A stretch of DNA of 64,000 bases, taken from assembly GCF_001855565.1 (NCBI RefSeq), contig NZ_MKCR01000028.1, positions 1-64,000 of the forward strand, in the 5' to 3' direction. This DNA is from Chromobacterium amazonense (GTDB lineage: Bacteria; Pseudomonadota; Gammaproteobacteria; Burkholderiales; Chromobacteriaceae). Position numbers and translations under genes: made by a program. Positions within the stretch are counted from its first letter, which is position 1; every line of letters starts with the position of its first letter. Shown one piece after another: positions 1-64,000 of this stretch. The notes under the pieces were generated by a model that was given only the letters and a program-made list of their open reading frames with translations, did not search any database and was not told where the DNA came from.

Positions 1-421
1 TCCGACATCGGCTACGAGGCGATGGTGGATGCGAGACAAGTGGCGGACAAGCTGCGCGGGCGCAACCCCTTGCTCAGCGATGAACGCGCGCAATGGCTGG
101 CGGCGGAACTGACCGACCGACGAGAACGGCGTCATCTATCGCGCCGATCCGCGCCAAAAGATGGTCAATCCGGTTTTGTACCGGCTGGAGGAAGCGATGG
201 CCTGCTGGCGCCGCATCACCGCGCCTGTGCTGTGGGTCATGGGCGAACATCCGTTTGAGCATCCCGCGGTCAAAGGCGTCATGTCCACGCTGGACGAGCG
301 CCGCGCCTGTTTCGCCCGGCTGAGCGAAACGACCATACCGGGCGCCGGCCATATGATCCAATGGGAAAAGCCGGAAGAGCTGGCGCAGGCGGTGGAAAGC
401 TTCATGCTGGCTACCCTATGA
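1..421 (+). pseudogene. Alpha/beta-hydrolase, 3' part, frameshifted
   Basis: This is the C-terminal part of an alpha/beta-hydrolase-fold protein whose 5' end lies before the window. The first third reads in frame 1, with MVDARQVADKLRGRNPLLS and then ERAQWLAAEL. The remainder reads in frame 2 from about 119, ending at TGA 419-421. It contains a PVLWVMGEHP strand like the one before the acidic residue, and a C-terminal GAGHMIQWEKPEELA segment typical of the catalytic histidine region. The frames meet at GACCGACCGACG (111-122). Removing one 4-base GACC unit restores a continuous reading through LTDENGVIYR. I therefore infer a 4-bp tandem duplication that breaks the gene, although a sequencing error or a phase-variable tract cannot be excluded. 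The substrate is unknown. Confidence 0.6.
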
Positions 422-538
422 GCGCGGCGCGCGATGGGCCAGGCGAGAGGCCCTTAGTTCGGCGGATTTGAAGCCGTTTGTTCTGCGTCAGCCCTTTCTC
501 AGTCACATGCCTAAAGCAGCTGCTACACTGCTTGAGTA

Positions 539-601
539 GCCTCTACTCTCCCGCTTTCGATCATGCCCCATGAACTGAACGAAGAGCAGCGCGAGAAGCT
601 G
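539..601 (+). other. Possible transposase N-terminal remnant left of the IS3 element
   Basis: Just left of the IS3-family element a short frame beginning at ATG 563 reads MPHELNEEQREKL and then runs straight into the IS end at 602, where a stop follows. The composition resembles the first residues of some transposases, but it is too short to assign. It could be a gene cut by the IS insertion. I see no continuation of it on the right side of the element. Confidence 0.25.
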
Positions 602-663
602 TGATCTGCTCCCCTCAGCTCCTACCAATCAAAAGTAGAGAGAAGTCTGTCACTTGAAGGAAA

Positions 664-939
664 ATGACGGATATGAAGAAGAGCAGATACACCGAAGAGC
701 AGATCATCGGCTTTCTCAAGCAGGCCGAACTCGGCATGGCCATCAAGGAGGTCTGCCGCCAGGGAGGCTTCTCTGAAGCCACCTTCTACAAATGGCGAAG
801 CAAATACGGCGGCATGAACGTCGCGGAATTGCAGCGCGCTCGCGATCTGGAAGCCGAGAATGCCCGGCTCAAGAAGCTGCTGGCCGAAGCCCACCTCGAT
901 ATCGAAGCTCTCAAGGTCGCCTTCGGGATAAAGCGCTAG
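664..939 (+). CDS. IS3-family transposase OrfA (helix-turn-helix protein)
   Basis: A 91-residue OrfA of the IS407-like group. It begins MTDMKKSRYTEEQIIGFLKQ, the HTH_Tnp_1 start that binds the terminal inverted repeats. A leucine-rich coiled-coil segment follows (DLEAENARLKKLLAEAHLD, about residues 60-78). OrfA and OrfB of this family are normally fused by -1 programmed frameshifting near the orfA end. The orfB frame here is indeed -1 relative to orfA and is open before the TAG at 937-939. A GGAA-rich ribosome site lies just before the ATG. OrfA looks intact, but its partner is broken, so the element should not move by itself. Confidence 0.85.
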   Translation: MTDMKKSRYTEEQIIGFLKQAELGMAIKEVCRQGGFSEATFYKWRSKYGGMNVAELQRARDLEAENARLKKLLAEAHLDIEALKVAFGIKR

Positions 940-1810
940 CCCCGCAAGCCAAGCGGCAGGCCATCCGCATCATGCTAAGCAGCGGACTGGCATTGTCGGA
1001 ACGCCGCGCTTGCCGGCTTGTGGGGCTTTCTCGAGACGCCTGGCGACATCCGCCGCAAACCGATGCATTCACGCATCGGCTGACCGCCCGCATCATCGAT
1101 ATCGCCCACACGCGCCGCCGCTTTGGCTATCGGCGAGTGTATGACCTGTTGCGCGCAGAGTTTCCGGGCATCAACCACAAGCGGGTGTACCGCTTGTATC
1201 GCGAACAAGGTCTGGCGGTTAGACGACGTAACCGTCGGCGTAAGCTGACCGGCGTGCGCACGCCGCTGCAAGCCGCTACACAGTGGAATGAGGTGTGGAG
1301 CATGGATTTTGTCAGCGACCAGTTAGCCAGTGGTCGGCGCTTGAAATGCCTGACGGTCGCCGATGACTTCAGCCACGAAGCGGTGCAGATTGCGGTGGAT
1401 TTCTCGATGTCCGGTCAATACGTCACGCGGATGTTGGATCAGGCGGCGCAATTTCGCGGCTATCCGTCAGCGATCCGGACGGACAATGGCCGGAGTTCAC
1501 CAGTCGGGCATTCATGGGCTGGGCGCAAAGCCGCGGCATCCGCCACATCCTGATTCAACCAGGCCGGCCGATGCAGAATGGTTACATCGAAAGCTTCAAT
1601 GCCAGACTCCGCGACGAATGCCTGAACGAGCATGTCTTTGATTCGCTGGCGGAGGCCAGGCAGATCATCTCCGCGTGGCGGGACGATTACAATCAAGTCC
1701 GTCCCCATGGATCGATTGGCCGGATACCGCCAGCGGAATTTGCGGCACGCCATCGCCAGGCACAATTAGCAAGCCAAAGATCAGCAGGTTCCACCACCAT
1801 GCAAACCTAG
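927..1810 (+). pseudogene. IS3-family transposase OrfB, 1-base deletion
   Basis: The rve-type DDE integrase part of the IS3 transposase. The first section (frame 0) has the HTH_21 region with RRRFGYRRVYDLLR, the first catalytic Asp in WSMDFVSD, and the second Asp in IRTDNG. At about 1488-1492 the expected GGC-CCG-GAG (Gly-Pro-Glu) reads GGCCGGAG, one C short. The reading moves to frame 2, which continues with AFMGWAQSRGIRH, the catalytic Glu in GYIESFNARLRDECL, and RPHGSIGRIPPAEFA to TAG 1808-1810. The deletion removes the segment with the catalytic glutamate, so the transposase should be inactive unless frameshifting rescues it. Confidence 0.85.
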
Positions 1811-1850
1811 GACTTCTCTCCTGATTGCTGGTATGGCTAGCGGGGGCAGA

Positions 1851-2381
1851 TCACTTCTCCGGCACACGCCCCAGACAGCCAAATCGGCTGATGAGGGCAT
1901 GTTCGAGCGCAGATTCAGCCGTCTTCGACTTGCCGCTGCGCGACAGGTGCCAGCCCAGCAACTCCCGGGTGCAGCAGTCAATCACCAAGGCCAGATGGCT
2001 CCAGCCATCCTTTCCCGTCCAGATACGGCACAGATCGGTGGCCCAGCGTTCATTCGGTCGCTGTGCCACCGAAGGCAATGCCTGGACACGTGGGCGGAAG
2101 CCAACCGGGCGTTTCTTCACCTGCCAGTCCTTGAGCTGGAAGATGCGTTGCACGGTATTCTTGTTAAAGCCCAGAAGGCTTGCGACTGTGCGATAGCCGA
2201 ATGAGGGGTTCTCTTCGATCATCGCCTTGATCGGCTCCACCAAGTGCTGCTGGAGTTTGGGCTCCGCCTTCTGCGTGCGGTAATACACCGTGCGCCGGGG
2301 GATATCAAACCAGCGGCACAACTTGCTGACCGAGACCCGGATGCCGTCTTCAGCCAGTCCCTGCCGAACGAACTCGATTAC
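1851..2381 (-). pseudogene. IS3-family transposase OrfB, truncated by the neighbouring IS
   Basis: The N-terminal part of a second IS3-family OrfB, entered by -1 frameshift from orfA (frame open from about 2381, reading VIEFVRQGLAEDGIRVSVSK). It shows SFGYRTVASLLGF, then the first catalytic Asp in ERWATDLCRIW, and LGWHLSRSGKSKTAESALE. The coding sequence breaks off after GRVP where the right end of the first IS begins. The stop codon (1851-1853) is supplied by the TCA of that IS terminus. The rest of the DDE domain, including the second Asp and the Glu, is missing. This shows that the first IS arrived after this one. Confidence 0.85.
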
Positions 2382-2746
2382 TTGTCGTCCTCGCCCAACA
2401 GGGACTGTAATTTTTTTCTGGCGCGTAGCTCCAGCATGGCTTCGCCGTAGGCTTCCTGGAGATCCTTGATCTGTTTCTCGTACTGCTCGCGAATCTCCAT
2501 CGGCTTGGCCCGCAGCGCATTTTCCATGCCGCGCTTGGCCTCATCGACCCACTCCTCGACTTCGGATGGTGACAGATCGAAGGCGCGAGAAGCCTCGGCG
2601 ACCGTGGTCTTGCCTTGAATGATTTCCATCACCAGAGCGGCTTTGCGCTTGGCGGTCCAACGCTTGATTTCGTCTTCCATGGTCATACTCATCACATGCT
2701 CCTGTGTGAATTATGACCTGAGCAGAGAGTCAGTGGGTCATTACAG
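1854..2746 (-). mobile_element. Second IS3-family element, 3' part lost
   Basis: The remnant contains orfA and the first half of orfB on the minus strand. Its start-side end is inferred at about 2746, where the minus strand reads TGTAATGACCCACTGACTC 50 bases before the orfA start. Beyond this point the sequence changes to the third element. The other end is lost at 1853/1854, where the first IS begins. Confidence 0.65.
2378..2695 (-). CDS. IS3-family transposase OrfA (DUF1153-like helix-turn-helix)
   Basis: A 105-residue OrfA that pairs with the truncated OrfB downstream. After MEDEIKRWTAKRKAALVMEI comes an HTH segment (TTVAEASRAFDLSPSEVEEW), then a long helical, charged coiled coil (about residues 60-100) ending LLGEDDK. 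It is of the DUF1153-like type found in a subset of IS3-family elements. The stop at 2378-2380 overlaps the orfB frame, as expected for -1 programmed frameshifting. It is an orphan, because its OrfB is truncated. Confidence 0.8.
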   Translation of the reverse strand: MMSMTMEDEIKRWTAKRKAALVMEIIQGKTTVAEASRAFDLSPSEVEEWVDEAKRGMENALRAKPMEIREQYEKQIKDLQEAYGEAMLELRARKKLQSLLGEDDK

Positions 2747-3130
2747 ATGAAAGCTCTCACGACTTGAAGCGGCGGTCGAGCTCCGCCTGCGCGAAAAATG
2801 CGCTGGCCAGCCGCAGGATCTCGTTGGCTTTCTTCAGTTCGCGCACTTCGCGCTCGAGTGCTTTGACGCGGGCAGCTTCGGTGCCCGCCGGGCCATCGCC
2901 CTGGCCGGCATTGCGCTCTTGCTGGCGTATCCAGCGGCGCAGCGTTTCGGCGGTGCAGCCGATCTTGGCGGCAATAGAAACAATCGCGGCCCACTGCGAT
3001 TCGTACTGATCCTTGGCGTCAAAGACCATGCGCACAGCGCGCTCGCGGACTTCTGGGGAAAACTTGGTGGATTTGCTCATGGCTCCATTCTCTCAAGTGA
3101 GGGAGCCTCCGCGAAACCCGGGGCGCTTCA
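2747..3130 (-). mobile_element. Third IS3-family element, truncated after orfA
   Basis: The left end of this element is visible on the minus strand at 3130, reading TGAAGCGCCCCGGGTTTCG, a terminal sequence shared by many IS3-group elements, 50 bases upstream of its orfA. The element stops at about 2747, where the second IS begins, so orfB and the right end are missing. The order of insertion is therefore third element first, then the second, then the first. Confidence 0.65.
2757..3080 (-). CDS. IS3-family transposase OrfA (IS3-group)
   Basis: A 107-residue OrfA of a third IS3-family element. It begins [19 protein letters not shown]. The helix-turn-helix covers roughly residues 25-55 ([17 protein letters not shown]). 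A coiled coil ([18 protein letters not shown]) and [16 protein letters not shown] follow, the usual end of the IS3-group OrfA before the frameshift into OrfB. Only a few codons of an orfB frame remain before the second element begins at about 2746, so no transposase catalytic domain is left. Confidence 0.8.
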
Positions 3131-3218
3131 TTGCTTGGTTTGAGGGACACAGAAAGGCCATCTAGGCGCTATGCTGGTATCCGGAAATCGCGCCAAGCTC
3201 ACTTTTTCAGTTATCTGA

Positions 3219-3242
3219 AACGACCACTCAACGGTGGTCGTT
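3219..3242. terminator. Hairpin downstream of gltD
   Basis: AACGACCAC and GTGGTCGTT form a 9-bp stem with a 6-base loop, just past the gltD stop codon. The following T tracts are short on both strands, so termination strength is uncertain. Confidence 0.5.
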
Positions 3243-3248
3243 CCTTTA

Positions 3249-9187
<5,939 letters not shown>

Positions 9188-9211
9188 TTATACTTTGTAG
9201 TGATGTGTTCG

Positions 9212-9241
9212 ATTCTACGGGCAAGATCGCGCCTGCCGCAA
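9212..9241 (-). promoter_or_regulatory. Candidate sigma-70 promoter for gltBD
   Basis: On the minus strand TTGCGG and TAGAAT are separated by 18 bases, 25 bases before the gltB start codon. This is a reasonable but unproven -35/-10 pair. Confidence 0.35.
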
Positions 9242-9458
9242 GCCGGTTTACCGCGCCGCAACAATCATTTGATTTCAATCAGTTGATGCACAATGTCTTG
9301 TTTTTGATATGTAATTCCACTACTTGAATCATGCGCATTTTTTGATTTTTTGAGACAAAAATTTTCAAAAAAACGACAGCCTTTCACAGCATGAAGCAGA
9401 TACAAACTAGCAATTTGCGCAATATTTTGTATTTTGTCAGACAACATTCAAAATAATC
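9242..9458. other. AT-rich divergent intergenic region
   Basis: The stretch between gltB and the phospholipase D-type gene is markedly richer in A and T than its surroundings, with several A and T runs around 9340-9370. I see no coding frame with the GC-rich third positions of the neighbours and no clear hairpin. It probably carries the divergent promoters. Confidence 0.4.
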
Positions 9459-10973
9459 ATGAATCGAGACGATCAGTCGCAACAAACCCTGCAATTCGTC
9501 CGCCAGCTGGCGGAACAGGCATTGTCGCGCTCAGCCGGCGCGCCTCTGACGGCAGGAAATCAGGTGGAATTGCTGTACGACAGCGCGCAAAACTTCCCAG
9601 CCTGGGAAAATGCCCTCGCCGCCAGCCAGGATTCAATCTTTATTGAAATGTATATTTTCGCCAATGACCAATTTGGCGTGAAAATCCGCGACATCCTCAT
9701 CAATAAAGCCAAATCTGGCATCCAGGTTTGTCTGCTATATGATTGGCTCGGCAGTTGGCGGGCCCATCTATTCCGCTTTTTCACACCCTTGATCCTGGCC
9801 GGCGCCGAAGTGCGCGCCTATCATCCGCCCAGCCTGGGCGACGGACTCAGCATGCTCGGCCGCAACCATCGCAAGATGATCATCGTCGACCGACGGGAGC
9901 TGTTTGTGGCCGGCCTGTGCATCAGCGCCAGCTGGCAAGGCAAGCCGGAGAAGGGTCTGGCGCCGTGGCGCGACACCGGACTCGCGCTGCGCGGCCCCTT
10001 GCTGGCGCAGGCCTTGGCCGCCTTTGCCGACAGCTGGGCCAGCTGCGGCTCGCCGCTGGAAGCGCGCTGGCTGCAAGCGGCCCAAACCGAGCCTTGCGGC
10101 GAAACGGCGGCGCGGCTGATCGCCACCACGCCCTCAACCGCCAGGATGATGCGGCTGGACCTGCTGGTGGCCAGTTTCGCCCGCCATACGCTATGGCTGA
10201 CCGACGCCTACTTCATGGCCACCAGCTTGTATCTGTCCGCGCTCAAACAGGCGGCGCTGGATGGCGTGGATGTGCGGCTGCTGGTGCCGCGTTCCAGCGA
10301 CATCCGCTGGATAGGCACCGTCTCGCGCACTCAGTACCGGCCGTTGCTGGAGGCTGGCGTACGGGTGTTCGAATGGGACGGCCCGATGATCCACGCCAAG
10401 ACGGCCGTCGCCGACGGACGCTGGGCGCGCATCGGCTCCACCAACCTGAATTTGTCCAGCTGGCTGGTCAACCGTGAGCTGGACATCGCGCTGGAAGACG
10501 CCACCCTGGCGGCGCAACTGGCAGAACGTTTCCTGCAGGACCTGGAGCACGCCACCGAAATCGTGCTCAAACCGACGCGCAAGCGCGCGGTGCCTACACC
10601 GGTACGACAAGAAAGACGCCACCGCGGCTCGCCCAAGGAGATGGCGCTAAGCAGCGCCAGCGCCGCCGCGCGCCAAGCCGCCCGGCTTGGCGACATGCTG
10701 GGCGCCGTGGTGCACGGCAGCCGCAGCGTGGAAAGCAGCGAAGCGCCGGCCTTTCTCAGCATAGGCGTCGCGCTGTGCCTATTGGCCTTGGCCGTGGGCT
10801 ATTTTCCCTGGCTGGTGGCCGCGCCGCTGGCCTTGCTGTTGGCCAGCGCCGGCCTGTCCATCGTCGCCCGCTCCCTCAGCCTGTACCGAGCCAAACGGAG
10901 AAAAAAACAACAGTTGCGCCAGGCATTGCCGGCCCCGCGGCAAGACGAAACGCCGCCGCCCGACATCCAATAA
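9459..10973 (+). CDS. Phospholipase D / cardiolipin synthase family protein
   Basis: A 504-residue protein with two HKD phosphodiesterase motifs. The first is NHRKMIIVDRRELFVAG (about 135-151) and the second IHAKTAVADGRWARIGSTN (about 310-328), both with intact His, Lys and Asp. This is the cardiolipin synthase (ClsB/ClsC-like) arrangement, joining phospholipids by phosphatidyl transfer, or a related phospholipase D. A basic linker follows, then two hydrophobic helices near 430-475 (FLSIGVALCLLALAVGYF and LVAAPLALLLASAGLSIV) that anchor the C-terminus. The N-terminus has no signal peptide. The start ATG at 9459 lacks a clear Shine-Dalgarno sequence. Family assignment is firm; exact substrate is inferred. 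Confidence 0.85.
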   Translation: MNRDDQSQQTLQFVRQLAEQALSRSAGAPLTAGNQVELLYDSAQNFPAWENALAASQDSIFIEMYIFANDQFGVKIRDILINKAKSGIQVCLLYDWLGSWRAHLFRFFTPLILAGAEVRAYHPPSLGDGLSMLGRNHRKMIIVDRRELFVAGLCISASWQGKPEKGLAPWRDTGLALRGPLLAQALAAFADSWASCGSPLEARWLQAAQTEPCGETAARLIATTPSTARMMRLDLLVASFARHTLWLTDAYFMATSLYLSALKQAALDGVDVRLLVPRSSDIRWIGTVSRTQYRPLLEAGVRVFEWDGPMIHAKTAVADGRWARIGSTNLNLSSWLVNRELDIALEDATLAAQLAERFLQDLEHATEIVLKPTRKRAVPTPVRQERRHRGSPKEMALSSASAAARQAARLGDMLGAVVHGSRSVESSEAPAFLSIGVALCLLALAVGYFPWLVAAPLALLLASAGLSIVARSLSLYRAKRRKKQQLRQALPAPRQDETPPPDIQ

Positions 10974-10976
10974 AAA

Positions 10977-11052
10977 CATGCGCTTAGCCGCCTTGGCGCC
11001 ACACTGCGCCAACCATGCCCAACCTGGGTCTGGCGCGCATGGCGTTTTTTTT
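10977..11052 (+). terminator. Possible terminator after the phospholipase D-type gene
   Basis: CATGCGC (10977) and GCGCATG (11035) can pair, and GCGCCA/TGGCGC pairs lie inside. Eight T residues follow (11045-11052). The stem is long and imperfect, so this is moderately supported. Confidence 0.4.
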
Positions 11053-11356
11053 GCCGCGCGTGCCGCATCGCAGCACAAGCTGCAAGACAAAAGGTCTACA
11101 ATGCGCGCTTTCTTGGGATGTTCTCCAGGCCGGCTGACGTGAAGCGACTACGGTCGCCAAGTACGGACCGCGGCGCAAAGCGACCCGTTTTATTCGCGCC
11201 TCAAGGCCAGCCTCCAGGGCGGCGGCGAAGACTTTTTCTTCTGCCCGTGCGTACAGATCTGCGCCCCACGCGCACCGAGCGACATTGCGGCGCGGCACTA
11301 CGGCGATCTGCCGGCCCCGCCGCCATGTCCGAGTTAACAGCAACAAGGACTCAGGT
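11053..11356 (+). other. Leader region of the decarboxylase with a start-less open frame
   Basis: This 300-base stretch contains a TACAAT that could be a -10 element (about 11095), then an open frame 11143-11337 with a strongly GC-biased third codon position but no start codon. It reads SDYGRQVRTAAQSDPFYSRL, later FFFCPCVQICAP, and ends at TAA 11335-11337. It is preceded in frame by TGA 11140-11142. A single extra base near 11141-11146 would connect it to a GTG at 11139, giving a protein of about 65 residues. It may be a decayed or frameshifted small gene, or a sequencing error. I do not recognise the product. Confidence 0.3.
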
Positions 11357-13615
11357 ATGCGTTTTCATTTCCCCATCGTGATCATCGACGAGGATTTCCG
11401 CTCGGAAAACACCAGCGGTTCCGGCATCCGCGAACTGGCCGCCGCCATGGAGGCGGAAGGCATGAGCGTGATCGGCTACACCAGCTACGGCGATCTGACC
11501 TCCTTCGCCCAGCAGCAAAGCCGCGCCGCCGGCTTCATCCTCTCGATAGACGACGAGGAATTCCAGACCGAGGATTCGGCGCAGCAGGCGCTGGGCAATC
11601 TATACGGCTTTGTCGCCGAGATCCGCCGCCGCAACCCGGACATCCCGGTCTATCTATACGGCGAAACCCGCACCGCGCGCCACATCCCGAATGACATCCT
11701 GCGCGAGCTGCACGGTTTCATCCACATGCACGAGGACACGCCGGAGTTCGTCGCCCGCCACATCATCCGCGAGGCCAAGAGCTATCTGGACAATCTGGCG
11801 CCGCCGTTCTTCCGCGCGCTGGTGGACTACGCCTACGACGGCTCCTATTCCTGGCACTGTCCCGGCCACTCCGGCGGCGTGGCCTTCTTGAAAAGCCCGG
11901 TGGGCCAGATGTTCCACCAGTTCTTCGGCGAGAACATGCTGCGCGCCGACGTGTGCAATGCGGTGGACGAGCTGGGCCAGCTGCTGGACCACACCGGGCC
12001 GGTGGCGGCCTCGGAGCGCAACGCCGCGCGCATCTTCAACGCCGACCACCTGTTCTTCGTCACCAACGGCACCTCCACCTCGAACAAGATCGTCTGGCAC
12101 AGCTGCGTCGCCGCCGGCGACATCGTTCTGGTGGACCGCAACTGCCACAAGTCCAACCTGCACGCCATCATCATGACCGGCGCCATCCCGGTGTTCCTGA
12201 TGCCGACGCGCAACCACTACGGCATCATCGGCCCGATTCCGAAGTCCGAATTCCAGCCGGACGCCATCAAGAAGAAGATCCTGGCCAATCCGTTCGCCCG
12301 CGAAGCGCTGGAGAAGCACCCGAACCGCAAGCCGCGCATCCTGACGCTGACCCAGTCCACCTACGACGGCATCCTGTACAACGTCGAGGAGATCAAGGGC
12401 CTGCTTGACGGCGAAGTGGATACGCTGCACTTCGATGAAGCCTGGCTGCCGCACGCCAGCTTCCACGACTTCTACCGCGATTTCCACGCCATAGGCGAGG
12501 GCCGGCCGCGCTGCGAGGACAGCCTGGTGTTCTCCACCCAGTCCACCCACAAGCTCTTGGCCGGCATCAGCCAGGCCTCGCAAATCCTGGTGCAAGACCC
12601 TCAGAACCGCCAGCTCGACACCGCCTGGTTCAACGAGGCTTACCTGATGCACACCTCGACCAGCCCGCAATACTCGATCATCGCCAGCTGCGACGTAGCG
12701 GCGGCCATGATGGAGCAGCCGGGCGGCCAGTCGCTGGTGGAAGAATCGTTGGTGGAGGCGATGGAATTCCGCCGCGCCATGCGCAAGGTGGACGAGGAGT
12801 ATGGCCGAGACTGGTGGTTCAGCGTATGGGGCCCGGACGACCTGTCAGACGACGGCATCTGCGACCAGACCGACTGGACGCTTCGCCCGGACGAGCGCTG
12901 GCACGGTTTCGCCGGCATCGAAGAAGGCTTCAACATGCTGGACCCGATCAAGGCCACCGTGCTGACGCCGGGCCTGGACGTGGACGGCAGCTTCGAAGAA
13001 ATGGGCATTCCGGCCGCCATCGTCACCAAGTACCTGACCGAACACGGCGTGGTGGTGGAAAAAACCGGCTTGTACAGCTTCTTCATCATGTTCACCATCG
13101 GCATCACCAAGGGCCGCTGGAACACGCTGATCTCGCTGCTGCAGCAGTTCAAGGACGATTTCGACAAGAACCAGCCGATGTGGCGCGTGATGCCGGACTT
13201 CGTCGCTAAATACCCGCAGTACGAGCGGGTGGGCCTGCGCGAGCTGTGCCAGCGCATCCATAGCCTGTACAGCAAACACGACGTGGCGCGGCTGACCACC
13301 GACATCTACCTGTCCGACATGGAGCCGGCGATGCGTCCGGCCGACGCTTTCGCCAAGATGGCGCACCGCGAGATCGAGCGCGTGCCGGTGGACCAGCTGG
13401 AAGGCCGCGTCACCGCGGTGTTGCTGACGCCGTACCCGCCGGGCATCCCGCTGCTGATTCCGGGCGAACGCTTCAACAAGACCATCGTCGACTACCTGCG
13501 CTTCGCCCAGGCCTTCAACCGCGAGTTGCCGGGCTTCGAAACCGATGTCCACGGCCTGGTGGCGGTGGAGATGCAGGACCGCAAGGTCTATTGCGTGGAC
13601 TGCGTCAAGCAGTAA
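11357..13615 (+). CDS. Orn/Lys/Arg decarboxylase, class I (PLP)
   Basis: A 752-residue fold-type I PLP decarboxylase of the large inducible lysine/arginine/ornithine family, which removes CO2 from a basic amino acid to give a polyamine and consume a proton. It shows an N-terminal wing domain (about 1-130), the PLP core with THKLLAGISQAS holding the Schiff-base lysine near 398 and LHFDEAWLPHASFHDFY before it, and a C-terminal domain with PYPPGIPLLIPGE. Length matches AdiA-like arginine decarboxylases, but the substrate cannot be fixed from sequence reading alone. The start ATG 11357 is chosen because AAGGACTCAGG lies before it and because MRFHFPIVIIDEDF is the family beginning. A strong terminator follows, and the gene stands alone without an antiporter. 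Confidence 0.92.
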   Translation: MRFHFPIVIIDEDFRSENTSGSGIRELAAAMEAEGMSVIGYTSYGDLTSFAQQQSRAAGFILSIDDEEFQTEDSAQQALGNLYGFVAEIRRRNPDIPVYLYGETRTARHIPNDILRELHGFIHMHEDTPEFVARHIIREAKSYLDNLAPPFFRALVDYAYDGSYSWHCPGHSGGVAFLKSPVGQMFHQFFGENMLRADVCNAVDELGQLLDHTGPVAASERNAARIFNADHLFFVTNGTSTSNKIVWHSCVAAGDIVLVDRNCHKSNLHAIIMTGAIPVFLMPTRNHYGIIGPIPKSEFQPDAIKKKILANPFAREALEKHPNRKPRILTLTQSTYDGILYNVEEIKGLLDGEVDTLHFDEAWLPHASFHDFYRDFHAIGEGRPRCEDSLVFSTQSTHKLLAGISQASQILVQDPQNRQLDTAWFNEAYLMHTSTSPQYSIIASCDVAAAMMEQPGGQSLVEESLVEAMEFRRAMRKVDEEYGRDWWFSVWGPDDLSDDGICDQTDWTLRPDERWHGFAGIEEGFNMLDPIKATVLTPGLDVDGSFEEMGIPAAIVTKYLTEHGVVVEKTGLYSFFIMFTIGITKGRWNTLISLLQQFKDDFDKNQPMWRVMPDFVAKYPQYERVGLRELCQRIHSLYSKHDVARLTTDIYLSDMEPAMRPADAFAKMAHREIERVPVDQLEGRVTAVLLTPYPPGIPLLIPGERFNKTIVDYLRFAQAFNRELPGFETDVHGLVAVEMQDRKVYCVDCVKQ

Positions 13616-13629
13616 GCGCGGCCATGACA

Positions 13630-13656
13630 AAGGCGGGAGCGAGCTCCCGCCTTTTC
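13630..13656 (+). terminator. Intrinsic terminator after the decarboxylase
   Basis: AAGGCGGGAG and CTCCCGCCTT form a perfect 10-bp stem with a CGAG tetraloop, followed by a short T run. It sits 14 bases past the stop codon and also lies just past the end of the convergent GGDEF gene. Confidence 0.85.
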
Positions 13657-13687
13657 CATTTGCCAAACCTTTGCCCAGTGCAAAACG

Positions 13688-14611
13688 CTATAGCTTGGTC
13701 GCCAGCCGGTTGCGCCCGGCCTCCTTGGCCCGATACAAGGCATCGTCCGCCCGCCCCAGGGCCTGCGCGGTATCATCGCCGGCGCGCAGCAGAGTCAGGC
13801 CGGCGGAGCAGGTATAGGCAAAGTCAGCCGGCTCCAATAGCGGCCGCGACTCCGCCACCGAGGCCAGGATCGCCGTCACCATCAGCTCCGCCTCGCGCAA
13901 TGTCCGATCCGGCATCAACAGCAGGAATTCCTCGCCGCCCAGCCGTCCCAAGCCATCCTTGGGCTCGAGCAGCGGCTGCACCCTCCGCACGAAATCGCGC
14001 AGCACCGTGTCGCCCGCCAGGTGGCCGTAACGGTCGTTGATCCGTTTGAAATGGTCCAGGTCCAGTATTCCCACCACGCAAGCGGGAGACTCCGCCGCCC
14101 GTGGCTGGCGCAACAGCCGCTCCAGCTGACCCATGATGTGGGCGCGATTGCTGATGCCGGTCAACGGGTCAGTCAACGCCGCCCGTTGCGCCGCATCGCG
14201 CGCGATCCGCAGCTCGCGCTCGTCCGCCCGCAAGCTGGAAATATCGGAGCAGACGCACAGCAGCCAGCCGTCTGCCTGCAGCGTTTCCGTCACCCAGATC
14301 CAGCGGCCGTCGGTCAAATCGGCCTCGAAAGTGCGGAACGGCTGCTTGCCGCGCCGCGAGCGGGCGGAAGCGATCCAGGCATCGATGTCGTCGGTGCGGA
14401 TACGGCTGCCATGCCCGCGCTCATAGCCGCGGCGCATCAATTGCTCCCAACTGATCCGCTCGTCCGGCCCCACGCCAAACGTGCCGCAGAAGGCGGCATT
14501 GGCGTAACACAGCAGATCGCGCGGATTGAACAGCGCGATCAGCAACTCGCTGTCCTGCTCCAAAGACAGCAAACGACTGGCAATCTCCGTATCGCCACCG
14601 ACATCGGCCAT
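13688..14611 (-). CDS. PAS-GGDEF diguanylate cyclase
   Basis: A 307-residue soluble protein. An N-terminal PAS-like domain (about 15-135, with NPRDLLCYANAAFCGTFG and WIWVTETLQADGWLLC) is followed by a GGDEF domain. The latter begins DPLTGISNRAHI (about 150), has the metal-binding LDLDHFKRINDRYGH, and a canonical active-site GGEEF in LGRLGGEEFLLLMPD (near 236). It should make cyclic di-GMP. I do not see an RxxD inhibitory site directly before GGEEF. The signal sensed by the PAS domain is unknown. The gene is monocistronic and convergent with the decarboxylase. Confidence 0.9.
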   Translation of the reverse strand: MADVGGDTEIASRLLSLEQDSELLIALFNPRDLLCYANAAFCGTFGVGPDERISWEQLMRRGYERGHGSRIRTDDIDAWIASARSRRGKQPFRTFEADLTDGRWIWVTETLQADGWLLCVCSDISSLRADERELRIARDAAQRAALTDPLTGISNRAHIMGQLERLLRQPRAAESPACVVGILDLDHFKRINDRYGHLAGDTVLRDFVRRVQPLLEPKDGLGRLGGEEFLLLMPDRTLREAELMVTAILASVAESRPLLEPADFAYTCSAGLTLLRAGDDTAQALGRADDALYRAKEAGRNRLATKL

Positions 14612-14702
14612 GGTTTACCGCTCCTGAAAGTTTGCCGGACAGCAAGCCTGCCTCGCCGGAAGCAGTCCCTGCCCTAACCATAGCCGAAACGCCGGCGGGC
14701 GC

Positions 14703-15332
14703 TCATTGCCGCGAAGCCGCCAGCAAACGCACAGCCAAGCCGCCGAACACGGTAGCCAGCAAATACTGCGGCCAACGCCCGGTGCCGCCGCCGGACAAAA
14801 CCGTGCCCATGCGGCTGCTGGCGACGATCACCAGGGCATTGACGCCGAAAGCCACCCCATTCAGCAGCGTGGCCAGCAACATGATCTGCAACGCCACCGG
14901 GCCGGCCTGCGGCTCGATGAACTGCGGAAACAGCGCCAGCACAAACAAGGCCATCTTGGGATTGAGCAGATTGGTGGTCAGCCCCTGCAGCGCGATGCGG
15001 CGCAAGGATTGGCTTGCCGCGGCGGCCGACGAAGCGCGCAGCACGCCGTCGCTGCGCAACGTGGTCCAAGCCAGATACAGCAGATAGACGGCCCCGGCGA
15101 TGCGCACCGCGTCATAAGCCATCGGCACCAGCACGAACAATTGAGCCAGTCCCAGCGCCGCCAGCAGCGCATGGCAGTAAGTCCCAACCTGGATGCCGAA
15201 CAGCGTGGCGAAGCCGGCGCGCAGCCCCTGGCTCGCGCTGCGGCTGGCGATCAACAGCATGTCCGGGCCAGGCGTGGCGGCCAGCGCGAGGCAGGCCAGG
15301 GAGAACAGCAGCAGGGTAGACAAGGCAGGCAT
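14703..15332 (-). CDS. LysE/RhtB family amino-acid exporter
   Basis: A 209-residue inner-membrane protein with about six hydrophobic helices. It carries the family signature ATPGPDMLLIASRSASQG near residues 18-35 and GFATLFGIQVGTYCHALLAA following it. Members export amino acids such as lysine, threonine or homoserine lactone; the substrate here is not determinable. The minus-strand neighbours are 90 or more bases away on each side, so it is probably transcribed singly. Length is the usual 205-210 residues. Confidence 0.9.
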   Translation of the reverse strand: MPALSTLLLFSLACLALAATPGPDMLLIASRSASQGLRAGFATLFGIQVGTYCHALLAALGLAQLFVLVPMAYDAVRIAGAVYLLYLAWTTLRSDGVLRASSAAAASQSLRRIALQGLTTNLLNPKMALFVLALFPQFIEPQAGPVALQIMLLATLLNGVAFGVNALVIVASSRMGTVLSGGGTGRWPQYLLATVFGGLAVRLLAASRQ

Positions 15333-15406
15333 CGGTCATCACCGTCAATTAAGCAAGCCTGCATCGTAACACCCTCGCCGCAAACGCCATACCGTCAGCA
15401 TGAGGG

Positions 15407-16198
15407 CTACCAGCCATTCTCCAGCACGATATGGCCCGGCGCGTTCTGCCGCGTCATGCGGTAGCCCATCTTCATCAGTTGGCGATGCGTGTCTTCCACC
15501 ATCTTGGGGTTGCCGCACAGCATGAAACGGCTGTGCTCCGGCGACATCTCGATGCCGGCGCGCGCCGCCAGCTCGCCGCTCTCCAGCAAGACCGGGATGC
15601 GCTGATTCAGCATGCCGGCCGGCGCGGCGCGCGTCACCACCGGCAGATACTGCAATTTATGGCCATGTTCCTGCCACAGCGGATGGGATCGCAGCGCGGC
15701 GATTTCCTGCTGGAATGACAGCTCCGCCGCCTCGCGCACGCAGTGCGCCAGCACGATGCGCTCGAAACGCCGCCAAACCTCCGGCTGCTGCAAAATGGAC
15801 AAGTAGGGCGCGATGCCCGTGCCGGTGGCCAACAACCATAGATCTCGCCCATCCGGCAGCCTGTCCGCCTGAAAGAACCCCATCGCCCGCTTGTCCAGCA
15901 TCACCTGATCGCCCGGCTGCAGCATGGCCAAGCGCGAGCTGAATTGCCCATCCGGCACCACGATGGAGTAAAAATCCAGACACTCGTCGTATTCGGCCGA
16001 ACACATGGAATAGGCGCGCCACACCTGGCCGCCGCCCTCCAGCGGCAGACCCAGCCGGGCAAACTGGCCGGCGCTGAAACGGAACGACTCAGGACGCGTC
16101 AGCCGGAAGCTGATCAGCTTGTCGGTCCAAAGCCGCATTTCAGTGATGGTTTCGGTGGTGTACTTTTGTTGAATCTCGGCTTCCAGGGCGGCATTCAT
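15407..16198 (-). CDS. fpr: Ferredoxin/flavodoxin-NADP(+) reductase
   Basis: A 263-residue FAD protein of the bacterial ferredoxin-NADP reductase type, moving electrons between NADPH and ferredoxin or flavodoxin, often in redox-stress responses. The FAD-binding WRAYSMCSAEYDE (RxYS type) lies near 60-72, the NADP-binding LATGTGIAPYLSIL near 122-135, and the C-terminal LCGNPKMVEDTHRQL near 228-242. The chain ends in Gly-Trp, an aromatic end as in other bacterial Fpr proteins. AGGATTTCGCG before the ATG is the ribosome site. A large palindrome lies between this site and the upstream DNA and may be an operator. The symbol is assigned by family. Confidence 0.92.
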   Translation of the reverse strand: MNAALEAEIQQKYTTETITEMRLWTDKLISFRLTRPESFRFSAGQFARLGLPLEGGGQVWRAYSMCSAEYDECLDFYSIVVPDGQFSSRLAMLQPGDQVMLDKRAMGFFQADRLPDGRDLWLLATGTGIAPYLSILQQPEVWRRFERIVLAHCVREAAELSFQQEIAALRSHPLWQEHGHKLQYLPVVTRAAPAGMLNQRIPVLLESGELAARAGIEMSPEHSRFMLCGNPKMVEDTHRQLMKMGYRMTRQNAPGHIVLENGW

Positions 16199-16209
16199 CG
16201 CGAAATCCT

Positions 16210-16234
16210 ATTGTTGAGCAATTTACTCAACAAT
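16210..16234. promoter_or_regulatory. 25-bp palindrome before fpr (candidate operator or RNA hairpin)
   Basis: ATTGTTGAG and CTCAACAAT are perfect inverted repeats separated by seven bases. The palindrome ends 12 bases before the fpr start codon, next to its AGGA ribosome site. As DNA it resembles a dimeric repressor or activator site; as RNA it would form a 9-bp hairpin beside the ribosome site. The cognate regulator is not identified. Confidence 0.55.
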
Positions 16235-16400
16235 TATGTACCTGAGCCGCCATCCTTGCCAAGCCAGGCATTCTATTGCGGATGCCCTGCACGAAAGGCC
16301 AGGCACGCAAGGCTTCCTGCGGCATGAACAACCTCTAGCTCTCTCCGCTAAAAAACCTCATTCTATTCAGCGATCCGTTCATCACGAAAAGGACCGACCC

Positions 16401-17336
16401 ATGACCATCGCCCTGGCCCTGCATGGCGGCGCCGGCACGCTGCGCCGCCAAGACATGAGCGCCGAGCAGGAAAAAGCTTACCGCAAAGGTTTGGAAAAGG
16501 CGCTGGATGCCGGCCATGCGGTGCTGCTTGCCGGCGGCAGCGCGCTGGACGCGGTATGCGCCTGCGTCTGCGCGCTGGAAGACGATCCGCTATTCAACGC
16601 CGGCTGCGGCTCGGTTTACAACCTGGACGGCAAGCAGGAAATGGAAGCCGCGGTGATGGACGGTAGCCTCCAGGATGCCGGCAGCGTCACCGGACTCTCC
16701 CAAGTGCAGAATCCGGTGCTGCTGGCCCGCGCAGTGATGGAACGCACACCGCATGTGACGCTGGGCTTTACGGCGGCCGAGGACTTCGCCCGCCGCATCG
16801 GCCAGCCTATGCAGCCGCCAGCCTACTTCCATACCGAGAAGCGCTGGCAGGCTCTGCAGCTGGAAATGGAAAGGCTGGCGCAAGGCGGCGGCGACGAAGA
16901 CATCCCGGAAGACCGCAAGCACGGCACAGTCGGCGCCGTGGCGTTGGATGAACAAGGACGACTGGCGGCAGCCACCTCCACCGGCGGGCGCACCGCCAAA
17001 TGGCCGGGCCGCATCGGCGACACGCCGATGATCGGCGCCGGCACCTGGGCCGACAGCCATTGCGCCGTGTCCGGCACCGGCCATGGCGAATACTTTGTCC
17101 GCGCGGCGGTGGGCCACGAGATCTCCGCCCGCATCCGCCACCTAGATGAAACGCTGGCAAGCGCCTGCGATGCCGTCGTGCACGGCCAATTACTGAAGAT
17201 GGGCGGCAGCGGCGGCGTGGTCGCGGTGGACCGTTGGGGCCGGGTGGCCTTGCCCTTCAATTGCGAAGGCATGTACCGCGCGGCGATCGACGGCGAAGGC
17301 CGGCGCCTGATCGCCATCTACAGCGACGAAGACTAA
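16401..17336 (+). CDS. iaaA: Isoaspartyl peptidase / L-asparaginase (Ntn hydrolase)
   Basis: A 311-residue type 2 asparaginase, an Ntn hydrolase that cleaves itself to expose a catalytic threonine and then hydrolyses beta-aspartyl dipeptides or asparagine. It opens ALALHGGAGTLRR, has NAGCGSVYNLDG near 64, and DRKHGTVGAVALDEQGRLA, where the threonine after HG (about residue 179) is the nucleophile. STGGRTAKWPGRIGDTP and GTGHGEYFVR are substrate-site motifs. The open frame extends upstream to 16236, but ATG 16401 is preferred because AAAAGGA precedes it and the family N-terminus begins there. Monocistronic, convergent with the nitronate monooxygenase gene. Confidence 0.92.
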   Translation: MTIALALHGGAGTLRRQDMSAEQEKAYRKGLEKALDAGHAVLLAGGSALDAVCACVCALEDDPLFNAGCGSVYNLDGKQEMEAAVMDGSLQDAGSVTGLSQVQNPVLLARAVMERTPHVTLGFTAAEDFARRIGQPMQPPAYFHTEKRWQALQLEMERLAQGGGDEDIPEDRKHGTVGAVALDEQGRLAAATSTGGRTAKWPGRIGDTPMIGAGTWADSHCAVSGTGHGEYFVRAAVGHEISARIRHLDETLASACDAVVHGQLLKMGGSGGVVAVDRWGRVALPFNCEGMYRAAIDGEGRRLIAIYSDED

Positions 17337-17350
17337 AACAAGGTGGCCTG

Positions 17351-18406
17351 CTAACGGTAAGCCGCCTGCCACTCCACCTGCAGCTGCGCCATCAGTTCGG
17401 CTACCGGCAATTCCCGCGCCTCGGCCACGCCCTCCCCGGCCCATAGCGACATCAAGTCGCTGCGGCCAGCCTGGGCCGCGGCGGCGCGCAGGGGGCCGGT
17501 CAAGGCATTCATGACGGGATAGGCAGGCAGCTGTTCCTGGCAGCGCGCCATGGCCTCGATGTAACGGTTGGACAGGCCGCGCGCATAGCGGCCGGAAAAG
17601 GCGCGGGTCAAGCAGGTGTCGCCGGCCTTGGCCTGCGCCAAGGCCTGCTTCCAGGTGGCCGAGATGCCGGACTCGGGGCAGCGCAGAAAGGCGGTGCCCA
17701 GCTGGCAGGCCTGGGCGCCGTGCCGCATCGCCGCGGCGATCTCGCGCCCGTTCATGATGCCGCCGGCGGCGATGACCGGCAGCGGCAGATTCTGCGCCAG
17801 CTCGTACACCAAGGACAGCATGGGCCGCAGCGACTGCGTCTGCTCGCCGATGAACGTGCCGCGATGGCCGCCGGCCTCTCGCCCCTGGGCGCACACCGCG
17901 TCGGCGCCCGCCTCGGTCCAGGCCAAGCCTTCGGCCAGATTGGTCGCGGTGCCGATCACCAGGATGTTTTCTGCCTTCAGCGCGCGCACCTGCTCCGGCG
18001 TCAGGATGCCGAACGTAAAGCTGGCCACAGCCGGGCGCGCCTCCAGCAACGCCAGCCATTGCGCCTCGAACGGCTGGCAGAAGCGCTCAGGCGCCGTCGG
18101 CGCGGCCAGGCCCAGTTCGGCATGCCACGGCCGCAACGAGCCAAGCGCCGCCTCCAGCTCCGCCACGCCCGGCTCAGGATCGTTCTGTATGAACAGATTG
18201 ATGCCGAACGGCTGGCATGTGCGTGCCCGGATGCGCGCCGCCTCCTGTCGGATCTGCTCCGGCGACAGCATTGAGGCGGCCAGAAACCCCAGCCCGCCGG
18301 CCTCGCAGACGGCGGACACCAGCTGCGGCGTCGTCGCGCCGCCGGCCATCGGCGCCTGTATCACCGGCAATTTCAGCTGCAATCGTTGCCACAAGACTGG
18401 TGGCAT
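17351..18406 (-). CDS. Nitronate monooxygenase (2-nitropropane dioxygenase family)
   Basis: A 351-residue FMN-dependent TIM-barrel enzyme that oxidises nitronates (such as propionate 3-nitronate) to carbonyl products. It begins LPVIQAPMAGGATTPQLVSA, and contains AAGGIMNGREIAAAMRHGA (near 218), the FMN phosphate-binding region, and QLGTAFLRCPES. It starts 38 bases after the stop codon of the upstream Cys/Met PLP enzyme on the same strand, so the two are probably co-transcribed. The family contains other FMN oxidoreductases, so the exact substrate is not certain. Confidence 0.85.
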   Translation of the reverse strand: MPPVLWQRLQLKLPVIQAPMAGGATTPQLVSAVCEAGGLGFLAASMLSPEQIRQEAARIRARTCQPFGINLFIQNDPEPGVAELEAALGSLRPWHAELGLAAPTAPERFCQPFEAQWLALLEARPAVASFTFGILTPEQVRALKAENILVIGTATNLAEGLAWTEAGADAVCAQGREAGGHRGTFIGEQTQSLRPMLSLVYELAQNLPLPVIAAGGIMNGREIAAAMRHGAQACQLGTAFLRCPESGISATWKQALAQAKAGDTCLTRAFSGRYARGLSNRYIEAMARCQEQLPAYPVMNALTGPLRAAAAQAGRSDLMSLWAGEGVAEARELPVAELMAQLQVEWQAAYR

Positions 18407-18444
18407 GCTGTTCTCCTTAAAGGCAACCGCAGCCAGCGCCGCGC

Positions 18445-19590
18445 TTACTCGCCCAGCGCCTGCTCCAGATCGGCCAGAATGTCTTCGATGTCTTCGATGC
18501 CGATAGACAAGCGCAAGCCGCCTTCTACGATGCCCAATTCCGCCTTGCGCTCGGCCGGCATGCTGCCATGCGACATGGTGTAGCTGTGATTGATCAGCGA
18601 CTCCACCCCGCCCAGCGACTCCGCCAGCGCGAACAGCCGCAAACGCTGCGCGAAGCGGTTCGCCGCTTCGCGGCTGTCATCGCGCAGCTTGATGCTGATA
18701 ATCCCGCCGTAACGCTTCATCTGCCGCTGGGCCAGCTCATGGTCCGGATGCGTCGGCAAGCCCGGGTAAAACACCTTGGCCACCGCGGCGTGGCGGCTCA
18801 GGAAATCCGCCACCCGCTCGGCGTTGTCGCAATGCCGCTCCATGCGCAAAGCCAGTGTCTTGATGCCGCGCAGCGTCAGAAAGCAATCCTGCGGCCCCGG
18901 CACCGCCCCGGCGGCGTTCTGCACGAAACGAATATCCTGATAAAGCTTGTCGTCGCTGACCGCCACCAAGCCCAACAGCACATCGGAGTGGCCGCCCAGA
19001 TATTTGGTGGCGGAATGGACCACGATATCGGCGCCCAGCGCCAGCGGGCGCTGCAGATACGGCGTGGCAAACGTATTATCCACCGCCACCTTTACACTAT
19101 GACGATGCGCTATTGCGGACAATGCTGTGATATCGACCAGGCCCAACAGCGGATTGGTAGGCGACTCCAGCCACAGCAGCCGGGTAGCCGGCGTGATGGC
19201 GGATTCCAGCTGATGGGGATTGGATAGATCGACGAAGCGCACTTTGATGCCGGCCGGCACCATCACTTGGGTCAGCAAGCGATAAGCGCCGCCATACAGG
19301 TCCGCCAGCGCGATCACTTCGTCGCCGGGCTTGAGGCAGGCGCGCAGCACCGCGTCTATCGCCGCCATGCCGCTGGAAAAAGCCAGGCCATAACGGGCCT
19401 CCTCCAGGCTGGCCAGGCAATCCTCCAGCGCGCTGCGCGTAGGATTGCCGCTGCGAGCATAGACGTAGGGCATCGCCTCGCCGACATGGTCGTAGGCGAA
19501 TACGGAAGTCTGGTACAGCGGCGGCATTACCGAACGGTTATGTCCGGCATTGTCGTAACCGACATGGATGGCGCGCGTGGAAAATTTCAC
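18445..19590 (-). CDS. Cys/Met metabolism PLP-dependent enzyme (cystathionine lyase/synthase type)
   Basis: A 381-residue fold-type I PLP enzyme of the trans-sulfuration family. It carries the tyrosine- and arginine-containing [13 protein letters not shown] (about 44-56), [14 protein letters not shown], the aspartate in [16 protein letters not shown], and the Schiff-base lysine in [16 protein letters not shown] (near 200). [19 protein letters not shown] is the family C-terminal motif. The sequence does not settle whether it is cystathionine gamma-synthase, beta-lyase or gamma-lyase. It leads the pair with the nitronate monooxygenase and is divergent from the acyl-CoA synthetase. Confidence 0.9.
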
Positions 19591-19822
19591 AAAAACTCCT
19601 CAAAATCATTAACTTGCACGAATCGTCGAACAATCCCACCGAAACCAACGGCAAATCATGCATTTGCCATGCCCATTGCATCGACAGCCGGCAATTTCAA
19701 CGCAATTGCGAGCAAATATCGGCAACTTGAGCTGATCTACGCCAACTCAGCGCGGATTTTTACTTTACATCGACACGCTTTAGGACTATTTTGCACCGTT
19801 TCGCATCAAAACTATCGTTTGC

Positions 19823-21586
19823 ATGAAGCTAGAACGCGTTTTTGACATACTGTCCCACCAGCTCGGAAACTACCCGCGCACCGACTGCCTGGCGGCCAAA
19901 GCCGGCAAGACGTGGCGGCAGCTGTCCACCAACGAAGTACGGGACACCGTCAACCGCGTCAGCCTGGGCTTGCTGGAACTGGGCATAGGCCGCGGCGACA
20001 AGGTGGCGATCGCAGCCGACAACAGCATCGAATGGGTGCTGACCGATATCGCGCTGCAACAGATCGGCGCCGTCAGCGTCCCGCTGTACCCCACCATCAC
20101 CCTGGATGATGCACGCTATATCCTGACGCATGCAGAGGTCAAGCTGGCCTTCGCCGGCAGTGCTGCATTGCAACGAAAACTGTACGAGGCGTTGGGCAAG
20201 CTGTCCTGCCCGATCTACGGCCTGGCTGACATCGATGGCGTGCCGTCGTGGCGCGAGATCGCCGAATTGGCGCGCCCCGAGCGGATGGCGGAACTGGACG
20301 CGCTGCGCGACGCTGTCCGCGCCGACGATGTCTACACCATCATTTATACCTCCGGCACCACCGGCCGTTCCAAAGGCGTCATGCTGACCCACCGCAACGT
20401 GCTGAGCACCGTGGTGGCCACCGCCGCCTTCACCGGCCTGCCGCAGGGCCGCTGCCGCGCCTTGAGCTTCCTGCCGCTGTCGCACATCTTCGAGCGCGCC
20501 GGCGTGTTCTACTACCTGTACAGCGGCACCGGCGTCTATTTCAGCAGCGTGGAGTGCCTATCGTCAGCGCTGGCCGACATCAAGCCGCATACCTTCAGCG
20601 CCGTGCCGCGCGTGCTGGAGAAAGTGCATGAAAAACTGGTGGGCAAGGCCCGCGATCTGACCGGCGCCAAACGCCGCATCTATCAATGGGCGCTGGCGCG
20701 CGCCGAAGCCTTCGAGCCGAATCGCCGCGCCTCGCCGCTGCAAGCCCTCCAGCACGCGCTGGCCGACAAACTGGTTTACAGCAAATGGCGCGCCGCAATG
20801 GGCGGCGAGCTGTTGTCGATCAATGTCGGCTCCGCCGCGCTGCAGCCGCGCCTGGCGCGGATGTTCTGGGCGGCTGGGATCGCGGTGGCCGAAGGCTACG
20901 GCATGACCGAAAGCTCGCCGGTGATTTCCGCCAATCCGTTCACCGCCAAGGGCGTGCGCATTGGCAGCGTCGGTCTCCCTTTGCCCGGCGTGGAAGTGCG
21001 CCTGGCCGATGACGGCGAAATCCTCGTCCGCGGCGACAATGTGATGACCGGCTACTACAAGGAACCGGAGCAGACCGCCGAGGCGCTGCGCGACGGCTGG
21101 CTGCACACCGGCGACATCGGCGTGCTGGAAAACGGCTACCTGCGCATCACCGACCGCAAGAAGGAAATGTTCAAAACCAGCAACGGCAAGTACATTGCCC
21201 CCCAGGCGCTGGAGAACAAACTGAAGGAGTCGGCCTTCATCGACCAGATCATGGTGGTGGGAGACGGACAGAAATACGCCGCCGCGCTGATCGTGCCTTT
21301 GTACGAGAAGTTGAAGGAATGGTGCGCCGAGCACGGCATCGCCTACACCAACGACAGCGAGATGAGCCGTCATCCCAAAGTCGTGGAGCTGATAGACCGC
21401 GAGATCAAGCGCTTCAACCGCTGCTTTGGCAGTTGGGAGCACATCAAGAAGTTCTCGCTGCTGGACAAGCCCTGGTGCGTGGACGCCGGCGAACTGGCGC
21501 CGACCTTGAAGCTGCGGCGCAAGGTCATCGCCGAGCGCTGCCGCGCCATGATAGACGGCATGTACGGCATGCCGGAACCGGCCTAA
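19823..21586 (+). CDS. AMP-dependent synthetase/ligase (long-chain acyl-CoA synthetase type)
   Basis: A 587-residue ANL-superfamily adenylate-forming enzyme, of the FAA1/FadD15-like acyl-CoA ligase group. It activates a carboxylate with ATP and transfers it to CoA. The P-loop YTSGTTGRSKGVMLTH lies near 175-190, the Y-G-M-T-E motif in AEGYGMTESSPVIS near 357, the adenylate-binding GWLHTGDIG near 427, and ITDRKKEMFKTSNGKYIAPQ with the hinge near 443. The C-terminal EHIKKFSLLDKPW is characteristic of this subgroup. Start ATG 19823 gives MKLERVFDILSHQLG. A terminator follows immediately. Confidence 0.9.
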   Translation: MKLERVFDILSHQLGNYPRTDCLAAKAGKTWRQLSTNEVRDTVNRVSLGLLELGIGRGDKVAIAADNSIEWVLTDIALQQIGAVSVPLYPTITLDDARYILTHAEVKLAFAGSAALQRKLYEALGKLSCPIYGLADIDGVPSWREIAELARPERMAELDALRDAVRADDVYTIIYTSGTTGRSKGVMLTHRNVLSTVVATAAFTGLPQGRCRALSFLPLSHIFERAGVFYYLYSGTGVYFSSVECLSSALADIKPHTFSAVPRVLEKVHEKLVGKARDLTGAKRRIYQWALARAEAFEPNRRASPLQALQHALADKLVYSKWRAAMGGELLSINVGSAALQPRLARMFWAAGIAVAEGYGMTESSPVISANPFTAKGVRIGSVGLPLPGVEVRLADDGEILVRGDNVMTGYYKEPEQTAEALRDGWLHTGDIGVLENGYLRITDRKKEMFKTSNGKYIAPQALENKLKESAFIDQIMVVGDGQKYAAALIVPLYEKLKEWCAEHGIAYTNDSEMSRHPKVVELIDREIKRFNRCFGSWEHIKKFSLLDKPWCVDAGELAPTLKLRRKVIAERCRAMIDGMYGMPEPA

Positions 21587-21589
21587 AGC

Positions 21590-21616
21590 AAAGCCCCGAA
21601 TCTCGGGGCTTTTTTC
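21590..21616 (+). terminator. Intrinsic terminator after the acyl-CoA synthetase
   Basis: AAAGCCCCGA and TCGGGGCTTT pair as a 10-bp stem with a 3-base loop, followed by TTTTTT. It also lies past the end of the convergent ABC permease gene. Confidence 0.9.
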
Positions 21617-21632
21617 TTGATGCATCACGGCC

Positions 21633-22295
21633 TCAGCGCTGGTGCGCCAAATTGAGCCGGTTCTCCACGTGGCGCTGCAAGCGCTCGAACAGCGCGCTCA
21701 GCGCCCAGTAAAGGGCCGCGGCGGCCAGATAAAGCGGCAGCGGCTGAAAGGTTTGGGCAATGACTTCCTTGGTAGCCAGCATCAGTTCAGTCACGGTGAT
21801 CACCGACACCAGCGAAGTATCCTTGATCAACGAGATCAGGCTATTGGACAAGCTGGGCACGGACAAGCGCAGCGCCTGCGGCGCGATGATGTGGCGCATG
21901 GTCTGCCACCAGGTGAAGCCTAGCGAAAACGCCGCCTCCCACTGGCCCTTGGCCACCCCTGCGATGCCGCCGCGCAGACTTTCCGACAGATAGGCTGCGA
22001 CGTTCAGCGTCAGCGCCAGCACGCCGGCCGGCACCGGGTCCAGCTCCAGGCCCACGCCGGGCAGGCCATAGTAGATGACGAAAATCTGCACCAGGAGCGG
22101 CGTGCCGCGCATCGCGCTGACGTAAAACGCGGCCAGCTGCGACAAGACCGGCAGCCTGGCCACCCGCACCATCGCCACCGCCAAGCCCAACGCCAGGCCC
22201 AGTACCATCGCCACCAGCGCGAACAGCAACGTATGCGCCGCCCCCTGCAGCAACACCGGCAGCGCCGCCTCGAACAGAGCCATCCAATCGCTCAT
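21633..22295 (-). CDS. Polar amino-acid ABC transporter permease (cystine-type)
   Basis: A 220-residue inner-membrane permease of the His/Glu/Gln/Arg/cystine uptake family. The TM1-2 region LFALVAMVLGLALGLAVAMV is followed by SAMRGTPLLVQIFVIYYGLP, the subgroup signature, and the EAA loop near 120-140 (GQWEAAFSLGFTWWQTMRHI, then IAPQALRLSVPSLSN). It is downstream of a cystine-binding-protein-like gene, with a hairpin between the two. No ATPase gene lies next to it, so the pair must use an ATPase encoded elsewhere or be incomplete. Confidence 0.9.
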   Translation of the reverse strand: MSDWMALFEAALPVLLQGAAHTLLFALVAMVLGLALGLAVAMVRVARLPVLSQLAAFYVSAMRGTPLLVQIFVIYYGLPGVGLELDPVPAGVLALTLNVAAYLSESLRGGIAGVAKGQWEAAFSLGFTWWQTMRHIIAPQALRLSVPSLSNSLISLIKDTSLVSVITVTELMLATKEVIAQTFQPLPLYLAAAALYWALSALFERLQRHVENRLNLAHQR

Positions 22296-22315
22296 GCCAT
22301 CCCTTCCATAAAAGC

Positions 22316-22340
22316 GACGCCCCCGCTGCGCAGGGGCGTC
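22316..22340 (-). terminator. Intercistronic hairpin between binding protein and permease genes
   Basis: GACGCCCC and GGGGCGTC pair as an 8-bp GC-rich stem. On the minus-strand transcript it lies between the binding-protein stop and the permease start with no strong T tract, fitting an attenuating or mRNA-stabilising hairpin that favours the binding protein. Confidence 0.55.
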
Positions 22341-22366
22341 TCATCCATCCTGATCCCGCTACGGAA

Positions 22367-23158
22367 CTACTGCTTGGCCACCGTCGGCACCTTAGAAACA
22401 TCGATGCCGAACCATTTCAGCGAGATTTTCTTGAACGTGCCATCGGCCTTCATGCCGCTCAGCGCCTGATCGATCGCCGCCTTGAATTGCGGATTGCCCT
22501 TGGCGAACGGAATCGCCATCGTCGCCACCACCCCCACCGGGGCGCCGGCCTTCAGCGGCAGTCTGGCCTGCTTGATGGCGAACGGAATCAACAGGCTGTC
22601 GTTCAACGCAGCGTCCAAACGCCCGGTCGCCAAATCCTGCAGGTATTCCGGCGCGCCCGGGTAAGTCTTGACCTGCACGCCCGCCACAGCCTTGGCCATA
22701 TCCGCATAGTTGCTGCCCTGGCCGACGCCGAGTCTCTTGCCATTCAGATCGGCCAGGCTCTTGAAAGCGCGTGTCTCGTTCTTGCGCACGATCAGCTGCG
22801 CGCTGGAATAGGTGTAAGGCTGACTGAAATCGAACACGGCCTTGCGTTGCGGCGTCAGTCCCACCTGGTTGACCACGATGTCGAATTTTCCGCTCTGCAG
22901 GCCCGCCAACAGCCCGCTCCACTCCGCCGTGGCGAATTCCGGCTTGACCTGCATGCGCCGGGCGATCTCGCTGGCGATTTCAACGTCGAAGCCGGTCAAC
23001 TGCTGCTTGGCGTCCTTGAAATTGAACGGCGGATACGTCCCCTCCAATGCGATTTTCAGTGTGCCGCGTTGTTTGACGGCATCCAGCAGATCGGCCGCCA
23101 TCGCGGCAGGCATGGCGAGCAGGACAAGTAAAGCAGCAACAGGCAGTCGAATATTCAT
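22367..23158 (-). CDS. ABC transporter periplasmic substrate-binding protein (cystine/FliY-like)
   Basis: A 263-residue binding protein with a signal peptide (LPVAALLVLLAMPAAMAADL; cleavage after AMA near residue 21). The mature protein begins with KQRGTLKIALEGTYPPFNFK, contains LTGFDVEIASEIARRM, and the ligand-site VNQVGLTPQRKAVFDFSQPY followed by GKRLGVGQGSNYADMA, closely patterned on the cystine-binding FliY/TcyJ group. The C-terminal LKWFGIDVS is also family-typical. It is first in a two-gene unit with the permease. The ligand is inferred to be cystine or a related amino acid. Confidence 0.9.
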   Translation of the reverse strand: MNIRLPVAALLVLLAMPAAMAADLLDAVKQRGTLKIALEGTYPPFNFKDAKQQLTGFDVEIASEIARRMQVKPEFATAEWSGLLAGLQSGKFDIVVNQVGLTPQRKAVFDFSQPYTYSSAQLIVRKNETRAFKSLADLNGKRLGVGQGSNYADMAKAVAGVQVKTYPGAPEYLQDLATGRLDAALNDSLLIPFAIKQARLPLKAGAPVGVVATMAIPFAKGNPQFKAAIDQALSGMKADGTFKKISLKWFGIDVSKVPTVAKQ

Positions 23159-23246
23159 ATAATAGTTTATTATTTAGAATTCAAAAATTATTAGCATGGA
23201 GAATATCAGGCTTTGCTGAGATACTGCAAGCTCGCGGCTTTATAAA

Positions 23247-23272
23247 AAAACCCACTGCATGCAGTGGGTTTT
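23247..23272. terminator. Bidirectional intrinsic terminator (26-bp perfect palindrome)
   Basis: AAAACCCACTGCA and its exact reverse complement TGCAGTGGGTTTT form a 26-bp palindrome between two minus-strand genes. On the minus strand it is followed by a run of T residues. It should end the transcript of the Wzz-like gene. Confidence 0.85.
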
Positions 23273-23293
23273 CTAAAATCCAGAGGCTCAGCC

Positions 23294-24244
23294 CTAAGCA
23301 AGCTCAGCTTGCCGCTGACGCCGCCATTGCAGAATCAGGCAAAGGCAGCTAGTTAGAATCAAGCCCGCCAAGGCGCTCAGCACAACCATCAAGCTGCGCT
23401 TGGGTCCCGCCTTTTCCAGAGGCGTGACCGCAGGCAAGACCACCTGCACATCCTGCGCCGCCTGCAACTCCGCCACTCGAACCTGTTTTTGCAACTCATC
23501 GGCCAAAGCGCGGTTGAAGTAGAAATCGCGCAGCAATTTCAACTGCTCGCCCGGCAGCTTATACAGGCTGGAGTTGCCTTTTTCCAGCTCAGCCCGCAAT
23601 TGCAGCAGATTGCCCATCAGACCGTCTTTTTCGCCCAGCGCGTATTGCGCATCGAGCGAGGCGAAACCGATCAGGATTTGCTCAGCGTTGCCATCCAGAC
23701 TGAGCCGATTGCGCAAGCCCATTTTCTCAATGACGACGGCATCATTGTCCAGCTCCTTGCGCGCGATGTCCAGCCTGCCGCGCAACACGAACAAACGCTT
23801 GCTTTGCTCGGTGGCATGGCTATCCAGAATCTGCTGCCGCACCATGGCAGCCAACGCGCCGGCAATGCCTGCCGCCAGCTCCGGATCCTGATCCCGCACG
23901 CTCAACTCCAATAAACCTTCCTTGGTAGCCGACGCTTTTATCCGATTCAGCAATTCAAGCTTGGCTTCCCTATTGCCCTCAACTCGATAGCGCTTTTGCA
24001 GATCGAAACGATCCATGAGGCCATCCAGCGTCGCCCCGCTCTGCGCAATGGCCATGCCGCCTTGCGCGCCGACCGGCGCCGGAATCGACAACAGCGTTTT
24101 GCTCTCGTATTGATTCGGCATCCGCAAGGCGATCACAGCCGCAATCAAGGCAAAAACCAACATCCCGCTCAACATCCAGCGATGCCAGACACAGACAAAC
24201 GCCCAAATCTGGGCCAGATCCAATTCGTCTTCACGATCTTGCAA
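23294..24244 (-). CDS. Wzz-like polysaccharide co-polymerase (chain-length determinant)
   Basis: A 316-residue inner-membrane protein of the Wzz/PCP family, which sets polysaccharide chain length. TM1 lies near 24-42 (MLSGMLVFALIAAVIALRM), followed by the PNQYESKTLLSI segment. A long periplasmic coiled-coil region spans about 60-280, and TM2 near 287-306 (LMVVLSALAGLILTSCLCLI) follows the proline-containing APKR-type region (PAVTPLEKAGPKRS). There is no polysaccharide gene cluster around it, so it is an orphan Wzz or a stress-related homologue. It stands alone between two hairpins. Confidence 0.8.
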   Translation of the reverse strand: MQDREDELDLAQIWAFVCVWHRWMLSGMLVFALIAAVIALRMPNQYESKTLLSIPAPVGAQGGMAIAQSGATLDGLMDRFDLQKRYRVEGNREAKLELLNRIKASATKEGLLELSVRDQDPELAAGIAGALAAMVRQQILDSHATEQSKRLFVLRGRLDIARKELDNDAVVIEKMGLRNRLSLDGNAEQILIGFASLDAQYALGEKDGLMGNLLQLRAELEKGNSSLYKLPGEQLKLLRDFYFNRALADELQKQVRVAELQAAQDVQVVLPAVTPLEKAGPKRSLMVVLSALAGLILTSCLCLILQWRRQRQAELA

Positions 24245-24373
24245 AATATTTTCCCCAAGCGAATCCGATCGTTTTCAAGCAACTATCCTACTTTAGCTGA
24301 ACCTTTATATTGCTATCTGATACTACTTTGATAGTAAAACAGACCCACCTCGTTTGGCTGGCAGGATTTGCAA

Positions 24374-24400
24374 AATAGCCGCATTTCCATGCGGCTATTT
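24374..24400 (-). terminator. Terminator after ychF
   Basis: AATAGCCGCAT and ATGCGGCTATT form an 11-bp stem with a short loop, followed on the minus strand by TTTTG. It lies 24 bases past the ychF stop codon. Confidence 0.75.
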
Positions 24401-24423
24401 CCAATTAAATCTTACAACGATGT

Positions 24424-25515
24424 TTAGACATTGAACAGGAAGTTCATCACATCGCCATCCTGCACGACGTATTCCTTGCCTTCCGCCCGCATCTTGCCGG
24501 CCTCTTTGGCCTTGGCTTCGCCGCCGTATGCGATGAAGTCTGCGTAGGCGATGGTCTGAGCGCGGATGAAGCCGCGTTCGAAGTCGGTGTGGATCACGCC
24601 AGCGGCCTGCGGCGCCGTATCGCCGATGTGGATGGTCCAGGCGCGCACTTCTTTGACGCCGGCGGTGAAGTAGGTTTGCAAGCCTAGGAGCTTGTAACCG
24701 GCGCGGATCAATCTGTCCAGGCCTGGTTCTTCCAGGCCCAGGGTTTCCAGGAATTCAGCCTTGTCGGCATCTTCGAGTTCCGCGATTTCAGATTCGATCG
24801 CCGCACATAGCGCCACCACCGGCGCGCCTTCTTTGGCCGCGTATTCTTCCACTTTGGCCAGCAGCGGGTTATTGCTGAAACCGTCTTCCGCCACGTTGGC
24901 CACATACATGGCTGGCTTGATGGTCAGCAGGCACAGCGGCTTGATCAGCGCCTTCTCTTCATCGGACAGGCCCAGTGAACGCGCCGGCTTGCCTTCGTTC
25001 AGGTGCGGCACCAGCTTGTCCAGCACCGCGATCAGCGCGCGGGCATCCTTGTCGCCAGACTTGGCTTTCTTGCCCTCGCGCGCGATGGCTTTCTCCACGG
25101 CGGACAGGTCGGCCAGCGCCAGCTCGGTCAGAATGGTCTCGATGTCGGCGATCGGGTCCACCTTGCCGGCGACGTGCACGATATTGTCGTCGTCAAAGCA
25201 ACGCACCACGTTGACGATGGCGTCGGTCTCGCGAATGTTGGCCAGGAACTGGTTGCCCAGGCCTTCGCCCTTGGAGGCCCCCGCCACCAGGCCGGCGATG
25301 TCGACGAACTCGACGATGGCCGGCTGGATTTTCTGCGGATTGATGATCTTGGCCAGTTCGGCCAGACGATGATCCGGCACTTCTACGATGCCGACATTAG
25401 GCTCGATGGTGCAGAACGGGTAGTTGGCGGCTTCAATGCCGGCCTTGGTCAGCGCGTTGAACAGGGTGGACTTGCCGACATTGGGCAAGCCGACGATACC
25501 GCATTTCAGACTCAT
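24424..25515 (-). CDS. ychF: Redox-regulated ATPase/GTPase YchF (OLA1)
   Basis: A 363-residue Obg-family P-loop protein that binds ATP and associates with ribosomes and proteasome-like partners. The G1 motif [17 protein letters not shown] lies near 8-24, the G3-type [19 protein letters not shown] near 72-90. The usual NKxD is replaced by NVAE in [11 protein letters not shown] (near 205), the change that makes YchF prefer ATP. The C-terminal TGS-like domain holds [20 protein letters not shown] and the [17 protein letters not shown] signature. It is the last gene of the ispE-prs-rplY-pth-ychF group. Confidence 0.97.
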
Positions 25516-25582
25516 GGCTGTCTTCCTAGAATTTCTATTTCAATCCATTATGGCGGCGGCCCAACGAACCGCCAGCCCGCAA

Positions 25583-26164
25583 TCACTTCGCTTCGGTGTG
25601 CAGCGCCTTCATCGCCTCGGCCATCTTTCCGGCGATGGCGCGCGGCAGCTCGCGCAAGGCGGCCAGGATGGCCTCGTCCAGCGCCTGCTGCTCCTCGGCG
25701 CGCGGCTTCTTCAACACGAAGTTGGCCACTTCTTTCTTGTCGCCGGGGTGGCCGATGCCGAGCCGCAAACGCCAAAAAGCCGGCGAGCTCAGCCGCGCCG
25801 CGATGTCCTTCAAACCGTTGTGGCCGCCATGGCCGCCGCCCAGTTTGAAGCGGGCGACGCCAGGCGCAAGATCCAGCTCATCGTGGACCACCAGAATCTG
25901 GTCCGGCAGTATCTTGTAGAAATGCGCCAGCGCCAGCACGGCTTGGCCGGACAGATTCATATACGTCATCGGCTTCAGCAGCCAGACGTCCTGACCTTCG
26001 ATCTGCACTCTGGCGACGTCGCCATGGAATTTGCCTTCGTTGCGCCAGTTGCCTTTGAACTGCCAGCACAGCTCGTCCAGCAGCCAGAAGCCGGCGTTGT
26101 GGCGCGTCTTTTCGTATTCGGGGCCTGGGTTGCCCAGGCCAACAATAAGGCGGATGCCGGACAT
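25583..26164 (-). CDS. pth: Peptidyl-tRNA hydrolase
   Basis: A 193-residue Pth that frees tRNA from stalled peptidyl-tRNA. It begins [20 protein letters not shown] and has the catalytic histidine in [13 protein letters not shown] (about residue 20). MTYMNLSG holds the conserved asparagine near 68, and [11 protein letters not shown] the aspartate near 93; [12 protein letters not shown] follows. An in-frame ATG lies 13 codons upstream (26203), but the family N-terminus fits ATG 26164. It lies between rplY and ychF, the common betaproteobacterial order. A terminator lies upstream, between it and rplY. Confidence 0.96.
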
Positions 26165-26180
26165 GTCGTCATTCCAAATT

Positions 26181-26222
26181 AAAAAGCCCGCTGCCCGCCA
26201 CATGGGCGCACAACGGGCTCTT
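26181..26222 (-). terminator. Intrinsic terminator after rplY
   Basis: On the minus strand AAGAGCCCG and CGGGCTTTTT form the outer stem with GCCC/GGGC inside, followed by TTTTT. It lies between rplY and pth, so pth and ychF may depend on readthrough or on their own promoter. Confidence 0.75.
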
Positions 26223-26255
26223 CACCGTTACCGCCAGGCGGCACGGCAGCAGGGA

Positions 26256-26543
26256 TTACACACGAGCGAAGTCGATGTGCAGCACTTGCTGTTTGTACGG
26301 GTGCATTTGGAACGCGGCAACCTTAACCTGTTCCTTCTGGCCGTCGATCACCAGATCCAGCACGGAGGTGTGGAAATCTTCGCGCTTGACAGCGTGGTAG
26401 ATGGTGTTGTGGTCCAGTTCCAGGGAAACGGCTTCCTTGCCAGCGCCGTATACCACGGCGGGCAGTTTGCCAGCGTGACGCAGGCGGCGGCTCGCACCCG
26501 TACCCAGATCAGCACGCTTGGCAGCAATCAGTTCGTAAGACAT
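26256..26543 (-). CDS. rplY: 50S ribosomal protein L25, short form
   Basis: A 95-residue single-domain L25 that binds 5S rRNA. It begins MSYELIAAKRADLGTGASRR and includes AGKLPAVVYGAGKEA, the family motif, and ends QVLHIDFARV. It lacks the C-terminal domain of the general stress protein Ctc form, so it corresponds to the E. coli-type short protein. It follows prs by 60 bases on the same strand, a common order in Betaproteobacteria. Confidence 0.95.
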   Translation of the reverse strand: MSYELIAAKRADLGTGASRRLRHAGKLPAVVYGAGKEAVSLELDHNTIYHAVKREDFHTSVLDLVIDGQKEQVKVAAFQMHPYKQQVLHIDFARV

Positions 26544-26603
26544 GTCAAAACTCCAGTTTCAGATTAAAAGCACCCGGCCCGCCGCGACCAGCGGGCCCGA
26601 TGT

Positions 26604-27587
26604 TTACGGCAGGCAAGCGCCCGTCGCAACCAGTTCCTCATTGAAGAGGTAAGACACCGATTCTTCGTTGTTGATGCGGCGCAGCGTCTCGGCCAGCAGG
26701 CCGGCGATGGAAGCCACCCGGATATTCGGGCAGGCCTTGGCCGCAGCGGTCAACGGGATGGTGTCGGTCACCACCACCATATCGATGTCGGAATTCTTGA
26801 TGCGATCCACCGCCTGACCGGAGAAGATCGGGTGGGTCGCATAGGCCAGCACGCGCTCGGCGCCGCGTTCTTTCAACGCGCTGGCGGCCTTGCAAAGCGT
26901 GTTGGCGGTGTCGATCATGTCGTCGACGATCAGACAGGTGCGGCCGGAGACGTCGCCTATGATGTTCATCACTTCGGCCACATTGGCCTTCGGGCGGCGC
27001 TTGTCGATGATCGCCAAATCGGTGTTAAGGGCCTTGGCCACCGCGCGGGCGCGGACCACGCCGCCAACGTCCGGGCTGACTACGATCAGGTCGTCGAAGC
27101 GCTGGGCGCGGATGTCCTTCAGCAACACCGGGGTGGCGTAAACATTGTCCACCGGGATGTCGAAGAAGCCTTGAATCTGGTCGGCATGCAAGTCGACGGT
27201 GAGCACGCGGTCGATGCCGGCGCTGGTCAGCATATTGGCCACCAGCTTGGCCGAGATCGGCACGCGGGCGGAACGCGGACGGCGATCCTGCCGGGCGTAG
27301 CCGAAATACGGAATAGCCGCGGTGATCCGGCCGGCGGAAGCGCGCTTGAGCGCGTCGGCCATCGTCAGGATTTCCATCAGATTGTCGTTGGTCGGGGCGC
27401 AGGTGGATTGCAGAATGAAAACGTCGCGGCCGCGCACGTTCTCCAGCAATTCCACCGCCACCTCGCCGTCGCTGAACTTGCCGACATCGGCGCGTCCCAA
27501 CGAGATATCCAAATGTTTGACTACGTTCTGAGCAAGTTCCGGATTAGCCGTACCGGTAAATACCATCAAACTGTCGTATGCCGCCAT
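26604..27587 (-). CDS. prs: Ribose-phosphate pyrophosphokinase
   Basis: A 327-residue PRPP synthase making 5-phosphoribosyl diphosphate from ribose 5-phosphate and ATP for nucleotide, histidine and tryptophan synthesis. It contains [18 protein letters not shown] near the N-terminus, the ATP-loop [17 protein letters not shown] (near 100), the catalytic flexible loop with IDKRRPKAN (near 198), and the PRPP-binding [18 protein letters not shown] (near 220). The frame is open to 27632, but ATG 27587 starting [12 protein letters not shown] fits family length. A strong hairpin ends only 27 bases before this start. Confidence 0.97.
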
Positions 27588-27614
27588 GATTCGCTTTGCC
27601 TTAGCTGGATAAAG

Positions 27615-27648
27615 AAAAAGCGTGTAAGGCATTCTTACACGCTTTTTT
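27615..27648 (-). terminator. Strong bidirectional hairpin between tRNA-Gln and prs
   Basis: AAAAAGCGTGTAAG and CTTACACGCTTTTT pair as a 14-bp stem with a 5-base loop and flanking A and T tracts. It should terminate the tRNA-Gln transcript only 27 bases before the prs start codon. Confidence 0.85.
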
Positions 27649-27676
27649 CATGCTCTCTCTTATTTGGAGAAAGTCC

Positions 27677-27751
27677 TGGCTGGGGAGGTAGGGATCGAAC
27701 CTACGAATGCCGGAATCAAAATCCGGTGCCTTACCACTTGGCGACTCCCCA
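27677..27751 (-). tRNA. tRNA-Gln (anticodon TTG)
   Basis: The minus strand folds as a complete 75-base tRNA. The acceptor stem is TGGGGAG paired with CTCCCCA, discriminator G and encoded CCA. The D arm is GCCAAGTGGTAAGGC, the anticodon arm CCGGATTTTGATTCCGG with TTG in the loop, and the T arm GTAGGTTCGATCCCTAC. It lies 7 bases downstream of ispE, the usual position in Betaproteobacteria. Confidence 0.97.
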
Positions 27752-27757
27752 GTAACC

Positions 27758-28612
27758 TTATTCAGCGCTGTCGAACAGGGGATGGACATCAAGTCCTTCA
27801 GCAACAAATCCCTGATATTTTTCCGACAACACTCGGTAAACTTTATCGGCTTCGTCTTTCGACTGAAACTCCAAGAACACGCATGATCCGGAGCCGGTCA
27901 TCAGCGGCGAACCATATTTTTTCAGTTCGCTCAGTACTTCATTCACCGCTGGAAACATCTTCGTCACAACGCTTTGCAGATCATTTCTGCGTTGCTGCGT
28001 TGTTTCGAGGCTTCGCATTATGCCGAGGCGACCAAGGCCTGTCAACATGCCCTGCGAAAAATTTCGGAATATCGCGGCGGTGGGCACATGGACCTGTGGG
28101 TGAATTACCAAATACCAGGCCGGCTTCAAAGAAACCGGCTCCAGGACCTCTCCGACGCCGGTCGCCAGCGCGCTGCGGCCGAAGATGAAAACCGGCACGT
28201 CGGCGCCCAATCGCAAGCCGAGCTGCTGCAGCCGCTCGCGCGGCCAATTCAAGCGCCACAGCCGATTCAGAGCGATCAATACCGTGGCGGCGTCGGAGCT
28301 GCCGCCGCCCAGGCCGCCGCCCATGGGCGTGCGTTTTTCCAGCTTGATGCTGGCGCCCAGGGCGCAACCGCTTTCTTGCTGCAGCAATCTGGCCGCGCGC
28401 ACCGTCAGGTCCTGCTCAGGCGGCACGCCGTCGGTCGGCGTCAACAGCTCGATCTCGCCATCGTCGCGCACCGCCAGATACAAGGTGTCGCCAAAATCGA
28501 TGAAACGGAACACCGTTTCCAACAGGTGGTAGCCATCGGGCCGCTTGCCCACCACATGCAATAGCAAATTGAGCTTGGCGGGCGCCGGGAAGGAATGAAA
28601 CGCTTGCTGCAT
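27758..28612 (-). CDS. ispE: 4-diphosphocytidyl-2-C-methyl-D-erythritol kinase
   Basis: A 284-residue GHMP-superfamily kinase of the non-mevalonate isoprenoid pathway, phosphorylating the 2-hydroxyl of CDP-methylerythritol. It has the N-terminal PAPAKLNLLLHVVGKRPDGY with the catalytic lysine, the ATP-binding PMGGGLGGGSSDAATVL near 95-111, GADVPVFIFG near 140, and the C-terminal MTGSGSCVFLEF near 247. It is downstream of lolB by 55 bases, and tRNA-Gln follows 6 bases after the stop on the same strand. Confidence 0.96.
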   Translation of the reverse strand: MQQAFHSFPAPAKLNLLLHVVGKRPDGYHLLETVFRFIDFGDTLYLAVRDDGEIELLTPTDGVPPEQDLTVRAARLLQQESGCALGASIKLEKRTPMGGGLGGGSSDAATVLIALNRLWRLNWPRERLQQLGLRLGADVPVFIFGRSALATGVGEVLEPVSLKPAWYLVIHPQVHVPTAAIFRNFSQGMLTGLGRLGIMRSLETTQQRRNDLQSVVTKMFPAVNEVLSELKKYGSPLMTGSGSCVFLEFQSKDEADKVYRVLSEKYQGFVAEGLDVHPLFDSAE

Positions 28613-28667
28613 ATCGGTCTTGAATCTGTATCTGAATTGGTATCTTGCGGATGGACAACAGGACCGC

Positions 28668-29210
28668 TCACTGCCAGCTCTGCACCACCACTTTGACGGT
28701 CAGGCCATCGCGCTGCATTTCCACCCGCTTGGGGTGCTGGCTGTCGACATCGGCGTCGCGCACGAATTGGATGCGCCAGCCCTGCTGCTCCAGGCTGCCG
28801 TCGTCGTCTAGACGGCTGGGCAAGTTCGGCGCCGGCAGGCCGCGTATCCACCATGCCAGATTGGACAGCGGCAGCGGCCAGCCCATCACTTGCCGGGTCA
28901 GGCTTTCCACGTCCTCGGCCTGCCAACGCTTGCCGTCCGCCAACAGGACCACGCCATCGCCGTCGCGCAACACCTTGGCCACGGTATTGCCCAGCGGGGA
29001 GTTGATCGCCACCTCGTCGCGCGGCGGCTGATGCCGCCAGTCGAAATTGGCGACATGGCCCTTGCCGTCCAGATTGGCCGACAGCCGGCCGCTGACGCTG
29101 AACGGCGCATCGATGGCGGCGGATGCTGACGGCGCGGCGCGGAACGGCGCTTCGCGGCTGGCGCAGGCGGTCAGCAGCATGGCCAACAGCGCGCACACCA
29201 GCCATTTCAT
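28668..29210 (-). CDS. lolB: Outer-membrane lipoprotein LolB
   Basis: A 180-residue lipoprotein receptor that accepts lipoproteins from LolA and inserts them in the outer membrane. The signal peptide MKWLVCALLAMLLTACASR has the lipobox LTAC with Cys16. The mature part has FSVSGRLSANLDGKGH and VAINSPLGNTVAKVLRDG, matching LolB folds, and WPLPLSNLAWWIRGLP, the conserved WWxxG-type segment. The ATG overlaps the stop of the upstream TPR gene in an ATGA, so the two are translationally coupled. The order TPR-lolB-ispE recurs in Betaproteobacteria. Confidence 0.94.
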   Translation of the reverse strand: MKWLVCALLAMLLTACASREAPFRAAPSASAAIDAPFSVSGRLSANLDGKGHVANFDWRHQPPRDEVAINSPLGNTVAKVLRDGDGVVLLADGKRWQAEDVESLTRQVMGWPLPLSNLAWWIRGLPAPNLPSRLDDDGSLEQQGWRIQFVRDADVDSQHPKRVEMQRDGLTVKVVVQSWQ

Positions 29211-30979
29211 CGCTTGGCTCCCAGCCGCCGCATGGTCTCGGTGATCACTTCATGATCCGGGTGCGCCGCCAGTTCCTTCTCCCACAGCTGCAGCGCCTCG
29301 TCGCGCCGGCCCTGGCGCCACAGCACCTCGCCCAAGTGGGCAGCCACTTCGGGATCGGGCATGGACTGGTAAGCTTTTTCCAGATACTTGCGCGCGGCAT
29401 CCAGCTTGCCCTGCTTGTACAGCACCCAACCCATGCTGTCCTGGATCACGGCATTGTCCGGCTCCGCCTTCAGGGCCTTGTCGATATAGCCATAGGCCTC
29501 ATGGTAGCGGGTGGTGCGATTGGCCAGCGTGTAACCCAGCGCGTTCAAGGCCTGAGTATCGCTGGGCTTCTCCTTGAGGATCAGACGCAGGTCGCGCTCG
29601 GCGTTGCCGGCATTGCCCAGCATGTCCGACACCAGCGAACGCTCGTACAGCAGTTCGATGGAACGCGGTTGGCGGCGCAGCGCCTGGGTCAACAGCTCAT
29701 ACGCGCGTTGCGGCTGCTTGGCCTCGCGGGCCAGTTGCGACTGCAACAGCACCACCGACACTTTTTCCTGATCGGTGCTGCCCAGCAGGCTCAAACGGCC
29801 CAAGGCTTCGTCGAGCTGGCCCTCTCCAGCCTCCAGCAGCGCCAGCCGAGACTGCGCCGGCAGATACTGCTGGCCAGGCCCGACCTGGCGATACCAGTTG
29901 GCGGCGCGCGCCGCGTCGTGGTCGTCCTCTGCGATCTGGCCCAGGGTGAAGCGGACAAAATCCGGCTCGGGATGGCGCTGAGCCAGCGCGCGCTCCAGGC
30001 GATCCGACGCGGTTTTCAGATCGCGCATCTGATAGGCCAGCAACCCCGTGGCGTACAGCAAGTCCGGATTGTCCGGATAATCTTTCAATAGCGCTTCAAA
30101 CGCGGCTCGCGCCTCGACAAAGCGCTTGGCGCCGACCAGCAGCCGCGGATAAGCCATCCGCAGCTCCAGGGTGGCCTGCGGCCGGCGCGCCAGTTCGCGC
30201 TGCAAAAACGCTGCCGCCTGATTCATATCCTGCCGCCGCAAACGGTCCACCTGCCAGGCGACCGGCAAATCCCACTGCGGGGCGATCTGGGCCAGGCGGT
30301 CGAACTCCCGGTCCACCGCGGCCTTGTCGCCGTTATCCGCCGCCGCGGCCAGCACGGCGAAGCGCGCTTCCGGCAGATTGGGATACTGGGCGGCCAGCTC
30401 GCTGACCATCTGATAGGCGCGGGCCGAGCCGCCGTCCGGCCGCGCGCTCAACCTGGCCAATTGCACGAAGACGGCCGGCGCGCGCGCGGGTTCGCGCCGC
30501 AGCAGCTCCTCGGCCAGCGGTTTGCTCTCGGCCAGATCGCCGCTGCGCATCAGCGTGACGAACAACTGCTCGCGGGCCGGCAGAGAATCGGGATCGAGTT
30601 CTATCCACAAGCGCAAGGCCGCGGCCGCCTCTTTCAACTGGCCGGACAGCAGGCAGAACTCGGCAGCGCGCTGCGCCAGCCTGGGGTCGCGCGTCTGGCG
30701 GGCAAGATCGAGATAAGTCAGGCCGGCCGAACCGGCGGCGCCGCGCTGGGCGGCGATCTCTCCGGCCAATACGCCATAAAAGATTTCCGGCGTCAGCTCC
30801 ACCTTGGGCAGCGCGGCATCCGCCGACTTGGCGGCGTCATCCAGGCTGGCGTTGTCATCGCCGGCGGCATTCTGCTGCACTGGAGGCACCAACGGCGCGG
30901 TTGGCTTGACGCTGGCGCATGCCGCCAGCAGCAGCGCCAGCAGCAATGGAAGGGTTCGTTTCAGCGGTTTCATTCGCAT
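29207..30979 (-). CDS. TPR-repeat lipoprotein (outer-membrane-associated, next to lolB)
   Basis: A 590-residue protein with a lipoprotein signal (LPLLLALLLAACASVK, lipobox LAAC). A low-complexity linker follows, then tetratricopeptide repeats from about residue 70 to the end. Examples are LLYATGLLAYQMRDLKTASD, NALGYTLANRTTRYHEAYGY, and QDSMGWVLYKQGKLDAARKY. It heads the group with lolB and ispE. Such proteins form scaffolds at the envelope; the precise role is unknown. The internal ATG or start choice is supported by the signal peptide. It is divergent from mutM. Confidence 0.85.
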   Translation of the reverse strand: MRMKPLKRTLPLLLALLLAACASVKPTAPLVPPVQQNAAGDDNASLDDAAKSADAALPKVELTPEIFYGVLAGEIAAQRGAAGSAGLTYLDLARQTRDPRLAQRAAEFCLLSGQLKEAAAALRLWIELDPDSLPAREQLFVTLMRSGDLAESKPLAEELLRREPARAPAVFVQLARLSARPDGGSARAYQMVSELAAQYPNLPEARFAVLAAAADNGDKAAVDREFDRLAQIAPQWDLPVAWQVDRLRRQDMNQAAAFLQRELARRPQATLELRMAYPRLLVGAKRFVEARAAFEALLKDYPDNPDLLYATGLLAYQMRDLKTASDRLERALAQRHPEPDFVRFTLGQIAEDDHDAARAANWYRQVGPGQQYLPAQSRLALLEAGEGQLDEALGRLSLLGSTDQEKVSVVLLQSQLAREAKQPQRAYELLTQALRRQPRSIELLYERSLVSDMLGNAGNAERDLRLILKEKPSDTQALNALGYTLANRTTRYHEAYGYIDKALKAEPDNAVIQDSMGWVLYKQGKLDAARKYLEKAYQSMPDPEVAAHLGEVLWRQGRRDEALQLWEKELAAHPDHEVITETMRRLGAKR

Positions 30980-31073
30980 GGAGTCTAAGGTGCCTGCTCA
31001 AAGCCTGTTGAACGCGTAGAATAGCATGTCCGGTTTTTATGTTTGCACCATTTACCAATTCGCATTGAAGACC

Positions 31074-31886
31074 ATGCCCGAACTGCCAGAAGTCGAAACC
31101 ACCCGCCGCGGCGTCGAGCCGCACCTGACCGGCCGCACCTTGCGCGGCGCCGTCGTGCGCAATCCCTCGCTGCGCTGGCCGGTGCCGCCCGACCTTGCCG
31201 AGCGCCTCGCCGGCGAGACCGTGCTGGCGGTGCGCAGGCGCGCCAAATACCTGCTGCTGGAATGCCAAAGCGGCACCTTGCTGATTCACCTGGGCATGTC
31301 CGGCAGCCTGCGGGTGATGGCGTCCGGCGCGCCGGCGCAAAAGCACGACCACGTGGACCTGTTGCTCGACGGCCAATTGCTGCGCTATCGCGATCCGCGG
31401 CGCTTCGGCGCCATGCTGTGGCATGTCGGGCCGATCGAGCTGCATCCTCTATTGAAAGACCTGGGGCCGGAGCCCCTGTCGGACGCCTTCGACGGCGCCG
31501 CGCTGTTCGAGGCCATCCGGCGTCGCAGCAGCGCCATCAAGCTGGCCATCATGGACAATCACGTGGTGGTCGGCGTCGGCAATATCTACGCCAATGAGTC
31601 ACTGTTTTACGCCGGCATCGCCCCGACGCGTCCCGCCAACTCGCTCACGCGCGCCGAATGCGACCTGCTGGCGGCAGAAATCCGCGCCGTGCTGCGGCGG
31701 GCAATCGATGCCGGCGGCAGCACCTTGCGCGATTTCGTCGACAGCGAGGGCAAGCCCGGCTACTTCCAGCAAAGCTATATGGTGTACGACCGCCAGGAGG
31801 CGCCGTGCCGCCGTTGCGGCGCCCCCATCCGTCATATCCGCCAGGGACAGCGCAGCTCTTACTATTGCCCGCTGTGCCAGCCGTGA
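31074..31886 (+). CDS. mutM: Formamidopyrimidine-DNA glycosylase
   Basis: A 270-residue base-excision repair enzyme removing 8-oxoguanine and formamidopyrimidines. It begins [17 protein letters not shown], where the exposed proline and next glutamate are catalytic. It has [13 protein letters not shown] (near 70), [20 protein letters not shown] (the helix-two-turn-helix with the conserved NIYA), and a C-terminal zinc finger with [11 protein letters not shown] and YYCPLCQP. The frame is open from 31026, but ATG 31074 gives the invariant N-terminus. The acyltransferase gene starts on its stop codon. Confidence 0.97.
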
Positions 31887-32755
31887 TAGAGTGGCGGCCT
31901 GTCATCATTCAGACTCGAAATCTTAAAAAAACCTTGAAGTCATCCGCTACCACCTCAGTCGCCACTCGCTGCGGCCGCGTTTTGCGCCTGCTTGGCCACC
32001 TGGCCGTAGGCGTGTTCATCATCGCGACCCGCTATTCCCGGCTGGCGCAGGCCGAACGCGCGGTCGTCACTCGCCGCTGGGCGCAGCACGCGCTGAAGAT
32101 ACTCGGCGTCAGCATCAAGGTTCAGGGCATCAATCCCGGTTTTTACCCGCCCAATACGCTGCTGGTGGCCAATCATGTGTCCTGGCTGGACATCATCGCG
32201 CTGAACAGCTGCACCGTATCGCGCTTTGTCGCCAAACGGGAGATTCGCGATTGGCCGCTGATCGGCTGGCTGGCCTATGCCGCCGGCACGCTGTTCATTG
32301 ATCGCGGCAACCGCCGCGACGCCAGCCGCGTCAATCAGATTCTGGCCGAGGCGATGCAGAACGGCGGCTGCATGGCCGTATTCCCGGAAGCCACCACCTC
32401 GGACGGCAGCGGCCTGCTGCCGTTCAAAGCGTCCTTGTTCGAGGCGGCCCTGTTGGCGGGCGGCACGGTGCAGCCGGTCTCGCTGCGCTACCAGCGCCCG
32501 GATGGCAGCCTGCTGCTGGAGGCGGCCTATATCGATGAGATTTCCCTGCTGCAAAGCATGGGAAAGGTATTGTCCGTCCCCGAAATCGAGATCGAAATCT
32601 GCTACGGCAAGCCGCTGAAGGCCGGCGATACCGGCCTGGACAACCGCTTTCTGCTGGCCGAGGCCGCCCGCGGCGAGGTGGCGCGCGGCTTGCGCCTGAC
32701 GCTGGAGAGCCCTGCCGCATCGGCTTGCCAGGCCACCAGCGAAACCGGCGCCTGA
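31883..32755 (+). CDS. 1-acyl-sn-glycerol-3-phosphate acyltransferase (PlsC family)
   Basis: A lysophospholipid acyltransferase of about 290 residues. The catalytic HX4D motif is NHVSWLD (near 99), the substrate-binding FPEATTSDG near 169, and [10 protein letters not shown] near 138. One hydrophobic segment near the N-terminus ([18 protein letters not shown]) is a membrane anchor. The start is uncertain: GTG 31883 overlaps the mutM stop as GTGA, which fits coupling. No ATG lies before the conserved region, but a TTG further in is also possible. It is convergent with apaH, with only 7 bases between. Confidence 0.87.
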
Positions 32756-32762
32756 GCCAGCC

Positions 32763-33596
32763 CTATTTACCCGCCGCCAGCGCGACTTCCCGGTACGCCT
32801 CGCACGGCAGGGAAAACAGCTGGCGGTCGTCCAGCCGCAGCGCGGACAGGCTGCCTCCCCACAGGCAGCCGGAGTCTATCGCCAGAATATCCTCGTCCAG
32901 ATGCAGGCCCAGCGCCGACCAGTGGCCGCACACAATCGGCGTGCCGCCATGGCGGCGGCCCGGCGCCTCGAACCACGGCACCAGATTGGCCGGCGCGCCG
33001 TCCAACTCGCCCTTGTAGCTCAGATCGATCTCGCCGTCGCGGGTCAGGAAGCGCATGCGGGTCATCACATTGACGATGATGCGCAGCCTGTCCACGCCTT
33101 TCAGATCGTCGCTCCAGCGCGTCGGCTTGTTGCCGTACAGACGGCCCAGGAATTCCCGATATCGATTGCTGGCCAGACCGAACTCCACCTCCTCGGCCAA
33201 GCGCAGCGCCTTGGAAATGGTCCACTCCGGCAGCAAGCCCGCGTGCACCATGGCGTAGCCATGCCCCTCCAGCATAAGCGGCTGGCAGCGCAGCCAGTCC
33301 AGCAATACCTTGCCATCAGCGGCGTTCAGAATATCCTCGATGGTGTCGTCCCGATGCAGCTTGCCGAAACCCTCCGACACCGCCAGCAGATGCAGGTCAT
33401 GATTGCCCAGCACCATCTCCACATGATCCTGATGGCGGAATACCCAGCGCAGCACGTCCAGCGACTGCGGGCCGCGATTGACCAGATCGCCGGTCAACCA
33501 CAAGGTGTCTTTGCCAGGATTGAAATCGATCAAGCGCAGCAACTTCTGGAAAGGAGCGAAGCAACCCTGGATATCGCCGATTGCATAGATGGCCAT
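32763..33596 (-). CDS. apaH: Bis(5'-nucleosyl)-tetraphosphatase, symmetrical
   Basis: A 277-residue metallophosphatase hydrolysing Ap4A to two ADP and decapping Np4-capped RNA. It opens MAIYAIGDIQGCFAPFQKLL with the metal-binding GDIQGC, then TLWLTGDLVNRGPQSL and MVLGNHDLHLLAV, the calcineurin-like GDxxG, GDxVDRG-type and GNHD motifs. GHGYAMVHAGLLPEW and VCGHWSALGL supply the later histidines. The frame continues upstream to 33725, but ATG 33596 fits the family. It is divergent from rep. Confidence 0.96.
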   Translation of the reverse strand: MAIYAIGDIQGCFAPFQKLLRLIDFNPGKDTLWLTGDLVNRGPQSLDVLRWVFRHQDHVEMVLGNHDLHLLAVSEGFGKLHRDDTIEDILNAADGKVLLDWLRCQPLMLEGHGYAMVHAGLLPEWTISKALRLAEEVEFGLASNRYREFLGRLYGNKPTRWSDDLKGVDRLRIIVNVMTRMRFLTRDGEIDLSYKGELDGAPANLVPWFEAPGRRHGGTPIVCGHWSALGLHLDEDILAIDSGCLWGGSLSALRLDDRQLFSLPCEAYREVALAAGK

Positions 33597-33661
33597 TATT
33601 ATTTCCTTGTGAAGCGGATCGAGGACGATCCCATCCGCGTTTAAGCCATGATACCCCATGC

Positions 33662-33667
33662 TACAAT
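33662..33667 (+). promoter_or_regulatory. Candidate -10 element before rep
   Basis: TACAAT lies 49 bases before the rep start. The same GCTACAAT-type sequence appears before recC and TCTACAAT before the decarboxylase, so it may be the common -10 form here. No good -35 element is evident. Confidence 0.3.
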
Positions 33668-33715
33668 GCACGGCCTCGATTACCGAATTGCTACGCCCGC
33701 CCGGGCCATACCGCC

Positions 33716-35740
33716 ATGTCCGCACCCCTGCTCAACCCGCCGCAACGCGCGGCCATTCATTACCTAGACGGCCCCTTGCTGGTGCTGGCGGGCGCGGGCT
33801 CCGGCAAGACCCGGGTCATCACCTACAAGATCGCGCATCTGGTGCGCGAGGGCGGCATCCCGGCGCGGCACATCGCCGCCATCACCTTCACAAACAAGGC
33901 CGCGCGCGAGATGCTGGAGCGCGTGGGCAAGCTGATGACCTCGGCCGAGATCCGCGGCATCACCGTCTCCACCTTCCACTCGCTGGGGATGCACATCCTC
34001 AGGCAGGAAGCGCCACATCTCGGTTATAAACCGCAATTCTCCATTCTGGATTCCTACGATGCCGGCAAGATCATCGCCGACATCCTGAACACCACATCCA
34101 AGGACGAGATCCGCAAGGTCCAGAGCCAGATCTCGCTATGGAAAAACGACCTGAAAACGCCGGACGACATGCTGCTGGCGGCCCAGGATCAGTGGGAAAG
34201 CGTCTGCGCCCAAACCTATCTCGCCTATCAGGACACGCTGACGGCCTATCAGGCGATGGACTTCGACGATCTGATCCGCCTGCCGGTGCAGCTGTTCCGC
34301 GAACATCCCGAGGTGCTGCTGAAATGGCAGGGCAAGCTGCGCTACCTGCTGATAGACGAATACCAGGACACCAACACCTGCCAGTACCAGCTGGTGAAGC
34401 TGCTGACCGGCGTCCGCGGCCTGTTCACCGCGGTGGGCGACGACGACCAGTCCATCTACGCCTGGCGCGGCGCCAATATGGAAAACCTGCGCCTGCTGCA
34501 GCAGGACTTTCCCGCATTGAAGGTGATCAAGCTGGAGCAGAACTACCGCTCCACCGCCCGCATCCTGCGCGCCGCCAACAGCGTGATCTCCAACAACCCC
34601 AAGCTGTTCGAGAAGCAGCTGTGGAGCGAGCTGGGCCTGGGCGAGCCGATACACGTGGTGCAATGCAAGGACGAGGAGCACGAGGCCGAAACCGTGGTGC
34701 AGCGGCTGCTGGCGCACAAGTTCGAATTCCGGACGGAGTTCAAGGACTACGCGATTCTCTACCGCGGCAACTACCAGGCGCGCATCTTCGAGCAGGCGCT
34801 GCGCAATCAGCGCATCCCGTACCAGATGGCCGGCGGCCAGAGCTTCTTCGACAAGCCTGAGATCAAGGATCTGCTGGCTTACATGCGGCTGATCGCCAAC
34901 CCGGACGACGACCCGGCCTTCATTCGCGCCATCACCACGCCCAAGCGCGGCGTCGGGGCCGGCACGCTGGAAAAACTGGGCGCCTGGTCCGGCCAATACG
35001 GCAAGAGCCTGTTCGCCGCCGCCCATGACGCAGGCCTGCGGGTGCAGATTCAAGCCGCACAGCTGGCTCCGCTGGAACAGTTTTGCGACTTCATCAGCCA
35101 GCTCCAATACCGCGCCACCCGCGAGGAAGCCGGCAAGCTCGCGCTGGAACTGCTGCAGGCCATCGGTTACGAGGCATGGCTGTACGATGGCGAGGACAGT
35201 CCGAAGATTGCCGAGACCAAGTGGAAGAACCTGCTGGAGATGGTGGCCTGGCTGGCGCGCAAGGGCAGCGACGATGGCAAGAACCTGATCGAACTGACCC
35301 AGACCATCGCCTTGATCACCATGCTGGAAGGCCGCGACGAAGGCGAGGTGGACGCGGTAAGAATGTCCACCCTGCACGCTTCCAAGGGCCTGGAATACCC
35401 TCATGTGTTCCTGGTCGGCTGCGAGGAAGGCATCCTGCCGCATAGCGAGTCGGTAGAGAACGGCATGGTGGAGGAGGAGCGGCGACTGATGTACGTCGGC
35501 ATCACGCGCGCCCAGCGCAGCCTGACGCTGAGCTATTGCGTGAAGCGCCGCCGCGCAGGCGAATGGCAATTCATCGAGCCGTCGCGCTTCATCAGCGAGA
35601 TAGACGGCGACGACTTGCGCCATTTCGGCAAACCCGGCGCGGAACCGCTGGTCAGCAAGACGGAAGGCAAGTCGCGGCTGGCCAATTTGACGGCCATGCT
35701 GGCCGGCAAGGACAAGTCCGGCGATCCGCCGCAGAATTGA
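33716..35740 (+). CDS. rep: ATP-dependent DNA helicase Rep
   Basis: A 674-residue superfamily 1A 3'-5' helicase that clears protein blocks from replication forks. The Walker A motif is LVLAGAGSGKTRVIT near 22-36. Motif Ia is AITFTNKAAREM, motif II is LLIDEYQDTNT (near 216), motif III is VGDDDQSIYAWRGA, motif IV is EQNYRSTARIL, motif V is VRMSTLHASKGLEYPHVFLV (near 551), and motif VI is YVGITRAQRSLTLSYC. Length and the AYMRLIANPDDDPAF segment fit Rep rather than UvrD. ATG 33716 is the family start; the frame itself is open further up. Confidence 0.96.
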   Translation: MSAPLLNPPQRAAIHYLDGPLLVLAGAGSGKTRVITYKIAHLVREGGIPARHIAAITFTNKAAREMLERVGKLMTSAEIRGITVSTFHSLGMHILRQEAPHLGYKPQFSILDSYDAGKIIADILNTTSKDEIRKVQSQISLWKNDLKTPDDMLLAAQDQWESVCAQTYLAYQDTLTAYQAMDFDDLIRLPVQLFREHPEVLLKWQGKLRYLLIDEYQDTNTCQYQLVKLLTGVRGLFTAVGDDDQSIYAWRGANMENLRLLQQDFPALKVIKLEQNYRSTARILRAANSVISNNPKLFEKQLWSELGLGEPIHVVQCKDEEHEAETVVQRLLAHKFEFRTEFKDYAILYRGNYQARIFEQALRNQRIPYQMAGGQSFFDKPEIKDLLAYMRLIANPDDDPAFIRAITTPKRGVGAGTLEKLGAWSGQYGKSLFAAAHDAGLRVQIQAAQLAPLEQFCDFISQLQYRATREEAGKLALELLQAIGYEAWLYDGEDSPKIAETKWKNLLEMVAWLARKGSDDGKNLIELTQTIALITMLEGRDEGEVDAVRMSTLHASKGLEYPHVFLVGCEEGILPHSESVENGMVEEERRLMYVGITRAQRSLTLSYCVKRRRAGEWQFIEPSRFISEIDGDDLRHFGKPGAEPLVSKTEGKSRLANLTAMLAGKDKSGDPPQN

Positions 35741-36002
35741 GCGGGCAAGAAAAATGGCGCCGCGAGGCGCCATAAAGAAGAATGAGGAACATCTCTGGGT
35801 GAAGCGAGGCTGGGGAACCTCACCTGACTTGCAAGCTTGACTGGCCTACCCGTCAATCAGATGTGCCCATGATGCCTGAAGTGGCATGTGCTGCCACCTG
35901 TCCTTTCTATCCGGTCACATCTATTGACTTTTTGACGCAACGCAATAAACATAAAAAACGCCCCAAGCTTGAACCATGGGGCGTTTTTATTACTGCTATC
36001 AA
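35741..36002. other. Intergenic region with two hairpins
   Basis: No coding frame is convincing here. It holds a small hairpin (ATGGCGCC/GGCGCCAT, 35754-35773) followed by A rather than T on the rep strand, and then the bidirectional terminator at 35954. The 180 bases between show no feature I can name. Confidence 0.5.
35954..35988. terminator. Bidirectional intrinsic terminator between rep and the cytochrome gene
   Basis: AAAAACGCCCC and GGGGCGTTTTT pair as an 11-bp stem around a 13-base loop, with T runs on both strands. It fits termination of the minus-strand cytochrome gene and readthrough from rep. Confidence 0.85.
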
Positions 36003-36746
36003 TTATTTTGAATTATTGACCATATACTCAACTGCGGCGCGGAATTCCGCATCGCTGCCGGTATAGCCGCCTTTAGGCGGCATGGCGTTCAAACCCTTGG
36101 TGGCGATCTTCACCACTTCATCCAGGCCCGGTTTCAGGCGCTCGGCCCAAGCTGCCTTATCGCCGAATTTAGGCGCGTTGGCTACGCCGGCCGCATGGCA
36201 GGCCACGCATACGCTTTCATAGATCTTCTTGCCCACCACGGCGGGATCGGCCGCAGCCGCCGCGCCGGCTGCGCCGCCCACCGGCGGCTCGGTGAACTTG
36301 GCGCCGCCGGCATTGCCCATATAGGCCACCGCGCGCTTCACTTCATCGTCGGTCAAGTCCGGCGAACCACCCTTGGCCGGCATCGCGTTGAAACCGTGCA
36401 AAGCATGGTTCACCAGCGTATCCCAACCCTTGGCGATGCGCGGCGCCCACGCGCCAGCGTCGCCGAACTTGGGCGAGCCCGCCAATCCCGTGCCGTGACA
36501 GGAAATGCAAAGACCCTTGTAGACTTGCTCGCCGGTGCGCATGCCCGGCGGCGCGTCGCTGGCCTTGGACTCGCCCACCGGCTTCAGGCGGGCCGCGACG
36601 GCTTCCTTGGTCATCACCTCGGCATCCACATTGAATCCACTGGTGGCCAGCTTGGCCAGAAGCCAAATCGCCACGACAAGAAAGACAACGACGCTGACCA
36701 GAACCTTTACGATCTGACCGGGGGCCATTCCGTTCTCATTACTCAT
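36003..36746 (-). CDS. Membrane-anchored diheme cytochrome c (cytochrome c5-like)
   Basis: A 247-residue protein with an uncleaved N-terminal helix (IVKVLVSVVVFLVVAIWLLA, about 12-31) and two c-type heme sites. The first is CISCH near 80 with axial methionine in FNAMPAKGG, and the second is CVACH near 180 with LNAMPPKGG. The two domains are tandem copies joined by an alanine/glycine-rich linker. It should carry electrons at the periplasmic side of the membrane, probably to a terminal oxidase or reductase. No maturation genes are adjacent. It is monocistronic. Confidence 0.92.
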   Translation of the reverse strand: MSNENGMAPGQIVKVLVSVVVFLVVAIWLLAKLATSGFNVDAEVMTKEAVAARLKPVGESKASDAPPGMRTGEQVYKGLCISCHGTGLAGSPKFGDAGAWAPRIAKGWDTLVNHALHGFNAMPAKGGSPDLTDDEVKRAVAYMGNAGGAKFTEPPVGGAAGAAAAADPAVVGKKIYESVCVACHAAGVANAPKFGDKAAWAERLKPGLDEVVKIATKGLNAMPPKGGYTGSDAEFRAAVEYMVNNSK

Positions 36747-36850
36747 CCCAAGCCTCGCCTGAAAAAAATGACATTTAAAACCCGTCGATTATAAAGTATG
36801 CAGGTGCGCAAGGCAAAAAACCATACTCTGGACTCGGATTAGTTTTCTAT

Positions 36851-36858
36851 TGTAGAAT
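36851..36858 (+). promoter_or_regulatory. Extended -10 promoter element for tRNA-Arg
   Basis: TG followed by TAGAAT lies 27 bases before the tRNA, a plausible extended -10 element. Confidence 0.4.
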
Positions 36859-36884
36859 GCATTCCTTGAGTGCAATCGCACAAA

Positions 36885-36961
36885 GCACCCGTAGCTCAGT
36901 TGGATAGAGTGTCAGTTTCCGAAGCTGAAGGTCACAGGTTCGATCCCTGTCGGGTGCGCCA
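36885..36961 (+). tRNA. tRNA-Arg (anticodon CCG)
   Basis: A complete 77-base cloverleaf: acceptor GCACCCG/CGGGTGC, D arm GCTCAGTTGGATAGAGT, anticodon arm TCAGTTTCCGAAGCTGA with CCG in the loop, T arm CACAGGTTCGATCCCTGTC-like stem and encoded CCA. A GC hairpin with T run follows at 36971-37003. No integrase gene or att duplication is seen nearby. Confidence 0.97.
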
Positions 36962-36970
36962 AAGAAATCA

Positions 36971-37003
36971 AGGGCTTGCGGCTTAAGCTGCGAGCCTTTT
37001 TTG
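36971..37003 (+). terminator. Terminator after tRNA-Arg
   Basis: GGGCTTGCGGCTT and AAGCTGCGAGCC pair with one or two mismatches around the AAGC centre, followed by TTTTTT. It is 10 bases past the tRNA. Confidence 0.75.
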
Positions 37004-37189
37004 TTTTTTATCCCGCTATTTTTCTGAATTACCGTAAAGCGAACGGGACTATAAAAAACATGCCATCCGGCAACCGCCGCCTCAATCCCGCAACACCCCA
37101 CCGCCCAGCCGAGTATTTTTTTACGCGTCAAATTTGATATAGATCATTTCAGCGCCGAATTTCACCGGATGCGATGCCATCGTTCTGCC

Positions 37190-37732
37190 TCAGCCAAACA
37201 AGCCTTGCCGCATGGCCAGCAACAACGGAACCAGTGACAGGCTATCGGGAATCTCATTGCGCGCGATCATTTCCATCACCTCGCCCCCATCAAACCAGTC
37301 CGTTTCCAGCACCTCATTGCCGTCGATCTGCTCGCAGCGACGCTCCGTCCGCTCTGCCAGGAAAATCTCGAACAGCTGATTGCTGCTGCCATATGTCGGA
37401 TAAAAGGCGATCAATGGCCGCAACGCCAGCGCGGCGTGGCCGGTCTCCTCCAGCAACTCGCGCCCCGCGGCCGCGAGCGACGTCTCGCCGACATCGACGC
37501 CGCCAGCTGGAATCGCCCAGACTTCGCGATCGATCAATACCCGGTACTGGCGCACCAGCAGCGCTTTGCCGGCATTCAAAGCCAAGACGCCCACTGCGGA
37601 GCGGTCATACTGAGCGGAGAAATAGCGAATCAAGTTGCCATCCGGCAAGCGGATCTGGCGCCGCCATACCTGAAACCAGGGATTCGCATGCTCCACGCTG
37701 ACATCCAGCACCTCCCAAGCCGCATTGGCCAT
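37190..37732 (-). CDS. ADP-ribose pyrophosphatase (Nudix hydrolase)
   Basis: A 180-residue Nudix hydrolase of the ADP-ribose/ADP-sugar type. The Nudix box GGVDVGETSLAAAGRELL, continuing into EETGHA, lies near 79-103 and matches G-x5-E-x7-R-E-x2-E-E-x-G. FYPTYGSSNQLFEIFLA is the pattern after the box seen in ADP-ribose pyrophosphatases. ATG 37732 (MANAAWEVLDV) is preferred over the earlier in-frame start at 37792 because AAAGGA precedes it and the longer frame would cross the ABC-transporter terminator. It likely cleaves ADP-ribose to AMP and ribose 5-phosphate. Confidence 0.88.
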   Translation of the reverse strand: MANAAWEVLDVSVEHANPWFQVWRRQIRLPDGNLIRYFSAQYDRSAVGVLALNAGKALLVRQYRVLIDREVWAIPAGGVDVGETSLAAAGRELLEETGHAALALRPLIAFYPTYGSSNQLFEIFLAERTERRCEQIDGNEVLETDWFDGGEVMEMIARNEIPDSLSLVPLLLAMRQGLFG

Positions 37733-37757
37733 CGCGTCGTCCTTTACGCATGAAAAA

Positions 37758-37781
37758 AACCCCTGCCCACGGGCAGGGGTT
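37758..37781 (-). terminator. Intrinsic terminator after the ABC transporter
   Basis: AACCCCTGCCC and GGGCAGGGGTT form an 11-bp stem with a 2-base spacer (a 4-base loop in practice), followed on the minus strand by seven T. It ends the ABC-transporter transcript just before the Nudix gene. Confidence 0.9.
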
Positions 37782-37788
37782 GGCTCGA

Positions 37789-39651
<1,863 letters not shown>

Positions 39652-39775
39652 AAAGATCGCTCCGCTCTCCGCCGCCGGGGAGGCGCGCGGACAATGGGTT
39701 TAAGGGAGCGATGACGGTATCGTATCCTGCGGCAAGATGCAACGGGAAAGTTGTAAGAATGCAGTCCGCGCGGAA

Positions 39776-39985
39776 CTACTCGATCCACTCCTGTTTGATG
39801 TAGACCTCTTCCAGCTTTTCGGTCTTGCGCGTCTTCACGTCCACGCGATGCACTTCCGCGCGCACATTGCCCCTATACACACGCAGCATCAGCTCCGCGG
39901 CTTGACGCGCCTGCTCCTGAGTCGGATGCAACGGCCCCTTGTCGTCGATGCCGAAGTGCGGCGAAATCAATTTCAACCGGTACAT
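39776..39985 (-). CDS. Small conserved hypothetical protein
   Basis: A 69-residue acidic/basic mixed protein beginning MYRLKLISPHFGIDDKG and ending VYIKQEWIE. The codon use is GC-rich in the third position like the neighbours, and the reading is the only good one in this interval, which supports a real gene. No signal peptide, helix-turn-helix or metal site is visible; the central QEQARQAAELMLRVYRGN is a helix. I do not recognise the family. The gene is 124 bases upstream of the ABC transporter on the same strand, so co-transcription is possible. Confidence 0.6.
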   Translation of the reverse strand: MYRLKLISPHFGIDDKGPLHPTQEQARQAAELMLRVYRGNVRAEVHRVDVKTRKTEKLEEVYIKQEWIE

Positions 39986-40223
39986 TTTTATTATCTCTGT
40001 CGAAATGACATTTAATGAATTTTTATACGAACTGGATTTCTTTCCGGCAATATTAACATGAGTTTAGCTGAATGCTCACCCCAATCGGCAATCAATCTGC
40101 TTCCTGTGCACATCAACATGTGCCGCCGACAAAACAGCATAAAACCACAATATTCCAATATTTAAACACTGAACATAAAATGATGAAAATTCATAGCATC
40201 TCGACTGATCGAAAAAAGAAACC
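39986..40223. other. AT-rich intergenic region left of the MITE copy
   Basis: About 240 bases, visibly richer in A and T than the surrounding genes. I see no coding frame with typical codon bias and no hairpin with a T run. The right end (AAAAAAGAAACCCGG) is one arm of the terminator that the MITE interrupts. Confidence 0.4.
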
Positions 40224-40344
40224 CGGCGTTGCCGGTAATGCCGTTCACTTAAGAGAAAAGCACCGTCTCTATGCATGGGAAACGGTGCTTTTTTTGTGGA
40301 TTCCTGTGCTCTCAAGGCCAGAAAAGTCGCCCGAAAATCCTTAA

Positions 40345-41506
40345 GGAAGGTCTGAACAACCTGCCACGCAAACAGAAATGCAATTTCTCGCGGGGCTTCG
40401 GTTGCATTTCACCCACCAATTCCAGATCGCCCGCCATGAGGATGACCGGGTGCTTCCGGTCATCCGGCCTTTTAACTCGCCGCCAGCAAGGCCTTTCGCG
40501 CCAGCCAGATGTTGGCCAGCCCAAACAGCGTCATCAGTTGCGCGGTGTTCTTCTTCAAACCGCGGTAGCGTGTTTTCAGGTAGCCAAACTGCTGCTTGAT
40601 GACCCGAAACGGATGCTCCACTTTGGCCCGAATCTTGGCTTTGACCATTTCGCCCAGCTGGATCTGCCGGTCGTCGGCTGAATCGGTCAGCGCTTTGCGC
40701 TGGCCGGGCCTCATCGCAATCCACCAACGCACCGCTCGCGATTGGTGTTCGGCTCGCTTGTGCACGCCAGCAAAGCCGGCGTCGCCAAACACATCGATTT
40801 CCTCGCCGTGCAACAACTGATCGACCATCGTGACATCCGCCACATTGGCGGGGGTGCCGGCCACGTGATGCACCAAGCCGGACTGGGCGTCGACGCCGAT
40901 ATGGGCCTTCATGCCGAAGTACCACTGATTGCCCTTCTTGGTTTGATGCATGTCCGGATCGCGCTCGCCCTGAGCGTTTTTGGTGGAGCTGGGCGCGTGG
41001 ATCAGGGTGGCATCGACGATGGTGCCTTGCTTCAACATCAGCCCTTTGTCGCAGAGATGCTGGTGGATGGCGGTAAACAGAGCGTGGGTCAGCTGGTGCT
41101 TTTCCAGCAGATGGCGGAAGTTCAGCAGGGTGGTTTCGTCCGGGACGGCGTCCAGGGAGAGGCCGGCGAACTGGCGCATGGAGGCGATCTCGTACAGGCT
41201 TTCTTCCATGGCGGGATCGGACAGGCTGTACCAGTGCTGCAGGCAGTAGACGCGCAGCATGGCGGACAACGGGTAGGGGCGGCGACCGTTGCCAGGCTTG
41301 GGATACACTGGATCGATGACGGCTTCGAGCTGCGCCCAAGGCATGACCTGATCCATCTCTGTCAGAAAGATTTCGCGGCGGGTGCGCTTCTTCTTAGCGG
41401 CGAGTTCGAGATCGGTGAAGGTCATCTGCTGTCGCATGCTGGCGTCCTGGATCTGACTGAGGGGGAGTCAGTTTACGGGAAGATTGGAGACTTGTTCAGA
41501 CCTTCC
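40345..41506 (-). mobile_element. IS5-family insertion sequence, 1162 bp, with TTAA target duplication
   Basis: Perfect 15-bp inverted repeats GGAAGGTCTGAACAA bound the element (40345 and the reverse at 41506). TTAA is duplicated at 40341-40344 and 41507-41510, matching the YTAR target of IS5-group elements. The one transposase gene is intact. It sits inside the right terminal repeat of the MITE. Subterminal hairpins (for example AAATGCAA...TTGCATTT near 40376) lie in the region downstream of the gene. Confidence 0.92.
40472..41437 (-). CDS. IS5-family transposase (DDE)
   Basis: A 321-residue IS5-group transposase. The N-terminal region holds RREIFLTEMDQVMPWAQLEA and YPKPGNGRRPYPLSAMLRVY, typical of the family. 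The catalytic residues appear in TIVDATLIHAPSS (Asp near 140), DVFGDAGFAGVHKR (second Asp), and KAKIRAKVEHPFRVIKQQFG (Glu, in the Y-(2)-R-(3)-E-(6)-K-type region). The gene has no frameshift and the element has intact ends and a clean duplication, so it is likely active or recently active. Confidence 0.93.
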   Translation of the reverse strand: MRQQMTFTDLELAAKKKRTRREIFLTEMDQVMPWAQLEAVIDPVYPKPGNGRRPYPLSAMLRVYCLQHWYSLSDPAMEESLYEIASMRQFAGLSLDAVPDETTLLNFRHLLEKHQLTHALFTAIHQHLCDKGLMLKQGTIVDATLIHAPSSTKNAQGERDPDMHQTKKGNQWYFGMKAHIGVDAQSGLVHHVAGTPANVADVTMVDQLLHGEEIDVFGDAGFAGVHKRAEHQSRAVRWWIAMRPGQRKALTDSADDRQIQLGEMVKAKIRAKVEHPFRVIKQQFGYLKTRYRGLKKNTAQLMTLFGLANIWLARKALLAAS

Positions 41507-41574
41507 TTAAGTGAGCGGCATTACGGCGTTGCCGGGCTTTTTCATTCGCGCACGCGCGATGCGATAAGCTGGAC

Positions 41575-42462
41575 TCAGGCCAGCACCGCCTCATCCTGGC
41601 CCAGGGCATGCCGAATACGCGCCAGCGCGTCGGCCACCGCCGGATTGGCTTGCTGCCAATAGCCCAAGCGGCATAGGCAATCCATGCTGACCAGGGCGGC
41701 ATCGATCATGAAGCGCTCGGCCACCAGCAGCTGCTCCACCTCCGCCAGCGGCAGCAGCAAGTGCTCCGCCACCTCGCCGTCCTGACAACAGGGCGACTGC
41801 CCCTGCGGCAGCCACAAATCGTAGGCGTACAGCCATTCGCGATGCAGGCCGCGCTGCACCGGGCGCTGCGCCAGCAGCAGAGAAGATGGCTTGAGTCCCT
41901 GCAGCGACTCGCGCGCGACGCCGGCCTCTTCCCAGCCCTCGCGCTCCAACGCCAGCTCCAGCGTCTCGCCGGCCGCCACGCCGCCGCCAACCAGATTGTC
42001 CATCCGGTTCGGGTCCACGGCCTTATGTGGGCTGCGCCGGCCGACCCACATCCGAACCTCTCCGTCCGCCATGCGGCACAAGCCGTTGATATGAACCGCG
42101 CGGCTGGTCAAACCCAGCGGCCGGAAGGCGGCGCGCTCCAGTTCGAAAAAGGGCGTGCCGTCCTGGCGGAAGGCGGTGAAGTTTTCGTTGCGCCAGCCGT
42201 TCAGCCAGCCGGCCTGCTGCCAGCGCCGCGCCGCCAAGGCCAGCGCATGGCTGATGCTGCGGTAGCTGCCGTCCAGCCGGCAACTGACGCCAAGGTAGTT
42301 TTCTTCGAACAGGGCTGACTCATGCTGCAGCAAGCGCGCCTTCCATTGCGCGTTGACGCAACCCATGCGTTCGGCGCCGACGAATAGCGGCGTGAACTGC
42401 TGGGAATCGAATCGGCTGATCTTATCCAGATAGCCCAGAACGGCATCCACCTGCATGAACAC
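41575..42462 (-). CDS. DUF4743 / Nudix hydrolase
   Basis: A 295-residue two-part protein. The N-terminal DUF4743-type region (about 1-115) is followed by a Nudix domain with AVHINGLCRM and WVGRRSPHKAVDPNRMDNLV. The box GGGVAAGETLELALEREGWE (near 156), continuing into EAGV, matches the Nudix consensus. This arrangement is like the Nudix domain of the Tnr3 thiamine-pyrophosphokinase-related proteins, which hydrolyse oxidised thiamine diphosphates. The role here is inferred by domain only. Its terminator is the one interrupted by the MITE. Confidence 0.82.
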   Translation of the reverse strand: MFMQVDAVLGYLDKISRFDSQQFTPLFVGAERMGCVNAQWKARLLQHESALFEENYLGVSCRLDGSYRSISHALALAARRWQQAGWLNGWRNENFTAFRQDGTPFFELERAAFRPLGLTSRAVHINGLCRMADGEVRMWVGRRSPHKAVDPNRMDNLVGGGVAAGETLELALEREGWEEAGVARESLQGLKPSSLLLAQRPVQRGLHREWLYAYDLWLPQGQSPCCQDGEVAEHLLLPLAEVEQLLVAERFMIDAALVSMDCLCRLGYWQQANPAVADALARIRHALGQDEAVLA

Positions 42463-42568
42463 TCTCCCCCTGCATTTTTTCGGGAAGGCTGCATCTTAGG
42501 ATGTCTGCCGGCGCTTGACTATTCTTCCTCGCACTATGACGAGAAGTGTTGCATTCCATCCATTGGGC

Positions 42569-44266
42569 TCAGCGCAAACGGTCGGCCAAGCCGGAATCGC
42601 GCCGCGGCGCGGAGGCCGCGCCAGCCAGCCAGACCGCCTCGCTGCCCGCGACGGCAAAGCGGGAACGCGCCCGGGTGATGGCGGTATACAACAGCGCCCG
42701 GTTCAACAATGGTCCCACCTGCTCCGGCAACTGCAGCCACACTTCGTCGTACTCCGAACCCTGGCTTTTGTGAACCGTCATCGCGAACACCGTTTCATGC
42801 GCCGGCAGGCGCGCCGGGGCAAAGGCCCGCCAGCCGCCATCATCCGCCGGGAACAGCACGCGCAGGCCTGCTTCGTCCTGCAACGCGAAGCCGATGTCGC
42901 CGTTGAACAGCCCGAGTCCGTAATCGTTCTCGCTGATCATCACCGGCCGCCCCGGATACCAGTCGCGGCCAGGCTGTTTGAGGCCATCGCGCTCCAGCTT
43001 GCGCTCGATGCGCTGATTGCATTCGGCCACCTGGCGCCGTTCCGCCGCCAGCAGCATGAAGGCGGAGAAGGCGCTTTGCACCCGCTCCGGCGACGCGCCT
43101 GCCGCCACGGCGCGCCAATAGCCCTCGCGTTTGGCCAGCAAAACCGCATCCTCCACCGTATCCCGCAACGCCACGTCCGCCCAGGCCGAATCGCGCAGCA
43201 CATCCAGCGCCGCCGCGCCGTCGCCGGCGTTGACCCGGCGGGCCAGTTCGCCGATGCCTGACGCCGCGCCGAAGCGATGGCTGCGCGTCAGCAAGGCGAC
43301 GCAGTCGGTCAAGGCGCCGGCCTCGCCGCCGCTTTCCAGTTCGGCGCCGCATACCCGCCGCAGCCATTGCCGGGTGGAGTCGCGATAGCCTATGCGCGCG
43401 CACAGCTCGCCCAGCACCGCGCCTGCCTCCACCGACGACAGCTGGTCGCGATCCCCCAGCAGGATCAGCCGGGCCTGCGAAGGCAGCGCCTCCACCGTGC
43501 GCGCCATCAACGCCAGGTCTATCATGGACGCCTCGTCCACCACCAGCAGATCCAGCGGCAGCGGGTTGCCGCCATGATGGCGCGGCTGCTCCGCGCCGGG
43601 ACGCAAGCCCAGCAGACGGTGCAGCGTCTCCGCCTTGGCCGGCAGCTGCCGCCTCACCTCCTCGTCCACGTCCAGCTTGTCCCGCGCCGCGCGCACCGAC
43701 TCGGACAGCCGCGCCGCCGCCTTGCCGGTCGGCGCCGCCATCGCCATCACCAGCGGCCGCGGCGACAAGGCCGCCAGCAAGGCCAGCAACCGCACCACGG
43801 TGGTGGTCTTGCCGGTGCCCGGCCCGCCGGAAATCACCATCAGACGCTGCCGCGCCGCCAGTGCCGCCGCCAGCTTCTGCCGATCCGGCTGGCCATCGCC
43901 GGCATCGGGAAACAGCCGCGTCAGCAAATCCGACAGCCAGGCCTCGTCCGGCAGCGGCAAAGGCTCGGCCAAACGGATCAGCGCCGCCGCCAAGCGGTCT
44001 TCATCATGCCAATGGCGGGCAAAATACAACCGTCCCGCATCGTCCAGGATCAGCGGCGCATACGCGCCGGGCGCGCCGACCAGCGGGCTGGCCCGCAAGG
44101 CCTTCAGCTCCGCCCGATGCGCCAGCGGCAGACAGACATGGCCGGCCTGATTGGCGTGGCTCAACTCGCCGATCAAGGCCAGCAGGGTGTCGTCTACATC
44201 GGGCAACAGCCGCGAGAACAAGGCGGCCAGTTGCTCAGGCAACTGGGGTGACAATGATTTCATCAT
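42569..44266 (-). CDS. recD: RecBCD exonuclease V, alpha subunit
   Basis: A 565-residue superfamily 1B 5'-3' helicase subunit of RecBCD. Walker A is VISGGPGTGKTTTVVRLLAL near 160, then AAPTGKAAARLSESVRAA (motif Ia), LLVVDEASMIDLALM (motif II), LLGDRDQLSSVEAGAVLGEL (motif III), and FAMTVHKSQGSEYDEVWL (motif V region) near 505, followed by LLYTAITRARSRFAV. ATG 44266 is preferred over ATG 44284, because CTCCGGACTT before it provides the ribosome site. It lies only 28 bases after the binding-protein gene, and recC-recB are upstream beyond two unrelated genes. Confidence 0.93.
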   Translation of the reverse strand: MMKSLSPQLPEQLAALFSRLLPDVDDTLLALIGELSHANQAGHVCLPLAHRAELKALRASPLVGAPGAYAPLILDDAGRLYFARHWHDEDRLAAALIRLAEPLPLPDEAWLSDLLTRLFPDAGDGQPDRQKLAAALAARQRLMVISGGPGTGKTTTVVRLLALLAALSPRPLVMAMAAPTGKAAARLSESVRAARDKLDVDEEVRRQLPAKAETLHRLLGLRPGAEQPRHHGGNPLPLDLLVVDEASMIDLALMARTVEALPSQARLILLGDRDQLSSVEAGAVLGELCARIGYRDSTRQWLRRVCGAELESGGEAGALTDCVALLTRSHRFGAASGIGELARRVNAGDGAAALDVLRDSAWADVALRDTVEDAVLLAKREGYWRAVAAGASPERVQSAFSAFMLLAAERRQVAECNQRIERKLERDGLKQPGRDWYPGRPVMISENDYGLGLFNGDIGFALQDEAGLRVLFPADDGGWRAFAPARLPAHETVFAMTVHKSQGSEYDEVWLQLPEQVGPLLNRALLYTAITRARSRFAVAGSEAVWLAGAASAPRRDSGLADRLR

Positions 44267-44294
44267 AAGTCCGGAGATGGCCATATCGCCGCCA

Positions 44295-45035
44295 TCAGGG
44301 GGCGATTGGACCGCGCAGGATGAATAAAGGCTTGAGTTTGCCCTGGTTGTTGAGCGTCTGGATGGCCTGATTGAATCTCGGCAGCAGCTCGCGATACTGC
44401 GGATGCAGGCGCAGCATCACCGGCAGGCTGCCTGCCGACTCGGACAACTGGCAAAGGCTGCCCTCGGCCCGTCGGTTCCAGTACAAGGCGCGGCCTCTCT
44501 CCAGCGCCGCGGCTTGCACCTGGCCCTGCCGCAGCTTGTCGAGCAGTTCGTCCTCGTTGCTCGATACGTCGCGCTTCAGCCGTTGGGCCTGGAATGCAGG
44601 CTCCAGCAAGGGGTATTGCTGCCCGGCCAGCGTGCCTACCGTCCAGCCCTTCATATCCGCCAGCGCAGTCTGAACATGCCCTTTGCCGGGCGGCAGGCAC
44701 AGCTGGTACTCCACCTCGCCTATCGGCATGGTATAGAAGCCCGCCACCGGCGACAGCGCGCGCCAGGACGGGTTGACGCCGACCTCCACGTCCAGCCTGC
44801 CGATCACAAACAGTTGCTCCAAACGCTGCGTCGGGTAGTAGTCGAGCTGAAAGCGGATGCCGCTCTGCCGCGCGATCAACGCCACAGCCTCGCGGTAAGC
44901 CTGCTGCAACTCGCCATCCCCTGCCTGGCGCAGCGGTTCGCTGGTGTCGCTCGCCACGCCGGCGCGCAGGATGACCTGCGCCCATGCCGGCTGGCTTAAC
45001 AGACCCATCAGGCACAACCAGAGCACTCTACTCAC
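44295..45035 (-). CDS. Periplasmic substrate-binding-protein-like protein (SBP_bac_3)
   Basis: A 246-residue protein with a signal peptide (VLWLCLMGLLSQPAWAQ, cleavage after AWA near 19). The mature part resembles the extracellular solute-binding family 3 fold: IARQSGIRFQLDYYPTQRLE, LFVIGRLDVEVGVNPSW, YTMPIGEVEYQLCLPPGK and MKGWTVGTLAGQQYPLLEP. It has no transport partners and may act as a sensor or a degenerate binding protein. The start overlaps the stop of the polyphosphate phosphotransferase by 8 bases, so it is coupled. The ligand is unknown. Confidence 0.8.
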   Translation of the reverse strand: MSRVLWLCLMGLLSQPAWAQVILRAGVASDTSEPLRQAGDGELQQAYREAVALIARQSGIRFQLDYYPTQRLEQLFVIGRLDVEVGVNPSWRALSPVAGFYTMPIGEVEYQLCLPPGKGHVQTALADMKGWTVGTLAGQQYPLLEPAFQAQRLKRDVSSNEDELLDKLRQGQVQAAALERGRALYWNRRAEGSLCQLSESAGSLPVMLRLHPQYRELLPRFNQAIQTLNNQGKLKPLFILRGPIAP

Positions 45036-46512
45036 TCAACCTTGCCTCCAATGCTTCGCAGATGGTGGTCAGAATCTTGATCCGGGCGAAATACTTGTTA
45101 TTGGCCTCCACCAGAGTCCACGGCACCTTGCTGGTGCTGGTGCGGTCCACCATGTCGCTGACGGCCTGGCGGTACAGATCCCATTTATCGCGGTTGCGCC
45201 AATCCTCGTCGGTGATCTTGAAGCGCTTGAAGCCGGTTTCCTCGCGCCCCTTGAACCGGGCCAGCTGCTCGTCCTTGCTGATCGCCAGCCAGAACTTCAG
45301 CACGATGGCGCCGTTTTCGGTCAACTGGTGCTCAAAATCGTTGATTTCATAGTAGGCGCGCATCCAGTCGGCTTCCGCGGCGAATCCTTCTACCCGCTCC
45401 ACCAGCACCCGCCCGTACCAACTGCGGTCGAAAATGGTGACGCGCCCCTTGCCGGGTACATGGCGCCAGAAACGCCATAACCATGGCTTCAGCTTTTCCT
45501 CCTCGGTCGGTGCCGCCACCGGCACCACCCGGTAACGCCGCGCATCCAGCGCCTGGGTGATGCGGCGGATGCTGCCGCCCTTTCCCGCCGCGTCGTTGCC
45601 CTCGAACGCCAACACCAGCGAATGGCGTGCGAAGCGCGGATCGCGCGTCAGCTTGCTGAGCCGGCCCTGCAGCTGATCCAGCTTTTTCTGATACGTGTCC
45701 TTGTCCAGCTTCTGGTCCAGCACCAGGGTGTCCAGCACCAGCTTGTTGTCTATCGGCGCCAGCAGCGGCGGGGCTTCGGTATGGTCCGTGGTCAGCACGG
45801 TCTGGCCGATGCGCTTGCGGATCGCCTCGAGTATGGTGTTGGCGACCGTCAGGCTGCGGTAATTGGCGTCCTCGCCGTCGATGATGATCCACGGCGCATA
45901 GGCGGTATTGGTCAGGCGCAGCATGTGCTCGCCGTATTTGCGGATCTTGTCGTAGCGCTCATAGTGCTCCCAGTCCGTTTTGGTGACGCGCCAGCTGGTG
46001 GCCGGGTCCTGCTCCAGTTGCTTGAGCCGCTGCTTCTGCTTGTCGCGGCTCAGATGGAACCAGAACTTCAGCACCACCGCCCGGTCCAGCGTCAGCATCC
46101 GCTCGAAGCGCAGGATGTCGAAGATCTGCCGGTCGAACGCGTCGCGGTCGCTCCGGTTGAATACCCGGTCAAACAAGGTATCGGAGTAATACGAGCCGAA
46201 GAACATGCCGATGCGGCCATTGGCCGGCAGCTCGCTCCAGTAGCGCCACATCCAGGGCCGGGCGCGCGCCTCGTCGTTAGGGCTGTCAAACGCCACCGTG
46301 TGGATCAGCCGCGGGTCCAGCCACTCGTTGATCAGGTTCATCGTCTCGCCGCGGCCGGCGCCGTCGAAACCGTGAATCAGGATCAGGACCGGGACATTGG
46401 CTTGTTCTTTCAGGTCGTACTGCACGTCGAGCAATGCCTCTCGCAGCGAGGGCATCATCTTGCGAAACGTCTCTTTGTCTATGCGGTGGCCGATTTCGGC
46501 AGATTCAAACAT
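45028..46512 (-). CDS. pap: Polyphosphate:AMP phosphotransferase (PPK2, two-domain)
   Basis: A 494-residue PPK2-family enzyme with two fused P-loop kinase domains. The N-terminal domain has LIHGFDGAGRGETMNLINEW (near 46), with a degenerate P-loop. The C-terminal domain has the canonical LAFEGNDAAGKGGSIRRITQ (near 303) and FDRSWYGRVLVERVEGF, the lid and DR motif. Two-domain PPK2 proteins (class II) convert AMP to ADP using polyphosphate. It is 65 bases downstream of recB, and the binding-protein gene overlaps its end by 8 bases. Confidence 0.9.
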   Translation of the reverse strand: MFESAEIGHRIDKETFRKMMPSLREALLDVQYDLKEQANVPVLILIHGFDGAGRGETMNLINEWLDPRLIHTVAFDSPNDEARARPWMWRYWSELPANGRIGMFFGSYYSDTLFDRVFNRSDRDAFDRQIFDILRFERMLTLDRAVVLKFWFHLSRDKQKQRLKQLEQDPATSWRVTKTDWEHYERYDKIRKYGEHMLRLTNTAYAPWIIIDGEDANYRSLTVANTILEAIRKRIGQTVLTTDHTEAPPLLAPIDNKLVLDTLVLDQKLDKDTYQKKLDQLQGRLSKLTRDPRFARHSLVLAFEGNDAAGKGGSIRRITQALDARRYRVVPVAAPTEEEKLKPWLWRFWRHVPGKGRVTIFDRSWYGRVLVERVEGFAAEADWMRAYYEINDFEHQLTENGAIVLKFWLAISKDEQLARFKGREETGFKRFKITDEDWRNRDKWDLYRQAVSDMVDRTSTSKVPWTLVEANNKYFARIKILTTICEALEARLSE

Positions 46513-46577
46513 GAAGTTCCATCCTTATCCACTTGCTTAGCTTAGTTGCAGTCCACGGTAGTCATCACTGCGTATAA

Positions 46578-49500
46578 CTACCGATCTCCCTTCAGCAGGC
46601 CATCCAGCGCGTCGAGCAGGGCGATGGACGGCGAGTCGGCCCACACGCCGCAACCGGCCGGTCCCATGCCGCGCAGGAACAGGTAGCGCACGCCGCCGAA
46701 GCGGCCGTCCCAATCCGCGCCGCGCGCGGCGAAGTAGCGCCGCAGCGCCACCAAATAAATCAGGTACTGCAGATAGTATTGTTCGCGCGCCACCGCCTGC
46801 AGCAGATTGTCGACGCGATAATCGTCGTAATCGTTCCCCAGATGGTTGGATTTGTAGTCCACCAGGTAGTAGCGGCCATCGATCTCGCACACCAGATCGA
46901 CAAAACCCTTCAAAAACCCTTGCACCGTGGCGAAATCCAGCGCGCCGGCGGCCGCCCGCAACGGCTCGGCCAACCCATGCTCGGGCTTTTGCAAGACCGC
47001 GATCAGCGCCTTCACATCCAGTCGCGTCACCGGCAGCGTGAATTCCAGCTCGATTAGCCGCTTGCCATCCGGGACGTCGCGCAACCTTGCGCCGGGATCG
47101 ATCTGCGCGTTCAGCGTGCCCAGGATCAGATCGCAGCCGGCATCCAGCCACTCCTGACCGAAGCCATGCCGCGCCAGCGCCTGTTCCGTCGCCGCGCGGA
47201 TATCCGGCTCCGCCGCGCCGAAGCTGATCTGCTCGAAAATCTCATGCAGGCAGACGCCGGCCTTGGCGCCGCGCGGGAAATGGAAACGGTCCCACTGCGG
47301 CTCTGCGGCCGGCTCGGCCTCTCCCGGCCGGGCCGAACGGTCGTAATCCGGCTCCTCGGCCAGATGGCTGCCGGCGTCGTGCGTCAGCGAGGTAAAGCTG
47401 GCGATCTTCCATGGCGAGTACAGTTTGCGCTCGAACGGCCGCGCGGCATAGCGGCGCGCGGCGGCGTCCAGGCTGTTCAGCGCCTGCCGGCCTTCATCGA
47501 CGAGCCAGCGCGCCGCCGCGCCGCGGCCATCCAGAAACTCCCGCAGCTGCGCCTCCACCTGGGCGCCGTCCAGCGCCTGCGATTCCAACTCGGCCAGGCT
47601 GCGCGCGCCCGGCGCATGCAGCAGCCACGACAACGCGGCGGTTTCCAGCTCGCGCACCCAGCCCCAGGCCAGGTATTGCCGATACTGGGCGCGCGTCAAC
47701 GCCACGTACAACAGGCGCAGCTTCTCCGCCAGCATCTCGCTGCGCGCAGCCTGCTTGACGCCGTCGTCGGCCGCCACCTCCGGCGCCAGCCAGGGCTGGC
47801 CGGCATCGTGATAGCTCCAGAAGCTGGCGCCGCGCCGCTCCAGCGCGCCGTTCCATAAAAACGGACAGAACACCACCGGGTACTGCAGACCCTTGGAGGT
47901 GTGAACGGTGACGATCTTCACCAGCGCCGCGTCGCTCTCCAGCCGCAACACCGCGTCCTCGCCGCGCGGCGGATCGGCCACCCGGCCGGCGAACCAGGCC
48001 AACAACGGTGCCATGCCCTGCCGGCTTTCGCTCTCCTGCTGGATCAGCTCGGCCAGATGGCCCAGGTTGGTCAGCCGGCGCTCGCCGTCCGGCAGCGGCA
48101 ATAGCCGCTCCGCCACCCGCTCGCGGCTGAAATAATGCCGCCAGGCCGCCATGAAGCCGCGCTCGCGCCACAGCTGATGATCCGCGCCGTTCTTGAGCAG
48201 CTGCAGTTCCCAGCGCGACTCATCCTCCAGCTCGGCCTTGATCTCGGCGGCATCGAGGCCGGCCAGCTCGGTGGCCAGCGCACGGCGCAGACGGCCCTCG
48301 TGCGCCGGCTCCGCCCAGGCCGACAACAGGGCGAGCAGCTCTGCCGCCTCGCGGCTGGCGAACACGCTCTCCTGAGTCAGCGCGACGCTGGCCACGCCGC
48401 GCTCGCGCAGCTCGGCGCGCACCCGGTCGCCCTGGCTGTGGGTGGCCACTAGCACCGCGATGTCGCCGCCGGCCAGGGGCCGCTGCGTCTCGCCCTGGAC
48501 GATGGCGGCGCGGTCGTCCCGCGCCAGGGACAGCAAGCGCGCGATCTCATTGGCGCACGCCTCGGCAGCCGCCGCTTCCGCCGCCTCCTTGCTCAAGGCC
48601 TTGTCGCCGGCCTGCAGCCACTGCGCGTTGAAAGCCGCGCGGTCGTCGTCCACGTCCAGATAAGCGCCCGAGGACGGCTGCGCCGCCACCGGCTGATAGG
48701 CGATGCCATCCAGCAAGAAAGGCAGCTCGCGGCCGAACAGCGCGTTGACGGTTTCGACCAGCGGCGCGTCGGAGCGGCGGTTGGTATCCAGCGTGTACTG
48801 GCGCTCGGCGTCGTGGCGGGCGGAGAGATAGGCGAAGATGTCCGCGCCGCGGAAGCTGTAGATCGCCTGCTTGGGGTCGCCCACCAGAAACACCGGCCGC
48901 GCCTGCTCGACGAAACAACGGCGGAAGATGCGGTATTGGGTGGGGTCGGTATCCTGGAACTCGTCGATCAGCGCCACGGCAAAGCCGCTGGCCACTTGGG
49001 CCGCCAGCAAAGCGCCGGTTTCCGGATGGTCCAGCGCGGCGCCCAGATCGGTCAGCAAGTCATCGAAGCTGCGGCTCCGCTCCGCGCCGCGCCGCCGCGC
49101 CAATTCCTCGTTGGCCCAGGCGATCAGCTCCAGCTTCAGGCCGGCCAGCGAGTTGGCGACCTGCTCCATATACAAACCCCAAGCCGCCAGCCAGGCCTCG
49201 ACTTGGTCGAACAGCGGATGGGCCGGCGGCTCGCAGGCCTTTTTCATGCCCTTGGCCAGCGCTTCCGGCAGCAGCTTTTCCAGCAGCTTGCGGCTGTCGC
49301 TGTCCAGCTCCGGCAAACTGTCCGGCAGCGCCAGCCAGCCGCGCAAGGTCTCGGCTATGCGCTGCATGGTATCGGAGCGGTAAATATTGGCCTTGAAGCC
49401 TGGGTGGGCGAGGAAAAGCGCCAAACCCTCCTCCACTCGCGCCGGGTCGGCCGCTAGCGCTTGCCAGCGTTCCTCCGCCAACCGTCGCGCCGTGTCCAGA

Positions 49501-50138
49501 CGGGCCGAGTCCGGCGCGCGCAGCTTCAGGTAGGGCTTGGACAGATACGGGCGGATTTCCGCCAGCCAGGCATCCGGCGTGGCGCCCTGCTCCACCAGCA
49601 CCTGGGCCAGCAGCGGTTCGGCGATGATGCGGCGGCGCCAGAAATCGTCGACGATTTCCGCCAGCCGCGCCGCGTCGTCTTCCACCAATTCAGCCTGGAA
49701 GGTCTGGCCGCTTTCGAAAGCGGCGTCGGTCAGCACGCGCTGGCAGAACCCGTGGATGGTGTAGATGGCGGCGGCGTCGAAGCCGGTGACGGCGGCGATC
49801 AAACGCTGCCGCGCCTGCTCGCGCGCCGGCCCCGCGGGAAAACGCGCCGCCAGCGCCTGCAAGAAGCCATCGCCTTCGGCCTTGCCTTCCAGCACGGCCA
49901 GCATCTCTGCCAGCCGCTTGCGCAGCCGCTCGCGCAGCTCCGCGGTGGCGGCCTTGGTGTAGGTCACCACCAGCAGTTGGTCCACGGTGGGCGGCGGCGC
50001 GCCATCGCGCTCCTCCAGCAGCAGCCGGGCGAACAAGGCGGCGATGGTCCAGGTCTTGCCGGTGCCGGCCGAGGCCTCGATCAGATTGACGCCCGCCAAG
50101 GGGCAATGCAGCGCGTCCAGCGCCTGCGGCGCGTTCAT
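46578..50138 (-). CDS. recB: RecBCD exonuclease V, beta subunit
   Basis: An 1186-residue 3'-5' helicase-nuclease. Walker A EASAGTGKTWTIAALFARLL lies near 20. Motif II VALIDEFQDTDPTQYRIF lies near 390, motif III VGDPKQAIYSFRGADIFAY follows, with motif V TVHTSKGLQYPVVFCPF near 745 and LYVALTRAQYRQYLAW. The C-terminal nuclease contains DGRYYLVDYKSNHLG near 1088 with the metal-binding Asp and the catalytic lysine. The frame is open past the ATG into recC, but ATG 50138 overlaps the recC stop in ATGA and begins MNAPQALDALHCPLAGVNLI. Translationally coupled with recC. Confidence 0.95.
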   Translation of the reverse strand: MNAPQALDALHCPLAGVNLIEASAGTGKTWTIAALFARLLLEERDGAPPPTVDQLLVVTYTKAATAELRERLRKRLAEMLAVLEGKAEGDGFLQALAARFPAGPAREQARQRLIAAVTGFDAAAIYTIHGFCQRVLTDAAFESGQTFQAELVEDDAARLAEIVDDFWRRRIIAEPLLAQVLVEQGATPDAWLAEIRPYLSKPYLKLRAPDSARLDTARRLAEERWQALAADPARVEEGLALFLAHPGFKANIYRSDTMQRIAETLRGWLALPDSLPELDSDSRKLLEKLLPEALAKGMKKACEPPAHPLFDQVEAWLAAWGLYMEQVANSLAGLKLELIAWANEELARRRGAERSRSFDDLLTDLGAALDHPETGALLAAQVASGFAVALIDEFQDTDPTQYRIFRRCFVEQARPVFLVGDPKQAIYSFRGADIFAYLSARHDAERQYTLDTNRRSDAPLVETVNALFGRELPFLLDGIAYQPVAAQPSSGAYLDVDDDRAAFNAQWLQAGDKALSKEAAEAAAAEACANEIARLLSLARDDRAAIVQGETQRPLAGGDIAVLVATHSQGDRVRAELRERGVASVALTQESVFASREAAELLALLSAWAEPAHEGRLRRALATELAGLDAAEIKAELEDESRWELQLLKNGADHQLWRERGFMAAWRHYFSRERVAERLLPLPDGERRLTNLGHLAELIQQESESRQGMAPLLAWFAGRVADPPRGEDAVLRLESDAALVKIVTVHTSKGLQYPVVFCPFLWNGALERRGASFWSYHDAGQPWLAPEVAADDGVKQAARSEMLAEKLRLLYVALTRAQYRQYLAWGWVRELETAALSWLLHAPGARSLAELESQALDGAQVEAQLREFLDGRGAAARWLVDEGRQALNSLDAAARRYAARPFERKLYSPWKIASFTSLTHDAGSHLAEEPDYDRSARPGEAEPAAEPQWDRFHFPRGAKAGVCLHEIFEQISFGAAEPDIRAATEQALARHGFGQEWLDAGCDLILGTLNAQIDPGARLRDVPDGKRLIELEFTLPVTRLDVKALIAVLQKPEHGLAEPLRAAAGALDFATVQGFLKGFVDLVCEIDGRYYLVDYKSNHLGNDYDDYRVDNLLQAVAREQYYLQYLIYLVALRRYFAARGADWDGRFGGVRYLFLRGMGPAGCGVWADSPSIALLDALDGLLKGDR

Positions 50139-53100
50139 GCCTCGCCTCCCTGCAGTCGTTCGGCCAGCGGCAGCAACAGCGTCTGAGCCAATTGGGCGAA
50201 CAGCGGGTCGTCCAGCGGCGACTGGTGGCGGAAGGCCAGCGCGATGGCCGGCTCGTCTTTCTGCGCCATGCCGTCGCCCAGGATGAAATTCGGCTCCCAT
50301 TTTTGCCAGGCGGCGGACAAGGCTTTCTCCTGATTCTCCGGGTTCTTGGCCAGCGCTTCGGCATAGGCCCAGCTGGTGCGGCCAAAGAATGGCAAAGGCT
50401 GGGCTTGGCCCTGCCGCCAGCGCGCCAGCCATGGGGTCAGCAATCCAGCGGCATCGATTTCGTCGTGCAGCAGCGTGCTGCCGGCGTCGTCGTAGCAGGC
50501 GCTGTGGCAGGCGATGCCGGCCGGCCGTGCCGCGCACAGGATCAGATGGCTGAGCCACAGCTCGATGCGCTGCGCGGCGTTCAGTTTGCCGACGATGAAA
50601 CTCAGCCGCCCCTCCGGCCGCAAGCCGTACAGCTCGCCCACCAGCGTGAAACCGGCAATTTCCAGATGCACCGGCTGCGGCGGCAGCGTCTCGCTGGCCA
50701 GCGCGCGCGGCAAGCGGCCGGCCAGGCGCACGCTGGCGCGGCCCTCTTCCTGCAGCCAGGCCTGGCCGAGCTCGCCGCAGGGCAATAGCCCGGCGGCGGC
50801 CACCCGCTGGCGCACCGGGACGGACGGCTTGCGGTGCAGCATGGCCTCCACCAGTTGGCGGCGCAGCGTCTGGCTGGCGTCGCGCTCCATCGCAAACGGC
50901 TCGCGCGCCGGTTGCGCCTCGTCGCCGCGCCCAACGCGTATCGCCAGCTGATCCGCCAACCAAGCGCGGGCCGGGTTTTGCCAGAAGCGGATGAAATCAT
51001 GCAAATTGACCAGCGTCGCCGCCGGCTGATCCGGCATCGCCGCGACAAAGGGCCTGGGTTCGGCCGGCGGCGCGGCCAGCGCGGCGGCGAAGGCCAGCTC
51101 GAAGCTGGCCTGGCGGGCATCGGCGCCATCGAAGGCTTGCGGCGCGAACGGCTGCAGCGGATGGCGCAAAGTGAGCTTGGCCGCCATGTCCTCGCCGCAC
51201 ATCGCGGACAGGGTATCGAACAGCTCGGACAGCAAGGGCGACGGCGGCAACGGTTCGCCGCTGCGCGCCGACTGACCGACATAGGACAGATACAAGCGGC
51301 TGCGCGCCGACAGAATGGCCTCCAGAAACAGATAGCGGTCGTCGAAGCGGCGCGAACGGTCGCCGCGCCGCGGATGGCGCGCCACCAGATCGAAGCTGAC
51401 CGGCCGCTCGTCGCGCGGATAGGCGCCGTCGTTCATGCCGATCAGGCACAGCACCTGGAATGGGATGGAGCGCATCGGCACCATGGCGCAGAAGGTCACG
51501 CCGCCGGACAGGAAGCCTTGCGCGGACGACAAGGACAGCTGGCGCAGCAGCCAGTCGCGGACCACCGCCAACGCCACCGGCTGCTCGAAACCGGCCAGCT
51601 CGGCGTCTTCGGCCAACTCGGCGAAGGCGGCGCGCAACAGTTCCAACGCGGCTTCGTCATCGCCGTCCGCCGCAAACAGCGCGTCGCAGGCCCAATGGAA
51701 GCGCTGCGCCCATTGCTGCGGCGCGGCGGGAACGGACCACTCGCGCGCCAGCGCATCCAGCGCGTCGTAGAAATTGGCGAAACGCGCCAGCGTTTCGCCC
51801 AGCTGGCCCTGGGCCGCGATATAAGGCAGCAGGCCCGCGAACAGGCCGGCTTCGTCGCCGGCCAGGGCCGGCGGCAGCACGGTGCCCAGCAGCAGGCGGT
51901 CCAGCCCCCAGCGCCAGGTGTACATCGGCTCGGCCGGCAGGCCCAGCGCCGCCTTGTGCGCCGCGTCGCGCCCCCAGCGGATGCCGGCCTCACGCACCCA
52001 GTCCTGGATGAAGCCGAGATCGGCGTCGGCCAGATCGAAGCGCGCCAGCAAGGCCGGGCAATCCAGCAGCGCCAGCACCGCGTCGGCGGCGAAGCGCGAA
52101 TCCGCCAGCTTCAACACCGCGGCGAAGGTGGACAATAATGGCTGCTCGCGCTCGACGCGGCGGTCGGCGATGCTGTACGGAATGTTGGGCGCGTCGTCGC
52201 GGCGGCCGAACACCGCGTCGATATACGGCGCATAGGCGTTGATGTCCGGCGTCAGCACCGCCACGTCGGCCGGGCTGAGCGCGGGATCGTCGGCGAACAT
52301 CGCCAGCAGCCGGTCTTTCAGCACTTCCAGCTCGCGCATCGGCCCGTGGCAGGCGTGGGCCTCCACCGAGCCATCGGCCGGATCGAACGGCTGCGGGTCT
52401 TGTGCAGGATCGTTCAGCTGCAGGATGTCGCGTTGCAGCCGGGCGAGCAGGCTAGCGCCCTTGGGCGCGGCGAACAAGGGCCGCGCGTCCAGCTCAGCGT
52501 CCTCGGCGATGAGTTCGAAGAAATCGCGCCCCTGCTTGCCCAGGGACGCCAGCAGCGGATGGCCCTCCGTGGCGAATAGGTCGCCGGCCTGCCTCAGCTT
52601 CAGCTTGCGCCGGGCGTCGACGATGTCGCCCCAGTAAGCTTCGCATGGATTCAGCGTGAACAGGCAGACATCGGTCAGCTCGGACAAGCGCTTGACCAGG
52701 GCCAGATACATCGGCGCCAGGCTGGCGATGCCGAACAGCGTCACCCGCGGCGGCAGGTGCTCGGCCTTCAGCTCGGCGAAGAACTGGTCCAGCATGCGCA
52801 CGCGGTGGCGGCCCGGGTCGCTCTCGGCCAGCCGCCGCCATAAAGCCGCTTGCCAGGCTTCATCCTCGCCCAGGCCCAACAGCTCGCCGGCCTCCCAGGC
52901 GCGTATCCAGTCCGGACGGAACACCAGGTATTGGTCGAAGATGTCGGCGATTTTGCCGGCCAATTCAAAGGCCGCGCGCTCGCCGCCTTCTAGATAATGC
53001 CGCACCGGCCCGAACGGCTCGCCCTGCAGCGTCGGCAACAGCGCCAGCAAGCGCCAGGCCAGCACTTCCGGCACGAAAGCGGATTTCTTCGGCAGCTCCG

Positions 53101-53332
53101 GCATGACTTTTTGCATCAGCCGCCAGGCGAAGGCAGCCGGCAGCACAAAGTCGATATTGGCGGCGATGCCGGCCTGGCGCGCCAGGTCCAGGGTGATCCA
53201 GCGCCCCATGCCGCGGCTTTGCACGATGACCGTTTCAGCGGCGAACGGATCCGCCAGCGGCATGGCCTGGGTCATGCCGCGGAATAGTTCGCCCAGTTGC
53301 TCAAGGCGATTCGATTGATAGAGGAACAGCAT
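50135..53332 (-). CDS. recC: RecBCD exonuclease V, gamma subunit
   Basis: A 1065-residue RecC, which holds the complex together and recognises Chi through its degenerate helicase and nuclease folds. It begins MLFLYQSNRLEQLGELFRGM and has IVQSRGMGRWITLDLARQ, RVTLFGIASLAPMYLALV, LCLIGMNDGAYPRDERPVSF (near 640), and ILSARSRLYLSYVGQSARSG. The 19-codon in-frame extension upstream includes a likely promoter, so ATG 53332 is preferred, though its ribosome site is weak. recB follows with a 4-base overlap. Confidence 0.94.
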   Translation of the reverse strand: MLFLYQSNRLEQLGELFRGMTQAMPLADPFAAETVIVQSRGMGRWITLDLARQAGIAANIDFVLPAAFAWRLMQKVMPELPKKSAFVPEVLAWRLLALLPTLQGEPFGPVRHYLEGGERAAFELAGKIADIFDQYLVFRPDWIRAWEAGELLGLGEDEAWQAALWRRLAESDPGRHRVRMLDQFFAELKAEHLPPRVTLFGIASLAPMYLALVKRLSELTDVCLFTLNPCEAYWGDIVDARRKLKLRQAGDLFATEGHPLLASLGKQGRDFFELIAEDAELDARPLFAAPKGASLLARLQRDILQLNDPAQDPQPFDPADGSVEAHACHGPMRELEVLKDRLLAMFADDPALSPADVAVLTPDINAYAPYIDAVFGRRDDAPNIPYSIADRRVEREQPLLSTFAAVLKLADSRFAADAVLALLDCPALLARFDLADADLGFIQDWVREAGIRWGRDAAHKAALGLPAEPMYTWRWGLDRLLLGTVLPPALAGDEAGLFAGLLPYIAAQGQLGETLARFANFYDALDALAREWSVPAAPQQWAQRFHWACDALFAADGDDEAALELLRAAFAELAEDAELAGFEQPVALAVVRDWLLRQLSLSSAQGFLSGGVTFCAMVPMRSIPFQVLCLIGMNDGAYPRDERPVSFDLVARHPRRGDRSRRFDDRYLFLEAILSARSRLYLSYVGQSARSGEPLPPSPLLSELFDTLSAMCGEDMAAKLTLRHPLQPFAPQAFDGADARQASFELAFAAALAAPPAEPRPFVAAMPDQPAATLVNLHDFIRFWQNPARAWLADQLAIRVGRGDEAQPAREPFAMERDASQTLRRQLVEAMLHRKPSVPVRQRVAAAGLLPCGELGQAWLQEEGRASVRLAGRLPRALASETLPPQPVHLEIAGFTLVGELYGLRPEGRLSFIVGKLNAAQRIELWLSHLILCAARPAGIACHSACYDDAGSTLLHDEIDAAGLLTPWLARWRQGQAQPLPFFGRTSWAYAEALAKNPENQEKALSAAWQKWEPNFILGDGMAQKDEPAIALAFRHQSPLDDPLFAQLAQTLLLPLAERLQGGEA

Positions 53333-53367
53333 GGGATTGGCGCGCGTCCGGATGCGGATATGGCCGG

Positions 53368-53394
53368 ATTGTAGCACTGCGCCAGCCATCGCAA
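53368..53394 (-). promoter_or_regulatory. Candidate promoter for recCB
   Basis: On the minus strand TTGCGA and TACAAT are 15 bases apart, about 36 bases before the recC start codon. The spacing is short, so support is moderate. Confidence 0.35.
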
Positions 53395-53418
53395 GGCCGG
53401 CGCCGCGCGCCGCAGGGA

Positions 53419-53432
53419 TTGATATTGATCAA
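53419..53432. promoter_or_regulatory. Perfect Fnr/Anr-type box
   Basis: TTGATATTGATCAA matches the Fnr consensus TTGAT-N4-ATCAA at all ten positions. Its centre is 53425.5. A TACCAT hexamer at 53454-53459 would put transcription start at about 53467, exactly 41.5 bases away, the class II geometry. The target is likely the SirB2 gene at 53591. A role at the recC promoter on the other strand (about 64 bases away) is also possible. Confidence 0.6.
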
Positions 53433-53590
53433 CACCAATCCATACCAATGACATACCATATGCGCAATGAATGAATCCGCTCCATTCCTCGCTCTGCGCA
53501 CGCGCCATGCATGGCGCGCTACAAAACGCCGCGCTCGCCATGTACCATGGCCGGCATCGGCGCGCAGCGCCTTACTCGTCCTTATCCGCC

Positions 53591-53974
53591 ATGTATCCGT
53601 ATCTGATCGTCAAGCATGCCCATATGGGCTTCGCCATCCTGTCCATCCTGCTGTTCGCCGCGCGCGGCGCGCTGGTGATGGGGGGCCGCGGCCATCTGCT
53701 GCAAAGCAAGCCGCTGCGCATCGCGCCGCATGTCATCGACACGCTGCTGCTGGGCTGCGCCATTGCGCTGTTGGCGATGGGCGGCTGGCCCATCCTGCAC
53801 AGCCCGTGGCTGCTGGCCAAGATCATAGGCCTCGTCGCCTATGTCGCGCTCGGCACCATCGCGCTGCGCGGCGCCACGCCAAAGAGCCGGCGCCTGGCCT
53901 TCTTCGCCGCCTTGGCGGTGGTCGCCTACATCCTGCTGGTGGCCAAGACCAAGATGGTGCTGCCGCTGCTGTAA
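53591..53974 (+). CDS. SirB2 family membrane protein
   Basis: A 127-residue polytopic protein with about four hydrophobic helices (for example MGFAILSILLFAARGALVM, VIDTLLLGCAIALLAMGGW, LAKIIGLVAYVALGTIALRG and LAFFAALAVVAYILLVAKTK). The start MYPYLIVKHAHMGFA and its K-H-A-H segment are typical of the SirB2 family, whose biochemical role is unknown. The frame extends up to 53471, but ATG 53591 gives the family beginning. It may be driven by the Fnr-type promoter at 53419, and a stem-loop separates it from the pilin genes. Confidence 0.85.
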   Translation: MYPYLIVKHAHMGFAILSILLFAARGALVMGGRGHLLQSKPLRIAPHVIDTLLLGCAIALLAMGGWPILHSPWLLAKIIGLVAYVALGTIALRGATPKSRRLAFFAALAVVAYILLVAKTKMVLPLL

Positions 53975-54019
53975 ATCCGCCGGCGATCTTGACTGTACGG
54001 TTTCAAACTTCTAGTAAAC

Positions 54020-54051
54020 AGATAGGGACGGCGGCAACGCCGTCCCTATCT
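54020..54051 (+). terminator. Strong stem-loop between SirB2 and the pilin operon
   Basis: AGATAGGGACGGCG and CGCCGTCCCTATCT form a perfect 14-bp stem around GCAA. No T run follows on the plus strand, so it may be a terminator with weak tail, an RNA-stability element, or a processing site before the pilin transcript. Confidence 0.55.
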
Positions 54052-54114
54052 CATCGCGCCGACGCGCATGTTCCCGCCCCGCCCCAAGCCATTGATGTCG
54101 GAGCCTGTGGCCAG

Positions 54115-54561
54115 ATGACCCATTCCCCATGCTTGCCGAAACAGACTCGCGGCTTCTCGCTGATCGAGCTGTTGATCGTGCTGACCCTGTTCGCGCTGAT
54201 TCTCGGTTTCGCCATCCCCAGCTACCAGGGCTATATGCAGCGCAGCCGCCGCAGCGACGCGCTGGACGCGCTGCATCAGCTGCAGCAGGCGCAGCTTCGC
54301 TATCGCGGCTTCAACCAGGACTACGCCGACGCCATTGAGAAGCTGAAAACGCCGTTTGCCGGCGGCATCAGCGCCCAGGGTTATTACCGGCTGGAAACCG
54401 GCGTGCCAAGCAAAGCGGATGCCGCCTCCAGTTACTTTATCCGCGCCATCGCGGTTGCCGGCGGCGCGCAATCCGCCGACGCAGAATGCCAGACCATCAC
54501 GCTGACCCAGCGGCAGCACACCGTCACGCTGGAGCCCTTGCCCTGCTGGGGCCGTCGATGA
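54115..54561 (+). CDS. Type IV minor pilin (PilE-like)
   Basis: A 148-residue prepilin. The leader and first mature residues are PKQTRGFSLIELLIVLTLFA, so the prepilin peptidase should cut between Gly13 and Phe14 and methylate Phe14. A hydrophobic helix, YQGYMQRSRRSDALDALHQL, and a C-terminal Cys-containing region (AECQTITLTQRQHTVTLEP, then CWGRR) follow, like PilE and ComP-type minor pilins with a disulphide loop. It is first in a five-gene operon, and the next start overlaps its stop in ATGA. ATG 54115 is chosen because the earlier in-frame sequence is not pilin-like. Confidence 0.87.
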   Translation: MTHSPCLPKQTRGFSLIELLIVLTLFALILGFAIPSYQGYMQRSRRSDALDALHQLQQAQLRYRGFNQDYADAIEKLKTPFAGGISAQGYYRLETGVPSKADAASSYFIRAIAVAGGAQSADAECQTITLTQRQHTVTLEPLPCWGRR

Positions 54562-55067
54562 AATCCCGTTGTCGCGGCGTCACCCTGATCGAGCTGCTCG
54601 TCACGCTGACGCTGCTCGCGGTCTTGCTGTCGCTGGCGCTGCCGGCCGTGGGCCCGTGGATCGCCCGCCAACAATTGCAGGGCGCGCAGGACGATATCCA
54701 CCAAAGCCTGGAACTGGCGCGCAAGCTTGCCACCACCCGCCAGAAGCTGGTGTGGGTGGAATTCAGCCAGCAGAAGGACGGCTGGCTGATGCGGGTGTCC
54801 GAACAAAAAATCGCCAGTGGCTGCGACGCCAGCCGCGACTTGCGCTGCATAAGCAGCGCACAGCATGCCGGCATCGCCCTGAGCGCGCCGGGCGAAGCCC
54901 TGCCGCTGCAGCTGGCGTTTTCGCCGCTGCGCGGCATGCCGCAAGACGCCGACGGCCCGCTGCAGCACGAAATCAAGCTGCAGCTGCGGCGCGCGTCCTG
55001 CCAGCCGGCAGAGTTGCAGCTGCTGTCCACCGGGCTGATCCAAAACGGGGCCGTGCGGTGTCCATGA
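54558..55067 (+). CDS. fimT: GspH/FimT family pseudopilin
   Basis: A 169-residue prepilin with the class III cleavage site CRGVTLIELLVTLTLLAVLL at residues 5-24 (cleavage after Gly7). A helix with WIARQQLQGAQDDIHQSLEL follows, then the GspH-type globular domain with QKLVWVEFSQQKDGWL. It is a minor pilin that primes pilus assembly. The start overlaps the upstream stop as ATGA, and the stop overlaps the next start as ATGA, so translation is coupled. Confidence 0.87.
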   Translation: MKSRCRGVTLIELLVTLTLLAVLLSLALPAVGPWIARQQLQGAQDDIHQSLELARKLATTRQKLVWVEFSQQKDGWLMRVSEQKIASGCDASRDLRCISSAQHAGIALSAPGEALPLQLAFSPLRGMPQDADGPLQHEIKLQLRRASCQPAELQLLSTGLIQNGAVRCP

Positions 55068-55651
55068 AAGCGATGCGCGGCGTCAGCCTGCTGGAGCTGC
55101 TGGTGGGCATGACCATAGGCCTGCTGCTGCTTTTGGCGATGTCCAGCCTGCTGGTCAACCTGCTGGGCGGCCAAGCGCATGACCGCCGCCAAGTCCAATT
55201 GGGCGCGATGCTGGACGCCTCGCTGTCGCTGATGGCGATGGAGCTGCGGCGCGCCGGCTACTGGAACGGCAACGGCGATGCGCAGAACAATCCCTACCGC
55301 CAGCTGTTCATCGAACAGGGCGGCCGCTGTTTGCGTTACGCCTACGACGCGCCGCCGCCGCAAAAGAATGACGGCAAGCGCTTCTTCGCCTTCCGCCTGC
55401 ATGGCAGCGGCCGCATCCAGCGCCTGACGACCGATCAGAAAGGCTGGAGTTGCAACGCGGCAGACGCGCTGTGGGATGATCTGAGCAAGACCGATATCGG
55501 CGTCATCGACTCGCTGCGATTCTCCGCCGATGGCACCCATGCCATTGCCCTGGACGTGGCGGCGCATGCAGCCGGCAGCGCCGGCGAGGAGAAGCTGGAC
55601 ATCCACACCAGCGTCACGCTCCGCAATCAGCCGGCGGTGAGCGTCCAATGA
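55064..55651 (+). CDS. pilW: PilW-like minor pilin
   Basis: A 195-residue prepilin with MRGVSLLELLVGMTIGLLLL, cleaved after Gly6, and the PilW-type LLVNLLGGQAHDRRQVQL followed by LMAMELRRAGYWNGNGDAQN (the MELRRAGYW signature of PilW). Cysteines in GGRCLRYAYDA and KGWSCNAADAL probably form a disulphide. It is the third gene of the operon, overlapping both neighbours by four bases. It should be part of the pilus tip initiation complex. Confidence 0.85.
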   Translation: MKAMRGVSLLELLVGMTIGLLLLLAMSSLLVNLLGGQAHDRRQVQLGAMLDASLSLMAMELRRAGYWNGNGDAQNNPYRQLFIEQGGRCLRYAYDAPPPQKNDGKRFFAFRLHGSGRIQRLTTDQKGWSCNAADALWDDLSKTDIGVIDSLRFSADGTHAIALDVAAHAAGSAGEEKLDIHTSVTLRNQPAVSVQ

Positions 55652-57471
55652 GCAGCCAGGCAAAACAAGGCGGCCTGGCCACGCTATTCATGGCATTGAC
55701 GCTGCTGGCGCTGGCCAGCCTGGTGCTGCTCGCCGGTTCGCGCCAACTGGTGCTGGCGCATGCCAATGCGCAAAACCAGCAGCGCTACCACCAGGCACTC
55801 AATTATGCGGAACAGGGCCTGGCGGAAGGGCAGGCTGCGCTGGCCAGGGGCGAATCCTTTGCCACGCGCAAAGACAAGGATGGCCATTACGAAGTGGTGA
55901 ACACGCCCGGTCTTCCAAGCGGCCTCGTCAAGCTGGTCAGCACAGGCTTTTACGATGGCCACGCGGTACGGGTGCAGCGGGTTTTCCAGCAAAGCGAGGG
56001 CGGCGGCGAAGACACGCGCGACGCGCTCAATATTGTCGGCGACCTTAACATGGGCGGCGACTTCAAAGTGCTCAGCGACACGCCGGTCAACATTACCGTG
56101 GATGGCAAGGTGAATATCGGCGGCAGCGTGCTCAATATCGACACCTTGCAGAGCACAGGCAGCATTACCATCACCGGCGACCAGACCCTCAACACGGTCT
56201 ACGCCAACGGCGACATCAGCCTGAGCAACGGCCGCTACCAAACGGTAAAGGCGGGCGGAAATCTTATGCTGACGGGCAGCGCCCAGGTGGACAAACTGGC
56301 CAGGGTCAATGGCAAGGCCGAATTTCTGAACACGCCGGGCGACATGGCGGTCGCCCAGGCAGAGATCAAAGGTGATGTGACGGTCAACATTGGCGGCGCC
56401 CGTTTCGGCACGCTGGAAACAGAGGGCAAAGCCGATATTCTGATGTTTGACCGAATGCAATCAGCACGCGCGCTTGGCCATCTGAACGTACAAGGCGCCG
56501 GTCAGCTAGATGTCGGGATCACCCGCAGCACTTACAGCTCTAGCATCCCTCGAAACATTAGCATTAATCCCATGCTGCCGATTCAACTGCCAGCCGTTCC
56601 CAAAATAGTGCCGCGCAAACCGCGCATCGACGCCAATGATTTCCGTCTCGAGGCGCACTACCGCTTCGAGCGCGATGCGCAAGGCATCCTGGTGACGGTC
56701 CGCCAGGTCAAAGGCATCCCGGACGGCCCTTACCGGCTGGGCAAGGCCGCGGACAGCCAGCAACCCAACCATCTTTGCCGCGAGCTGGATGGCGTCGGCC
56801 GCTGCCTGGGCGGCCGCCCCAGCTACCTGATCTGCAAAGGCCACGATCCCAACACCAATGATTGCTTCGAGGCCAGCGCCCCCGGCCGCTGGAAAATCAA
56901 CGGCACCACCATGGCTCCCGGCGCGCTGTGGTTCGACGGCGATCTGGAAATCGGCAACGGCAGGTATCACAACACCTTCCTCGCCACCGGCAATATCGCC
57001 ACCAGCGGCAACCATGTCAGCTACGCCCTCAACTACCCTTACCCAAGCAAAGTCGATATTTGCCACGACGCCGACTTTCCCGACACCTACCCGCTGGACT
57101 ACTGCCCTGGCGGCGTGTTCCAGAGCCGGCCTCTGGGCAATGTGGCGCTGCTGGCCGGCAGCTATCACGGCGTCACATACCATGGCGGCAATATCATGCT
57201 GGGCGCGTCCAGCCAGATATACGGAAACGTGTGGGCGGGCAATCTGCTGCAAACGGACGGCAGCACCGCCATACACGGCTACGTCGCCGCGGCCAGGCAA
57301 GGCTCAGACGGAGGCCAGCATCAATGGGGCGCCAGCACCACCATAGACCTGCGCAGCCTGCCCGAAAGCTTCAAACCCGGGGTCGATCCCGGCCAGGGCG
57401 GCAACAACGGCGGGAAAAAAGCACTGACGGCGCTGCCCTACAGCTGGATGGACAGCGGAGTCGGCTCATGA
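55648..57471 (+). CDS. PilX-position pilus protein with beta-solenoid (polymer-forming) domain
   Basis: A 607-residue protein in the place where a much shorter PilX normally lies. The N-terminus has a hydrophobic helix (GLATLFMALTLLALASLVLL) and QNQQRYHQALNYAEQGLAEG, like the PilX amphipathic helix with its AE motif. It lacks a standard glycine-X4-Glu prepilin site. Residues about 130-290 are repetitive GD/NG turns (NITVDGKVNIGGSVL, TGSITITGDQTLNTV, TVKAGGNLMLTGSA), reading like a bactofilin or beta-solenoid. A cysteine-rich part follows (CRELDGVGRCLGGRPSYLIC), then a second glycine-rich GNI/GNV repeat set. It may be the pilus-tip adhesin. The start and stop overlap neighbours by four bases. 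Confidence 0.75.
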   Translation: MSSQAKQGGLATLFMALTLLALASLVLLAGSRQLVLAHANAQNQQRYHQALNYAEQGLAEGQAALARGESFATRKDKDGHYEVVNTPGLPSGLVKLVSTGFYDGHAVRVQRVFQQSEGGGEDTRDALNIVGDLNMGGDFKVLSDTPVNITVDGKVNIGGSVLNIDTLQSTGSITITGDQTLNTVYANGDISLSNGRYQTVKAGGNLMLTGSAQVDKLARVNGKAEFLNTPGDMAVAQAEIKGDVTVNIGGARFGTLETEGKADILMFDRMQSARALGHLNVQGAGQLDVGITRSTYSSSIPRNISINPMLPIQLPAVPKIVPRKPRIDANDFRLEAHYRFERDAQGILVTVRQVKGIPDGPYRLGKAADSQQPNHLCRELDGVGRCLGGRPSYLICKGHDPNTNDCFEASAPGRWKINGTTMAPGALWFDGDLEIGNGRYHNTFLATGNIATSGNHVSYALNYPYPSKVDICHDADFPDTYPLDYCPGGVFQSRPLGNVALLAGSYHGVTYHGGNIMLGASSQIYGNVWAGNLLQTDGSTAIHGYVAAARQGSDGGQHQWGASTTIDLRSLPESFKPGVDPGQGGNNGGKKALTALPYSWMDSGVGS

Positions 57472-57845
57472 GACGCCAAACCGGATTCACCCTGCTGGAA
57501 ATGATGATCAGCCTGCTGGTGCTGGCGGTTGGCGTGCTCGGCCTGCTGCGGCTGCAAACCGAGCTGCTGCACAGCCAGATGGCCGCCAACGACTACAACA
57601 CCGCCACCAATCTGGCCCAGGCCGTGCTGGAGCAGCGGCATAACGGCGCGCTCATCGACTGCGCCCAAGCCGACTACGCCGCGTTTCGCGACAAGGGGGC
57701 GCTATCGCGCTTCCGCTGCCGCAGTCTCGAAAAAGGCAACACCCTCACTGTCGACATGCAATGGACAGACAGCCAGGGCGATGAGAACACGCTGAGTCTG
57801 AGCGCGCCCACCGTCCTGAACGTCGTCCCGCCGCCGGCCAAGTGA
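57468..57845 (+). CDS. pilV: PilV-like minor pilin
   Basis: A 125-residue prepilin with QTGFTLLEMMISLLVLAVGV near the start (cleavage after Gly6) and LGLLRLQTELLHSQMAANDY, the PilV pattern. The amphipathic region NTATNLAQAVLEQRHNGALI precedes a short C-terminal domain. It ends the five-gene minor-pilin operon and overlaps the solenoid-protein stop by four bases. There is no PilY1 gene after it. Confidence 0.85.
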   Translation: MRRQTGFTLLEMMISLLVLAVGVLGLLRLQTELLHSQMAANDYNTATNLAQAVLEQRHNGALIDCAQADYAAFRDKGALSRFRCRSLEKGNTLTVDMQWTDSQGDENTLSLSAPTVLNVVPPPAK

Positions 57846-57854
57846 CTGCCGGGC

Positions 57855-57868
57855 TTGACCCAAAACAA
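57855..57868 (+). promoter_or_regulatory. Degenerate Fnr/Anr-type site before ubiUVT
   Basis: TTGACCCAAAACAA matches TTGAT-N4-ATCAA at eight of ten positions. Its centre at 57861.5 and a TACTGT at 57891-57896 place transcription start at about 57903, which has class II spacing before the ubiU start at 57926. The -10 match is poor, so the call is tentative. Confidence 0.35.
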
Positions 57869-57925
57869 GGGCTGGCCCGGCGGCATCTGCTACTGTCGCC
57901 GCATTTCCCCTATCTGTGACTTTCC

Positions 57926-58942
57926 ATGCCAGCCAGACAGCATCTGCCGGAACTGGTGTGTCCGGCGGGCAGCCTGCCCGCGCTCAAGGCCGCCGTCGAC
58001 AACGGCGCCGACACCGTGTATTTCGGCCTGAAGAACGATACCAACGCCCGCAATTTCGCCGGGCTCAACTTCGACGAGCACACCGCCCGCATCGGCATCC
58101 GCTACGCGCGAGACCGCGGCCGCAAAACCCTGCTGGCCATCAACACCTACGCCCAGGGCGGCGACATCGCCCGCTGGCAGCGCGCGGTGGACCAGGCCGC
58201 CGACCTGGGCGTGGACGCCGTGATCCTGGCCGACCTGGGCCTCTTGGCCTACGCCCGCCGCCGCCATCCGGATCTGCGGCTGCACCTTTCGGTGCAAGGC
58301 TCCGCCACCAATCGCGAGGCGCTGCGGCTGGCGCATGAGCTGTTCGGCATCCAGCGCGCCGTGCTGCCGCGCGTTCTGACCCTGGAGCAAGTGCGGCAGG
58401 TGATCGAACACAGCCCGGTGGAGATAGAAGTCTTCGGCTTCGGCAGCCTGTGCGTGATGGTGGAAGGCCGTTGCCTGCTGTCCAGCTACGCCACCGGCGA
58501 ATCGCCGAACAGCCATGGCGTGTGTTCGCCGGCCAAATTCGTGCAATGGCAGCAGGGACCGAACCACCTCGATGCCCGGCTGGGCGGAATCCTGATCGAC
58601 CGCTACGCCAAGGATCAGCCCGCGGGCTACCCCACGCTGTGCAAGGGCCGCTTTGAAGTGAACGACGACACCTACTATGCGCTGGAGGAGCCGACCAGCC
58701 TGAACGTGCTGCCGATGCTGCCGCAATTGCTGGAGATAGGCGTGGCCGCCATCAAGGTGGAAGGCCGCCAGCGCAGCCCAGCCTATGTCGCCCAAGTGAC
58801 GCGAGTGCTGCGCCAGGCGCTGGACGCCGCAGGCCGGGAACGGCAGCGCTTCATGGTGCAGGCGGCCTGGCAGCAGGCGCTGAACAAGGTGGCGGAAGGC
58901 TGCCAGCAAACGCTGGGCGCCTATAGCCGCCCGTGGAAATAA
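57926..58942 (+). CDS. ubiU: UbiU, O2-independent ubiquinone hydroxylation (peptidase U32 family)
   Basis: A 338-residue U32-family protein that, with UbiV, forms an iron-sulfur complex for anaerobic ubiquinone hydroxylation. It begins LPELVCPAGSLPALKAAVDN and has GADTVYFGLKNDTNARNF. The cluster cysteines lie in FGFGSLCVMVEGRCLLSSYA, HGVCSPAKF and PTLCKGRFEVNDDTYY (four cysteines, as in UbiU). EPTSLNVLPMLPQLLEIGVA and AAIKVEGRQRSPAYVAQVT are the U32 C-terminal signature. It is first in the ubiUVT operon, and a weak Fnr-type site lies upstream. Confidence 0.93.
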   Translation: MPARQHLPELVCPAGSLPALKAAVDNGADTVYFGLKNDTNARNFAGLNFDEHTARIGIRYARDRGRKTLLAINTYAQGGDIARWQRAVDQAADLGVDAVILADLGLLAYARRRHPDLRLHLSVQGSATNREALRLAHELFGIQRAVLPRVLTLEQVRQVIEHSPVEIEVFGFGSLCVMVEGRCLLSSYATGESPNSHGVCSPAKFVQWQQGPNHLDARLGGILIDRYAKDQPAGYPTLCKGRFEVNDDTYYALEEPTSLNVLPMLPQLLEIGVAAIKVEGRQRSPAYVAQVTRVLRQALDAAGRERQRFMVQAAWQQALNKVAEGCQQTLGAYSRPWK

Positions 58943-58958
58943 GCGCGAGGAGTCCCGC

Positions 58959-59891
58959 ATGAACGCCATCCCATTGAAGCTATCGCTCGGCCCGGTGTTG
59001 TTTTTCTGGAGCCGCGACGACATCCTGCGTTTCTACGCCGAAGCGGCCTCCTGGCCGCTCGACACCATCTATCTGGGCGAAGTGGTCTGCGGCCGCCGCC
59101 AGCAGATGCGCGGCCAAGACTGGATCGCGCTGGCCGCCGACCTCGCCGCCACCGGCCGCGAAGTGGTGCTCAGCTGCCAGGCCCTGATCGAGAGCGAATC
59201 CGATATCAAGCGCGTGCGAAAACTGGTGGAGAACGGCGAGCTGGCGATCGAAGCCAACGACCTGGGCGCGGCCAGCCTGGCACGCGAAAAAGGCCTGCCC
59301 TTCGTCGCCGGCCCGCATCTCAACATTTACAACGCCGACACGCTGGCTGTGATGGAAATGCTGGGCGCCTACCGCTGGCTGCCGCCGGTCGAGATGAGCC
59401 GCGACACGCTGGCCAGCGTGCTGGCGGAAGCGCATCGTCAGCAACTCAGCATGGAGACCGAGGTTTTCGCCTGGGGCCGCCTGCCGCTGGCGCTGTCGTC
59501 GCGCTGCTTCACCGCCCGCCACTACAACCTGAACAAGGACGATTGCCAGTTCCGCTGCCTGGAGCATCCAGACGGCTTGACGCTGAGCACGCGCGACCGT
59601 CAGGGCTTCCTCGCCATCAACGGCACCCAGACCCTGTCCGACGGCTGCCTGGCCTTGCTGCCGCACTTGCAGGACATGCACGACATCGGCGTGCGGCGCG
59701 TCCGCATCAGCCCGCAATCGCAAGGCACCGACGCGGTGGTGCGGGCCTTCGCCCAGCTGCTGCGGCAGCCGGAGCCCATCGACACCGTTTTGCCGGCGCT
59801 AGCCCGTCAAGCTCCCGGCGAACTGGTGGACGGCTATTGGTGCGGCCAAGCCGGCATACGGCCATTGGAGAAACTACATGCGCATTCCTGA
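58959..59891 (+). CDS. ubiV: UbiV, O2-independent ubiquinone hydroxylation (peptidase U32 family)
   Basis: A 310-residue U32-family partner of UbiU with its own 4Fe-4S cluster. It shows LGPVLFFWSRDDILRFYAEA, DTIYLGEVVCGRRQQMRG, and GPHLNIYNADTLAVMEMLGA. Cysteines in SSRCFTARHYNLNKDDCQFR, then CLEHPDG, correspond to the UbiV cluster site. The final codons overlap the start of ubiT (59878) by 14 bases, so translation is coupled. In E. coli the equivalent genes (yhbU, yhbV and yhbT) are needed for ubiquinone without oxygen. Confidence 0.92.
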   Translation: MNAIPLKLSLGPVLFFWSRDDILRFYAEAASWPLDTIYLGEVVCGRRQQMRGQDWIALAADLAATGREVVLSCQALIESESDIKRVRKLVENGELAIEANDLGAASLAREKGLPFVAGPHLNIYNADTLAVMEMLGAYRWLPPVEMSRDTLASVLAEAHRQQLSMETEVFAWGRLPLALSSRCFTARHYNLNKDDCQFRCLEHPDGLTLSTRDRQGFLAINGTQTLSDGCLALLPHLQDMHDIGVRRVRISPQSQGTDAVVRAFAQLLRQPEPIDTVLPALARQAPGELVDGYWCGQAGIRPLEKLHAHS

Positions 59892-60306
59892 ACTGACGCT
59901 GCCTTCCGCCGTAGGCGGCCTGCTGTCTCGGCTGCCGGCCACGCCGCCCAGCCAGTTATTGGCTGCCACGCTTAACCAGTTGGCCAAGCGCGGCGTGCTG
60001 CCCGTCGACATGGCGCTGCTGGCCGGCAAGCGCTTCGAGATTCGGCTGGAAGACGCCGGACTCGCCCTGACCCTCGCCGCCTCCGATAGCCGGTTCTCCG
60101 CCGCCAACGGCCCAGCGGACCTGATACTGGCGGCAAACTGCGCCGACTTCGCCCGCATGCTGCTGCGCGAGGAAGACCCGGATACGCTGTTTTTCAACCG
60201 CAAACTGCGCATTGAGGGCGATACCGAGCTGGGCCTGATCGTCAAGAATCTGCTGGACAGCATAGATTGGAGCGAAACGCCGCTGTCGCGTCTGATGTCG
60301 GCTTGA
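59878..60306 (+). CDS. ubiT: UbiT, SCP2-domain ubiquinone accessory protein
   Basis: A 142-residue SCP2-like lipid-binding protein of the O2-independent ubiquinone pathway. The hydrophobic-pocket domain has LAKRGVLPVDMALLAGKRFE, LILAANCADFARMLLREEDP, DTLFFNRKLRIEGDTELGLI and VKNLLDSIDW, the UbiT/UbiJ pattern. It overlaps ubiV by 14 bases. The ordered set U-V-T indicates that the organism can make ubiquinone anaerobically, consistent with denitrification or other anaerobic respiration. Confidence 0.92.
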   Translation: MRIPELTLPSAVGGLLSRLPATPPSQLLAATLNQLAKRGVLPVDMALLAGKRFEIRLEDAGLALTLAASDSRFSAANGPADLILAANCADFARMLLREEDPDTLFFNRKLRIEGDTELGLIVKNLLDSIDWSETPLSRLMSA

Positions 60307-60385
60307 CGCACTGCGTCGCATAGCGGCTTGCTCCGCTCTTCGCCATGGGCTAGCAAGAAGCTAGACCTGCCGAAGATGGGGCATC

Positions 60386-61144
60386 ATGAAATACTGGCCA
60401 TACAGGGAACGGCGAGTTTGGATCGAGCTGGCCTGGATTGCCGCGTTCAATCTGGCGTGCTTTTTGCTGTTCGTTTATTTCGAACTCTTCGACAAGCTGG
60501 ATGATTGGTTCCACAGCCATCCCGACACCCCGCTGGATGAAGTGATGCTGGTCGGCTTCTCGCTGGCGGTGTCGATGACGGTCTTCGCCATCCGCCGCCT
60601 GCGGGAAGCGCGAGGCCTGCTCAAGGTGCTGCGGCGGCAGGCCGAGCGCGACGACATCACCAATCTGGCCAACCGCCGCCGCGCCAACCAGATGTTGCAG
60701 CGCGAAACCGAACGCAGCTTCCGCTCCAACCGTCCCTTCTCCGTCCTATTGATCGACATCGATCACTTCAAGTGCATCAATGACAGCCATGGCCACCAGA
60801 TTGGCGACGCCGTGCTGCATACCTTTGCCAAAGTCCTGCAGACGCGGGCCCGTCAACTCGACACGGTGGCGCGCTGGGGCGGGGAGGAGTTCATCGTCGT
60901 CTGCCCGGAAACCGGACAACTTGGCGCGCTGCAACTGGCGGCCGACATCGGCCGGCTGCTGCAGGAAACCGATTTCGCGCCGGTATCCGCCGTCACCGCC
61001 AGCATAGGCGTCGCCACGCTGCAGGAAGACGACACCCCGGACAGCCTGATCCATCGCGCCGACATGCGGCTGTATGCCGCCAAACAGGCCGGCCGCAATC
61101 GAGTCGTGGGAGAATTTGGAACTGATGAACCCTTGAGCGCATGA
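60386..61144 (+). CDS. Membrane-anchored GGDEF diguanylate cyclase
   Basis: A 252-residue protein with two N-terminal hydrophobic helices (LAWIAAFNLACFLLFVYFEL and VMLVGFSLAVSMTVFAIRR) with a short loop between, then a GGDEF domain from about 80. It shows DDITNLANRRRANQM, IDIDHFKCINDSHGHQIG and the active-site ARWGGEEFIVVCPE (GGEEF near 167). RADMRLYAAKQAGRNRV is the GGDEF C-terminal motif. It should synthesise cyclic di-GMP. The stop codon lies in the terminator that MITE copy 2 interrupts. Confidence 0.9.
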   Translation: MKYWPYRERRVWIELAWIAAFNLACFLLFVYFELFDKLDDWFHSHPDTPLDEVMLVGFSLAVSMTVFAIRRLREARGLLKVLRRQAERDDITNLANRRRANQMLQRETERSFRSNRPFSVLLIDIDHFKCINDSHGHQIGDAVLHTFAKVLQTRARQLDTVARWGGEEFIVVCPETGQLGALQLAADIGRLLQETDFAPVSAVTASIGVATLQEDDTPDSLIHRADMRLYAAKQAGRNRVVGEFGTDEPLSA

Positions 61145-61151
61145 AAAAAGC

Positions 61152-61297
61152 CGGCAATGCCGGTAATGCCGTTCACTTAAGAGAAAAGCACCGTCTCCAT
61201 GCATGGGAAACGGTGCTTTTTTTGTGGATTCCTGTGCTCTCAAGGCCAGAAAAGTCGCCCGAAAATCCTTAAGTGAACGGCATTACGGCAATACCGG
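61152..61297. mobile_element. MITE-like element copy 2 with flanking 12-bp duplications
   Basis: The element is 61164-61285 (122 bp). The terminal inverted repeats TAATGCCGTTCACTTAAG and CTTAAGTGAACGGCATTA are perfect over 18 bp. The flanks CGGCAATGCCGG (61152-61163) and CGGCAATACCGG (61286-61297) are direct repeats with one mismatch and differ from those of copy 1, so they look like a 12-bp target duplication. The outer arms, AAAAAAGCC on the left and GGCCTTTT on the right, reconstitute a terminator for the GGDEF gene. The interior matches copy 1 with about one difference. Confidence 0.75.
61184..61223 (+). terminator. Intrinsic terminator inside MITE copy 2
   Basis: AAAAGCACCGT and ACGGTGCTTTT pair as an 11-bp stem with a 15-base loop, followed by further T residues to 61223. 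The same hairpin is in copy 1 near 40256-40295. Confidence 0.85.
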
Positions 61298-61323
61298 CCT
61301 TTTCCATGGCAAGACGCCATCAA

Positions 61324-62295
61324 TCAGACAATGCCTATGCTTTGCTGCACGGCGCTGCGCTTGGCGCTCAGGTCCAATCCCGGCAGGTCGGCCATGATGT
61401 CCGGATGATCCGCCAGCTTCTCCACCACGAAATCGACGAATACGCGGGTGCGCGGCGCGATATGGTCGCGATGCGGGAAGCAGATGTAGATCGAGCGCTC
61501 CAGCGACACCATGTCGGTCAGCACCGGCTCCAGTTCGCCGCTGCGGATCATATGCACCACCTCGTGGCCCGGCAACTGCGCCACTCCCATGCCCAGCCTG
61601 GCCAGCTCGGCTACCGCCTCCATGTCGTTCAGGGTATAGGTGCCGTTCACCTCAACCGGGATGCGCTCGCCCTTGCGGTCGAACTCCCATTTGAACAAAC
61701 GGCCGGACGTCGGGAACTGGAAGTTGATGCAGTCATGATTGCCCAACTCCTCCGGAGTGGCCGGCCGGCCATAGCGATCCCAATAGGCCGGCGACGCCAC
61801 CACATACAGGGGCATCTGCGACAGGTTGCGCGCCACCATCCGGCTGTCCGGCATCATGCCGGTGCGCACGCCCACATCGTAGCCATCCTCGATCAGATCG
61901 CTGAAGTGGTCGTCGAGACCGAAGAAAACCCGAACCTTGGGGTAGCGCTCGCAAAACTCGCCCATGATGGGCAGAATGAAGCGTCGGCCAAAGGAGTTAG
62001 GCATGCTGACCCGCAGATGCCCCGCCGGCTCATCGCGGCTCGCCTTCAGTTGGTTGATGGCAGAATCCAGATTATTGACCGGACCACGACACTGCGCATA
62101 AAAGCGGCGGCCATCCTCGGTCAGCGTCAACTGGCGCGTGGTGCGGTTGAACAGGCGGACTTCCAGCTCCTGTTCCAGTCTGGCGATACTCTGGCTGATG
62201 GCAGCCGGCGACACGCCGAGCTTGCGGGCCGCATCCGAAAAACTGCCGTTTTCAGCAGTGGTCATGAAGACCATTAGAGCTTTTAAGGTATCCAT
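61324..62295 (-). CDS. LysR-family transcriptional regulator
   Basis: A 323-residue LTTR. The N-terminal winged helix-turn-helix holds MDTLKALMVFMTTAENGSFS, then DAARKLGVSPAAISQSIARL and FNRTTRQLTLTEDGRRFYAQ. The effector domain shows GHLRVSMPNSFGRRFILPIM near 90-110 and DGYDVGVRTGMMPDS. This subgroup (CrgA-like) often controls a divergent gene, but no gene lies directly upstream here; cviR is more than 670 bases away. The target and effector are unknown. It ends close to MITE copy 2. Confidence 0.92.
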   Translation of the reverse strand: MDTLKALMVFMTTAENGSFSDAARKLGVSPAAISQSIARLEQELEVRLFNRTTRQLTLTEDGRRFYAQCRGPVNNLDSAINQLKASRDEPAGHLRVSMPNSFGRRFILPIMGEFCERYPKVRVFFGLDDHFSDLIEDGYDVGVRTGMMPDSRMVARNLSQMPLYVVASPAYWDRYGRPATPEELGNHDCINFQFPTSGRLFKWEFDRKGERIPVEVNGTYTLNDMEAVAELARLGMGVAQLPGHEVVHMIRSGELEPVLTDMVSLERSIYICFPHRDHIAPRTRVFVDFVVEKLADHPDIMADLPGLDLSAKRSAVQQSIGIV

Positions 62296-62968
62296 AGGCG
62301 AGGCGATTCCTGAACTGGCATGTTGCGCACGGGTCTTGAACCACTAGGACCATGTAGCGAACACCGCCGTTCACGGGATTGAATGTAAATGCTTAAAAAA
62401 GATTACACCACTCCCGCATGATATTGAAGATTCTTCTAAAAATTGGTCATCACGGCACCAGCCTCTTCACTACAGAACCCACACTTCCCCAACTGCCTGC
62501 CAGCCCTTATCGCCAAGGCGGCGAGGCCAGTCATGTTTATTTTTTATGCGAAGCAATTATGCGCTTTTAAGCGTTTGCTTGCCAGAATTTATTAGCTTTT
62601 GCTTACAACTTATGCCCTTGTTCTGAGGCGCGGATGCGACAAACCATGTCAGATTTCCAATCAAGCGCATGGGAAGGCCTTTCAGCGCCCACAATAGTTC
62701 CACATGGCATAAATCGCCATATGAAAAATAGAAAATGTCAAGAATTTATCGGCAAGAAAGCAGTTACATATTGTAAAGGTCTTGCCAATGACAAACAAAG
62801 CCGTGATTTATCAGTATTTTTCCGAGGATCAGCAGAAGGACAAATTTGGTATACTGACGGACGGAAAAACAACAATCCACATGGTTTTTGCGCCAAGGTT
62901 CTTACATGCAGAAAGCATGTAGGCTACTATTTACCGCGCGCCCACACAAAATCAAGGAAGACCCGTTC
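62296..62968. other. Long AT-rich intergenic region before cviR
   Basis: About 670 bases without a convincing gene. It is clearly richer in A and T than the coding DNA on either side. A frame at 62634-63017 exists but has poor codon bias and runs into cviR, so I do not accept it. I see no good lux-box palindrome. The region presumably contains the cviR and LysR promoters and could hold a small RNA, but no T-tailed hairpin stands out. Confidence 0.4.
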
Positions 62969-63766
62969 ATGGCGATCTCGAAAACCATCAATGCAAGACC
63001 CCTTCCTGCCGGCCTGACCACTTCGCAGCAGTGGACGCTGTTGGAATGGATCCACATGGCGGGACACATCGAGACCGAAAGCGAACTGAAGGCATTTCTC
63101 GACTCCATTCTCGCACAGGCGCCTTCCGACAAGCTTATTTTGGTTCTGGGCCGGCTGAACAACCAGAATCAAATCCAGCGCATGGAAAAAATTCTGAATG
63201 TCAGCTACCCCTCAAGCTGGCTGGAGCAATATGCGCAAGAGAATTTTGCGCAGCACGACCCCATCATGCGCATCCATCTTGGCCAGGGCCCCGTCAGTTG
63301 GGAAGAACGTTTCAGCCGCGCCAAGGGCGTCGATGAAAAACGGTTTGTCGCAGAGGCCACGCTTAACGGCATGGGCAATGGCGTTACCTTCAGCGCGGCC
63401 TCCGAGCGAAACAACGTGGGCAGCATCCTATCGATTGGCGGACGCGAACCGGCGCGGAATGCTGCCCTCGTGGCCATGCTCAATTGCCTGACGCCCCATC
63501 TGCATCAAGCGGCGGTACGCATCGCGAACCTGCCGCCGGCCTCCCCCAGCAGCATGCCGCTTTCACAGCGCGAATATGACATCTTCCACTGGATGAGCCG
63601 CGGCAAAACCAACTGGGAAATCGCCACCATCCTAGACATCAGCGAACGCACCGTGAAATTCCACGTCGCCAACGTGATTCGCAAGCTCAATGCGAATAAT
63701 CGTACTCATGCCATAGTTCTTGGCATGCATCTGACACTGTCACCCCGGGACATAGTGAGCGAATAA
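62969..63766 (+). CDS. cviR: CviR-type LuxR-family quorum-sensing regulator
   Basis: A 265-residue acyl-homoserine-lactone receptor and transcription factor. The N-terminal ligand domain has QQWTLLEWIHMAGHIETESE, YPSSWLEQYAQENFAQHDPI with the conserved Trp/Tyr/Asp pocket residues, and GVTFSAASERNNVGSILSIG. The C-terminal LuxR helix-turn-helix reads SQREYDIFHWMSRGKTNWEI followed by ATILDISERTVKFHVANVI. The sequence matches CviR of Chromobacterium violaceum closely. ATG 62969 has AAGGAAG eight bases upstream. The gene overlaps the convergent cviI by 80 bases. It is expected to activate violacein and exoenzyme genes. Confidence 0.93.
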   Translation: MAISKTINARPLPAGLTTSQQWTLLEWIHMAGHIETESELKAFLDSILAQAPSDKLILVLGRLNNQNQIQRMEKILNVSYPSSWLEQYAQENFAQHDPIMRIHLGQGPVSWEERFSRAKGVDEKRFVAEATLNGMGNGVTFSAASERNNVGSILSIGGREPARNAALVAMLNCLTPHLHQAAVRIANLPPASPSSMPLSQREYDIFHWMSRGKTNWEIATILDISERTVKFHVANVIRKLNANNRTHAIVLGMHLTLSPRDIVSE

Positions 63767-64000
63767 GCTCGGGCCGCGCCTGCCGCCAATCCAGAAGGCC
63801 GGCCATCGACATCACTCCGCCATCCAAAGGTCTCGGCACTCCCACAGGAACAATGGGAAAGCCGAACATCACCAGCCGCCGATAGAACACCGGCTCCACC
63901 ACGAAATACATCCAGCGCACGCCATGGATCTGCGACCACAACCAGGCGCCCAGATAGAGCATGCGGGCCGCCATCACCGACTCCCTGCCACTCAATGCAT
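63687..64000 (-). CDS. cviI: CviI-type acyl-homoserine-lactone synthase, 3' end
   Basis: The C-terminal part of an autoinducer synthase; the start lies beyond the window. The visible frame reads MSGRESVMAARMLYLGAWLW, then GVRWMYFVVEPVFYRRLVMF and GFPIVPVGVPRPLDGGVMSM, corresponding to the LuxI-family substrate-binding half. It makes an N-acyl-homoserine lactone from SAM and acyl-ACP, which CviR detects. The stop at 63687-63689 lies within the cviR coding region. No truncation signal is seen apart from the window edge. Confidence 0.9.
   Translation of the reverse strand, partial: ALSGRESVMAARMLYLGAWLWSQIHGVRWMYFVVEPVFYRRLVMFGFPIVPVGVPRPLDGGVMSMAGLLDWRQARPELIRSLCPGVTVSDACQELWHEYDYSH

Follow-up and report, generated by a model that had tools for sequence, protein, structure and literature searches.

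What determines where a short mobile element comes to rest in a bacterial genome? The question is raised by a unit of 122 bp that sits immediately after a GGDEF gene's stop codon, ahead of a convergent LysR-type gene, in the 64,000-nucleotide stretch of Chromobacterium amazonense DNA analysed here (the window). Table 1 presents this locus together with a second copy of the unit. A first-pass annotation had described the unit as a repeated element with 12-bp flanks, and this proved to be real: copies 1 and 2 differ at 2 of 122 bases, and the target repeats on the two sides of copy 2 match at 11 of 12 bases. Copy 1 is interrupted by an IS5-like insertion sequence (IS) with DDE_Tnp_1 and DUF772 domains, which is present in near-identical form, full or partial, at 33 places in the same genome, several of them as close pairs. 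A search of Rfam with window positions 60900-61500 gave no matches up to E 0.1. A simple terminator scan of positions 61100-61350 did not return the hairpin inside the unit, probably because this hairpin contains an internal mismatch; the scan gave one short hairpin on the minus strand, built from the left target repeat.

Table 1. Features of the two copies and their surroundings, in window coordinates.
Feature	Position	Strand	Remarks
MITE copy 2	61164..61285	+	122 bp; 18-bp inverted ends, perfect
Copy 2, left target repeat	61152..61163	.	CGGCAATGCCGG
Copy 2, right target repeat	61286..61297	.	CGGCAATACCGG
Copy 2, left terminal inverted repeat	61164..61181	+	TAATGCCGTTCACTTAAG
Copy 2, right terminal inverted repeat	61268..61285	-	
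Copy 2, internal terminator-like hairpin	61184..61223	.	T run included
Split host terminator, left half	61145..61163	+	A tract, 5' arm, loop
Split host terminator, right half	61286..61305	+	repeat, outer 3' arm, T tract
GGDEF gene	60386..61144	+	its terminator is the target of copy 2
LysR-type regulator gene	61324..62295	-	convergent with the GGDEF gene
MITE copy 1, left part	40236..40345	+	
MITE copy 1, right part	41512..41523	+	
Copy 1, left target repeat	40224..40235	.	CGGCGTTGCCGG
Copy 1, right target repeat	41524..41535	.	CGGCGTTGCCGG
IS5-like IS	40346-41505		1.16 kb; interrupts MITE copy 1; CTTAAG at both sides
CTTAAG repeat	41506-41511		from the IS5-like insertion

The genome (4,010,194 bases in 35 contigs) holds 23 copies of the unit, 22 of them free and one forming the left end of a full-length IS. 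Twenty copies are exactly 122 bp long and differ from one another at 0-4 bases, with a median of 1; two further copies are 121 bp. The target repeat is 12 bp long in 19 of the 23 copies, 10 bp in three and 13 bp in one, and it is perfect in 19/23. Since the unit is short, has inverted ends and a target repeat, lacks a transposase gene, occurs in several copies and has its ends in common with the full-length IS, it meets the criteria for a MITE. The IS (1497 bp, contig C3, L031:1629-3125) lies in a terminator itself, with a 10-bp repeat at its flanks. Its single orf encodes a transposase of 434 amino acids in which the Nterm_IS4 and DDE_Tnp_1 domains are both above their cut-offs. The YREK motif, Y(2)R(3)E(6)K, is present as YQERWRIETSYRELK at 301 and includes E308, and D126 and D203, whose catalytic roles are predicted, fit the spacing D(60-110)D(100-150)E. 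According to the accessible part of the relevant survey, members of the IS4 subgroup have ends of the form -AATR--------WTW----, a size of 1400-1650 bp, a single orf and direct repeats of 10-13 bp (PMC2266710). The IS meets these criteria of ends (TAATGCCGTTCACTTAAG), size, orf and repeat, and it has the transposase domains and the YREK motif of the subgroup as well. With the domain, motif and spacing, and end, size and repeat criteria all met, it is a member of the IS4 family, IS4 subgroup. We infer that the MITE is non-autonomous and would be moved in trans by the DDE transposase of this subgroup. Partial matches to the transposase, at 86-97% amino-acid identity, were found in Crenobacter oryzisoli, Chromobacterium haemolyticum and the genus-mate G004, and a full-length match at 75% in Allofranklinella. 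A search across the class at E 1e-60 matched this genome alone, among 369, and the breadth of the behaviour described below was therefore assessed with records of plasmids and E. coli.

The first-pass annotation had judged the movement of the unit to be recent and had proposed a comparison with strains that lack the insertion. Such a strain is the close relative G009, in which the MITE was not found; its 94% identity across the GGDEF gene is the highest at that locus among 18 genus-mates. At the site of copy 2 this relative reads ATGAAAAAAGCCGGCAATGCCGGCCTTTTTCATGG, with the target present once. Mapping covered 20 of the 23 sites (L004, L010 and L014 were outside), and in 20/20 cases the alignment crosses the junction without an insert, the hairpin is present and the joined flanks match. 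In three alignments the junction is crossed by merely 4 (L005), 9 (L022) and 10 (L007) bases, and the orthology of these short matches rests on alignment alone. The empty sites, taken with the near identity of the copies, fit recent movement.

Reconstruction of the targets as they were before insertion revealed a hairpin at all 23 sites. In each, the repeat covers the loop and the inner stem and is centred on the loop, with an offset from the dyad of -1.0 to +1.5 bp. A strict stem rule was passed by 22/23 of these targets, to be compared with 1.75% of 21,267 window positions. The lone miss, L022, has an imperfect stem and still folds at -20.6 kcal/mol. When a rule based on RNAfold was used, a hairpin was detected at 23/23 sites of the MITE and at 1/25 sites of the IS5-like IS from the same genome. 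This rule is lax, because 22.3% of 9115 window positions pass it; with a T-tract rule added the background is 2.7%, and the respective proportions become 18/23 and 0/25. For the control, 3 of the 33 IS5-like places were not retrieved and 5 of the 30 loci were dropped, their ends not having been found. In 0.87-1.00 of the MITE sites the bases mirrored about the dyad are complementary at distances of 3-11 bp, with the commonest base at 3-9 bp reaching only 0.39-0.74; at 10-12 bp, A is found in 0.78-0.96. Here, and in the comparisons of half-sites, A. caviae and other genera below, the dyad was allowed a displacement of up to 2.5 bp wherever that gave the best pairing, and complementarity is somewhat inflated as a result. 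What the 23 targets have in common is an inverted repeat accompanied by tracts of A and T, on stems that vary from site to site.

A fixed target form, CGGC-N3-RCCGG, had been read from the flanks of the two window copies. It is absent as a common form among the 23 targets and was a coincidence of those two copies.

None of the 23 copies falls within a predicted gene, and each lies no more than 50 bp from the 3' end of one; at 8/23 sites, convergent gene 3' ends are found within 60 bp on both sides. These placements depend on a codon-usage heuristic for gene prediction. At one-sided terminators the MITE is co-directional in 5 cases and opposite in 10, without a clear bias. The proposal that the element prefers terminator hairpins behind genes, made originally from two insertions, is thus borne out by the hairpins centred on the duplication and by the position of all copies relative to predicted genes. 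The further suggestion of a safe-harbour strategy is an interpretation placed on this pattern.

The same rule was observed at many other insertions of the IS4 subgroup. MITEs of other genus members lie in a hairpin with a perfect repeat in 4/4 cases tested (L035, L036, L038, L039). Half-sites at contig ends form a hairpin in 28/29 cases in Crenobacter, 6/7 in C. haemolyticum and 2/2 in G004, with a control value of 1.6% of 5805 window positions; left and right ends were counted apart, so that the 29 Crenobacter half-sites represent 15 to 29 insertions. For two elements of Aeromonas caviae, at least 6 of 7 core pairs are formed at 18/19 sites. Among loci from other genera this core (at least 6/7 pairs) is reached at 10/15. 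These 15 were a selection out of 23 genome loci, the 60 plasmid records listed among 574, and further records; L117 and L120 were excluded as repeats of L129 and L122. In one of them, L124, the hairpin is imperfect and has a T tract, and the core is not reached by single copies from Rhizobium (L113), Paraburkholderia (L115), Caballeronia (L118) and Shewanella (L119). No clean target repeat was seen at L119 and L234. In 5/5 copies (L126, L128, L130, L132, L134), two of which have near-identical surroundings, an IS4-subgroup element of Photobacterium sp. GJ3 lies in REP-like palindromes of the type TTCCCGCG..GGAA that lack a T tract. This points to the palindrome rather than to termination as the common denominator, as judged from one Photobacterium element.

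Three other structures were seen among genus members. In G004 (L039, 1501-1623) a MITE of 74% identity and the same plan has other ends, TAATGCTAGTCAGTTAAG, and lies, flanked by an 11-bp repeat, in a terminator. In G014 (L038, 1501-3003) a MITE in a terminator, with a perfect 12-bp repeat, is interrupted mid-way by other DNA of about 1.38 kb. In G007 (L037, 1501-2583) an element of 1083 bp with a MITE-like left end sits between hairpin arms with no obvious repeat; tblastn of the transposase at E 1e-3 gave no match to it.

Escherichia coli IS4 was inspected at 16 of 5360 places, a small sample of hand-chosen hits, which correspond to 10 distinct insertions, or to 9 if two same-direction adhE copies have one origin. 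A strong hairpin with a T or A tract is found at 8/10 of these, at nupC, fieF-ogrK, zapB, typA, gspK-glcA and, three times, the adhE terminator. The last is a reused target, since it carries IS4 in three strains (L193, L196, L238), in both orientations, with repeats of 12, 11 and 12 bp. At the K-12 site, which accounts for 6 of the 16 places, the fold is weak (-8.1 kcal/mol), and it is weak as well for a copy inside bcsG (-3.9 kcal/mol). Both exceptions retain symmetric A and T bases, and the tracts may therefore be read on their own.

Several explanations of this pattern must be considered. If insertion were random and survivors remained only in harmless intergenic DNA, copies would be missing from predicted genes, as they are; survival alone, however, leaves unexplained why the cut lies within 1.5 bp of a hairpin dyad at 23/23 sites, the pattern is not seen for the IS5-like IS that shares this genome, and E. 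coli IS4 entered the adhE terminator in both orientations. We consider an absence of targeting to be scarcely credible. A more serious possibility is that the transposase reads symmetric A/T tracts at about 10-12 bp to each side of the centre of the cut, with a hairpin present merely because such tracts occur mainly in intrinsic terminators. Besides the prevalence of A at this distance in the MITE targets, at least two A and at least two T of 4 bases are present at 23/23 of those targets and at 9/9 of the E. coli IS4 sites that were scored, among them the two that lack a hairpin. Yet in 123 kb of the C. amazonense genome, a background that contains 19 loci holding MITE copies, the core hairpin occurs at just 32 of the 7509 symmetric A/T positions (0.4%), or 6 of 273 (2.2%) under a stricter A/T rule, compared with 22/23 MITE sites, and the Photobacterium palindromes lack the tracts (0/5). 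Since so few A/T positions carry the core hairpin and nearly all MITE sites do, hairpin and tracts both matter, and we regard a reading of the tracts alone as unlikely. Finally, insertion may track transcription termination itself, with a paused polymerase or gene-end supercoiling attracting the transposase. The constant proximity to predicted gene 3' ends and the 8/23 sites between convergent ends would agree with this, but the orientation of the MITE at one-sided terminators is not clearly biased, one relative inserts into REP-like palindromes that lack a T tract, and pausing alone would not account for cuts centred on the loop. Coupling to termination thus seems to us very unlikely.

The reading that we prefer, and hold to be probable, is that the MITE is mobilised in trans by an IS4-subgroup transposase into intrinsic terminators, with one terminator swapped for another. 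Some observations count against it. A strong hairpin is missing at 2/10 E. coli IS4 insertions, at 1/19 A. caviae sites and at the single copies from Rhizobium, Paraburkholderia, Caballeronia and Shewanella; moreover, the T-tract rule is not passed by all of the MITE sites, and the hairpin rule that all of them do pass is the lax one. According to the preferred reading, the element would insert into a GC-rich hairpin preceded by an A tract and followed by a T tract, and the transposase would cut with a stagger of 10-13 bp, mostly 12, placed symmetrically about the loop. With such symmetry the loop and inner stem would be duplicated and the outer stem pulled apart, and in the host terminator the inserted element is indeed found to separate the two arms of the outer stem.

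The MITE, for its part, contains a hairpin with folding energies of -21.1 kcal/mol on the plus strand and -23.0 on the minus strand, followed by T7 or T4. In an alignment of six related units 96.4% of paired cells are maintained, with two-sided changes that keep the pairing at 2/14 pairs; the sequences are few, and both of these changes come from the 74%-identical G004 unit. On the basis of folding, the MITE carries a hairpin that is terminator-like in both directions. Because the element brings this hairpin with it, insertion probably results in the exchange of a terminator for a terminator, although the termination activity of an inserted copy is inferred. The host gene would lose one terminator and gain that of the MITE, making insertions cheap and allowing copies to accumulate.

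In five relatives, from Crenobacter, Allofranklinella, B. ambifaria, Paraburkholderia and Caballeronia (L083, L059, L114, L115, L118), a hairpin forms the left end of the IS: the end repeat is followed by an adjoining inverted copy and then a T run. These ends resemble a terminator placed before the transposase gene. They are absent from the gamma-proteobacterial elements compared alongside, E. coli IS4 included. In the C. amazonense IS the corresponding arms are 86 bp apart, and the left end is the MITE unit. The loop of a hairpin end may have grown to 86 bp, so that the end became a mobile unit of its own; or else the IS acquired the MITE by recombination at the ends, and the diverged G004 MITE fits this course too. 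A more comprehensive proposal, which we advance only tentatively and with some doubt, is that IS4-subgroup transposases, that of E. coli IS4 among them, read the terminator hairpin, probably as an extruded cruciform, and not the sequence, that the elements have terminator-like hairpins at or within their own ends and so exchange one terminator for another at each insertion, and that the MITE may derive from loop growth. Recognition of hairpin or cruciform shape beyond sequence is an inference.

How does this behaviour compare with known systems? Group IIC introns, found at terminators and at attC stem-loops, are mobile elements with terminator stem-loops as targets; they employ RNA-based retrohoming and are not known to involve a DDE transposase or a target repeat. 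Closer in target choice are IS1272/TnSha1 of the IS1182 family, which, as far as the available part of the report goes, use hairpins with little primary sequence in common, several of them confirmed transcription terminators (PMC4923244). The 23 MITE and IS sites share the hairpin target. IS1272/TnSha1 differ, in the same available part, in their IS1182-family transposase, where our IS has IS4-family domains, and in that they make no target duplication and delete part of the stem, whereas the present element has loop-centred repeats of 10-13 bp at 23/23 sites and no deletion at those mapped. ISRm22, an IS4-family element, targets REP sequences at the palindrome symmetry axis according to the portion accessible (PMC1525189), and is assigned to subgroup IS4Sa (PMC2266710, in part). 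It uses one repetitive palindrome; the stems of our 23 sites differ, so that they do not qualify as REP-type targets, and the Photobacterium element, with its fixed palindrome, is the closer one to ISRm22. Arm specificity is recorded for some members of the IS4 subgroup in the available part of PMC2266710, which describes no MITE with a built-in hairpin; the word terminator is absent from the main text. Prokaryotic MITEs as reviewed in PMC10969869 are likewise short and intergenic, with inverted ends, a target repeat and no gene of their own; the accessible part of the review calls a terminator function of MITEs conceivable and names none that targets terminators. Hairpin or terminator targeting is thus known for IS1272/TnSha1 and REP targeting for ISRm22, and no report of terminator targeting by the IS4 subgroup was recognised in the literature searched, much of it available in part. 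That literature included few subscription journals and neither ISfinder nor TnPedia, where such targeting may be known.

For a textbook group of insertion sequences, these results would amount to a general landing rule: insertion into the loop of an intrinsic terminator. On this rule, hot spots of insertion are expected at sites like the E. coli adhE terminator, and it would explain how a genome can harbour two dozen copies without a gene being hit. It would make the IS4-subgroup transposase a natural transposase that locates the ends of genes, and it raises the testable question of whether a DNA hairpin can be read by its shape by a DDE transposase.
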